In this document: positions 1 through 39,414 of the stretch, one piece after another
Layout: each line of letters begins with the position of its first letter
Numbering within the stretch: the stretch's first letter is position 1
Origin: Bacillota bacterium
Lineage (GTDB): Bacteria; Bacillota; Clostridia; Peptostreptococcales; Anaerovoracaceae
Reading direction: 5' to 3'
NCBI GenBank assembly: GCA_029008005.1
Contig: JAQXIX010000040.1
Span: forward strand, 1-39,414
Length of the DNA stretch: 39,414 nt
Program-made: the position numbers and the translations under genes
The notes under the pieces: model-generated
Database searches by the model: none
What the model was told of the DNA's origin: nothing
What the model saw: only the letters and a program-made list of their open reading frames with translations

Positions 1-504
1 GAGAGTTCCGTCATATATTCTGTAGGCTCTCCTCAGTGTGCCTTCGTATGTAAATCCGCACTTTTCGATTACTCTCTGACTGCGCAGATTGCTGTTCCCC
101 GTTCTTATCATCAGAATATCAAGATTCAGCGTTTCAAAAGCATACGCCATGATTCTCTTCGCAGCCTCTGTCATGTAGCCTTTGCCCCATTTCGCCTTTG
201 CCAGGGAGTAGCCCATTTCTTTACTTCTTATATCCGGTCTGTATTTATCGGGTTCCAGACCGATGCTCCCTATTACTTTCCCGCTCTCTCGTTCGACAAT
301 GGCCCACGTCTCATTTACTCTGAACAATTCATCTATTATTTTTCGAGACTCTGCCGGATTGTCATGGGGCTTCCATCCGGCATGGGGTCCTACATCCGGG
401 TCTTTGGCATATTCATAAAGATCCCCTGCATCTGCAGCCTTCCATCCCCTTAAAATAAGACGTTCCGTTTCCAGCTGCGGCACTCGGATTCGCTTTCTTA
501 ACAT
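1..504 (-). CDS. GNAT-family N-acetyltransferase (RimJ/RimL type), 3' end cut by window
   Basis: The frame is open from an ATG at 504 to the window edge (168 codons, no stop), so the C-terminus is missing. The protein begins MLRKRIRVPQLETERLILRG, the typical opening of the RimJ/RimL acetyltransferase_3 group. The acetyl-CoA binding segment follows near residues 105-120 (AKAKWGKGYMTEAAK), then the late motif NLRSQRVIEKCGF. Family members transfer acetyl from acetyl-CoA to an N-terminal or small-molecule amine; the substrate here cannot be told. An AAAGGA ribosome-binding site sits about 6 bases before the ATG. It lies 32 bases downstream of the LtaS-like gene on the same strand and may be the distal gene of that operon. 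The family is clear, the specific role is not. Confidence 0.9.
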   Translation of the reverse strand, partial: MLRKRIRVPQLETERLILRGWKAADAGDLYEYAKDPDVGPHAGWKPHDNPAESRKIIDELFRVNETWAIVERESGKVIGSIGLEPDKYRPDIRSKEMGYSLAKAKWGKGYMTEAAKRIMAYAFETLNLDILMIRTGNSNLRSQRVIEKCGFTYEGTLRRAYRIYDGTL

Positions 505-536
505 AGTGCTTCCTTTCGGTTGTATCTGAACTTTCA

Positions 537-2528
537 CTATTCTGTGGTACTGAGAATTTCCTTATTCTTCTCAACCTGGCTGACCTTCATCTCCGATACA
601 TCTTCTGGATCTACCTCGTCATTTAACGCCAGTATTGTCGGTCCCAGATAGACAGTTTTAAGTACTTCTCCGTTCAAAGAGATTTTGCTGTATTCCGTAA
701 AGTTCTGTCCTTTAATATAATACTTTTCTCCGATCTGAACGATTTCGTCTATCTTGATTTCCTTAACTCCCATTCGCATATCGGTTGCTTTATATGGGTT
801 CTTACCGCCGAATACATAATAATCGCCATAAAGCATGTCATAAGACAGCGCCTCCAGGTTCTTCGAATAATCTTCGCTGTTTCTGTAATTCTGGTGGTAC
901 TTCGTCATTATTCCTGCATTGATTCCCAGTCTCTTAAGCAGCTCTGAGGATATTTCGAAGGTGGATGTATCCTTATCCTTCTTTTTAAGACCGAAATTGC
1001 TCCAGATTATATATTCCGACGAATACAGGTTGCCGTTGTCCAGCTGATCTTCAACAATATCAAGGGCAGGCAGATGATCTCCGTAGGCTACGAGAACAAC
1101 ATCCTCATTGAAGTCCTCAAGAGCGTTCACCAGTTCTCCGAGGAAAACATCCATCTCATAAACCTGGTTTACGTAATATTCCCATGCCCATTTGCTCTCT
1201 TCGTCCGGTGCCTCCGTTACTTTGATTACAGGATCCTTCAGTGTCTCTTCCGTAGGATACTTGCCATGTCCCTGAACGGATATTGTATATATGTAATCCT
1301 TGCCCTCTGTGCTGTTAAGCGCATCAAGAATCTGTTCTGTCAGCAATGCATCCTTAGCCCAGTTCTTAGGTGTTTTAACAACGTTGTTCATGTATTCAAG
1401 ACAGGTGAATGTGTCAAATCCCATGTTTTTGAAAACGACATTTCTGTTATAAAAAGCGCCTCTGTGATTATGTATTGCATGGGAAGTGTATCCGAGATGT
1501 TTCAGATCAAAAGGCACTGTTTCACATGTTTTCTCTGTAAGTACGCTTTTGTACGGATATTCTCCCGGTCCGAAGAAACGTGCACTGACTCCTGTTATCG
1601 CCTCGAACTCAACGTTAGCCGTTCCCGCTCCGACTGCGGGAACCTCTAGATATCCTGTTGAACATTTCTTCGAAAGCCGCCTGAAATTAGGAATCGCATC
1701 CTGAGAAAATTTAATGTTTTCTATCCTTGAAGGATCTATATATGACTCCAGCTGAAGGAAAATAATGTTCGGCTTTTTTCCGGCATCAGCCGGAATTTCA
1801 TCATCCTTGCCCGGGGTATACTTATTATCTTCACCGAGTTCGCCTTTCGTGAAAATCGATTGGATTGAATCCTCCGAGTACTCGGTCGGTTTGCTGATTC
1901 CTGTCTTTGCCCATGTAATCATAAACGAATATGCGACGCCGTTATCTCTGTATGCGTACGCCAGGTTCGCGAAGAATGTATCCAGAACTCCGGTTTTCAT
2001 GCCGCCTTCAATGGCACCGAATGTGGCAAGTATTATTACGAGCACGGTAGCCGTAATTTTCTTGTAGTTTAATTTTTCCGTGAGTTTCGGTGTCTTTCTG
2101 AAAAGAATTATTGCTCCCAGTACAAGCAGGCCGACTACAACACAGGCAATTATTATAGTTATCTTGTTAAAATAATTGGTGATAATCTGTGCGCCCTCTT
2201 CAAGGTTGCTCAGGTCTTTAACGTTAAACGGCGTCATTCTGTTGGCAAGCACAACGCCATTTGTAATTCCTATCGCCAGCCATACAAGAGAAAGCATACA
2301 TGTCGCGAAAACCCTTCTCTTGAAAAAAAGAGAAAAACTGATTACAACATATATCAGCATCATGTTACATATGAAAACAAGCGGATGCGCGCATGCAAAA
2401 GCAACGCTTCCGATAAGTGAATGCCTGCCCAGTGTTTCTATTATCAGTGTAATTAATATAGCAATTATTAGAAGCATCAAAGGATATCTGTCGTACAGAT
2501 ATCTGACGCCTGATTTAATTTTATTCAT
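537..2528 (-). CDS. LTA synthase family protein (membrane phosphoglycerol transferase, sulfatase fold)
   Basis: The 663-residue protein has about five membrane segments in residues 17-175, then an extracellular alkaline-phosphatase/sulfatase-type domain from about 252. Visible catalytic features match LtaS: metal ligand Glu261 in FLQLESY, the likely nucleophile Thr303 in GAGTANVEFE, a conserved HNHRG segment, and the metal-binding YGDHLP near residue 490. After the catalytic domain there is an extra C-terminal beta-rich tail of about 90 residues. LtaS-type enzymes move glycerol phosphate from phosphatidylglycerol onto a glycolipid or polymer at the outer membrane face; clostridial paralogues may build other phosphoglycerol glycans, so the polymer is not certain. 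The start overlaps the end of rsmA by 8 bases, so it is probably translated from the same operon. Confidence 0.9.
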   Translation of the reverse strand: MNKIKSGVRYLYDRYPLMLLIIAILITLIIETLGRHSLIGSVAFACAHPLVFICNMMLIYVVISFSLFFKRRVFATCMLSLVWLAIGITNGVVLANRMTPFNVKDLSNLEEGAQIITNYFNKITIIIACVVVGLLVLGAIILFRKTPKLTEKLNYKKITATVLVIILATFGAIEGGMKTGVLDTFFANLAYAYRDNGVAYSFMITWAKTGISKPTEYSEDSIQSIFTKGELGEDNKYTPGKDDEIPADAGKKPNIIFLQLESYIDPSRIENIKFSQDAIPNFRRLSKKCSTGYLEVPAVGAGTANVEFEAITGVSARFFGPGEYPYKSVLTEKTCETVPFDLKHLGYTSHAIHNHRGAFYNRNVVFKNMGFDTFTCLEYMNNVVKTPKNWAKDALLTEQILDALNSTEGKDYIYTISVQGHGKYPTEETLKDPVIKVTEAPDEESKWAWEYYVNQVYEMDVFLGELVNALEDFNEDVVLVAYGDHLPALDIVEDQLDNGNLYSSEYIIWSNFGLKKKDKDTSTFEISSELLKRLGINAGIMTKYHQNYRNSEDYSKNLEALSYDMLYGDYYVFGGKNPYKATDMRMGVKEIKIDEIVQIGEKYYIKGQNFTEYSKISLNGEVLKTVYLGPTILALNDEVDPEDVSEMKVSQVEKNKEILSTTE

Positions 2529-3414
2529 TAATGCTCTCCCGATCCTCAGTATATTTCGCGATACAGTTCGCTATCTCTGCGAATTCCCCAATTGTCAACG
2601 TTTCTGCTCTGCGTCGCGGATCTGTTTCTGTTGTTATCAGTATGTGTTCGATATCTTTTTTCTCCAGGCCTCTGACCCCTGTGAGTGAATTAAGCAAAGT
2701 CTTTCTGCGCTGTCCGAACCCGGCCTTCACACATGCGAAGAACAGGTCTCTATCAATTAACTCCGCAGGCTTTTCTTCCCGAAGTTTAAGATTAAGAACT
2801 GCCGAATCCACTTTGGGTCTCGGTACGAATACTGCCGCCGGAACTGTTGCTACCTTCGACACTGTGCAGTAATACTGAACCGCTACAGATATCGCTCCGT
2901 AACTCTTGGTTCCCGGTCCGGAATTAATTCTGTCCGCTACTTCTTTCTGCATCATTACTGTGATACTGTCCGCATTGACTTCAGCTTCAAGCAGCTTCAT
3001 AATAATCGGCGTCGTAATATAATAGGGCAGATTGCCCATTATTCTTACCTTGCCGCTAAAAGCGCCTTCGCTTCTTTTTCTCTCTATTATTTCATTTAAA
3101 TCCGTCTTAAGAACATCCCTGTTGATTACTTCCACATTATCGAAATCCGCGAGGGCCTCCTCCAGAATCGGTATAAGCCTGCTGTCTATTTCAACAGCCA
3201 CGACTGCCGCTGCTGCCTTTGCTGCTTCTGCAGTAAGGCTTCCTATTCCGGGACCGATTTCTATAACCAGATCTTCGGCGTCAACCTCCGCTCCCTCAAC
3301 AATATCACGGAGTACATTGACATCTGTGATGAAGTTCTGGCCGAGGCTTTTGGAAAGACTGAATCCATAGCGTGCCTTAATGTATTCTATTGTCCTCGGT
3401 GAATATAATTCCAT
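2521..3414 (-). CDS. rsmA: 16S rRNA (adenine1518/1519-N6,N6)-dimethyltransferase RsmA/KsgA
   Basis: KsgA dimethylates two adjacent adenines in the 3' hairpin of 16S rRNA using S-adenosylmethionine, a late step in 30S assembly. The protein has the family opening KSLGQNFITD, SAM-binding motif I EIGPGIGSLT, the acidic motif VAVEID, and catalytic motif IV NLPYYI near residue 128. Length (297 residues) is normal. I place the start at the ATG at 3414: it forms a TGATG overlap with the stop of the RNase M5 gene, with GAGG upstream. A TTG one codon earlier is possible but weaker. Its position next to rnmV is the usual Firmicutes arrangement linking 5S and 16S rRNA maturation. Confidence 0.97.
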   Translation of the reverse strand: MELYSPRTIEYIKARYGFSLSKSLGQNFITDVNVLRDIVEGAEVDAEDLVIEIGPGIGSLTAEAAKAAAAVVAVEIDSRLIPILEEALADFDNVEVINRDVLKTDLNEIIERKRSEGAFSGKVRIMGNLPYYITTPIIMKLLEAEVNADSITVMMQKEVADRINSGPGTKSYGAISVAVQYYCTVSKVATVPAAVFVPRPKVDSAVLNLKLREEKPAELIDRDLFFACVKAGFGQRRKTLLNSLTGVRGLEKKDIEHILITTETDPRRRAETLTIGEFAEIANCIAKYTEDRESINE

Positions 3415-3959
3415 CAATCAGTATCCTCTGTTTCTGCTATAGCTGCTTCAACTTCTTCGGCCGTTATTCCGAATGCATTAAGTCTCCTGCAGAAGGTTTT
3501 GCTGTTGGCGTGTCCTATTCCAAGCTGTGCCCCCAGAGCATCTCTCTTTTTTCCGGAGTCGTCTCTTCCGCAAAGTCCCCACCTGACCATATCTGACATG
3601 GTGATCTCAGCTCGCGAATTTTCCTGCCTGCATCTTGCTTTTTTAAGAGCTTCGATTATACTTTCCGGCGCAGCGTTTTCTATTCCGATATCTCCGTTTT
3701 TTTCGGCAAGTCCTCTGTCAAGAAAGGCCTGCTTCGCATCCGGAAATCTTTCTGTTATTCGTTTCCTTATCTGTTCGCCTGCATGATCCGGATCTGTGAA
3801 TACTATTATCCCCGTCGTTTCGTAAGCCTTTCTGATCAGCTCCCAGGTCTGCGGTCTTATACCGTACCCGTGAGTTTCTACTGTCAGGCACTCTACTGCG
3901 GCTCTCACAGCCGTTGTATCATCTCTTCCTTCTACGACGATTGTTTCTTTTATCTTCAT
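3414..3959 (-). CDS. rnmV: Ribonuclease M5 (5S rRNA maturation, Toprim domain)
   Basis: RNase M5 cleaves the 5S rRNA precursor on both strands of its stem. The 181-residue protein starts with a Toprim domain: IVVEGRDD gives the catalytic Glu, and FTDPDHAGEQIR gives the DxD metal site. The C-terminal part (MVRWGLCGRDDSGKKRDALG) matches the RNase M5-specific domain that binds the L18-5S complex. It overlaps both neighbours by a few bases (ATGA with divIC upstream, TGATG with rsmA downstream), so the three genes are translationally coupled. The pairing with rsmA is conserved in low-GC Gram-positives. Confidence 0.96.
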   Translation of the reverse strand: MKIKETIVVEGRDDTTAVRAAVECLTVETHGYGIRPQTWELIRKAYETTGIIVFTDPDHAGEQIRKRITERFPDAKQAFLDRGLAEKNGDIGIENAAPESIIEALKKARCRQENSRAEITMSDMVRWGLCGRDDSGKKRDALGAQLGIGHANSKTFCRRLNAFGITAEEVEAAIAETEDTD

Positions 3960-4396
3960 TTATCCTCTTTTTCTTTCGGAATGTATAAGCTTTCACCCGG
4001 TTTTATCAGTTTAAGCCTTCGTGCCTGCTCCTCCAGGTTCTCAAGGCTGTCGATATTTTTAAGTTCCTTTTCTTTTTCTTTCTTTTCTTCGAGCAGCTGT
4101 TCCTGTTTCTTCATTACGGTATTCTGCTCTTTCTTAAGCAGAATTATCTTAGTCACCGACACTCCGATAAGCGCCAGAATAACTACCGCAATTACAATCA
4201 GAATAATGCGTCGCAGCGCCTGTTTCTGCCTGAGCGCTCTTTTTCTTTTCTGACTTCTTTCGAATTGGGGCTCACCGGCAAAAGCTTTTGCTTCGTTTTC
4301 TTTTTCTCTCTTTTCCCGACGCTGCTTTCTCGCTTCTTCCATGTCAATGACACGGCTGCTGTTTTTAAATTGTCTGCTCCTTCTTTTTCTTTTCAT
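3956..4396 (-). CDS. divIC: Septum formation initiator, FtsL/DivIC-type protein
   Basis: This 146-residue protein has a very basic cytoplasmic N-terminus, one membrane helix at about residues 64-83 (RRIILIVIAVVILALIGVSV), then an extracellular coiled coil rich in Lys/Glu and a short conserved tail (EEQARRLKLIKPGESLYIP). That order is the signature of the DivIC/FtsB family, which joins FtsL and DivIB in the divisome to control septal peptidoglycan synthesis. The tail motif ending in GE is typical of DivIC rather than FtsL. GGGAG lies 6 bases before the ATG. It sits between the M23 endopeptidase and rnmV and overlaps rnmV by 4 bases, so cell-wall and ribosome genes share the operon. Confidence 0.88.
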   Translation of the reverse strand: MKRKRRSRQFKNSSRVIDMEEARKQRREKREKENEAKAFAGEPQFERSQKRKRALRQKQALRRIILIVIAVVILALIGVSVTKIILLKKEQNTVMKKQEQLLEEKKEKEKELKNIDSLENLEEQARRLKLIKPGESLYIPKEKEDK

Positions 4397-4424
4397 CGCC
4401 GTCTCCCTGACATTTCATACTGAA

Positions 4425-6614
4425 TTACGGCAGATAGTTTTCCGGATTTCTGAAGCTTCCGTTAACTTTCACACCGAAATGTATGTGCGGTCCTGTACTT
4501 CTGCCTGTACTTCCCGATTCTGCTATATGCTTGCCCTGGTACACCTTATCTCCTACTCTGACAAGCAGTTTGCTGTTGTGAGCATAGTACGTATGCACTC
4601 CGTTCTGGTGGTCTATAACGACAAGGTTTCCGTAGGAACCGTGGTATCCCGCTTCAATAACTGTACCTCCGTCAGATGCCAGTACATCCGTACCCATTGA
4701 ACATGCCATATCGATACCATCATGATTTCTTCCCCATCTAGGACCGTATCTCGATGATATTCTGTAACTGCCGTTCGTAGGCCATATGTACGTGCCTGTT
4801 CCTGTTGTCGGCGGTGTTTTAGCAGTTCCGACACTGACAATTTTAGCTACCGGTTCCTTTGTGACTTCTTTGGAGATAACCCTGTTATCCGATACTTCTC
4901 CGTTAACATATACAGTTTCCTCGACTATGTGCGAGCTTCCGTTTTCTCCTTTTCTCTCGATTCTTGTTGTTCCTCTGTACAACTCGTCTGTTTTCTTTTC
5001 CTCGACCTCATATTTTATCGTCTGGTCATAAGTTCTTTTCTCTGTTACCTTGACGCTGAGCAGAGGCGCTTTCTGAATAATAAGAATCGGACTTCCGACT
5101 TCAAGCTTTTTCGGATCTATATTTTCATTTGTCGCCAGAATATCTTTTTCCTGAAGACCGTAATCGGTCGCAATATCCGAAAGGGTTTCTCCGACAACAA
5201 CAGTATGTGTTGTTTCCTTGGTTCCGCTTGTGCAGAGGATTTCCACCATTTCATCCCTTGTCTTGATATCTTCCACATCCGTGTTGCTTTTTTTGATTTC
5301 TATATCATCTGTTATAACGGCTTCAATAACTTCCGAGCCCTTCTTACCGCTTGCATAAATATCCTTTATATCTCCCAGAACATCTGCCGCAACCTCTTTA
5401 TTGGCAACAGCTCCGGCTTTCTTACCATCGATGTATATTCCGTATGCCTTAACGTTCAGGTCACCCATATATGTAAGTCTTCTGAGAACGTCATCTTGTC
5501 GGTCAATAGTAATATCATCATCGAATACTAATATTCTCTTGAATTTAATATCATTTCGCGCATCGATAACAACTTCCTGATTTCTCTCTTCGGTAAGTGC
5601 ATCCCTTACCATCTCGGTTATCTGAAGCACATCATCTCTGTTCTTCACGTATCCGAGAGTTTTGCCGTTATACGAGTACTCGTAAACAGAGAAATTATTG
5701 ATGAACGTTCCTGTTATTACAATTATCAGTATCAGTACAGAAAGCGCAATCAGAAGCTCTGCTTTTTTCTTATCACAAAATTCTCCCAGCTCTCTGAATT
5801 TCTGAACTACCGGGTTGTTATTGCGTCTTTCTTTCCTTAGTTTCGCCAGTTTGACTGCGGTTTCCCTTGCCTGTATTCGCTTTACTTCCGCATCTCTTAC
5901 AAGCTGATCCAGTTCCTCCGGTGACTCTGCTTCCCTGATTTTCTTACGGCTTATGTGCCCCAGGTATTCTCTCCACGAAAAGGAAGGGACAAGCTGTACT
6001 TCAGTTGAAACCTCTGTTCCGTGAACCTTGACTATGCCCGCTCCGAGTTCCGCAGATTTCTTGGCGATTTTTCTCTGCTTTCTCAGCTGCTTTTTCAGCG
6101 CACCCTTCTCTTCTTTTTCCCTGCGAAGCTGCTCCTCTAATTCATGCTTTACCTGTTCATATTCCCTTTTCGTTTCTTCTCTTTTTTTCTTCTGGAGAGC
6201 TCGCTGCTCTTCTATAATGCGCTGGAATTCCTTATGTTCTTCCTTTTTCTTACGGCGCTGCCTTTCAGCGATTTTTTTTCGCTCTTCTTCAATAGCCTTT
6301 TTCTCTGTGCGCTGTCTTTCCGCTGCAATTTTTTTAGCGCTGGCATATGCCCGCTTTTCCTCTGCAGTAAGCTTTCTCTCAATATTCCTTCTAATCCGCT
6401 CAGCGTCCTTCTCTACACTCCGGTCATTAGTCTTCGCATGCCTTTCAAATATTTTGCGGGGGTCATGAACTTCAGGCTCGGGAACATTATGGACCATTTC
6501 CTCGCTTCTCTTTCTGAAGGAAGCGACCATATCATTTATGCTGTCTGCTTCTCCCGAAACTTTTCCTATTTGATTTCTGTTTTTGTTTTCTTTATCTCCC
6601 AAAAGCAATGGCAC
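4425..6614 (-). CDS. Membrane-anchored M23 peptidoglycan endopeptidase with LysM and G5 domains and a long cytoplasmic coiled coil
   Basis: Domains in order (729 residues): a highly charged Lys/Glu/Arg coiled-coil region at about 50-265, a single membrane helix at 287-305, an extracellular linker, LysM at about 470-514 (HTVVVGETLSDIATDYGL), a G5 domain at about 518-597, and an M23 peptidase at 615-729. Zinc ligands are visible: His631 and Asp635 in NHDGIDMA and His712 in GPHIHFG, with His679 in TYYAHNS as a catalytic helper. M23 enzymes cut peptide cross-bridges in peptidoglycan; LysM and G5 bind wall glycan. The start is GTG with AGGAG about 5 bases upstream, overlapping the preceding gene by 49 bases. 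An ATG at residue 29 is the alternative. The 280-residue cytoplasmic part is far longer than usual for this family. All active-site residues are present. Confidence 0.9.
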   Translation of the reverse strand: MPLLLGDKENKNRNQIGKVSGEADSINDMVASFRKRSEEMVHNVPEPEVHDPRKIFERHAKTNDRSVEKDAERIRRNIERKLTAEEKRAYASAKKIAAERQRTEKKAIEEERKKIAERQRRKKKEEHKEFQRIIEEQRALQKKKREETKREYEQVKHELEEQLRREKEEKGALKKQLRKQRKIAKKSAELGAGIVKVHGTEVSTEVQLVPSFSWREYLGHISRKKIREAESPEELDQLVRDAEVKRIQARETAVKLAKLRKERRNNNPVVQKFRELGEFCDKKKAELLIALSVLILIIVITGTFINNFSVYEYSYNGKTLGYVKNRDDVLQITEMVRDALTEERNQEVVIDARNDIKFKRILVFDDDITIDRQDDVLRRLTYMGDLNVKAYGIYIDGKKAGAVANKEVAADVLGDIKDIYASGKKGSEVIEAVITDDIEIKKSNTDVEDIKTRDEMVEILCTSGTKETTHTVVVGETLSDIATDYGLQEKDILATNENIDPKKLEVGSPILIIQKAPLLSVKVTEKRTYDQTIKYEVEEKKTDELYRGTTRIERKGENGSSHIVEETVYVNGEVSDNRVISKEVTKEPVAKIVSVGTAKTPPTTGTGTYIWPTNGSYRISSRYGPRWGRNHDGIDMACSMGTDVLASDGGTVIEAGYHGSYGNLVVIDHQNGVHTYYAHNSKLLVRVGDKVYQGKHIAESGSTGRSTGPHIHFGVKVNGSFRNPENYLP

Positions 6615-7804
6615 CTTTCTCCTGTATCAAGTATGCCTGTATCGCGACATTCTTCACAGGTGTATTTTATATCCATGTAATCCATTTCAAATCCGTTATC
6701 CGTAAGGAGCACGGCTCTTTCTGCATTAAGTGAATCCACCGTTTCTTTTATTGCCGTCGTACTCTCTTTTTTATCAACTTTGTCGGAAATGATTATCTTC
6801 GAAATTTCTCTGTTAAGTCTGTTTATCTCATTGTCTATTTCTTTTATTCTCGGTATTTTGAAGTATATTTCACGTCTTCTTTCTTCCGCTTCTTCTTCTT
6901 CGCGCGTTCTCAGCTCCTCATAGTATTTCATGATTTTACCTGTCGAAAGACCGCCGCTCTTTGCCGATTCGTTTTCGGCTTCTTTGCGGTTAAGAAGAAT
7001 TTTGTTTACGTATTTAATGTTCGGACTGGAAATTCCCGTCGTTCCGGCACATGCCTCGAGCACCTGCTCAAGAGTGAATCCCATTTCGCCGAACCAGCTG
7101 TCCATAATCTTTTTCTCTTCTTCTGTTGCGTTCCTGTTAAATCCCAGAGCTCGGAACACTCTCTTATATAAATGTTGTTTTTTATCTTCTTCTGCGAGAC
7201 GTCTTTCTACGTCTTCTGCTGTTCGAAGACCGTCTCCTGCCCAGTCTCGAACTACTGCTTCCACATACCTGGTGCCGGTGCTTTTGCCTCTGGTCGCACA
7301 GTGCTCAAAGGCATACGTAATAAGTTCCGGCGTCGCGTTATATGTGTCCGCCCACGAAATTATTTCATTGCATTCCGAACTGTTTATCATTCTTCCTGCT
7401 ATCTTCTCAATATCTGCCAGCATCCTTCTTATCTCTGCATCTGCCGGTCCGTCATCTTCTTCAGTAAATATCTGCGGTTCCTCTTCTCCGTACAGAATTT
7501 CCTTCAGCCGCAGAAACTCTATATCATAATCAAATCTGCCTCCGTCTTTGCGGTGAATTTTTTTAACAGCGCCCATCTGCTCCCAGTAGTTCCACGCCTT
7601 GAAAACATCTTCAATATCCATATTAAGATGTTTGGCAATGTCCTCGTTGGAAAAATCCACGCCAATATCCGCATACATGAGAGAAAACAGATATACTTTC
7701 ACGTAATCTCCCGGTGCGCCGGGCATATATTCATTTATAAAAAGGTTTTCTACATTAGTGTCGTGAAGAAAATAATCCTTGTAGCCTTCTCTTCTAAATG
7801 CCAT
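6566..7804 (-). CDS. DnaD-domain replication protein fused to a DnaC/DnaI-type N-terminal zinc domain (no AAA+ domain)
   Basis: The first ~100 residues form a winged-helix-like DnaD N-terminal module (residues 25-100, YVKVYLFSLMYADIG). A DnaD C-terminal domain follows at about 205-270 (FRALGFNRNATEEEKKIMDS, GISSPNIKYVNKILLNR). From about 285 the protein changes to the N-terminal region of clostridial helicase loaders: a basic helix, KIPRIKEIDNEI, and a zinc motif C383-x2-C386-x11-C398-x-C400 with DTG between the pairs. The protein stops 12 residues later, where a DnaC loader would enter its AAA+ ATPase. No Walker A motif is present. It lies directly after dnaB helicase (27-base gap) and has GGAG before its ATG. 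Loader N-domains are known to contact DnaB; a role as a helicase adaptor is inference. Confidence 0.87.
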   Translation of the reverse strand: MAFRREGYKDYFLHDTNVENLFINEYMPGAPGDYVKVYLFSLMYADIGVDFSNEDIAKHLNMDIEDVFKAWNYWEQMGAVKKIHRKDGGRFDYDIEFLRLKEILYGEEEPQIFTEEDDGPADAEIRRMLADIEKIAGRMINSSECNEIISWADTYNATPELITYAFEHCATRGKSTGTRYVEAVVRDWAGDGLRTAEDVERRLAEEDKKQHLYKRVFRALGFNRNATEEEKKIMDSWFGEMGFTLEQVLEACAGTTGISSPNIKYVNKILLNRKEAENESAKSGGLSTGKIMKYYEELRTREEEEAEERRREIYFKIPRIKEIDNEINRLNREISKIIISDKVDKKESTTAIKETVDSLNAERAVLLTDNGFEMDYMDIKYTCEECRDTGILDTGERCHCFWEIKKTKTEIK

Positions 7805-7831
7805 TTTCTACTCTCCGCAGCGGTACAGACA

Positions 7832-9163
7832 TCAGAAAGTGCTGATGCTTCCCGCACTATCAACAAATTTCGTGATTTTATCTACCCAGGCAACTTTAAC
7901 TGTTCCCGTTGGACCGCTTCTCTGTTTAGCCAAAATAACCTCGCACTCTCCCGGATTCTCAGTATCTTCATTGTAATATTCATCTCTGTAGAGAAATATT
8001 ACGATATCCGCATCCTGCTCTATGGATCCCGATTCTCTCAAGTCAGATAGCATAGGTCTGTGGTCTGTTCTTGTTTCAGGTGCTCTCGAAAGCTGTGAAA
8101 GCACTACAACAGGGCAGTCCAGTTCTCTGGCCAGGAGCTTAAGATTTCTTGAAATCGTTGAAATCTCCTGGGTTCTGGAATCTGCCTTCCCTTCCGGGGT
8201 CATTAGCTGCAGGTAGTCGATAAGAACAAGATCAAGAGATTTTTCTGCCTTAAGTCTTCTGCACTTGCTCTTCATCTCCATTAAGGTTATTCCCGCCGTA
8301 TCATCAATATGAATATCTGCCTCAGATAATATATCGAGAGCTTCATTTATGTCATCCCAGTCATGTCTCTCCAGGCGTCCGGTTTTCAGCTTCTGCATTT
8401 CAACCTTTGACTCCATGGACAAAAGTCTCTGCCCCAGCTGCTCTTTTGCCATTTCCATACTGAAAATCATGACGGATGCCTTGCCCTTGACTGCTGCATT
8501 TAATGCCAGTGTCAGTGCAAAGGCTGTTTTTCCCATTGCCGGCCTAGCCGCGAGAATTATCAGGTCTGATTTCTGCAACCCTGATGTTTTGCTGTCCAGA
8601 TCTTTAAATCCTGTCGTTATTCCCGTCAGACCGCCGTCCAGCTGGGACGCCTTCTCAATTGTCACTATATTGTCAATGAGCACGTCCTTGATATGTGTAT
8701 ACTGACCCTTCTGCCGCGCCTGCGATATCTGAAATATTCCGCTTTCGGCATAGTCCAGAAGTGCGTTGGCATCCATTGAATCTTCATACCCTTTGGCAAC
8801 AACGTCATCTGCCATGGTAATCATTTTTCTGACTGAGGATTTCTCGGCAACAATCTTCGCGTACTGCTCGGCATTGGCCAGTGTCGGTGTCTCGGATGAC
8901 AGTGAGCCGACATATGCTCTGCCGCCAACCATGTTGAGTGTGTTTCTTTTTTCCAGACACTCTGAAACGGTAAGCGCATCAACAGGTTCATTTCGCTTAC
9001 CCAGTTCGGTTATTGCTCTGAAGATTTCCTTATGGCTTTCGTCATAAAAATCTTCCGCTTTAACGGTTTCGATTACATCATAAAGGGCGTCCTTTGACAG
9101 GAGCGCTGCCCCAAGCACTGCTTTCTCAGCATCCTGATTGTGAGGAGGTATTCTTCCTTCCAT
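7832..9163 (-). CDS. dnaB: Replicative DNA helicase DnaB
   Basis: DnaB is the hexameric 5'-3' helicase that unwinds DNA ahead of the fork and recruits primase. The 443-residue protein begins with the helical N-terminal domain (PHNQDAEKAVLGA), then the RecA-like motor with Walker A AARPAMGKTAFAL at about 205-217, Walker B LVLIDYLQLM, and the late motifs LSQLSRAPE and DLRESGSIEQDADIV. Length and motifs are full and normal (this gene is called dnaC in Bacillus subtilis). AAGGAG lies before the ATG. It is placed between rplI and the DnaD-like gene, the usual rplI-dnaB neighbourhood of Firmicutes. Confidence 0.98.
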   Translation of the reverse strand: MEGRIPPHNQDAEKAVLGAALLSKDALYDVIETVKAEDFYDESHKEIFRAITELGKRNEPVDALTVSECLEKRNTLNMVGGRAYVGSLSSETPTLANAEQYAKIVAEKSSVRKMITMADDVVAKGYEDSMDANALLDYAESGIFQISQARQKGQYTHIKDVLIDNIVTIEKASQLDGGLTGITTGFKDLDSKTSGLQKSDLIILAARPAMGKTAFALTLALNAAVKGKASVMIFSMEMAKEQLGQRLLSMESKVEMQKLKTGRLERHDWDDINEALDILSEADIHIDDTAGITLMEMKSKCRRLKAEKSLDLVLIDYLQLMTPEGKADSRTQEISTISRNLKLLARELDCPVVVLSQLSRAPETRTDHRPMLSDLRESGSIEQDADIVIFLYRDEYYNEDTENPGECEVILAKQRSGPTGTVKVAWVDKITKFVDSAGSISTF

Positions 9164-9190
9164 AACAACTCCTTAAAGAGAACTACGCAG

Positions 9191-9634
9191 TTAAATTGTT
9201 ACATTTATCTTCATCTTAGCTGAAACATCCTGGAAAAGCTTAACTGTTACTGTCGTCTCTCCTGTCTGCTTAATAGGTCCTTCCATGACAATCTTTTTCT
9301 TGTCAACAACAATGCCTTCCTGGCTTTCAAGTGCGTCTGCAATGTCTTTGGATGTTATTGATCCGAAAAGCTTCCCGTTGTCGCCGCCTTTTGACTGTAT
9401 TGTAACAACTGTATTCTCAAGCTTCGCTGCCTGTTTCTCTGCGGCTTTTTTCTGTTCTGCTCTTTTTTCTTCGGCTATTGCCTTTTGCTTCTCAAGGTTT
9501 CTGATGTTTCCCTCTGTTGCTTCTTTAGCTAGTCCCTTCGGCAAAAGCATATTGCGAGCGTATCCGTCACTTACCTTGACAACTTCTCCTGCTTTACCTG
9601 TACCTTTAACGTCTTTCGTAAGAATAACAATCAT
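9191..9634 (-). CDS. rplI: 50S ribosomal protein L9
   Basis: L9 binds 23S rRNA near the L1 stalk and affects frame maintenance. The 147-residue protein has the L9 N-terminal domain ([20 protein letters not shown], then [14 protein letters not shown]), the long connecting helix rich in Lys/Ala/Glu, and the C-terminal domain ([16 protein letters not shown]). A strong AGGAGG ribosome-binding site precedes the ATG. It begins 12 bases after the gdpP-like stop and is followed by dnaB, so all three are likely on one transcript. Confidence 0.98.
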
Positions 9635-9646
9635 TATTTTATCCTC

Positions 9647-11407
9647 CTATTGTGATGTTTTTAAGAATTCTTCAATTTTGTCGAGTATTTCTTCCGGTGA
9701 GCAGTCGACTCTGGCACCTGCAGTATTCAAGTGCCCGCCCCCTCCGAAGTTTTCCATTACTTTCTGTACATTAATATTTCCAAGTGACCTGGCGCTTATT
9801 ACTGTTCCGCCTATTCTGTCACTGCCTGCAACGAAGCTGGCTTCTATTCCTTTTATTGTGAGCAGCTCATCTGCCACCTGAGAGTTTATTATCTGAGGGT
9901 TTCCTGTTGCGCTGCTGCATATTGACATTGCTATTCCGCCCTCGATTATTCTGGCATTGGCTATACCTTCTGCTCTAGCTCTGAAATTTGATGAATCTGC
10001 CTGGAAGTATCTGCGCACAACCTGCAAATCCGCACCTGCTCTCTTTAACCATGATGCTGCTTCAAAAGTTCTCACCCCGGCCTTGACTGCGAATCTGTTT
10101 GTATCGAGCATTATTCCTGCCAGAAGCGCATTCGCTTCAACCGGTGAAAGTTCCTTCTTGTCATCCAGCGTGTACTGGAGCATTTCCGTTACAAGCTCAG
10201 ATGCAGAGGATGCATAGGATTCCATGTACGAAAGAATCTGATTCTGGAATACATCTTCCGCTTTCCTGTGGTGATCTATTACGACAAGTTTATTTACTGC
10301 CTCAACAAGTTCCGGGGATTCTACAAGCATCGGTCTGTGAGTATCTACAGTAATAACGAGAGAATTTTCATCTACAAGACTAAGAGCTTTTTCTGCTGAA
10401 ATGAACTCGTATGTTTCTGCGGCCTTTGCATCGGAAATTATTTCAACCATCTGATCGTCATAATGTCCGAGAATCACATAAGGCTCTTTGCCTGCCGATA
10501 CGGCCATTCTGTTTATTCCCAGGGCGGCACCGAAGCTATCCATATCTGCATTTCTGTGACCCATAATGAATACATTGGACGATTGTTTGATAAGTGTTTT
10601 CAGAGCATATCCGAGAAGTCTGGATTTTCCCTTGTTTCCCTTTTCGACGCTCTGGGTTTTACCTCCGTAATACTCGAAGCTTCGAATATTCTTTATTACT
10701 GCCTGATCTCCGCCTCTGCCCAGTGCCAGATCAAGGGCGTCCTGAGCATAGTCATCGAGCTCTGCAAGTGTCTTGCCGCCCATGCCGATTCCCATACTGA
10801 GTGTAACAGGGAAGTCAGTATCTGTCTTAATATCTCGCGCACCATCCAGAACGGCGAATTTATCCTCTATCAGCTGTTCGATATTGCTGTGCGTGAGCAC
10901 TACCTCATAGAGATTTTCTTTATACCGTATCACAGCGGCTTCAAGGGTTTTGGCCCATCCTCTTATATATTTGTCTATTTCCGTTGTGATTTCACTTTCA
11001 CGCACGTCTGAAGTGTTGGATGAAAGCACATCAAAATTATCGACGTTTATAAGAGCCAGGCACACTTTCTCGTCATTATACAAGCCTTTCAATTTACTGT
11101 ACGGAGTTTCGTCCACGAAAACCATCATTATCGACGATTCTTCTCCTTCTCCTATTCTGCTGCACAGAACCTTGAAGGTCTTATCGTTCCTTTCGATGTA
11201 AAGGGCTTTTGATTCTTCTATAGATACTTCTATTTCCTGAATTTTTAGTCCCGTCAGCTGGAAAACATCGTAGTCGATAATTCCGTCATATTTGAAAACA
11301 TCAGTTATTCGGCTGCTTGCTCTCGTAACCTTACCCTGTGAATTTACAATACACACAGGCATTGGCGCATACTCTGAGAGCAGCTCTTCTATTTTTTTTA
11401 ATTGCAT
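9647..11407 (-). CDS. gdpP: Soluble GdpP-like cyclic-di-AMP phosphodiesterase (PAS, degenerate GGDEF, DHH/DHHA1), no membrane helices
   Basis: From the ATG at 11407 the protein has 586 residues: a PAS-like domain from residue ~15, a degenerate GGDEF domain at ~115-245 that keeps the fold but not GGDEF, then a DHH domain (MGHRNADMDS at 282-291; DHH at 378-380) and a C-terminal DHHA1 domain ending with GGGGHLNTAGA. All metal-binding DHH motifs are intact, so hydrolysis of c-di-AMP to pApA is expected. Typical GdpP carries two N-terminal membrane helices; they are absent here. I reject an upstream ATG at 11440: it has no ribosome-binding site and lies about 5 bases from the predicted transcription start, whereas the ATG at 11407 has GGGAG 7 bases before it. 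Its neighbours are rplI and dnaB, the usual GdpP context. Confidence 0.92.
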   Translation of the reverse strand: MQLKKIEELLSEYAPMPVCIVNSQGKVTRASSRITDVFKYDGIIDYDVFQLTGLKIQEIEVSIEESKALYIERNDKTFKVLCSRIGEGEESSIMMVFVDETPYSKLKGLYNDEKVCLALINVDNFDVLSSNTSDVRESEITTEIDKYIRGWAKTLEAAVIRYKENLYEVVLTHSNIEQLIEDKFAVLDGARDIKTDTDFPVTLSMGIGMGGKTLAELDDYAQDALDLALGRGGDQAVIKNIRSFEYYGGKTQSVEKGNKGKSRLLGYALKTLIKQSSNVFIMGHRNADMDSFGAALGINRMAVSAGKEPYVILGHYDDQMVEIISDAKAAETYEFISAEKALSLVDENSLVITVDTHRPMLVESPELVEAVNKLVVIDHHRKAEDVFQNQILSYMESYASSASELVTEMLQYTLDDKKELSPVEANALLAGIMLDTNRFAVKAGVRTFEAASWLKRAGADLQVVRRYFQADSSNFRARAEGIANARIIEGGIAMSICSSATGNPQIINSQVADELLTIKGIEASFVAGSDRIGGTVISARSLGNINVQKVMENFGGGGHLNTAGARVDCSPEEILDKIEEFLKTSQ

Positions 11408-11451
11408 ATAAAATCTCCCAAATTTCTTGTGGGCACACATTCGTAAACTAT

Positions 11452-11481
11452 ATTATACAACAACCGGCTTTATCATTTCAA
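11452..11481 (-). promoter_or_regulatory. Likely sigma-A promoter of the gdpP-rplI-dnaB operon
   Basis: On the minus strand TTGAAA (11481-11476), an 18-base spacer and TATAAT (11457-11452) precede the gdpP-like gene. The expected transcript start near 11445 gives a leader of about 38 bases to the ATG at 11407. It lies just after a terminator-like hairpin, so a new transcription unit starts here. Confidence 0.75.
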
Positions 11482-11501
11482 ATTTTTTAAACCAATCTAA
11501 A

Positions 11502-11529
11502 GGCCCGCCCTCTTGTCAGAGGCCGGGCC
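11502..11529 (-). terminator. GC-rich hairpin downstream of the amidohydrolase
   Basis: Arms GGCCCGCCCTC and GAGGCCGGGCC pair over 11 bases with one mismatch and a 6-base loop. On the minus strand it is followed by TTTAGATTGGTTT, an interrupted T tract. It ends the leftward amidohydrolase unit just before the gdpP promoter. The weak T run makes efficiency uncertain. Confidence 0.6.
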
Positions 11530-11558
11530 CTTGTCAGCAGTCCGAAACTGCAGTCTTA

Positions 11559-11645
11559 CTATATTCCAATTGTAAATCCGCAGATAAGGTAAAGAATAAC
11601 CGTTATCACCCCTGCGAATACAGCATACGGTAATGTTGTTGTCAT
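11559..11645 (-). pseudogene. Possible C-terminal remnant of an NhaC-type Na+/H+ antiporter (28 codons)
   Basis: A short minus-strand frame from an ATG at 11645 to a TAG at 11559 encodes 28 residues, mostly one hydrophobic helix, with the pattern TTLPYAVFAG...LYLICGFT. From memory this resembles the last helix of NhaC-family antiporters (TQLPYA...GYLxAGFT), genes that sometimes sit beside YtcJ-type amidohydrolases. There is no ribosome-binding site, and an in-frame stop lies two codons upstream. It sits in the gap after the amidohydrolase stop. It could also be a chance frame or a tiny membrane peptide. Confidence 0.35.
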
Positions 11646-11665
11646 ATCTTAATATATGTAAAACA

Positions 11666-13294
11666 TTATGCTTTATAAACAATACGGCCGTCCATCATTG
11701 TCAGGCATGATTTTCTTTCCGAAATTCTTTCCGGACTTTCGTCTATCACCCTTCCGTCTATTACGGCTATATCCGCAAGTTTTCCTTCTTCCAGGGAGCC
11801 AATCTCATCCTCGACTCCCATGCAGTATGCACCCATGTACGTGTATCCGTAAAGGGCCTCGTAAATCGTAAGAACATCATCCGGATTGCTCCCCACAAGC
11901 TCTCCGGTCGCAAGCTTTCTCGTCATTGATGCATATATTGTATGGAACGGATTCACGCTCACAATAGGAAAGTCTGTGCTCAGTGACATATGGGCACCGG
12001 CATCGATAAAAGCTCTGAAAGGATGGCTGTATTTCCACCTTTTCTCTCCGATTGCCTCTGTCATGAATTCCTCGGAGCAGAGAAGCAGGTGTGCCGGCTG
12101 TTTGTTTGCCGCAACTTCCAGTTCTCTGAATCTGTGAATATCATCTTCGTGAATCATTTCAATGTGCTCTATTCCGTTTCTGAGACCATGGTTTCCGTTG
12201 GCTTTAAGCGATGCTTCGAAAGCATTAAGAGACATTCTTGTACCGCCGTCTCCGGTACAGTGAATTCTTACAGGGAAACCCTCCCTGTTTGCGGCTGTAA
12301 CAATTTCATTCAGTTTTTCCTGAGTGAAAATCGGTGTTCCGTTTTTTTCGGGGTTTTTAGGATTGTCCTCATAAGGTTCGACTACAACTGCCGTATATGA
12401 ATCTATCACGCCATCTTCGTATGCTTTCAGACCCGGCATGATCACATATCCGTCGCTGTATTCCTCTTTTAACTTATGAGCCTCCGCAAAGTCCGTTGTC
12501 TTACCGATTGACGGGTAAATATATACTCTTACATCGAGCCGGTTTCTCTTCTCCATCTCTCTGTACAGCCTGAATCCTGCAGGGTCCTTCTCGATTCGAT
12601 GCTCGTTCGAAAGATCTCCTGCGGCTGTGATTCCGCATCTGCTGTATATCTCAAGAGAATTCTCAAGCAGCTCCATTGCAATTTCCGGATCTATATCCAT
12701 CATCATGAAGTATGCCGGTGCCGCTGCCTGCCAATACAGCATTCCTGTAGGATTACCTTCCTCATCCAGTGGAATCGAATCCTTAAGTTCCTCAGGAATA
12801 TTTCCTTTAGTATACCCAAACATTTCAAGTGCCCTGGTGTTCACCCAGAACCACCAGCCGTCGGCAGTACCGAGGCATATTGGAATATCCGTTGAGACGG
12901 CATCAAGATCTTTTCTGTCGGGATAACTTCTGTCATCCCAGCTTGTATTCATCCAGCCCTGTGTCAAAACAAGGCTCGCATCAGGCTTCTTTATCAGAAA
13001 TTCTCTTACCTTTTCCACACACTCTTCTTTTGATTTTGTCCCTTCCAGCTCAATATCATTATCGTGAAAAAGAGCTCCCATTGTCATATGAAGATGGTTG
13101 TCAATAAGTCCCGGCATTATCAGTTTATCTTCGAATCTGTATACCTCTGTTTCCGGACCTATGTATTTCTCTGTCTCTCCGTCACCGCAAACTGCTACTA
13201 TTCTGTTGCCTTTGACAGCGACTCCGCCGCTCATTACACAGTCTTCTCTCCCTGTATATATCAGATTGCTGATCAGAACTTTATCTGCGTACAT
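11666..13294 (-). CDS. Metal-dependent amidohydrolase, YtcJ-like
   Basis: The protein (542 residues from the ATG at 13294) has the amidohydrolase_3 layout: N-terminal beta-sandwich (YADKVLISNLIYTG), the metal HxH in PGLIDNHLHMT, an HCTGDGGTRMSLNAFE segment with a likely metal ligand His, EHIEMIH, and LSTDFPIVSVNPFHTIYAS near the end with the catalytic Asp. YtcJ-type enzymes hydrolyse C-N bonds in amides or formamides; the natural substrate is unknown. I reject an upstream start at 13342 because it lies inside the rpsR terminator. The ribosome-binding site is modest (AAAGGG). Only about 25 bases separate the terminator from the start, so expression may come from readthrough or from a promoter I cannot pick out. 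Confidence 0.93.
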   Translation of the reverse strand: MYADKVLISNLIYTGREDCVMSGGVAVKGNRIVAVCGDGETEKYIGPETEVYRFEDKLIMPGLIDNHLHMTMGALFHDNDIELEGTKSKEECVEKVREFLIKKPDASLVLTQGWMNTSWDDRSYPDRKDLDAVSTDIPICLGTADGWWFWVNTRALEMFGYTKGNIPEELKDSIPLDEEGNPTGMLYWQAAAPAYFMMMDIDPEIAMELLENSLEIYSRCGITAAGDLSNEHRIEKDPAGFRLYREMEKRNRLDVRVYIYPSIGKTTDFAEAHKLKEEYSDGYVIMPGLKAYEDGVIDSYTAVVVEPYEDNPKNPEKNGTPIFTQEKLNEIVTAANREGFPVRIHCTGDGGTRMSLNAFEASLKANGNHGLRNGIEHIEMIHEDDIHRFRELEVAANKQPAHLLLCSEEFMTEAIGEKRWKYSHPFRAFIDAGAHMSLSTDFPIVSVNPFHTIYASMTRKLATGELVGSNPDDVLTIYEALYGYTYMGAYCMGVEDEIGSLEEGKLADIAVIDGRVIDESPERISERKSCLTMMDGRIVYKA

Positions 13295-13318
13295 TGTTTT
13301 CCCTTTTCTATCCGATCT

Positions 13319-13358
13319 GAAAAAAAGAGGGAATATCCACATACGTGGAACATTCCCC
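13319..13358 (-). terminator. Intrinsic terminator of the rpsF-ssb-rpsR operon
   Basis: On the minus strand, arms GGGAATGTTCCAC and GTGGATATTCCC form a stem of about 12 bases with a GTAT loop and two weak positions. They are followed by CTCTTTTTTTC. It lies 15 bases after the rpsR stop, as expected for a rho-independent terminator. Confidence 0.9.
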
Positions 13359-13373
13359 TGCTTTCTCTGTTAA

Positions 13374-13613
13374 TTATTCTGCTGTATAAGGCAGAAGAGC
13401 TACGATTCTTGCTCTCTTAATTGCCTTAGTAACTTCTCTCTGGTGAATAGCACAAGTTCCTGTGATTCTCTTAGGAAGAATCTTGCCTCTCTCAGTAACG
13501 TACTTCTTCAGAGTTTCAACATCCTTGTAATCTATTTCCTTAGTCTTATCGGCACAGAACTGGCAGACTTTCTTTCTTCTCATTCCGCCACGTCTCTTGT
13601 TATCATAAGCCAT
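13374..13613 (-). CDS. rpsR: 30S ribosomal protein S18
   Basis: S18 binds 16S rRNA as a heterodimer with S6. The 79-residue protein contains KVCQFC near the start, a zinc-ribbon-like Cys pair seen in some S18 proteins, plus the conserved core [19 protein letters not shown] and [20 protein letters not shown]. Length is normal. It is the last gene of rpsF-ssb-rpsR, followed at once by a strong terminator. Confidence 0.98.
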
Positions 13614-13630
13614 AGTGAATCTCCTTTCTC

Positions 13631-14089
13631 CTAGAATGGAATGTCATCATCATCGATTGCCTGGAATCCCGGAACGTCCATAGGTTCTCCGCCCTGAGGC
13701 TGTACCGGTGCATTATCAAAACCACCGAAATCGCGATTCTGACCGCCTCCGAAACTTCCTCCCTGAGCCTGTCCGCCCGATTTTCCACCCAGGAATTCAA
13801 CTCTGTTGGCAATTACGTCTGTAGTATAAACCTTACGGCCGTCCTTCTCGTAGCTGCCTGTCTGAATTCTTCCTTCGATTGCTACCTGACTTCCTTTATT
13901 TAGATATCTGTCGCAATTCTCAGCCTGCTTGCCGAATACAACGATATTCGGATAATCTGTTCTCTGATTATCTCCGTAGCCACTGTTAATGGCTATGCTG
14001 AATCTGCAGATTGCAGTCTGATTCGATCCGGTTGAATACCTTAATTCTGGGTCTCTTGTCAAGCGCCCAATAAGCATTACACTATTCAT
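13631..14089 (-). CDS. ssb: Single-stranded DNA-binding protein
   Basis: SSB coats single-stranded DNA during replication and recruits partners through its acidic tip. The OB-fold occupies about residues 1-105 ([38 protein letters not shown]-like core). A Gly/Gln-rich flexible linker follows, and the protein ends in DDDDIPF, the canonical partner-binding tail. Its placement between rpsF and rpsR is the standard Firmicutes arrangement. It starts 15 bases after rpsF, with AGAGG upstream. Confidence 0.97.
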
Positions 14090-14104
14090 ACCGCACCTCT
14101 CTTT

Positions 14105-14392
14105 TTATTTCTCGTCTTTGTTAACGATGAGATGTCTCATTACGTTGTCTGAAATCTTCATTCTTCTATCCAGCTCTTTCGGCAGTGTCGGCTGAGCCTT
14201 GAATTCGATTACAACGTAATATCCTTCATTCTTCTTCTGGATCGGATAAGCCAGCTTTCTGAGACCCCATTCATCAACGTTGCCTACTTCGCCTTCTGCT
14301 GCGATAATGCCCTTAACTGTTTCGATAGTGGCATTTCTCTTTTCCTCTTCCAGTGCAGGATCAAGGATGAACATTACTTCATAATTAATCAT
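14105..14392 (-). CDS. rpsF: 30S ribosomal protein S6
   Basis: The 95-residue protein matches S6 throughout: INYEVMFILDPALEEE at the start, EVGNVDEWGLRKLAYPIQKK in the middle, and ELDRRMKISDNVMRHLIV near the end. S6 pairs with S18 on the 30S platform. AGGGAGGTGAAACA before the ATG is a strong ribosome-binding site. It heads the rpsF-ssb-rpsR operon behind a structured leader (14393-14482) that may allow feedback control by S6:S18. Confidence 0.98.
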   Translation of the reverse strand: MINYEVMFILDPALEEEKRNATIETVKGIIAAEGEVGNVDEWGLRKLAYPIQKKNEGYYVVIEFKAQPTLPKELDRRMKISDNVMRHLIVNKDEK

Positions 14393-14482
14393 TGTTTCAC
14401 CTCCCTGTGGACTTTATGGCGACGGAAAGCTCCGTCGCAAGGATCCGCCGGTTTTTCCGACGGGCGTGAAAAATTCACGCCC
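14393..14482 (-). promoter_or_regulatory. Structured 5' leader of rpsF, candidate S6:S18 autoregulatory RNA
   Basis: Read on the minus strand, the leader begins with a perfect 9-bp hairpin (GGGCGTGAA/TTCACGCCC, 14462-14482). A 7-bp hairpin with an AAAAA loop follows (14445-14463, sharing two bases with the first), then a perfect 8-bp hairpin (GCGACGGA/TCCGTCGC, 14419-14438). Leaders of rpsF operons in many bacteria bind the S6:S18 dimer. The CCG/GGA-rich elements here are compatible, but I could not match the motif exactly. Confidence 0.5.
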
Positions 14483-14486
14483 ATAT

Positions 14487-14514
14487 ATTATATACCACCT
14501 GCATGTAAAATCAA
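14487..14514 (-). promoter_or_regulatory. Likely promoter of rpsF-ssb-rpsR
   Basis: Minus strand TTGATT (14514-14509), a 16-base spacer and TATAAT (14492-14487). The predicted start near 14480 coincides with the first leader hairpin. Confidence 0.7.
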
Positions 14515-14591
14515 GTTTTTTCTTGTATTTGATTCGGTTTTTTTATATCATAAATCTGATAGTAATTCAAAACACAGGAAGAGGTTGTTAA

Positions 14592-15182
14592 ATGAGTGGA
14601 TTTTTTTCTTCGCTGATGACAATGCTGCTTACAGTTTACATGACTTTCGGCGGGACTGCTGCGGCTTCTGCCGCCCCTGAAGAAGCCGCCACGGAATTTC
14701 TTAAGGGAGTTTCTGCAGGTACACCTTCTGTAACAGAGCAATACGTGGACAACGATTATATGAACTTACTTGTCAACTGCACAGGTGACGCGGATGTTGT
14801 TGCGGACATGAATGCCGTATTATTCAAGAACTTCTCCTATCGTATAACCGACTCCGCAGCACGCGGGAACGTTGCCGTTGTTCAGCTTCAGATTAAAACC
14901 GATGATTTTTCCAAGGTTCTCGATACATACGAAAATGATTCTTATGAATTCGTAAGCGAGAATCTCTATGATGATGTTGTTACAGACAAAGAAAAGCTCT
15001 CCGCAAAGTGCCTGGAAATTTACGTGGAAGACCTTAATAAAACAGCAGGTGACGAACCGGACCTGGAAACGGTTCTTTATCTGCCTATGAAATCAGACGG
15101 CTACGGCAACTGGGACATACTCCTTAACGATAAGATAATGAAGACGCTTCTCGGCGGACTTCAGTTGCCTGTGGAGGAATAA
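14592..15182 (+). CDS. Secreted or membrane-tethered protein of unknown function
   Basis: I do not recognise a named family. The 196-residue protein begins with a short hydrophobic segment (FFSSLMTMLLTVYMTF, residues 4-19) and an Ala-rich region, as in a signal peptide or anchor. A likely cleavage site lies near AAASAAPEE. The mature part is acidic and mixed alpha/beta, with a pattern reminiscent of NTF2-like DUF4878/DUF5105 extracellular domains (AATEFLKGVSAGT at the start, DILLNDKIMKTLLGG near the end). AGGAAGAGG lies before the ATG. It is separated from the GH73 gene by one base, so the two are almost certainly co-transcribed; a role at the cell surface is inference. Confidence 0.82.
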   Translation: MSGFFSSLMTMLLTVYMTFGGTAAASAAPEEAATEFLKGVSAGTPSVTEQYVDNDYMNLLVNCTGDADVVADMNAVLFKNFSYRITDSAARGNVAVVQLQIKTDDFSKVLDTYENDSYEFVSENLYDDVVTDKEKLSAKCLEIYVEDLNKTAGDEPDLETVLYLPMKSDGYGNWDILLNDKIMKTLLGGLQLPVEE

Positions 15183-15183
15183 T

Positions 15184-15918
15184 ATGAGCGAACATAACAA
15201 CAAACCATTAAGAACGTACAAAATCAATCACACCGGTAAATTCTCACTCAGAGCAATTATTTATACACTGTCTCTGATTGTTCTCATTATAGTTTTGCTG
15301 GGGTTCGGGTTCTTTGCATCATATCAAAAGGCAGATACAGGCTCCGCGTCTGCAGATCGCACTGCAGCTAAAGAAGCCTCTGCTTCCGCAAAACCTGTAA
15401 ACCTGGGTGACGCTCTGCGTCAAAGCACCGTTGACTATGTCTTCGAAAAGGATTCGATTCCCAATTATTCATACGACCAGATATGCTCAATGGATGTCAG
15501 TAAACCAAGCGGTGTCACTGTTTCCGACCTTAAACTTGTAACTAAGGGAAATCTGGTGGGGCTGGAAGAGGCGTTCTGGAAAACCGAACAGGATTACGAT
15601 ATCAACTGTCTCTTCGTGCTGGCAATAGCTTCACATGAAAGTGCCTACGGGACACATTGCTTCAGACCGAACAATCTCTTCGGCTTCGGCAGAAGCGGCT
15701 ATCCTTCTAAAGCTGCCTGCATCGATACTGTGGCAAAGTGTCTGGCAAACAAATACCTGAATCCTTCCGGGTCTTTATACAAAGGCAAAACCATTGACTC
15801 CGTAAACAAGCGATATGCCGCTGACCCTGCCTGGGATAAGAAAGTCGCAAAAAAAATGGCGGGCTTTTACAGTGTAATAAGCTCCGCTCATAATTCTCAG
15901 CTTGAGAAGCTGCGTTAA
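15184..15918 (+). CDS. Membrane-anchored GH73-type N-acetylglucosaminidase
   Basis: This 244-residue protein has a basic N-terminus, one membrane helix at about residues 22-45 (AIIYTLSLIVLIIVLLGFGF), an Ala/Ser/Lys linker, then a glucosaminidase (LytG/FlgJ-like) domain from about 110. Key motifs are FVLAIASHESAYGTH, with the likely catalytic Glu, and PNNLFGFG, with late DPAWDKKVAKKMAGFY. The family cuts the GlcNAc-MurNAc glycan bond of peptidoglycan. It follows the secreted unknown gene with a 1-base gap and converges on the nucleotidyltransferase with a 1-base gap. The two-gene unit runs against the local replication direction. Confidence 0.9.
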   Translation: MSEHNNKPLRTYKINHTGKFSLRAIIYTLSLIVLIIVLLGFGFFASYQKADTGSASADRTAAKEASASAKPVNLGDALRQSTVDYVFEKDSIPNYSYDQICSMDVSKPSGVTVSDLKLVTKGNLVGLEEAFWKTEQDYDINCLFVLAIASHESAYGTHCFRPNNLFGFGRSGYPSKAACIDTVAKCLANKYLNPSGSLYKGKTIDSVNKRYAADPAWDKKVAKKMAGFYSVISSAHNSQLEKLR

Positions 15919-15938
15919 ATTATTTCCACAGCTTCTCA
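15903..15938. other. Inverted repeat spanning two convergent stop codons
   Basis: Perfect 10-base arms, TGAGAAGCTG at 15903-15912 and CAGCTTCTCA at 15929-15938, with a 16-base loop that holds the stop codons of both converging genes. There is no T tract on either side, so it is not a textbook terminator, but no other terminator separates the genes. Confidence 0.6.
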
Positions 15939-16840
15939 GGATATTCACCTCTGTCCTTCTTCGCCTGAAGGCTATTCGTAACCGTTTCTTTGTCTTCTCT
16001 GTATGTTACGCCGCACCACTTGTCTGAAGAATTGAGAACTTCAACCTGTGCCTTTCCTTCTTTAATAAGTGCGTCAACCGACATCGGAAGGAGAAACTCG
16101 CTCTTCAAAGGATTCTTTGAAACATCCTCCGCGAAAAACCTCTCGGCGTCCTTCTTGAGCTCATCAATAAGGCTCGCAGTAAATCCCCAGAAATTCATTG
16201 AAACCGGAGTGTTTTCATCGAGAACCACCCAGCTTCCGTCATCTTCCTCGTAGGCGATGCCCTCTTCTTTTCTCATTATTTTCATTCTCTCGGTTATGCC
16301 GCAGAGATATCCCTTATCATCTGTTTCGCAAACACCTCTGGTTACATGACCGTTCTCAGTTATAGTGTTCTTAAGCTCATATGCAACCATACAATACGAA
16401 TACTTGTCCCCGTCACTGTGTGATGTTAAATAATCGTATATCGTCACAAAGGCACCTGCACCGTAATAGTCATCGGCATTTATGACTGCGAAAGGTCCGT
16501 CGATTAAGTCTCTGCATGCCAGAATCGCATGACCTGTTCCCCATGGTTTCTCTCTTCCTTCGGGAACTTCAAATCCCTCAGGAATATCATTAAGATCCTG
16601 ATAGGCATATTCTACATTAATAAATCTGCCGGCTCTTTCATCGACCAGCTCTCTGAAAAGATCTCTGTGCTCCTCGCGTATTACGAAAATAACTCTGTCG
16701 AAGCCGGCCATCATTGCGTCATAAAGTGAGAAATCCAGAAGAATCTCTCCCGCTTCCGTTATCTTATCAACCTGTTTAAGACCACCGTATCTGGATCCCA
16801 TTCCGGCAGCCATTATTACTAATGTCGGTTCCTTAGTCAT
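15920..16840 (-). CDS. Nucleotidyltransferase, sugar-1-phosphate (UTP/NTP) type
   Basis: The 306-residue protein has the Rossmann-like NTP_transferase core: the nucleotide-binding signature MAAGMGSRYGGLKQ at 11-24, PWGTGHAILACRD with the base-contacting segment, and the metal Asp pair NADDYYG at about 118-124. Such enzymes join a sugar 1-phosphate to a nucleoside triphosphate, releasing pyrophosphate; I cannot decide which sugar. The C-terminal half is acidic and divergent from GalU and RmlA. AAAGGA lies 7 bases before the ATG. A promoter candidate is TTGATT (16904-16899), a 16-base spacer and TAAAAT (16882-16877) on the minus strand. Confidence 0.88.
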   Translation of the reverse strand: MTKEPTLVIMAAGMGSRYGGLKQVDKITEAGEILLDFSLYDAMMAGFDRVIFVIREEHRDLFRELVDERAGRFINVEYAYQDLNDIPEGFEVPEGREKPWGTGHAILACRDLIDGPFAVINADDYYGAGAFVTIYDYLTSHSDGDKYSYCMVAYELKNTITENGHVTRGVCETDDKGYLCGITERMKIMRKEEGIAYEEDDGSWVVLDENTPVSMNFWGFTASLIDELKKDAERFFAEDVSKNPLKSEFLLPMSVDALIKEGKAQVEVLNSSDKWCGVTYREDKETVTNSLQAKKDRGEYPEKLWK

Positions 16841-16876
16841 AATAATATCCTTTCATTCCTCTTATTTGGTTTAATT

Positions 16877-16918
16877 ATTTTAACACATTGTAAAAATAAA
16901 TCAAATTTGTGCTACAAT
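16877..16918. promoter_or_regulatory. Overlapping divergent promoters
   Basis: The plus-strand candidate is an extended -10, TGCTACAAT (16910-16918), with TTGTAA at 16888-16893 (19-base spacer) as a weak -35. The minus-strand candidate for the nucleotidyltransferase is TTGATT-16-TAAAAT between 16904 and 16877. The elements interleave, so the two genes may compete for polymerase. Confidence 0.55.
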
Positions 16919-16924
16919 AGTTTC

Positions 16925-17401
16925 ATGAATAAGAACAATAAGAAAAAAACAGTAATTGTCACAGGATTCTTCGGTTCCCCTGCTGAAGAGACCGCGCGAA
17001 TCCTATCTCGTGACAGAAATCTTCCTCTCGTCATTCTGGATGAGGAAATCGAAGCTGCCGACGGAAGATCGGTCAAGCGTATATGCATGACGGAAGGCGA
17101 GCATTCATACAGAAACAAGGAATTCGAGATGCTTGAAGCCTTTGCCGGCAAAGAATGCGTGATTCTATGCGGAGACGGTGTGCTTCATGACGACATGTCC
17201 CGGGAACTGATTGCCGACTGCGAGCTTGTGATTTCCGGAAGTGATATGTCGCCCGATGAGCTGTGGAATGGTGCAAAGGCTGTAGCCGATACCACATACC
17301 ATGCATTTATGCTGTTCGGAACAGAGGAGGAGAAAAGAACAGCCTTCGACAAACTTCTGGAAAGACAGAAAATACTATTTAAAGGAGAAAGCGATGATTG
17401 A
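16925..17401 (+). CDS. Degenerate shikimate-kinase-like protein lacking the P-loop lysine
   Basis: The 158-residue protein follows the shikimate kinase pattern along its length: a start strand VIVTGFFG, then ARILSRDRNLPLVILDEEIE, the family string GRSVKRICMTEGEHSYRNKE and a following helix-strand. The Walker A motif is changed: residues 14-23 read GFFGSPAEET instead of GxxGxGKST. The first Asp of the DxD magnesium site is Ile, and the shikimate-binding GGG has become CGDG. It is therefore unlikely to be an active kinase. The ATG at 16925 has no ribosome-binding site and lies about 7 bases after a TACAAT -10, so the transcript may be leaderless; a TTG at 16907 is a poorer start. Its end overlaps the DUF2148 gene by 8 bases. 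Confidence 0.75.
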   Translation: MNKNNKKKTVIVTGFFGSPAEETARILSRDRNLPLVILDEEIEAADGRSVKRICMTEGEHSYRNKEFEMLEAFAGKECVILCGDGVLHDDMSRELIADCELVISGSDMSPDELWNGAKAVADTTYHAFMLFGTEEEKRTAFDKLLERQKILFKGESDD

Positions 17402-17942
17402 AAAAAGAAACGACGCCGCTAAGGAAGCGGCACTCAGAGTTGCTCGCGACATGGTTGCGGCTGCTGTAACTGCACCTAAGGGATGCGGTCTTGACAACAT
17501 TGATGCCTTGATTATATCCGGTGAGGATAAAGATACTCTCGCTGCTCATATGAGAGATATCGCGCGTGAAACCGGTGAAGATTTTTATGAAAGAGATGCG
17601 GGAAATGTTGATAACAGCCATTGTGTAGTTATTATTGCGGCACTTGACAATCCTATCCAGCTTACTAACTGCGGATACTGCGGATTCCCTGACTGTGCAG
17701 CTAACAGAGCCGCAGGTGCTTCATGTGCATTTAATGTGACTGATGCCGGTATAGCAGTTGGCTCTGCAGTTTCAGTAGCAGCAGACAGAAGAATTGATAA
17801 CAGAGTACTTTTCTCCGCAGGCAAAGGCGCATTAAGAATGAATCTTTTTCCTGAAGGAACAAGAGTATGCTACGGAATTCCTCTTTCGACTTCTTCAAAG
17901 AGCGTTTTCTTTGACAGAGGTGACGGTGACGTTGCTTTCTAA
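17394..17942 (+). CDS. DUF2148 ferredoxin-domain protein
   Basis: The 182-residue protein matches the DUF2148 family, known mainly from anaerobes and thought to bind an iron-sulfur cluster. The cluster motif is C93-x2-C96-x4-C101-x9-C111 (NCGYCGFPDC then ASC). The conserved later segments are DAGIAVGSAVSVAADRRIDN, GALRMN and GIPLSTSSKSVFFDR. The function of the family is not established. AAAGGAG precedes the ATG at 17394, which overlaps the shikimate-kinase-like gene by 8 bases, so the pair is translationally coupled. The last 48 bases overlap the end of the opposing PAP2 gene. Confidence 0.9.
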   Translation: MIEKRNDAAKEAALRVARDMVAAAVTAPKGCGLDNIDALIISGEDKDTLAAHMRDIARETGEDFYERDAGNVDNSHCVVIIAALDNPIQLTNCGYCGFPDCAANRAAGASCAFNVTDAGIAVGSAVSVAADRRIDNRVLFSAGKGALRMNLFPEGTRVCYGIPLSTSSKSVFFDRGDGDVAF

Positions 17943-18572
17943 ACGCCACGGCTTAAATCTTCTGATAATGAGTACTGTTATGGCTGCTATAGCCAGTCCC
18001 GCTGCCCATCCGGCAATTACATCTGTCGGATAATGTACTCCCAGAAAAATCCGGCTCGGCCCGGTAAGAATCAATACTGATGAGAAACAGATCGTCAGCG
18101 TCAGTGCGACGGTCTTTTTCATTATATTCATATTATATCGCCTAATCACAATCCATATTATCACCGCGCAAAGGCACATGCTGGTTATAGAATGTCCGCT
18201 TGGGAACGACCAGCCTCCTTCGCTTACAAGATGTACTATATCCTCCGGTCTCGGCCTTTGCATTACGGTTTTTATTACCTTGAAGAATACAGTTTCTGTA
18301 ATTGCCACTGCGGATAAAGGAATGCCGTAAGGCATTCTGGTTTTCGGCAGAATAAGAAGCAGAATACATGAAGGCACTATTACTTTCCAGCTTACAAGGT
18401 AATGTAATATCTTCGATATCGTTATAAGCACCGGGGCTGCCGATGTTTCTCTCAGTTCATAAAAGGGGAATCTAATCGCATCGTCAAATGGCGATGTAAT
18501 TCCCACGGAAACGGTGACTGTTAATATTACGAATAAGACCGCTCCTGTTATCAGAACAAGTTTTTCTCTCAT
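17895..18572 (-). CDS. PAP2-superfamily membrane phosphatase
   Basis: The 225-residue protein has about six membrane helices and the three phosphatase motifs: KTVMQRPRP (KX6RP), SFPSGHS, and SRIFLGVHYPTD (SRX5HX3D), all with intact catalytic residues. Family members remove phosphate from lipid phosphates such as undecaprenyl diphosphate or phosphatidate at the membrane surface; the substrate is unknown. AAAGGAG lies before the ATG. It diverges from plsC over a 74-base AT-rich promoter region and converges on the DUF2148 gene, overlapping it by 48 bases. Confidence 0.93.
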   Translation of the reverse strand: MREKLVLITGAVLFVILTVTVSVGITSPFDDAIRFPFYELRETSAAPVLITISKILHYLVSWKVIVPSCILLLILPKTRMPYGIPLSAVAITETVFFKVIKTVMQRPRPEDIVHLVSEGGWSFPSGHSITSMCLCAVIIWIVIRRYNMNIMKKTVALTLTICFSSVLILTGPSRIFLGVHYPTDVIAGWAAGLAIAAITVLIIRRFKPWRLESNVTVTSVKENAL

Positions 18573-18588
18573 ATCTGCTCCTTTTTCT

Positions 18589-18616
18589 TTGGATTTCGGG
18601 ATTATTATTATATAAT
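18589..18616 (+). promoter_or_regulatory. Likely plsC promoter
   Basis: TTGGAT (18589-18594), a 16-base spacer and TATAAT (18611-18616), giving a leader of about 24 bases. The ATTATATAAT palindrome at 18607-18616 also supplies a -10 on the opposite strand for the PAP2 gene. Confidence 0.65.
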
Positions 18617-18646
18617 AAACGAAGGTTTACAGAAAGGAGATTCTCC

Positions 18647-19408
18647 ATGAAAATTATCAGAAATCTGCCCGGATTATATATTCTGTTTAAAGATGCTAAA
18701 TATGCCAACAGAAATCTCAAGAAAATCGACAACGCCAGAGAATCCGGAGATTTTGAAGAAGAACGCAGGCTGATTCTTGATTCTACAGCTGTATTCGGTT
18801 CCATGTTTATGGAACATTTCAAAATCGACTACAATCTTCACGGTGAGGAAAACATTCCGGATAAAGGTCCTGTCGTAATTGTTGCTAATCATCAGGGTTA
18901 TGCTGATATTCCGGCACTTTTCGCTGCCTTTAATAAATTCCAGTTTGGATTCATTGCTAAGAAAGAACTCGGTAAAATTCCTATTTACGGTCCCTGGATG
19001 CTGAGAATCAGAAGTATTTTTATGGACAGAGATGATCCCCGCGCATCACTTCAGACAATAAGAGAAGGAATTGATTACATTAAAAAGGGCTTTTCTCTCG
19101 TTATATTCCCGGAAGGAACTCGCGCTAAATCCTCAAAACCGGGAGAATTTATGAAGGGCTCATTAAAACTCGCCACTAAAGCCGGTGTACCTATCATCCC
19201 CGTTACTATTGACGGAACCTACAGATTCTTCGAGGATAAGGGATATATGGTTAAAGGAACCAGATTCGATGTAACAGTTCACAAACCTGTTCCTACTGAA
19301 GGAATAACCAGAGAAGAAGAAAAATTCCTGGCCGATAAAATTCGTGATATTATTGCTTCTGCCTTGCCGAGAGATCTGGTTGTTACAGACATCACTGAAT
19401 CAAAATAA
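18647..19408 (+). CDS. plsC: 1-acyl-sn-glycerol-3-phosphate acyltransferase (PlsC)
   Basis: PlsC adds the second acyl chain to lysophosphatidate, making phosphatidate for all phospholipids. The 253-residue protein has the catalytic HX4D block VANHQGYADIP, the glycerol-phosphate binding FPEGTRAKS, and the late IPVTIDGTY motif. There is an N-terminal amphipathic region instead of a clear membrane helix. AAAGGAG lies before the ATG. It is a single-gene unit with its own promoter and ends in a bidirectional terminator shared with thrH. Confidence 0.93.
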   Translation: MKIIRNLPGLYILFKDAKYANRNLKKIDNARESGDFEEERRLILDSTAVFGSMFMEHFKIDYNLHGEENIPDKGPVVIVANHQGYADIPALFAAFNKFQFGFIAKKELGKIPIYGPWMLRIRSIFMDRDDPRASLQTIREGIDYIKKGFSLVIFPEGTRAKSSKPGEFMKGSLKLATKAGVPIIPVTIDGTYRFFEDKGYMVKGTRFDVTVHKPVPTEGITREEEKFLADKIRDIIASALPRDLVVTDITESK

Positions 19409-19446
19409 AAAACCAGGTACTTCAATTGCTAAGTACCTGGTTTTTT
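19407..19446. terminator. Bidirectional intrinsic terminator between plsC and thrH
   Basis: Arms AACCAGGTACTT (19411-19422) and AAGTACCTGGTT (19431-19442) are perfect, with an 8-base loop. The plus side ends in TTTTTT and the minus side also ends in a T run, so it can stop both converging transcripts. Confidence 0.93.
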
Positions 19447-19455
19447 ACTATTTAA

Positions 19456-20061
19456 TTACAGCGCTTCTTTAATTGCTGCCATAAGTTCATCGTATTCTTC
19501 ATAAGCCGGAAGCTGTGGATATTCTGCTTTAATTGCATCTGTGCTCTTAAACAGGAATCCTGCTTTGCTGTTGAGAATCATTCCCAGATCGTTATGGCTG
19601 TCGCCTGCTGCTATTGTTTCGAATCCCATTGACTGAAGTCCTTTAACTGTTGTGTACTTCGACTTCTCGCATCTCATCCTATGCTTGACAATTGTTCCGT
19701 TCTCATCGATTTCCAGAGTATTGCAGAAAAGCGTCGGCCATCCAAGCTTCTTCATAAGCGGCTGTGCGAACTGTTCGAACGTGTCGCTGATAATAATTAC
19801 CTGTGTCATTGTTCTGAGTTCATCCAGAAATTCTTTCGCACCCGGCATAGGATCCAATTCTCCGATTACTTCCTGAATTTCTTTAATTCCCAGACCGTGT
19901 TCCTTAAGGATATTCAATCTGAATTCCATAAGCTTATCATAATCCGGTTCGTCTCTCGTTGTTCTCTTAAGTTCTTCGATTCCTGTTTTTTCTGCGAATG
20001 CAATCCATATTTCAGGCACGAGAACGCCTTCCATATCCAAACATACTACATTAAGTCCCAT
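19456..20061 (-). CDS. thrH: ThrH-type phosphoserine phosphatase/homoserine phosphotransferase
   Basis: This 201-residue HAD enzyme matches ThrH rather than SerB: CLDMEGVLVPEIW at the start (nucleophile Asp9, with the DxE variant typical of ThrH), PMPGAKEFLDELR, IIISDTFEQF with the motif II Ser/Thr, CEKSKYTTVKGLQ with the motif III Lys, and AAGDSHNDLGMI as motif IV. In Pseudomonas, ThrH hydrolyses phosphoserine and can move the phosphate to homoserine, linking serine and threonine synthesis. It lies 17 bases after trpS, so it is probably the distal gene of the trpS unit. Confidence 0.9.
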   Translation of the reverse strand: MGLNVVCLDMEGVLVPEIWIAFAEKTGIEELKRTTRDEPDYDKLMEFRLNILKEHGLGIKEIQEVIGELDPMPGAKEFLDELRTMTQVIIISDTFEQFAQPLMKKLGWPTLFCNTLEIDENGTIVKHRMRCEKSKYTTVKGLQSMGFETIAAGDSHNDLGMILNSKAGFLFKSTDAIKAEYPQLPAYEEYDELMAAIKEAL

Positions 20062-20078
20062 TTCTTTTTTCCTTTCTT

Positions 20079-21068
20079 TTATTTATACCCAAGTCCGAAT
20101 GTATCGCGAACTCTCTTTAATGTTTTCTGTGCTATAGCATCTGCTTTCTCGGCACCTTCATCGAGAACTCTGATAAGTTCCTGTGAACCTCTTATCTCCT
20201 CGAAATTCTTTTTTATAGGAGCAAGAGCTTCCTGCGTCAGTGAAACCAGTGCCTTCTTGAAATCTCCGTAGCCTTTTCCCGCGAATTCCGCAGCAACATC
20301 TTCTATTGAATTACCGCTGAAAGCACTGTATATGCTCAGGAGATTACTTACTCCCGGTTTGTTCTCTATATCAAATCTTATTTCACCGTCCGAGTCTGTT
20401 GTAGCTCTCATTATTGACTTCTTGATTTTATTATCCTCGTCAAGAAGAGATATTCTGCTGTGAACGTTCTCGGCGCTTTTGCTCATCTTAGATGTAGGAT
20501 CGTCAAGTGACATTATTCTCGCTCCGGATTTCATGAATCTTCCGTCCGGTACGACGAATGTTTTACCGTATTTGTTGTTTACTCTGATAGCTATATCTCT
20601 TGTAAGTTCAATATGCTGTTTCTGGTCGTTTCCGACAGGAACAATATCCGTATCATAAAGAAGTATATCAGCTGCCATTAAAACCGGGTAAGTGAGAAGA
20701 CCGGTTCCCACTGATTCCTGACCGCCGCTTTTAGCCTTGAACTGTGTCATTCTGGTAAGTTCACCTGTATATGAATTACAGCAGAGAATCCAACCCAGCT
20801 CCGCATGACCGCTTACTGCAGACTGAACGAATATTATTGATTTTTTAGGATCGATTCCTATTGCCATATATAGTGCAGCTACATCAAGAACATGTTTTCT
20901 CAGTTCCTTCGGATCCTGAGGTACTGTTATAGCATGCTCGTCTACTATGCAATAGATACATTCATGGTCATCCTGGAGTTCAACAAATTGTTTTAATGCA
21001 CCTAAATAATTTCCTATATGGATATTTCCTGTAGGCTGAACGCCTGAAAAAACACGCTTCATGTTCAA
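20079..21068 (-). CDS. trpS: Tryptophanyl-tRNA synthetase
   Basis: The 329-residue protein is a class I aminoacyl-tRNA synthetase. It has the opening RVFSGVQPTGNIHIGNYLGA, which contains the HIGN signature, QHIELTRDIA, and the KMSKS loop (SKMSKSAENVHS). Length is normal. It charges tRNA-Trp with tryptophan using ATP. It is separated from gyrA by 6 bases, so it is cotranscribed with the gyrase genes, with thrH following. Confidence 0.97.
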   Translation of the reverse strand: MNMKRVFSGVQPTGNIHIGNYLGALKQFVELQDDHECIYCIVDEHAITVPQDPKELRKHVLDVAALYMAIGIDPKKSIIFVQSAVSGHAELGWILCCNSYTGELTRMTQFKAKSGGQESVGTGLLTYPVLMAADILLYDTDIVPVGNDQKQHIELTRDIAIRVNNKYGKTFVVPDGRFMKSGARIMSLDDPTSKMSKSAENVHSRISLLDEDNKIKKSIMRATTDSDGEIRFDIENKPGVSNLLSIYSAFSGNSIEDVAAEFAGKGYGDFKKALVSLTQEALAPIKKNFEEIRGSQELIRVLDEGAEKADAIAQKTLKRVRDTFGLGYK

Positions 21069-21074
21069 ATCTCC

Positions 21075-23600
21075 TTATATATCTAATGATGTCTGCTCTT
21101 CTTCGGCTTTAAGAGCTTTTTCTCTGGCTTTTTTCTCCTGGGCCAGCTTGGCATCCATCTGATGCTCTTCTTCTCTTATAACCTTAGCTACAGATATTAT
21201 TTCAACGTTTTCGTCAACCTTCATTATCTTGACTCCCTGTGTGGATCTTCCCATCTTGGAGATGTCACCTGCTTCAACTCTTATTACAGTTCCTTCAGAA
21301 TTAATCAGGATTATTTCATCTTCATCATCTACCACACATGCACCAACAAGATATCCGGTTTTACCGAATTTAGCCTTGTCATATGTAAGAAGACCTTTGC
21401 CTCCTCTGCTCTGTGCTTTGTATTCTTCTACAGGAGTTCTCTTTCCGAAGCCTTTGCTTGTTACAACGAAAAGTTCTTCATGAGGCTTAACAAGCTGCAT
21501 TGCTATTACTTCATCATCATCTTCAAGTGTAATTGCTCTCACTCCTCTGGCCGATCTTCCCATCGGGCGAACTTCCTCTTCTGAGAAGCAAATGCATTTA
21601 CCCTTCTTGGTTATGATGAGAACGTTGTCTTCACCTGATGTCTGCCTGATTCCCACAAGCTCGTCTCCGTCCACAAGTGTTATTGCTATAAGTCCTGTCT
21701 TGCGGTTATTGTCAAATTCGGAAATGGCAGTTTTCTTGATTGTTCCTTTCCTTGTAACTGCAATCAGATATTTGTCGTTTCTGAAGCTTCTGAAAGGAAT
21801 TATCGTCGTTATGCTCTCACTTCCCATCATATTCAGGAAATTAGCCGCATTAGTTCCTTTGGCTGTCCTTGTTGCTTCAGGAATTTCGTAAGCCTTAATC
21901 TTATGAACTTTTCCTTTGTTGGTAAAGAACATCAGCTCATCGTGAGTGGATGTGAGTATCAGGTCTCTTACGAAGTCGTTTTCCCTCGTAGTCAATCCTG
22001 TTACCCCTTTTCCTCCTCTTTTCTGGCTTTTGAACACTTCTGCCGGAACTCTCTTAAGATATCCGCGGTGAGTAAGAGTTATTGCTACCTGTTTCTCTTC
22101 AATCAGGTCTTCCTCGTCCATTTCACCATCATCTGCAGTGATTCTCGTTCTTCTCTTGTCTCCCCACTTTTTCTTTATTTCGAGAAGCTCATCTTTTATT
22201 ACTCCCATAAGCTTGTGCTCATCTTCGAGGAGTTCTTTATAATAAGCTATCATCTTGCAAAGTTCTTCATACTCTGCTTCTATTTTCTCACGTTCCAGTC
22301 CCTGCAGTCTGGCGAGTCTCATATCAAGAATTGCCTGTGCCTGCTTATCGGAAAGTCCGAATTTATCCATCAGCTTTTCTTTGGCATCGTTATAGCTGGA
22401 ACGAATTGTTTTAATTATCTCATCGATATTGTCAAGTGCTATTCTCAAACCTTCCAGAATATGAGCTCTGGCTTCTGCCTTTGCGAGGTCGAACTGAGTT
22501 CTTCTGGTTACTACTTCTTTCTGATGTTTGAGATATTCTTCGATTATCTGATACAGATTAAGGAGCTTCGGCTGCCCGTTAACGAGGGCTATCATTATTA
22601 TACTGAAATTCTCCTGAAGAGATGACAGTTTATAGAGCTTATTAAGTGTGACTTTAGGATTTGCCGATGCTTTAAGCTCAATTACAACGCGAATTCCGTC
22701 TCTGTTGGATTCATCGCGTATTGCCGATATACCTTCTATTCTTTTATCCTTAACAAGTTCTCCTATTTTCTCAAGCATTCTCGCTTTATTAACCTGATAA
22801 GGAATTTCGCTTACTATTATCTGCGACTTACCTCTGCTTGTTTCTTCAATCTCGGCAACTGCGCGCACCTGGACTTTACCTTGTCCGGTCAGATATGCTT
22901 CTCTTATTCCTTTCTTACCGAGAATCTGAGCTCCTGTCGGAAAATCCGGTCCCTTTACTATTTTAATCAAATCTTCCGGAGTACATTCTTCATCATCGAT
23001 CATGCGTATACATGCATCGATAACTTCTCCGAGATTATGAGGAGGTATAGATGTTGCCATTCCTACAGCTATACCGTTGCTGCCGTTAATAAGCAGGTTC
23101 GGTACTCTGGCAGGAAGTACTGTCGGTTCTTTTTCTTCTTCGTCGAAGTTTGGAATGAAATCAACAGTATCTTTGTCTATGTCTCTTATCATCTGAAGTG
23201 CGAATGGTGTCATTCTCGCTTCAGTATAACGCATTGCCGCTGCTCCGTCTCCGTCCATGGATCCGAAGTTTCCGTGACCGTCAACAAGTGGATATCTTGT
23301 TGCGAAAGGCTGAGCCATTTTAACCATGGCATCATATATGGAACTGTCTCCGTGGGGGTGATACTTACCCATTACTTCACCGACTATACGAGCCGATTTC
23401 TTATGAGGTTTATCCGGAGTTATTCCCAGTTCGTGCAGTCCGTACAGAATTCTTCTGTGTACGGGCTTAAGCCCATCCCTTACATCGGGAAGAGCACGAC
23501 CTACAATTACGCTCATTGCATAATCTATATATGAATTTTTCATTTCATCATGAATATCGTGCTGTATCATTTTACGATCTTCAATTAATGTTGTTGTCAT
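21075..23600 (-). CDS. gyrA: DNA gyrase subunit A
   Basis: GyrA carries the breakage-reunion activity of gyrase, which introduces negative supercoils. The 841-residue protein has the catalytic Tyr125 in [10 protein letters not shown]. The quinolone-determining region [10 protein letters not shown] places Ser86 and Asp90 at the positions of E. coli Ser83 and Asp87, the unmutated (susceptible-type) residues. A seven-residue GyrA box (QKRGGKG) at the start of the C-terminal beta-pinwheel supports gyrase rather than ParC. It follows gyrB by 17 bases. Confidence 0.99.
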
Positions 23601-23617
23601 ATGGTGAATCTTCCCTT

Positions 23618-25549
<1,932 letters not shown>

Positions 25550-25567
25550 CTAGGTCACATACACTAT

Positions 25568-25596
25568 ATTGTACCACAGATTCATTATTTTGATAA
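25568..25596 (-). promoter_or_regulatory. Candidate gyrB promoter
   Basis: Minus strand TTATCA (25596-25591), a 17-base spacer and TACAAT (25573-25568) in the 70-base recF-gyrB gap. The -35 is poor, so this is a tentative internal promoter for gyrB-gyrA. Confidence 0.45.
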
Positions 25597-25598
25597 AG

Positions 25599-26687
25599 TT
25601 ATATTTCCACCTCTACTCTACCTTCCGATATTTTGATTATCTTACCTTCCGGTAAATTTCTGGCTACACCTGCCATTAAATCTGTATCAGTTATAAACAT
25701 CTGATTACTTTCAAGGCTGTTAATAAGATATTTCTGACGGTTGCTGTCAAGTTCAGACAACACATCGTCAAGCAATAAAATCGGTTTTTCTCCCTTCTCC
25801 TCCTCTATTATTTTTATTTCCGAAAGTTTCAGAGAAAGAGCTGCTGTTCTCTGCTGACCCTGTGAACCGAATTTTCTTAAATCTGTTCCGTTAACCTCTA
25901 TCCTTATATCATCTCTGTGAGGCCCCTTCGATGTATTTCTGTTTCTTATGTCATCATTTCTGTATTTTTCTATTTCATTAAAATATTTTTCTTCGTCTGT
26001 ATGATAAATCGAAGGCTCATATTTAATCGAAATTTCTTCCTTTCCTCCTGATATCGAGGAGTGTATTTCTGAAGATATTTCATTTATTTTTTCTATGTAT
26101 TTCTCTCTCTTCTTTATTATCCTGCTTCCGAAAGCAGATAATTCTCTGTCCCATATATACAAAAGTCCCTCATCCACATAATCTTCTTTTAAGTATGTAT
26201 TTCTCTGTTTAAGGACTTTCCTGTAATCATTCAGGTCTTTCAGATATCCTTTTCTTATCTGACAAAGTTCTCTGTCAATAAATTTTCTTCTTCTCTCAGG
26301 TTCATCTTTTACTATCTTCAAATCTTCCGGAGAAAATACTGTAATAAATAATCTGTCCATCATCTCCGAAGTCTTATTTATTTTAACTCCGTTGACCTTT
26401 ATTCCCTTTTTTCCTGTTTTATCTATCACTATTTCTGTTTTTTCTTCATCTCCGCGGCAGTCTTCCGAATATATTTCCAGTCTGCAGAAATCTTGCCCGA
26501 ATTTAACAAGATCTTTATCATTTACTCTTTTAAATGATTTACCGAAAGCATTTAAATAAATACCCTCCAGCAGATTAGTCTTTCCCTGTCCGTTATTGCC
26601 AAGGATAATATTAATCTTATCGCTGAAGGATATTATCTCGTTATCGTAATTTCTGAAATTTTTTAATTTAATCTCTTTAATAAACAT
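25599..26687 (-). CDS. recF: DNA replication and repair protein RecF
   Basis: RecF is an SMC-like ATPase that binds gapped DNA and helps load RecA. The 362-residue protein has Walker A GNNGQGKT at residues 30-37 after a KLKNFRNY opening, the signature FGSQGQQRTAALSLKLSE and Walker B PILLLDDVLSELD. It lies 6 bases after dnaN. In B. subtilis a small S4-domain gene (yaaA/rlbA) sits between dnaN and recF; it is absent here. Confidence 0.97.
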   Translation of the reverse strand: MFIKEIKLKNFRNYDNEIISFSDKINIILGNNGQGKTNLLEGIYLNAFGKSFKRVNDKDLVKFGQDFCRLEIYSEDCRGDEEKTEIVIDKTGKKGIKVNGVKINKTSEMMDRLFITVFSPEDLKIVKDEPERRRKFIDRELCQIRKGYLKDLNDYRKVLKQRNTYLKEDYVDEGLLYIWDRELSAFGSRIIKKREKYIEKINEISSEIHSSISGGKEEISIKYEPSIYHTDEEKYFNEIEKYRNDDIRNRNTSKGPHRDDIRIEVNGTDLRKFGSQGQQRTAALSLKLSEIKIIEEEKGEKPILLLDDVLSELDSNRQKYLINSLESNQMFITDTDLMAGVARNLPEGKIIKISEGRVEVEI

Positions 26688-26693
26688 TACTAA

Positions 26694-27803
26694 TTAAACA
26701 GAAGGAATTCTTACAGGAAGAATAAGATACTTATATCTGTCTTCATCAACAGAAGTTACAACTGCCGGATCTGTTCCTGTCTTGAAGTTTATTACAAATT
26801 CTTCATCATCAATAGCTTTCATTACATCTATCACATACTTGGAATTAAATCCTATTTCTATATCATTTCCTTCTTTTTCTATTATTACTTCTTCTTTAAC
26901 ATTTCCTTCTTCGGATCTTGAAGTAACAGTAAGAAGATTATTCACCACGGATAATCTTATAAGATTGTTTTTACCTTCTCTTGCAAGAAGTGAAGCTCTT
27001 TCAATGCTTTCTAAAAATATATCTTTTCCTATTACTGCTTTTGTCATTCCTTCAGAAGGAATTATGCTTCTGTAGTCAATAAATTCTCCTTCCATAAGTC
27101 TTATTATTACTATCGTATTGCCGATTGTAAATGTTGTCTTCTTATCACCGAAGGAAATTATTATTTCATTGTCATCCTCATCTTCTGATATTATCTTTTT
27201 TATTTCATTCATTATCTTGGCAGAGATAATGAATTTTTTAGTTTTTTCACCTTTTATTTTCTCTTTAACATAAGCAAGCCTGAAACCATCTATTGCTACC
27301 ATGCTTATTTCTTCTTCATTTACTTCTGTAAGAATTCCTGTCAGAACACCTTTTGATTCATCTATGCTTGCAGCAAAGGAAGTCTTCTTTACCATATCAA
27401 CAAACATATTTCTGTCAAAAACGAGATTATCTCTTTCTTCTTCCTTCTTGTCTACTTCCGGAAATTCTTCAACAGGAAGACATATTACCTTAAATTCAGA
27501 TGAATTGTTTTTTAAGGTAATGTTCATTTCATCATCATAAATTGTAATACTCTCATTAGGAAGTTTTCTTACAATATCTCCGAACAGTTTGGCTGTTACC
27601 AGTGATTCTCCTTCTTCTTCTACATCTGCTTCTATTTCCTTCTTTATGCTTATATCTAAATCTGAAGCAGTGAGAGTAATTTTGTTTTCCTTTGCTTCAA
27701 TAAGAATTCCTTTTAATGAAGGAATAGTTGTCTTTGATGAAACAGCTTTTGAAACTGTGTTTAAAGCTTTTGCTAGAATTTGCTGCTGACATGTGAATTT
27801 CAT
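26694..27803 (-). CDS. dnaN: DNA polymerase III subunit beta (sliding clamp)
   Basis: The 369-residue protein is the DnaN clamp, a ring that tethers the polymerase. It shows the clamp opening MKFTCQQQILAKALNTVSKA, the TASDLDISIK strand of domain 1, and the C-terminal YLILPVRIP motif that ends domain 3 and forms part of the partner-binding pocket. CGGAGG lies 7 bases before the ATG. It is preceded by the 171-base origin segment after dnaA and followed closely by recF. Confidence 0.98.
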   Translation of the reverse strand: MKFTCQQQILAKALNTVSKAVSSKTTIPSLKGILIEAKENKITLTASDLDISIKKEIEADVEEEGESLVTAKLFGDIVRKLPNESITIYDDEMNITLKNNSSEFKVICLPVEEFPEVDKKEEERDNLVFDRNMFVDMVKKTSFAASIDESKGVLTGILTEVNEEEISMVAIDGFRLAYVKEKIKGEKTKKFIISAKIMNEIKKIISEDEDDNEIIISFGDKKTTFTIGNTIVIIRLMEGEFIDYRSIIPSEGMTKAVIGKDIFLESIERASLLAREGKNNLIRLSVVNNLLTVTSRSEEGNVKEEVIIEKEGNDIEIGFNSKYVIDVMKAIDDEEFVINFKTGTDPAVVTSVDEDRYKYLILPVRIPSV

Positions 27804-27847
27804 TTAAAATCCTCCGAAAAAAATCTTATCGTTTTAAATATATTATA

Positions 27848-27974
27848 TAGTAGTAATAGTAGTAGTGTCTGTTGATTCTGTTGATAATCTGTGAAACTGT
27901 TGATTTTGAATGATTTTTTGTTGTTTAAAATCTGTGGATAACTTGTTACTTTTTATCAAAAGCCCTGTTGATAA
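27848..27974. other. oriC unwinding segment: DnaA-trio run and DnaA boxes between dnaA and dnaN
   Basis: Six consecutive triplets (TAGTAGTAATAGTAGTAG, 27848-27865) stand 4 bases before two back-to-back 9-mers, TGTTGATTC (27870-27878) and TGTTGATAA (27879-27887). Further boxes are TGTTGATTT (27898-27906), the full consensus TGTGGATAA (27933-27941) and TGTTGATAA (27966-27974). The order 5' trios then boxes on one strand matches the B. subtilis basal unwinding element, where DnaA extends from boxes onto trios to melt DNA. The flank to the left (27831-27848) is almost pure A/T. Confidence 0.85.
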
Positions 27975-29351
27975 TTAGATTATTTCATCTTTTATCATTT
28001 TAATGTCATCTGCGAGGGACTGGTTTGTTTTTAATTCTTTAGTTATTTTCTCGCAGGCATGTAAAACTGTAGTATGATCTTTGCCTCCGAAGGAAAGTCC
28101 TATTTTAGGAAGAGAAAGATCTGTCATTTCTCTGCACAGATACATTGCAATCTGTCTTGGATAAGTATATTCTCTTTTTCTTTTGGAAGATTCTATATCC
28201 GAAAGCTTGATGCCGAATTTTTTACATACTGCATTTTTTATTGTTTCACAGGAAATGTCTCCGTCTCTTGAGGTAAATATATCTCTAAGACTTTCCTTGG
28301 CAAACTTAACTGTTATTTTTTTATTGAATACTTTAGAGAAACTTATTATTCTCGTGAGTGCGCTTTCAAGTTCTCTGATATTGAATTTGACTCTTTCTGC
28401 AATCAGATTGATTACTTCCAGAACATCGTCATCCAGTTCTATATCTTCAAGCTCCGCCTTATTTCTAAGAATAGCAACTCTTGTTTCGAAATCAGGCGGC
28501 TGTATATCAGCAACAACATTCCATTGAAATCTGGATTTCAGTCTGTCATCAAGGTCTTTAAGTTTACTTGGTGAGCGGTCACTTGATATTACTATTTGCT
28601 TGTCAAATTCATAAAGCGTATTGAAAGTATGGAAAAATTCGTTCTGAGTAGCTTCTTTACCTTCGATAAACTGGATATCGTCAATAAGGAGAACATCAAC
28701 TGTTCTGTACTTCTGCTTAAATGAATTGAGCCTGCTGTTTGAGTTGTTAGGATCTCTTATTGCCTGAAGGAGTTCATTGGTGAACATTTCCGAAGAAACA
28801 TAGAGAACTTTCATTTCGGGATTGTGCTGCAGAATGTAATGTCCTATCGCATGCATCAGATGAGTCTTCCCAAGACCTGATCCCCCGTAAATAAAAAGCG
28901 GATTATAAACCTTGGCCGGAGTTTCGGCAACAGCTAAAGCTACAGCATGTGCATAGTTGTTATTAGAACCAATGATAAAGTTATCAAAATTATATCTTGG
29001 GTTAAGAAAATATTCTTCTTTATATGAGAAATCCTCATCTCTGGTGTTTTTTGATTTAACCGGCGATGATTCTTTTTCATTAGAGTTATTCTTATGAATT
29101 ATTTTTACGGAATATGATTTTTTATATACTTTTTTTATGCTTTCTTCAAGCAGTGATATGTATTTTGAATTTTTATTTAGAACCTGAACCTTGAAATTAT
29201 CCGTAGATGAAATATAGAATGTCTTGTTGTCTTCATTGATTTCTAACGGTGTGAGTGGAAGAAACCATGTTTTATAGCTTACAGATGTAATTTCTTTACT
29301 GATTTCAAAAAGTATGCTTTTCCATTTTTCTTTATCTATTTTAGAAGTCAT
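27975..29351 (-). CDS. dnaA: Chromosomal replication initiator DnaA
   Basis: DnaA binds origin boxes and melts DNA to start replication. From the ATG at 29351 the protein has 458 residues: domain I (WKSILFEISKEITSVSYKTW), a short polar linker, the AAA+ domain with Walker A GGSGLGKTH at 156-164 and Walker B LLIDDIQFIEG, and the C-terminal helix-turn-helix with YPRQIAMYLCREMTDLSLP and GGKDHTTVLHA, the box-recognition signature. I chose this start because AAAGGA sits 8 bases before it; a longer frame to 29387 lies within the promoter. DnaA boxes flank the gene on both sides, and one overlaps its promoter, suggesting autoregulation. Confidence 0.98.
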   Translation of the reverse strand: MTSKIDKEKWKSILFEISKEITSVSYKTWFLPLTPLEINEDNKTFYISSTDNFKVQVLNKNSKYISLLEESIKKVYKKSYSVKIIHKNNSNEKESSPVKSKNTRDEDFSYKEEYFLNPRYNFDNFIIGSNNNYAHAVALAVAETPAKVYNPLFIYGGSGLGKTHLMHAIGHYILQHNPEMKVLYVSSEMFTNELLQAIRDPNNSNSRLNSFKQKYRTVDVLLIDDIQFIEGKEATQNEFFHTFNTLYEFDKQIVISSDRSPSKLKDLDDRLKSRFQWNVVADIQPPDFETRVAILRNKAELEDIELDDDVLEVINLIAERVKFNIRELESALTRIISFSKVFNKKITVKFAKESLRDIFTSRDGDISCETIKNAVCKKFGIKLSDIESSKRKREYTYPRQIAMYLCREMTDLSLPKIGLSFGGKDHTTVLHACEKITKELKTNQSLADDIKMIKDEII

Positions 29352-29378
29352 ATACAATCCTTTCAAATAAGTAAATAT

Positions 29379-29407
29379 ATAATACAAAAAAAGTTATCCA
29401 CAGGCAA
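29379..29407 (-). promoter_or_regulatory. Likely dnaA promoter overlapping a DnaA box
   Basis: Minus strand TTGCCT (29407-29402), a 17-base spacer and TATTAT (29384-29379), 28 bases before the dnaA ATG. The consensus DnaA box TTATCCACA (29394-29402) lies in the spacer and touches the -35, so bound DnaA would block polymerase. Confidence 0.65.
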
Positions 29408-29468
29408 TAGTTAAATAAAAAATGAGGTTTTTAGTGGAAAACAGAGGTTATCCACTAATTGTGGATAA
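29394..29468. other. DnaA-box cluster upstream of dnaA (second half of a bipartite oriC)
   Basis: Boxes: TTATCCACA (29394-29402), TTATCCACT (29448-29456) and TGTGGATAA (29460-29468). The last two form a perfect inverted pair, arms TTATCCAC and GTGGATAA separated by 5 bases. The whole dnaA-rpmH gap (29352-29679) contains no other gene; the remainder is AT-rich DNA and the rpmH promoter. Confidence 0.88.
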
Positions 29469-29577
29469 AATTGTGCAAAGATTTAACAGGTTCAACTATA
29501 TGTAGTGTAATGAGGCTTTTTTATTGGATTAATGATAATTTTATGAGAGTAAAGGCTAGTATATATTTTAAATAAAA

Positions 29578-29606
29578 TTGACATTGATTTTGCTGAGATG
29601 TATAAT
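29578..29606 (+). promoter_or_regulatory. Consensus sigma-A promoter of rpmH-rnpA
   Basis: TTGACA (29578-29583), exactly 17 bases, TATAAT (29601-29606): a perfect match to the consensus. The start near 29613 gives a leader of about 67 bases to rpmH. Confidence 0.93.
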
Positions 29607-29679
29607 ATTCGAGCATATGTGTGCAATTTGAAATTAAGAATTGTACCCTTATTATAAAAGAAAGAGGAGGATTAACCTT

Positions 29680-29814
29680 ATGAAAATGACTTATCAGCCT
29701 AAAAAAAGGCAGCGTAAAAAGGAGCACGGCTTCAGAAAAAGAATGAAAACAAAGAACGGTAGAAATGTTTTGAAGAGAAGAAGAAGAAGAGGAAGAAAAG
29801 TTTTATCAGCATAG
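29680..29814 (+). CDS. rpmH: 50S ribosomal protein L34
   Basis: This is a 44-residue very basic protein. It begins [20 protein letters not shown] and continues with [10 protein letters not shown] and a run of arginines before KVLSA, the full L34 pattern. L34 lies near the peptide exit region of the 50S subunit. GAGGAGG sits about 10 bases before the ATG. It is the first gene of the rpmH-rnpA-yidD-yidC-jag unit to the right of oriC, behind a consensus promoter, which fits high expression. Confidence 0.98.
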
Positions 29815-29837
29815 AGACCGCAGAGAGTGGTCTTTTT
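29815..29837 (+). terminator. Small hairpin between rpmH and rnpA (attenuator candidate)
   Basis: AGACC (29815-29819) and GGTCT (29829-29833) form a 5-bp stem followed by TTTTG, directly after the rpmH stop. It is weak as a terminator and may lower rnpA relative to rpmH or mark a processing site. Confidence 0.4.
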
Positions 29838-29861
29838 GTTTCATAAGACTAAAAAGAAAAG

Positions 29862-30209
29862 ATGCTTAAGAAGGAAGTTTTAAGGAGAGACAAGGATTTT
29901 TCCGCATTGTATAAGAAGGGAAAAAGCTTTCCTGATAAATATATTGTATTAATTTACAGAAAAAACGGGCTCTCATACAATAGAACTGCCTTTCTGGCAA
30001 GTAAGAAAGTAGGAAACAGCGTACAGAGAAATAGGGCGAAACGTCTTATCAGGGAAGGATACAGATTAATAGAATCCGAATTGAAACAGGGAAATGATAT
30101 TGTTTTTATAGCAAGAAAGAATATTAATGGACGCAAATTCGGTGAAGTAAACAGGTCATTATTGAATGCAGTCAAGAGGACCGGATTACTTAAATCAAAA
30201 GAGGAATAG
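29862..30209 (+). CDS. rnpA: Ribonuclease P protein component
   Basis: RnpA is the protein subunit that helps the RNase P RNA bind pre-tRNA. The 115-residue basic protein has the conserved RNA-binding signature [16 protein letters not shown] near residue 53, after [12 protein letters not shown], and the late DIVFIARKN strand. Length is typical. The ribosome-binding site before the ATG is weak (AAAAGAAAAG), which fits the usual low RnpA level beside abundant L34. yidD follows after 4 bases. Confidence 0.97.
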
Positions 30210-30213
30210 TAAG

Positions 30214-30423
30214 ATGAAAAGGATAATGATTTTAATAATCAGATTTTATCAGAAATTCATATCTCCTCTGTTTCCCCCTAAATGCAGATTTTATCCTACA
30301 TGCTCAACCTATTTTATTCAGGCACTTGAAAAATATGGTTTTTTTAAGGGAACATATCTGGGAATAAGAAGAATTCTCAAGTGTCATCCTTTTCATGAAG
30401 GAGGATATGATCCTTTAAAATAG
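30214..30423 (+). CDS. yidD: Membrane protein insertion efficiency factor YidD
   Basis: The 69-residue protein has an amphipathic N-terminus ([20 protein letters not shown]) and the family motifs [15 protein letters not shown] and [11 protein letters not shown]. YidD sits at the inner face of the membrane and assists YidC/Sec-dependent insertion. I chose the ATG at 30214 rather than an upstream ATG inside rnpA because GAGG lies before it and the family begins with this amphipathic segment. It lies between rnpA and yidC, the standard order. Confidence 0.96.
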
Positions 30424-30436
30424 GAGGAATTAATTA

Positions 30437-31174
30437 ATGTATACAGTACTGGGCATTATTGCCAAGCCAATGGGATATCTTCTCGATTTTCTCTACGGCA
30501 TCGTGGGTTATTACGGTATCAGTATTATAATATTTACTGTGTTCGTAAAATTATGTCTTTATCCGCTTTATATTAAGCAAACAAAATCCACGGCGGCTAT
30601 GTCTGAACTTCAGCCTAAAATTAAGGAGATTCAGAACAGATACGGTAATGATCAGGAAACGATGAATATCAAGCTGCAGGAGCTTTATAAGGAAGAAAAG
30701 TTTAATCCGATGGGCGGATGTCTTCCTATGCTCATACAGATGCCTATTATTATGGGTCTCTTCGCGCTTCTCAGAAATCCTATTCGTTATATTTCGAAAG
30801 AGGATATGATATTCGCGTTTCATGAACCATTCGTATGGATTAAAGACCTTAGCCAGCCGGACCCTTGGATTCTTCCAATTGTAGCAGGTGTTGCTACATT
30901 CATTGCCTTCACAATGAACAGAGCTCTTCAGGATTCAGGCAATGCTGCTACTCAGCAGACAGGCGCTATGATGAAAATGATGCAGTATGTATTCCCGATT
31001 ATGATTCTGTGGATGGCTAAATCATTTCCGTCAGGACTTGCTCTTTATTGGGCAGTCAGCCAGATTATCCAGATATTCTTCAATATCCATATGCAGTCAA
31101 TGAGAAAGAAAATTAAGAGAGAGCAGGAAGAAAGAAGAATCAGAGAACAGATTGAGAAGAAGAACAGGAGATAG
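30437..31174 (+). CDS. yidC: Membrane protein insertase YidC/Oxa1/SpoIIIJ
   Basis: YidC inserts and folds membrane proteins, alone or with SecYEG. The 245-residue protein has about five membrane segments: the first near 20-42 (GYYGISIIIFTVFVKL), then a cytoplasmic helical hairpin (MSELQPKIKEIQNRYGNDQ), GGCLPMLIQMPIIMGLFALL, and two late helices ending in ALYWAVSQIIQIFFN, followed by a basic tail. There is no lipobox Cys, unlike SpoIIIJ of Bacillus, so it is probably not a lipoprotein. AGGAGG lies before the ATG. Confidence 0.97.
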   Translation: MYTVLGIIAKPMGYLLDFLYGIVGYYGISIIIFTVFVKLCLYPLYIKQTKSTAAMSELQPKIKEIQNRYGNDQETMNIKLQELYKEEKFNPMGGCLPMLIQMPIIMGLFALLRNPIRYISKEDMIFAFHEPFVWIKDLSQPDPWILPIVAGVATFIAFTMNRALQDSGNAATQQTGAMMKMMQYVFPIMILWMAKSFPSGLALYWAVSQIIQIFFNIHMQSMRKKIKREQEERRIREQIEKKNRR

Positions 31175-31175
31175 T

Positions 31176-31982
31176 ATGGATCATATTGAAAAATGGGGAA
31201 CCAGCATAGATGAAGCAGTTGAGCTGGCCCTTGATGATTTGAAGGTCTCCAGAGATGAAGTTAATATTCAGGTTTTGGAAGAACCTTCAAAAGGCTTTTT
31301 TGGAATTGGAGCTAAGCTTGCTCTTGTAAGAGTAGAAAAAAAGCCTGTAGAAAAAAAAGAAATTAAAGAAAATGAAATAAAAGAAAAGAAAGAAGCTGTT
31401 AAAGAAGAGGTTAAAACTGAGAAAAAAGAAAAACCGTCTAAACCTGAAAAACAGCAGAAGAAAAATAAGAACAGCAAGAAAAAAGAGCATGTAAACATTG
31501 CTCTTGACGATGTGGATGTTGATAGTCTTCAGGTTGTTGTAGAACATGAAGCCCTTGATTTTCTTAAAGAAGTTTCCGAAAAAATGGGATTATCTCTTGA
31601 GTTTGTAGTGAGAACAGGAGAAGACCTCGTTTATATAGAAATGAGCGGTAAGGATTCAAGGACAATAATAGGTAAGAGAGGGCAGACTCTCGACGCGGTT
31701 CAGTATCTTACAAGTCTTGTTGTTAACAAGGATAAGAACAATTATATTAAAGTTGTTCTCGATGCAGAAAACTACAGAGAAAAAAGACAAAAAACACTTG
31801 AACAGCTGGCAAACAGGCTGGCATCAAAGGTTGTTAAGACCGGTAAGTATGTGAGACTCGAACCGATGAATCCTTATGAGAGAAAGGTAATTCATTCGAC
31901 CCTTCAGAGAAACGGTAAAGTTACTACAAGAAGTGAAGGAGAAGAGCCTTACAGAAGAGTTATAATAGAACTTAAGAAGTAA
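31176..31982 (+). CDS. jag: Jag/KhpB RNA-binding protein
   Basis: The 268-residue protein has three parts: a Jag_N domain at about 1-52 (KWGTSIDEAVELALDDLKV, with GFFGIGAK), a long Lys/Glu-rich linker at about 55-105, and KH plus R3H domains from about 120. The KH GxxG loop is IIGKRGQTLDAVQYL; the R3H site is NPYERKVIHSTLQ. KhpB proteins bind RNA and in some Firmicutes control cell elongation and division. AGGAG sits 6 bases before the chosen ATG at 31176. A perfect hairpin follows the stop, so this may end the rpmH unit. Confidence 0.95.
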   Translation: MDHIEKWGTSIDEAVELALDDLKVSRDEVNIQVLEEPSKGFFGIGAKLALVRVEKKPVEKKEIKENEIKEKKEAVKEEVKTEKKEKPSKPEKQQKKNKNSKKKEHVNIALDDVDVDSLQVVVEHEALDFLKEVSEKMGLSLEFVVRTGEDLVYIEMSGKDSRTIIGKRGQTLDAVQYLTSLVVNKDKNNYIKVVLDAENYREKRQKTLEQLANRLASKVVKTGKYVRLEPMNPYERKVIHSTLQRNGKVTTRSEGEEPYRRVIIELKK

Positions 31983-31989
31983 AATCAGG

Positions 31990-32017
31990 GTCCGCGTATG
32001 CGGACCTTGTCTGTTTG
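31990..32017 (+). terminator. Hairpin terminator between jag and mnmE
   Basis: GGTCCGC (31990-31996), loop GTAT, GCGGACC (32001-32007), followed by TTGTCTGTTTG. The stem is perfect and GC-rich; the T tract is broken, so partial readthrough into mnmE is likely, as no separate strong promoter is visible. Confidence 0.65.
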
Positions 32018-32022
32018 AAAAG

Positions 32023-33390
32023 ATGAATGATACAATAGCAGCAATCGCAACAGCCTATGGAGAAGGCGGAATAGGAATAATAAGAATTAGTGGGTCGGAT
32101 GCTCTGGATGCATCATGCAAAATCTTTAATTTCAATGGAAACAAATTAAAGAACAGATTTATGACATACGGCCACGTGAAAGAATTATCTTCCGGAAAAA
32201 TAATAGATGAGGCACTGGCGGTATATATGAAAGGACCGGCCAGTTATACCGGTGAAGATGTTGTGGAAATAAACTGTCATGGCAGCATGGTTTCACTTAG
32301 AAGAACACTTCAGGAAATACTTCGGTGCGGAGTACGTATGGCAGAACCGGGAGAATTCACTAAAAGAGCTTTTCTTAACGGGCGTCTTGACTTGTCGCAG
32401 GCAGAAGCGGTTATAGATATTATTAAAGCTAAATCAGATAAAAGCTTTGATGTTGCCATGTCGCAGCTTGACGGAAGCCTTTCCGCAGAAATTAATAAAA
32501 TAAGGCAAAAGCTTTTGGATTTACTTGTGGATATAGCAGTTAATATTGATTATCCCGATGAAGATATAGAAGAAATTACTTCCGAAAAAATAATCAATAA
32601 TATATCTGCGATAAACGATATGATTGAAAAACTCCTATCTGGAGCTCATACAGGTCGCATGGTAAGAGAAGGAATAAACATGGTTATCGTCGGTAAACCT
32701 AATGTTGGTAAATCATCTCTTATGAATGCTTTGATGAAAGAGACAAGGGCTATTGTAACTGAAATACCAGGAACAACGCGAGATACTATAGAAGAAGGTA
32801 TAAGTATAAGAGGAATACCTGTATTCCTCACAGACACTGCCGGTATAAGGGAGACCGACGATCCTGTAGAAAAAATAGGAATCGAAAAAACGAAGGAAGC
32901 TTTTAATAAAGCAGATTTCATAATATATATTGTTGATTCAAGTACGAAAATAGAAGATGAAGACATAAACATTATGGATTACATCGGAGAAAGAAAATGT
33001 TTCGTGCTGATGAATAAACAGGATAAAGGCTCTGTGGCAGATAAATCTGAAATTATGAAAAGGCTGCCTAATGCTCATATTATTGAGACTGTTCTTACTT
33101 CAGGAATAGGTGTTGAAGAGATAGAAGAAGCAATAGAAAGACTCGTTTATGAGGGCGAGATATCTCAGAAAGATAATCTGATGGTAAGTAATGTGCGTCA
33201 TATTGAGCTTTTGCACAGGGCAAAGGAGTCACTGGAACAGGCTGCGGGAATGGTTAGCTGCGGAGAAGCGCTTGATTTCGCAGAAACAGATGTAAGAGAG
33301 GCTTATGAGGAGCTAGGAGAAATTACAGGAGATGCAGTTTCTGAAGATATTATCGATGAAGTATTCGCCAGATTCTGTCTCGGCAAGTAG
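32023..33390 (+). CDS. mnmE: tRNA modification GTPase MnmE
   Basis: MnmE works with MnmG to place a carboxymethylaminomethyl group on the wobble uridine of several tRNAs. The 455-residue protein has the folate-binding N-domain (IAAIATAYGEGGIGIIRISG), the helical domain, and an inserted GTPase domain from about 222: G1 GKPNVGKSS, G2 PGTTRDT, G3 DTAGIRETDD, G4 NKQD. It ends in FCLGK, the invariant C-terminal Cys motif. Its ribosome-binding site is weak. It lies 12 bases before the mnmG ATG. Confidence 0.98.
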   Translation: MNDTIAAIATAYGEGGIGIIRISGSDALDASCKIFNFNGNKLKNRFMTYGHVKELSSGKIIDEALAVYMKGPASYTGEDVVEINCHGSMVSLRRTLQEILRCGVRMAEPGEFTKRAFLNGRLDLSQAEAVIDIIKAKSDKSFDVAMSQLDGSLSAEINKIRQKLLDLLVDIAVNIDYPDEDIEEITSEKIINNISAINDMIEKLLSGAHTGRMVREGINMVIVGKPNVGKSSLMNALMKETRAIVTEIPGTTRDTIEEGISIRGIPVFLTDTAGIRETDDPVEKIGIEKTKEAFNKADFIIYIVDSSTKIEDEDINIMDYIGERKCFVLMNKQDKGSVADKSEIMKRLPNAHIIETVLTSGIGVEEIEEAIERLVYEGEISQKDNLMVSNVRHIELLHRAKESLEQAAGMVSCGEALDFAETDVREAYEELGEITGDAVSEDIIDEVFARFCLGK

Positions 33391-33402
33391 ATGAGGATAA
33401 AT

Positions 33403-35283
33403 ATGAAAGAATATTTAATGGGAAATTACGATGTAATAGTCGTAGGAGCAGGACATGCAGGATGTGAAGCAGGCCTGGCATGCGCGCGAATGGGTGAGAA
33501 AACCGTTATGTTCTCAATAAACCTTGAAGCAGTGGCAATGATGGCGTGTAATCCTTCTATCGGAGGTACGGGAAAAGGCCATCTGGTGAGAGAAATCGAT
33601 GCTCTCGGCGGAGAGATGGGCATTAATACGGACAAAACCTTTATTCAGAGCCGCATGCTCAATCGTGCCAAGGGGCCGGCAGTTCATTCTCTAAGAGCGC
33701 AGACCGATAAAAACAGCTATCACATAGAGATGAAAAAGACTCTGGAAGCTCAGGAAAATCTCACATTGAAACAGGGAGAAGTAATTGACGTTATTGTTGA
33801 AAACGGTAAAGCATGCGGAGTTGTTCTCCGAACAGGTGCTGTATATCGTGCAAAGGCAGTAATCCTGGCGACAGGAACTTTTCTTGCCGGTAAAATTTTC
33901 ATAGGGGAAAGTGCTTTTGAAAGTGGTCCTAATGGAATGGCACCATCATCGATTCTAGCAGAAAACCTTAGAAATCACGGATTGCCGATGAGAAGATTCA
34001 AGACAGGGACACCTGCGAGAGCTTTAGCTGCAAGTTTCGATTACGATAAGATGATACCTCAGGAGGGAGATGAGGAAACTGTTCCTTTCTCATTTATGAA
34101 TGATGATGTGAGCAGAGAACAGGTTAAATGCTGGCTTACATATACAAATGAGAATACTCATCAGGTTATAAGAGATAATTTTCACAGATCTGCACTTTTC
34201 GGAGGACAGATTGAAGGTGTAGGACCGAGATACTGCCCATCTATTGAAGATAAAGTAAACAGATTTGCCGAGAAGGAGAGACATCAGCTTTTTATAGAAC
34301 CTGAAGGTTTATATACAGATGAAATGTACATACAGGGAATGTCTTCGAGTCTGCCTGAAGATGTTCAGGTGGAATTCTACAGAACTATTCCCGGACTGGA
34401 GAATCTGGAAATTGTCAGACCGGCATATGCTATTGAATACGACTGTATAGATCCGCTGGCTCTTAAAATAAGTCTCGAAAGCAGACAGATTGATAACCTT
34501 TTCTGTGCAGGGCAGTTTAACGGAAGTTCAGGGTATGAAGAAGCGGCTGCACAGGGACTCATGGCGGGAATTAATACTGTTTTCAAAATCAGAGGAAAAG
34601 ATCCTTTCGTACTTGACCGTAGTGAAGCGTATATTGGAGTTCTTATTGATGACCTTATTACAAAGGGCACAGAAGAGCCGTACAGAATAATGACAAGCAG
34701 AGCAGAATACAGACTTGTGCTTAGACAGGATAATGCGGATTTAAGACTCACCGAAAAAGGTTATGAAGCCGGTCTTGTCAGTGAAGAAAGATACAGAAGA
34801 TTTCTTGAGAAAAAAGAAGCGGTAGAGAAGGAGACTGAGAGAATTTCTCATAAAAATGTATCGCCGGAGGAAATCAATCCTATATTGGAAGAAAAAGGGA
34901 GCACGCCAATTAAAGGATCAACACCGCTTATCGAGCTTTTGCGTCGACCGGAAATAAAATATGACGATACTTTACCTGCAGATCCCGACAGACCGGAGCT
35001 TCCGGCCCATCAGAAAACAATGCTTGAAGTGCAGATTAAGTATGAGGGATATATAAAGAAGCAACAGGCACAGATAGAGAAATTCAAACGTTTGGAAAAC
35101 AGAAAACTCAGCCCGGATATGTGTTACTCGGAAATTGACGGACTAAGAATAGAAGCTCGCCAGAAGCTTGATAAATTCAAGCCTCTTTCGGTAGGGCAGG
35201 CATCAAGAATATCCGGTGTATCTCCGGCAGATATTAATGTTCTTCTTATTCATCTAGAAAAAAATAGAAGGCAGAAGGGTTAA
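33403..35283 (+). CDS. mnmG: tRNA uridine 5-carboxymethylaminomethyl modification enzyme MnmG (GidA)
   Basis: This is the FAD-dependent partner of MnmE. From the ATG at 33403 it has 626 residues: the FAD site [13 protein letters not shown] near the start, [27 protein letters not shown], and the GidA signatures [11 protein letters not shown] and [13 protein letters not shown]. The C-terminal helical domain ([14 protein letters not shown]) binds MnmE and tRNA. GAGG lies 6 bases before this ATG; an ATG at 33391 that abuts the mnmE stop is less likely. rsmG follows after 3 bases. Confidence 0.98.
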
Positions 35284-35286
35284 AAA

Positions 35287-35997
35287 ATGAAAGAACTTAA
35301 AGAAGTCTTCGACAGGCTTAACATAGAATTTGACGAAGAAAGAGAATCAAAATACAAAGGTTACATGGATGATGTGCTCGAACTAAATAAGAGTATAAAC
35401 CTTACAGCGATTACAGACAGAGATAAATTCATAGAAGGACATTATGTCGATTCTCTCGCATGTGCTTTTTTACAGGAATTCGATAAAGCGCGAAGAGTTG
35501 TTGATATAGGAACGGGAGGAGGCTTCCCCGGAGTTCCTTTAGCTATCGCATATCCTGACAAGGAGTTTGTTCTGGTCGATTCTCTTAATAAAAGAATCAA
35601 AATAATAAACAGCCTTTGCGAAAAATACGAAATTACGAATGTTAAGGCAATTCACGGCAGAGCAGAAGAACTCGCCAGAAAATCGGATTTAAGAGATTCA
35701 TTTGATATGTGTGTCTCGAGGGCAGTAGCGAATATGTCAACCCTTGTGGAATTATGCCTTCCTTTCGTGAAAACAGGAGGGTTCTTCGTAGCCTATAAAG
35801 GTCCGGAGAGCGATGAAGAAATAAACAATTCTGCAAAAGCCATTAAAACCCTCGGTGGTACTATGGATAGAATAGCTGCCGCCGAAATCGGACCAAGAGG
35901 AACGCAGCATCGGCTGGTAATTGTATCAAAAGAAAGGGAAACACCTAAAAAATATCCAAGGAAGCCCGGAACGCCGGGAAAAACTCCAATAAGATAA
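35287..35997 (+). CDS. rsmG: 16S rRNA (guanine527-N7)-methyltransferase RsmG (GidB)
   Basis: RsmG methylates G527 in the 530 loop of 16S rRNA with S-adenosylmethionine. The 236-residue protein has the SAM motif VVDIGTGGGFPGVPLAI, KRIKIINSLCEKY and the catalytic region CVSRAVANMSTLVELCLP followed by GGFFVAYKGP. Its C-terminus carries an extra basic Pro/Lys tail (KKYPRKPGTPGKTP). Loss of rsmG commonly gives low-level streptomycin resistance in other bacteria. Its stop codon is immediately followed by a parS site. Confidence 0.97.
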   Translation: MKELKEVFDRLNIEFDEERESKYKGYMDDVLELNKSINLTAITDRDKFIEGHYVDSLACAFLQEFDKARRVVDIGTGGGFPGVPLAIAYPDKEFVLVDSLNKRIKIINSLCEKYEITNVKAIHGRAEELARKSDLRDSFDMCVSRAVANMSTLVELCLPFVKTGGFFVAYKGPESDEEINNSAKAIKTLGGTMDRIAAAEIGPRGTQHRLVIVSKERETPKKYPRKPGTPGKTPIR

Positions 35998-36013
35998 TGT
36001 TTCACGTGAAACA
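35998..36013. other. parS centromere site 1
   Basis: TGTTTCACGTGAAACA is a perfect match to the 16-base parS consensus bound by ParB. It begins directly after the rsmG stop, 82 bases before parA. Confidence 0.97.
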
Positions 36014-36095
36014 TTATAAAAATTTGCTTAATTCTATAGAAGTATTTAAATTGATGGTATATAATAAGTCCGTATTCGAAAAACAGGAGGACGAA

Positions 36096-36872
36096 ATGGG
36101 AAAGGCGATAGCTATCTTTAACCAGAAGGGTGGAGTCGGTAAGACTACGACAAATATTAATCTGGCAGCATGTCTGGCAATGATGGATAAAAAGGTTCTT
36201 ATTCTTGATATTGACCCGCAAGGCAACACAACCAGCGGAGTGGGTATTTCCAAGAGAAACCTTGATGTTACGACCCATGAAATACTGATAGAAGAAAAAT
36301 ACAGACCTGAGGAGGCTGTTATTTCTACGGGGATAGAAAATCTCGATATTATGCCTGCCAGCGTACAGCTTGCAGGAGCAGAGGTGGAACTTATAGGAAT
36401 AGCTGGCAAGGAGAAAAGACTTAAACTGGCAATTGATGTTCTGAAGCCTGAATATGACTACATTTTCGTAGATTGCCCGCCTTCGCTGGGAATGCTGACT
36501 ATTAATGCGCTTACGGCAGTTGATTCTGTTCTGATTCCTATTCAGTGCGAATTTTATGCTCTTGAGGGTGTGAGTCAGCTAATGAGTACCATTGAAATAG
36601 TACGCAATAACTTAAATCCGGATCTTGAAATAGAAGGTGTAATTCTCAGCATGTTTGATGGAAGAACTAATCTCTCTGTCCAGGTTGTAGAGGAAGTAAA
36701 AAGATATTTCAAAGAAAAGGTATATACAACTGTTATTCCGAGAAATGTTCGTCTCGCAGAAGCGCCGAGCCACGGAATGCCGGTAATTCACTATGACCCA
36801 AGATCAACAGGGGCAATTGCATATAAGGAGTTTGCTGAAGAATTTCTCGAAAACGAGAGGAGAAACAGATAA
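36096..36872 (+). CDS. parA: Chromosome partitioning ATPase ParA (Soj)
   Basis: ParA dimerises on DNA with ATP and drives ParB-parS complexes apart; in Bacillus, Soj also regulates DnaA. The 258-residue protein has the deviant Walker A KGGVGKTT near residue 11, the DIDPQGN switch, and VDCPPSLG. I chose the ATG at 36096 because AGGAGG sits about 6 bases before it; a longer frame begins within parS and would read the centromere as coding. It is followed directly by parB, and parS sites bracket the pair. Confidence 0.97.
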   Translation: MGKAIAIFNQKGGVGKTTTNINLAACLAMMDKKVLILDIDPQGNTTSGVGISKRNLDVTTHEILIEEKYRPEEAVISTGIENLDIMPASVQLAGAEVELIGIAGKEKRLKLAIDVLKPEYDYIFVDCPPSLGMLTINALTAVDSVLIPIQCEFYALEGVSQLMSTIEIVRNNLNPDLEIEGVILSMFDGRTNLSVQVVEEVKRYFKEKVYTTVIPRNVRLAEAPSHGMPVIHYDPRSTGAIAYKEFAEEFLENERRNR

Positions 36873-37772
36873 ATGGCAGCACAGAGAAAAGTTGGAGGTC
36901 TGGGAAAGGGCCTTGATGCACTGTTCGGCGATGTAGAAATAGATCGCGCAAAGGCTGCAGAAAAAAAAGAAAAAGCTGAAGAAACGCCTGCAGAGGGAGG
37001 CGTTCTTTATATTGATATCAATAATATTAAACCAAACGCATCACAGCCCAGAAAATCCTTTGATGAGGAAAAACTCCGTGAGCTGGCAGACTCAATAGAA
37101 CAGCACGGACTGATTCAGCCTGTTGTATTGAGAAAGGCAGTTAAGGGATACGAGATTGTTGCCGGAGAAAGAAGATACAGAGCTGCGAGACTTATCGGTC
37201 TCAAAGAAATACCATGTATTGTTAAAACTCTTTCTGACGAAGAAAATATGCTTTTGGCTATTATCGAGAATATGCAGCGAGAAGATTTGAATCCTATCGA
37301 AGAAGCAGAAGGCCTTAAGCAGATGATAGATAAATACGGACTCACACAGGAACAGGTTTCAATAAGTGTGGGAAAGAGCAGACCATATATTTCAAACAGC
37401 CTAAGGCTGCTTAAACTTCCGGATGTAGTAAGAACTCTTACTGCAGAAGGGAAGATATCTATGGGACATGCCAGGGCGCTGGTAACTGTTAAGGATGAAG
37501 AACGCCAGATTAGACTGGCCGAAAGGGCAGCTGAAGAAGGGCTCTCTGTAAGAGAGATGGAAAAGCTCGCCGCAGCTTCTGATAAACCTAAATCGGCGCC
37601 TAAAAAGCAGGTGAAATCTCCTGATGAAAAAAGAGTGGAAGAGGATCTGAAGAAAATATTAGGTACAAAAGTAAATCTTTCCCGCAAAGGAAAGAAAGGT
37701 AAGATTGAAATAGAATTCTATTCTGCAGAAGAGTTGGATAGATTGATAGATATATTGAAAACACTGGGTTAG
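36873..37772 (+). CDS. parB: Chromosome partitioning protein ParB (Spo0J)
   Basis: The 299-residue protein shows the ParB opening RKVGGLGKGLDALFG, a Lys/Glu-rich linker, the CTP-binding domain with GERRYRAARLIG and ENMQREDLNPIEEA, a helix-turn-helix (TQEQVSISVGKSRPYISNSL) that reads parS, and a C-terminal dimer domain ending RLIDILKTLG. ParB spreads around parS as a CTP-dependent clamp and loads SMC. The ATG directly follows the parA stop, with GAGAGGAG upstream. Confidence 0.97.
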   Translation: MAAQRKVGGLGKGLDALFGDVEIDRAKAAEKKEKAEETPAEGGVLYIDINNIKPNASQPRKSFDEEKLRELADSIEQHGLIQPVVLRKAVKGYEIVAGERRYRAARLIGLKEIPCIVKTLSDEENMLLAIIENMQREDLNPIEEAEGLKQMIDKYGLTQEQVSISVGKSRPYISNSLRLLKLPDVVRTLTAEGKISMGHARALVTVKDEERQIRLAERAAEEGLSVREMEKLAAASDKPKSAPKKQVKSPDEKRVEEDLKKILGTKVNLSRKGKKGKIEIEFYSAEELDRLIDILKTLG

Positions 37773-37779
37773 AGTCTTT

Positions 37780-37795
37780 TGTTTCACGTGAAACA
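37780..37795. other. parS centromere site 2
   Basis: A second perfect copy of TGTTTCACGTGAAACA, 7 bases after the parB stop. With site 1 it brackets parAB at a spacing of about 1.8 kb. Confidence 0.97.
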
Positions 37796-37847
37796 GAAGA
37801 AAATAAATGTGTAAATAATGTTAGTTAATATAGAAAGAAGGTAAAAA

Positions 37848-39044
37848 ATGGAAAGAAATGTAGGAACAGTATCGAGAGGAATCAGATGCCCTATCTTCAG
37901 GGAAGGCGATGATGTAGGCAAGATTGTTGTCGACAGCGTTCTCAACGCAGCGTCAACTGATGGTTTCGAAATCAGAAACAGAGACATCATATGCATTACA
38001 GAATCAATTGTTGCAAGATCCCAGGGAAACTATGCATCGATTGATAACATAGCGGCAGACGTTAAGCGCCAGCTTGGTGGCGGCACTGTCGGAGTAATAT
38101 TCCCTATTCTTTCAAGAAACAGATTTGCAATCTGCCTCAGAGGCATTGCTAAGGGAGCAGATAAGATTGTTCTTATGCTCAGCTACCCAAGTGATGAAGT
38201 AGGAAATGCACTTCTCACTATGGATCAGCTTGATGAAGCAGGAATCGATCCGTACAGAGACGTAATGGATCTGGCTCATTACAGAGAACTGTTTGGTGAC
38301 AATAAGCACCAGTTCACAGGCGTTGACTATGTTAAATACTACAGCGACATTATCACAGAATGCGGAGCAGAGGTTGAGGTAATATTCGCTAATCGTGCTC
38401 AGGATATTCTCAATTACACAGATAAGGTAATCGCTTGTGATATCCACACAAGAGCAAGAAGCAAGAGACTTCTGAAGGCAGCAGGAGCTAATGTTATCGG
38501 ACTTGATGATATTCTCTGCAGTTCGGTTGACGGAAGCGGATACAATGAAGAGTTTGGCCTTCTCGGTTCAAATAAAGCAACAGAGAATACTGTAAAGCTT
38601 TTCCCTAAGACTAAGGAAAGTAAAGTTCTTGTAGAGGATGTACGCAAAGAATTTAAGGAAAGAACAGGCAAAGATGTTGAAGTAATGATTTACGGAGACG
38701 GTGCATTTAAGGATCCTGTTGGTAAAATCTGGGAGCTCGCAGACCCTCGCGTAGGAGTTGCATATACAGCAGGCCTGGAAGGAACTCCTAACGAACTTAA
38801 GCTTAAGTATCTTGCAGATAACGATTTCGGCAACCTTGAAGGAGATGAACTGAAGGAAGCAATTTCCGACAGAATCCGTGAGAAGGACGGAAGCCTTGTT
38901 GGTAAAATGGAATCAGAAGGAACAACTCCAAGACAGCTGACAGACCTTATCGGATCTCTTTGTGACCTGACATCAGGTTCAGGAGATAAAGGAACACCTG
39001 TTATCCACATTCAAGGTTACTTCGATAACTATGTAAGTGAATAA
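37848..39044 (+). CDS. Long CofE-like protein (F420-0:gamma-glutamyl ligase family)
   Basis: This 398-residue protein resembles the coenzyme F420-0:gamma-glutamyl ligase family. Family-like segments are RGIRCPIFREGDDVGKIVVD at the start, IICITESIVARSQGNY, and the late DGAFKDPVGKIWELADPRVG, which supplies acidic metal or nucleotide contacts. Archaeal CofE is about 250 residues; this version is about 150 longer, with an insert roughly between 120 and 240. CofE adds glutamates to F420, but no F420 biosynthesis gene is visible and the cofactor is not expected in this kind of bacterium, so the substrate is unknown. The ribosome-binding site is AAGG. It lies 76 bases after parB, with a terminator after its stop. 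Codons appear biased, as in well-expressed genes. Confidence 0.85.
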   Translation: MERNVGTVSRGIRCPIFREGDDVGKIVVDSVLNAASTDGFEIRNRDIICITESIVARSQGNYASIDNIAADVKRQLGGGTVGVIFPILSRNRFAICLRGIAKGADKIVLMLSYPSDEVGNALLTMDQLDEAGIDPYRDVMDLAHYRELFGDNKHQFTGVDYVKYYSDIITECGAEVEVIFANRAQDILNYTDKVIACDIHTRARSKRLLKAAGANVIGLDDILCSSVDGSGYNEEFGLLGSNKATENTVKLFPKTKESKVLVEDVRKEFKERTGKDVEVMIYGDGAFKDPVGKIWELADPRVGVAYTAGLEGTPNELKLKYLADNDFGNLEGDELKEAISDRIREKDGSLVGKMESEGTTPRQLTDLIGSLCDLTSGSGDKGTPVIHIQGYFDNYVSE

Positions 39045-39064
39045 AGATTTAAAAAATTTTTTAC

Positions 39065-39096
39065 GACCGGTATCGTTATGATGCCGGTCATTTTTA
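39065..39096 (+). terminator. Intrinsic terminator after the CofE-like gene
   Basis: GACCGGTATC (39065-39074), loop GTTAT, GATGCCGGTC (39080-39089), one G:T pair, then ATTTTTA. A strong rho-independent terminator 21 bases after the stop. Confidence 0.9.
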
Positions 39097-39237
39097 TGAT
39101 AATGTGGTCTTTGATTATCCCTGTTATGTTGCTGGAGTTGTTGCTGTCGGCTATGCGATACATCTCTTTAAACCACGTGATGATTATGCAATTATTATAG
39201 CTTGTAGTCTATCAAAGGACACTTGCAAAGGTACTGA
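39097..39237. other. Region between two terminators, no confident gene
   Basis: A plus-strand frame is open from 39053 to a TAA at 39265 (70 codons), but it runs through both hairpins and has no ATG or ribosome-binding site. It may be a decayed gene end or a small RNA between terminators. I cannot support a function. Confidence 0.3.
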
Positions 39238-39269
39238 TTACACCTGCCGGAAACGGCAGGTGTAATTTT
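39238..39269 (+). terminator. Perfect 12-bp hairpin with GAAA tetraloop
   Basis: TTACACCTGCCG (39238-39249), GAAA, CGGCAGGTGTAA (39254-39265), then TTTTG. It is a second strong terminator-like structure 140 bases after the first. What it would terminate is unclear. Confidence 0.8.
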
Positions 39270-39328
39270 GCCCATGTGACACTACACAAACAATCATAAT
39301 TTAATTTGTAAAAAACAACAAAAAACTG

Positions 39329-39357
39329 TTGACGTCGAGAAAAGAGAGTGCTAACAT
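39329..39357 (+). promoter_or_regulatory. Promoter with a CIRCE-like half-site before the last gene
   Basis: TTGACG (39329-39334), a 17-base spacer and TAACAT (39352-39357), with TGC before the -10. GAGTGCTAA (39346-39354) is an exact right half of the HrcA operator CIRCE. The left half at the proper 9-base spacing (39328-39336, GTTGACGTC) matches only 4 of 9 positions, so HrcA control is doubtful. Confidence 0.6.
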
Positions 39358-39393
39358 AAATTTGCAAATCAAAAAAGAGGAGTTAATTTACAA

Positions 39394-39414
39394 ATGACAC
39401 AGATTTTCAATAAG
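39394..39414 (+). CDS. Start of a gene cut off by the window end
   Basis: ATG at 39394 with GAGGAG about 11 bases upstream and a good promoter; only MTQIFNK is visible. The product cannot be identified. A stress-induced gene is possible from the CIRCE-like half-site. Confidence 0.6.

Follow-up and report, generated by a model that had tools for sequence, protein, structure and literature searches.

How is the replicative helicase loaded in a bacterium whose dnaB gene is followed by a gene for DnaD joined to the helicase-binding domain (HBD) of a DnaC/DnaI-type loader and lacking the loader's AAA+ ATPase? The gene, whose product we designate P0001, lies on the minus strand (the original prediction gave no strand) of a 39,414-nucleotide stretch of DNA, referred to here as the window (Table 1). 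Domain and profile searches upheld the proposed fusion. PF07261 matched in two stretches (E 4e-25), confirming the two DnaD domains, and hhalign aligned P0001 with ordinary DnaD of the order from residue 1 to 284 over 288 columns (E 6e-85). The N-terminal winged helix of the DnaD family is also present, based on hhalign, an AlphaFold2 model (pTM, 0.36), and Foldseek, which matched that model to DnaD 9a5c_B (E 5e-5) and more weakly to 2zc2, 5wtn, and 2v79, the last being the DnaD NTD, at only E 0.25.

Residues 287 to 409 clearly read as a loader N-domain in sequence comparisons, again as predicted. NF005304, the NCBIfam model of the clostridial DnaC-type loader, aligned over positions 8 to 118 of its 330 with residues 290 to 401 (E 7.1e-28; 97.7 bits, the cutoff of 215 bits being set for the whole loader and a single domain being expected below it), and profile-profile comparison with 15 ordinary DnaCs by hhalign gave a probability of 99.9 (E 9e-34) over 123 columns without gaps. 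The predicted helices of the HBD (residues 288 to 316, 318 to 339, 345 to 369, and 399 to 411) and those of an ordinary DnaC (7 to 38, 40 to 62 in two pieces, 67 to 91, and 121 to 134) share a register with an offset of 278. At that same constant offset, the fusion carries the eight residues that are invariant in the 15 ordinary DnaCs (Y17, R21, P40, C105, C108, D110, C120, and C122); among 44 fusions, Y295 is kept in at least 90% and the other seven positions are invariant. P0001 has KIPRIKEIDNEI at residues 316 to 327, and the predicted zinc motif was found near its C terminus. The stop codon follows 12 residues later, and the AAA+ ATPase domain is absent; neither Pfam AAA+ models nor PF05258 (DciA) matched P0001 up to E 10. 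No DnaI structure was found in the PDB with the fusion profile at E ≤ 1 or among the best 50 Foldseek matches to the fusion model. The profile of ordinary clostridial DnaC reaches a DnaI structure, 4m4w, over profile positions 88 to 302, a stretch that spans the zinc motif, and the link of the fusion HBD to DnaI structures, as judged from profiles, is only via that of ordinary DnaC.

Table 1. Features of the helicase-loading locus and presumed partners in the window
Feature	Coordinates	Strand	Basis or remarks
dnaD-HBD fusion gene (P0001)	6566..7804	minus	412 aa, ATG start, TAG stop
DnaD NTD winged-helix-like region, residues about 20-105	7490..7747	minus	AlphaFold2 model; Foldseek; hhalign to ordinary DnaD
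DnaD domain 1 (PF07261), residues 130-201	7202..7417	minus	PF07261; PDB sequences 2zc2 and 8ojj
DnaD domain 2, residues about 205-280	6965..7192	minus	PF07261 stretch; hhalign; limits from AlphaFold2 model and profile alignment
HBD (DnaC/DnaI-type loader N-domain), residues 287-409	6578..6946	minus	NF005304, hhalign, predicted helices
Zinc-knuckle motif C-x2-C-x11-C-x-C, residues 383-400	6605..6658	minus	
dnaB replicative helicase, 443 aa, presumed HBD target	7832..9163	minus	PF03796/PF00772
dnaA initiator (AAA+), presumed recruiter of DnaD part	27975..29387	minus	Identified by eye from sequence and by partial match to loader AAA+ models

The surroundings of the gene were also as first described. 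The dnaB helicase gene lies immediately upstream, with a gap of 27 nt, and the gene that follows encodes an M23 endopeptidase; in its longest reading it runs into the end of the fusion gene in a different frame. A tblastn search of the 900 nt downstream with 15 DnaCs returned a single match below E 0.01 (E 0.002), to residues 8 to 63 of one DnaC, which cover its N-domain and not the AAA+ part; matches to later DnaC residues all had E values above 0.4 and lengths of 7 to 35 residues.

We consider it likely that the fusion is a one-piece, ATPase-free loader of the replicative helicase, formed when adjacent dnaD and dnaC genes fused in the ancestor of the window's family (f1) and its sister family (f9). 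The fusing neighbors would have lost the DnaD end and the whole AAA+ domain of DnaC, leaving a short linker to a complete HBD. The DnaD part would be recruited at oriC by DnaA, and probably by restart proteins too, and would bind single-stranded DNA; the tethered, zinc-containing HBDs would take hold of the ring of DnaB, which they would open or assemble, and pass it to DNA, and the fusion may then be released via binding of single-stranded DNA and primase. Such a protein would presumably be essential. No report of a DnaD-HBD fusion loader was found in the literature searched.

The original prediction offered two options, that the protein bridges DnaA or single-stranded DNA to DnaB without a loader ATPase or that it works with a separate ATPase elsewhere, and the second fared poorly. 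A full loader over the NF005304 cutoff was found in none of 197 f1 genomes (with at most 10 candidates scored in each) and in 15 of 16 genomes from other families of the order; the exception (G032) belongs to f9 and carries the fusion. When all 28 candidates in the window's own genome (86% complete) were scored, only the fusion, DnaA, and an AAA+ match in an 874-aa frame emerged. A search for DciA (PF05258) was negative in all 41 relatives, 25 of them from f1, and positive in 7 of 14 control genomes. Some f1 genomes do encode DnaC-like AAA+ proteins, and most of these genes that were examined adjoin IS21-type, prophage-like, or conjugative-element-like genes (judged by eye) and look mobile. 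The genomes examined thus have no recognizable resident AAA+ loader or DciA, and the loader's AAA+ motor seems gone from the genome, as judged by similarity searches, which a loader of unrelated sequence would escape. Since no separate loader ATPase was seen, direct bridging appears to be the better-supported option. The family seems to be a natural test of the ATPase's role, with the HBD kept and tied to DnaD, and suggests that a large clostridial group loads its replicative helicase without a loader ATPase.

It is less probable, though the strongest of the alternatives, that the fusion is a helicase adaptor and that the AAA+ function is supplied in trans, most simply by DnaA or else by an unrecognized AAA+ protein. 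Among AAA+ proteins of the window's own genome, DnaA scores best against the loader model, DnaD of Bacillus subtilis is described as binding DnaA (PMC13326638), and the AAA+ module is reported to raise loading efficiency in Escherichia coli (PMC8213410), but none of the additional DnaC-like AAA+ genes examined in f1 looked conserved, most of them lying beside genes of mobile type, and in vitro loading that does not depend on a loader ATPase has been documented in other bacteria.

Comparison with known systems bears on the reading of the fusion as an ATPase-free loader. The ordinary clostridial pair consists of two proteins, the loader having an AAA+ domain, whereas the fusion is one protein without AAA+ or the DnaD tail motif (see below); the Clostridioides difficile pair CD3653-CD3654, a DnaD-like protein and an adjacent DnaC/DnaI-type loader, comprises the same two gene kinds, as likened by its description (PMC5204125). 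In B. subtilis, DnaD, DnaB, and DnaI are three separate proteins, of which DnaD shares its fold with the fusion (Foldseek), and the DnaB C-terminal tail is reported to bind the DnaI AAA+ domain (PMC13326638), which the fusion lacks. Published data suggest that DnaI is able to load in the absence of ATP, and its zinc-containing NTD is described as contacting the helicase CTD (PMC3791466); the same source describes the E. coli DnaC N-domain as not homologous to that of DnaI. The E. coli DnaC HBD alone, without AAA+, is reported to load DnaB in vitro about half as efficiently as the wild type and to stimulate unwinding (PMC8213410). This AAA+-free HBD is a laboratory fragment in E. coli, whereas in the f1 fusion it is a natural, fixed state joined to DnaD. 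DciA is reported to act as a loader that needs no ATP (PMC8213410), but it has a KH fold and no relationship to DnaC/DnaI (PMC9912922), and none was detected in the 41 relatives. DciA, DnaC, and lambda P (the last likened by the literature only) are all described as docking on the LH-DH module of DnaB, and docking of DnaI-type loaders there is a published prediction (PMC9912922). As to the role of the loader's ATPase, the E. coli HBD alone loads the helicase (PMC8213410), in C. difficile ATP at the loader seems to cause locking instead of loading (PMC5204125), and Walker A mutants of that loader are reported to stimulate loading and to release active helicase readily (PMC5204125). A compensating partner may exist, loading without the AAA+ module being less efficient in E. 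coli (PMC8213410).

The HBD could instead be mainly a brake or recruitment handle, with DnaB loading itself or being activated by primase and the fusion bringing the helicase to DnaA with its ring unopened, which we regard as improbable. In C. difficile, primase is reported to stimulate the helicase strongly even without loader, the helicase alone to show some strand displacement, and wild-type loader to reduce activity in the same assay (PMC5204125). However, the fusion retains the HBD residues that are invariant in ordinary loaders, and it is not obvious why a mere handle should require all of a domain; the E. coli HBD loads DnaB by itself (PMC8213410). An ATPase-free loader remains our preferred reading, and the fusion would offer a natural minimal loader for reconstitution.

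The fusion is also widely conserved. Its layout is the same in all 44 distinct full-length translated homologues, which were chosen as full-length matches; the four zinc-motif cysteines are invariant in their alignment, and the proteins end 7 to 24 residues past the motif. Matches to the fusion occurred in 189 of 197 f1 genomes at E ≤ 0.001 and in 108/108 with at least 90% completeness and at most 5% contamination. A profile search of 45 chosen doubtful genomes gave matches in 37, some only in pieces, including 22/22 of those within the same quality limits. A DnaD tail motif (..FHNFxQ..YSxEELE.., a pattern written after the tails had been seen) is present in 16 of 24 ordinary DnaDs and in 0/44 and 0/24 fusions (overlapping sets); both DnaDs of f16, the nearest to the distant family f44, lack it too, the motif not being universal in ordinary DnaD. 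Since the same form recurs in 44 homologues and no complete dnaC follows the fusion gene in six related loci (L006 to L011), it is not a frameshift. That the gene is a truncated relic of a dnaD-dnaC pair, whether by frameshift, pseudogene formation, or misassembly, and that the genome has an intact loader at another site is exceedingly improbable; this reading was rejected on these loci and homologues and on the 197 genomes without a full loader over the cutoff. In one genome (G229) the fusion gene is split over three frames, but three congeners of G229 have one open frame.

Gene order and phylogeny are informative about the origin of the fusion. In f9, purA lies between dnaB and the fusion gene, and the place of the fusion is taken in three genomes from two further families by dnaD and dnaC as separate neighbors. 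Among 15 ordinary pairs, the distance from the stop codon of dnaD to the start of dnaC is −4 to 112 nt. An independent tree of DnaB helicases (without f44) placed f1 and f9 on one branch (100/100). The same fusion layout occurs in f44, where no full loader over the cutoff was found. The DnaD tree rejected a single origin for the fusions as a whole (p-AU, 1.6e-36, with long branches in play). In the HBD tree all 24 fusions fell on one side (94/71, not starred), with which common descent of the HBD portions would be compatible; at only one HBD position do f1/f9 and f44 share a majority letter against the ordinary majority. We lean slightly toward a further natural class of loader, DnaD plus an orphan HBD with no loader ATPase, having arisen at least twice (f1 plus f9, and f44), each time through fusion of dnaD with the beginning of dnaC and loss of the AAA+ domain. 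If so, the loader ATPase would be dispensable in nature once recruitment is covalent.

The helicase itself offers weak evidence of coevolution. When lineages with the fusion were compared with ordinary ones in a windowed test, divergence of the helicase was greatest in LH and DH (LH limits set by the author, DH by its tryptophan; long-branch helicase G036 omitted from counts), at 1.9 and 2.1 times the mean. We count this putative signal as weak because LH and DH vary in general, diverging 1.3- to 1.7-fold between ordinary clades, with LH reaching 1.9-fold even within f1. An earlier coevolution criterion gave little, and 3 of 27 fixed helicase differences fall in LH/DH, about the share expected from length.

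Searches for intermediates and for a phage source of the fusion were negative. Frames of 680 to 730 aa had suggested full-length DnaD-DnaC intermediates, but none was found among six such regions (L165 to L170), all of which have dnaD and dnaC in separate frames; in L167, DnaD domains lie inside a 714-aa frame. For a phage source, PHROGs matched DnaD-like families to the front part and none to the last 124 residues below E 0.001, and no relatives in viral contigs were seen among 90 pattern matches. Of 15 matching "phage" records, 5 were fetched, and in all five the dnaD and dnaC-type genes occupy frames of their own, one dnaC being truncated where the record ends; four of these records, which have what was judged by eye to be a murC-like neighbor, resemble fragments of bacterial DNA.

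The fusion gene follows the dnaB helicase gene with a gap of 27 nt, and its product contains two PF07261 DnaD domains (residues 130 to 201 and a second stretch; E = 4e-25). Residues 290 to 401 match positions 8 to 118 of the 330-position NCBIfam model NF005304 (E = 7.1e-28), which describes the clostridial DnaC-type ATPase loader and here covers its zinc-containing helicase-binding domain (HBD). The zinc motif spans residues 383 to 400, after which only 12 residues remain. The original prediction of DnaD domains followed by a loader-type N-domain, in a frame ending 12 residues past the zinc motif and lying directly after dnaB, is thus borne out. An M23 endopeptidase gene lies directly downstream, and its longest reading overlaps the end of the fusion gene; the gene after the fusion is likewise of M23 type in locus L006 and, as judged by eye, in L007, L009, L010, and L011.

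Features of the window discussed in the text
Feature	Coordinates	Strand	Description
Fusion gene	6566-7804	-	Unbroken frame, 412 aa
M23 endopeptidase gene	4425-6614	-	LysM and G5 domains
DH helix of DnaB	8318-8368	-	Helicase residues 266-282

We compared translations of 44 distinct fusions with 16 ordinary (separately encoded) DnaD and 15 ordinary DnaC proteins; the fusions, picked for full-length match from the best-scoring loci, were from the window, six MAG loci (L006 to L011), and 37 genomic loci of f1, the window's family. Labels f and g are the search tool's family and genus labels, and f1 may be Anaerovoracaceae (Clostridiales Family XIII). The fusion profile aligned with ordinary DnaD over columns 1 to 289 (E = 6e-85) and with ordinary DnaC over positions 8 to 130 (E = 9e-34). 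Eight N-domain residues that never vary among the 15 DnaCs recur in the fusion at a constant offset of 278, seven being invariant and one at least 90% conserved among the 44 fusions. All 44 retain the four zinc-motif cysteines and end 7 to 24 residues beyond them (median, 12). A DnaD C-terminal tail motif, whose pattern was composed after looking at the tails, matched 16 of 24 ordinary DnaDs (neither of the two from family f16), none of the 44 fusions, and 0/24 in an overlapping set.

The AlphaFold2 model of the fusion (mean pLDDT, 82.7; pTM, 0.36) shows DnaD helices together with a winged-helix-like region, and its HBD helices lie at residues 288 to 316, 318 to 339, 345 to 369, and 399 to 411. 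The model predicted for an ordinary DnaC from the same order (mean pLDDT, 85.8) has helices at 7 to 38, 40 to 50, 52 to 62, 67 to 91, and 121 to 134, followed by the AAA+ part; at offset 278, the HBD helices are predicted to follow the same pattern. Against the PDB, the fusion model had a single match at E ≤ 0.001, Bacillus subtilis DnaD (9a5c_B; 5e-5), followed by DnaD-like domains (E = 0.07 to 0.25), and DnaI was absent from the best 50 structure matches. The fusion sequence profile likewise matched DnaD structures and no DnaI at E ≤ 1; the ordinary DnaC profile matched DnaI 4m4w over positions 88 to 302 (E = 8e-13).

The fusion is widespread among relatives, as the survey suggested by the original prediction revealed: 189 of 197 f1 genomes matched at E ≤ 0.001, including 108/108 at ≥90% completeness and ≤5% contamination, and most of the f1 matches listed span residue 1 to 12 through 400 or beyond. 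Among 45 chosen difficult genomes (3 from the sister family f9), 37 matched by profile, some only in pieces (including G006 and G082); the 8 misses were 60 to 89% complete, and all 22 genomes at ≥90% completeness and ≤5% contamination matched. An order survey of 297 genomes left 10 without a match; among the matches listed, those in f1 and f9 (3 genomes) were full-length, and those in other families were partial, to ordinary DnaD. In genome G229, a one-contig assembly, the gene is split into three frames (G229:C1:1528666-1529941), possibly by sequencing errors; its congeners carry it in one frame.

No full DnaC exceeded the cut-off in the 197 f1 genomes (at most 10 candidates were scored in each) or in 25 genomes of the window's genus, versus 15 of 16 genomes from other families of the order. 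The N-domain matched in 23 of those 25; in the remaining two, G002 and G006, the profile covered only 280 and 39 positions. The original prediction had proposed a genome-wide search for a DnaC/DnaI AAA+ protein; carried out with PF01695 in the window's own genome, it yielded only DnaA and a 328-aa frame resembling PhoH, and no loader. DciA was found in 0/41 relatives' genomes (7/14 control genomes positive). Of 15 loci with DnaC-like AAA+ matches inspected by eye (13 from f1 and 2 from the distant family f44), most adjoin recombinase-, replication-initiator-, prophage-, or IS21-like genes, and we therefore took these genes as mobile; L078 had no marker match. By eye, L063 to L065 look prophage-borne and L174 and L186 (f44) IS21-borne. 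Loci L066 to L072, from several f1 genomes, carry 283-aa DnaC-like AAA+ genes next to a replication-initiator-like gene, most also with a serine recombinase-like neighbor in the style of conjugative elements.

At the 15 ordinary loci, the start of dnaC is -4 to 112 nt past the dnaD stop. With purA and rplI identified by eye, three genomes of two other families (f11 twice and f6) have the dnaD-dnaC pair on the far side of purA from rplI-dnaB; the fusion occupies that place in one f1 and two f9 genomes and directly follows dnaB in two other f1 genomes. The DnaB tree, which is free of the trait itself, places f1 and f9 (13/30 rows) on one branch with a long stem (0.36; support, 100/100). Based on gene order and this tree, a single event preceding the divergence of f1 and f9 most likely accounts for both the fusion and the AAA+ loss.

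A class survey matched 383 of 393 genomes, and four f44 genomes, from another order, reached the profile end among the matches listed (frames of 408 to 458 aa; profile positions 8 to 419 in G479, starts at 121 to 136 in the others). Translation of the four loci gave unbroken fusions of 405 to 450 aa with DnaD and HBD parts that stop soon past the zinc motif, in a different gene neighborhood; both family models matched the three tested. Full DnaC exceeded the cut-off in 0/11 f44 genomes, and 8 of the 11 have the N-domain in frames of 405 to 458 aa, the other three being 69 to 89% complete. At ≥85% completeness, f44 alone represents its order, and 6/7 match. The DnaD tree places f44 beside the ordinary f16 DnaDs and rejects one fusion clade (p-AU = 1.6e-36, with long branches a caution); the HBD tree does not reject a single clade (94/71). 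Two separate origins, in f1 plus f9 and in f44, are likely rather than certain. Stop-spanning class-survey rows (e.g., G426 and G592) proved to be separate genes in every locus opened, a set that does not include G462, G465, and G528.

Comparing 13 fusion-clade DnaB helicases with 16 ordinary ones (G036 excluded), we found the twelve most diverged 17-residue windows all within residues 159 to 180 and 261 to 282, the linker helix (LH) and DH helix. According to PMC9912922, these form the docking module for DnaC, DciA, and lambda P, with DnaI docking there a prediction only. Divergence was 1.9 and 2.1 times the mean, a signal tempered by controls between ordinary clades (1.3 to 1.7 times) and between two parts of f1 (LH, 1.9 times), and fixed differences were not enriched in LH or DH. 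The alignments are weakly suggestive of a re-tuned helicase contact in the fusion clade. Position 277, in the DH helix, is Asp in 13/13 fusion-clade helicases and 0/16 ordinary ones, again excluding G036.

Published work points to a possible mechanism. In Escherichia coli, the DnaC HBD stimulates unwinding and has roughly half the wild-type efficiency in loading DnaB (PMC8213410), and the zinc N-terminal domain of B. subtilis DnaI touches the helicase, with data suggesting that ATP-free loading is possible (PMC3791466). In Clostridioides difficile, Walker A mutants of the loader stimulated loading and released active helicase, which ATP seems to lock; the wild-type loader lowered activity in vitro (PMC5204125). 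B. subtilis DnaD binds DnaA through its N-terminal domain and ssDNA and DnaB through its tail, and the DnaB tail binds the AAA+ domain of DnaI (PMC13326638). In clostridia, the tail of DnaD may recruit the loader via the loader's AAA+ domain, and covalent attachment of the HBD would make both dispensable. In that case, the fusion would bring the helicase to DnaA and ssDNA, where its HBDs could open or assemble the DnaB ring without loader hydrolysis.

Full-text literature searches, judged by titles, abstract beginnings, and selected passages and covering few subscription papers, listed no description of such a fusion; the parts are known, and the combination and the loss are new. Brezellec (2017) reportedly describes a further loader type. 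Four GenBank records filed as "Bacteriophage sp." (MT837496, MT836344, MT838492, and MT837698; loci L206, L207, L209, and L210) look like bacterial chromosome fragments; they carry an ordinary dnaD-dnaC pair and, as judged by eye, a murC-like gene.
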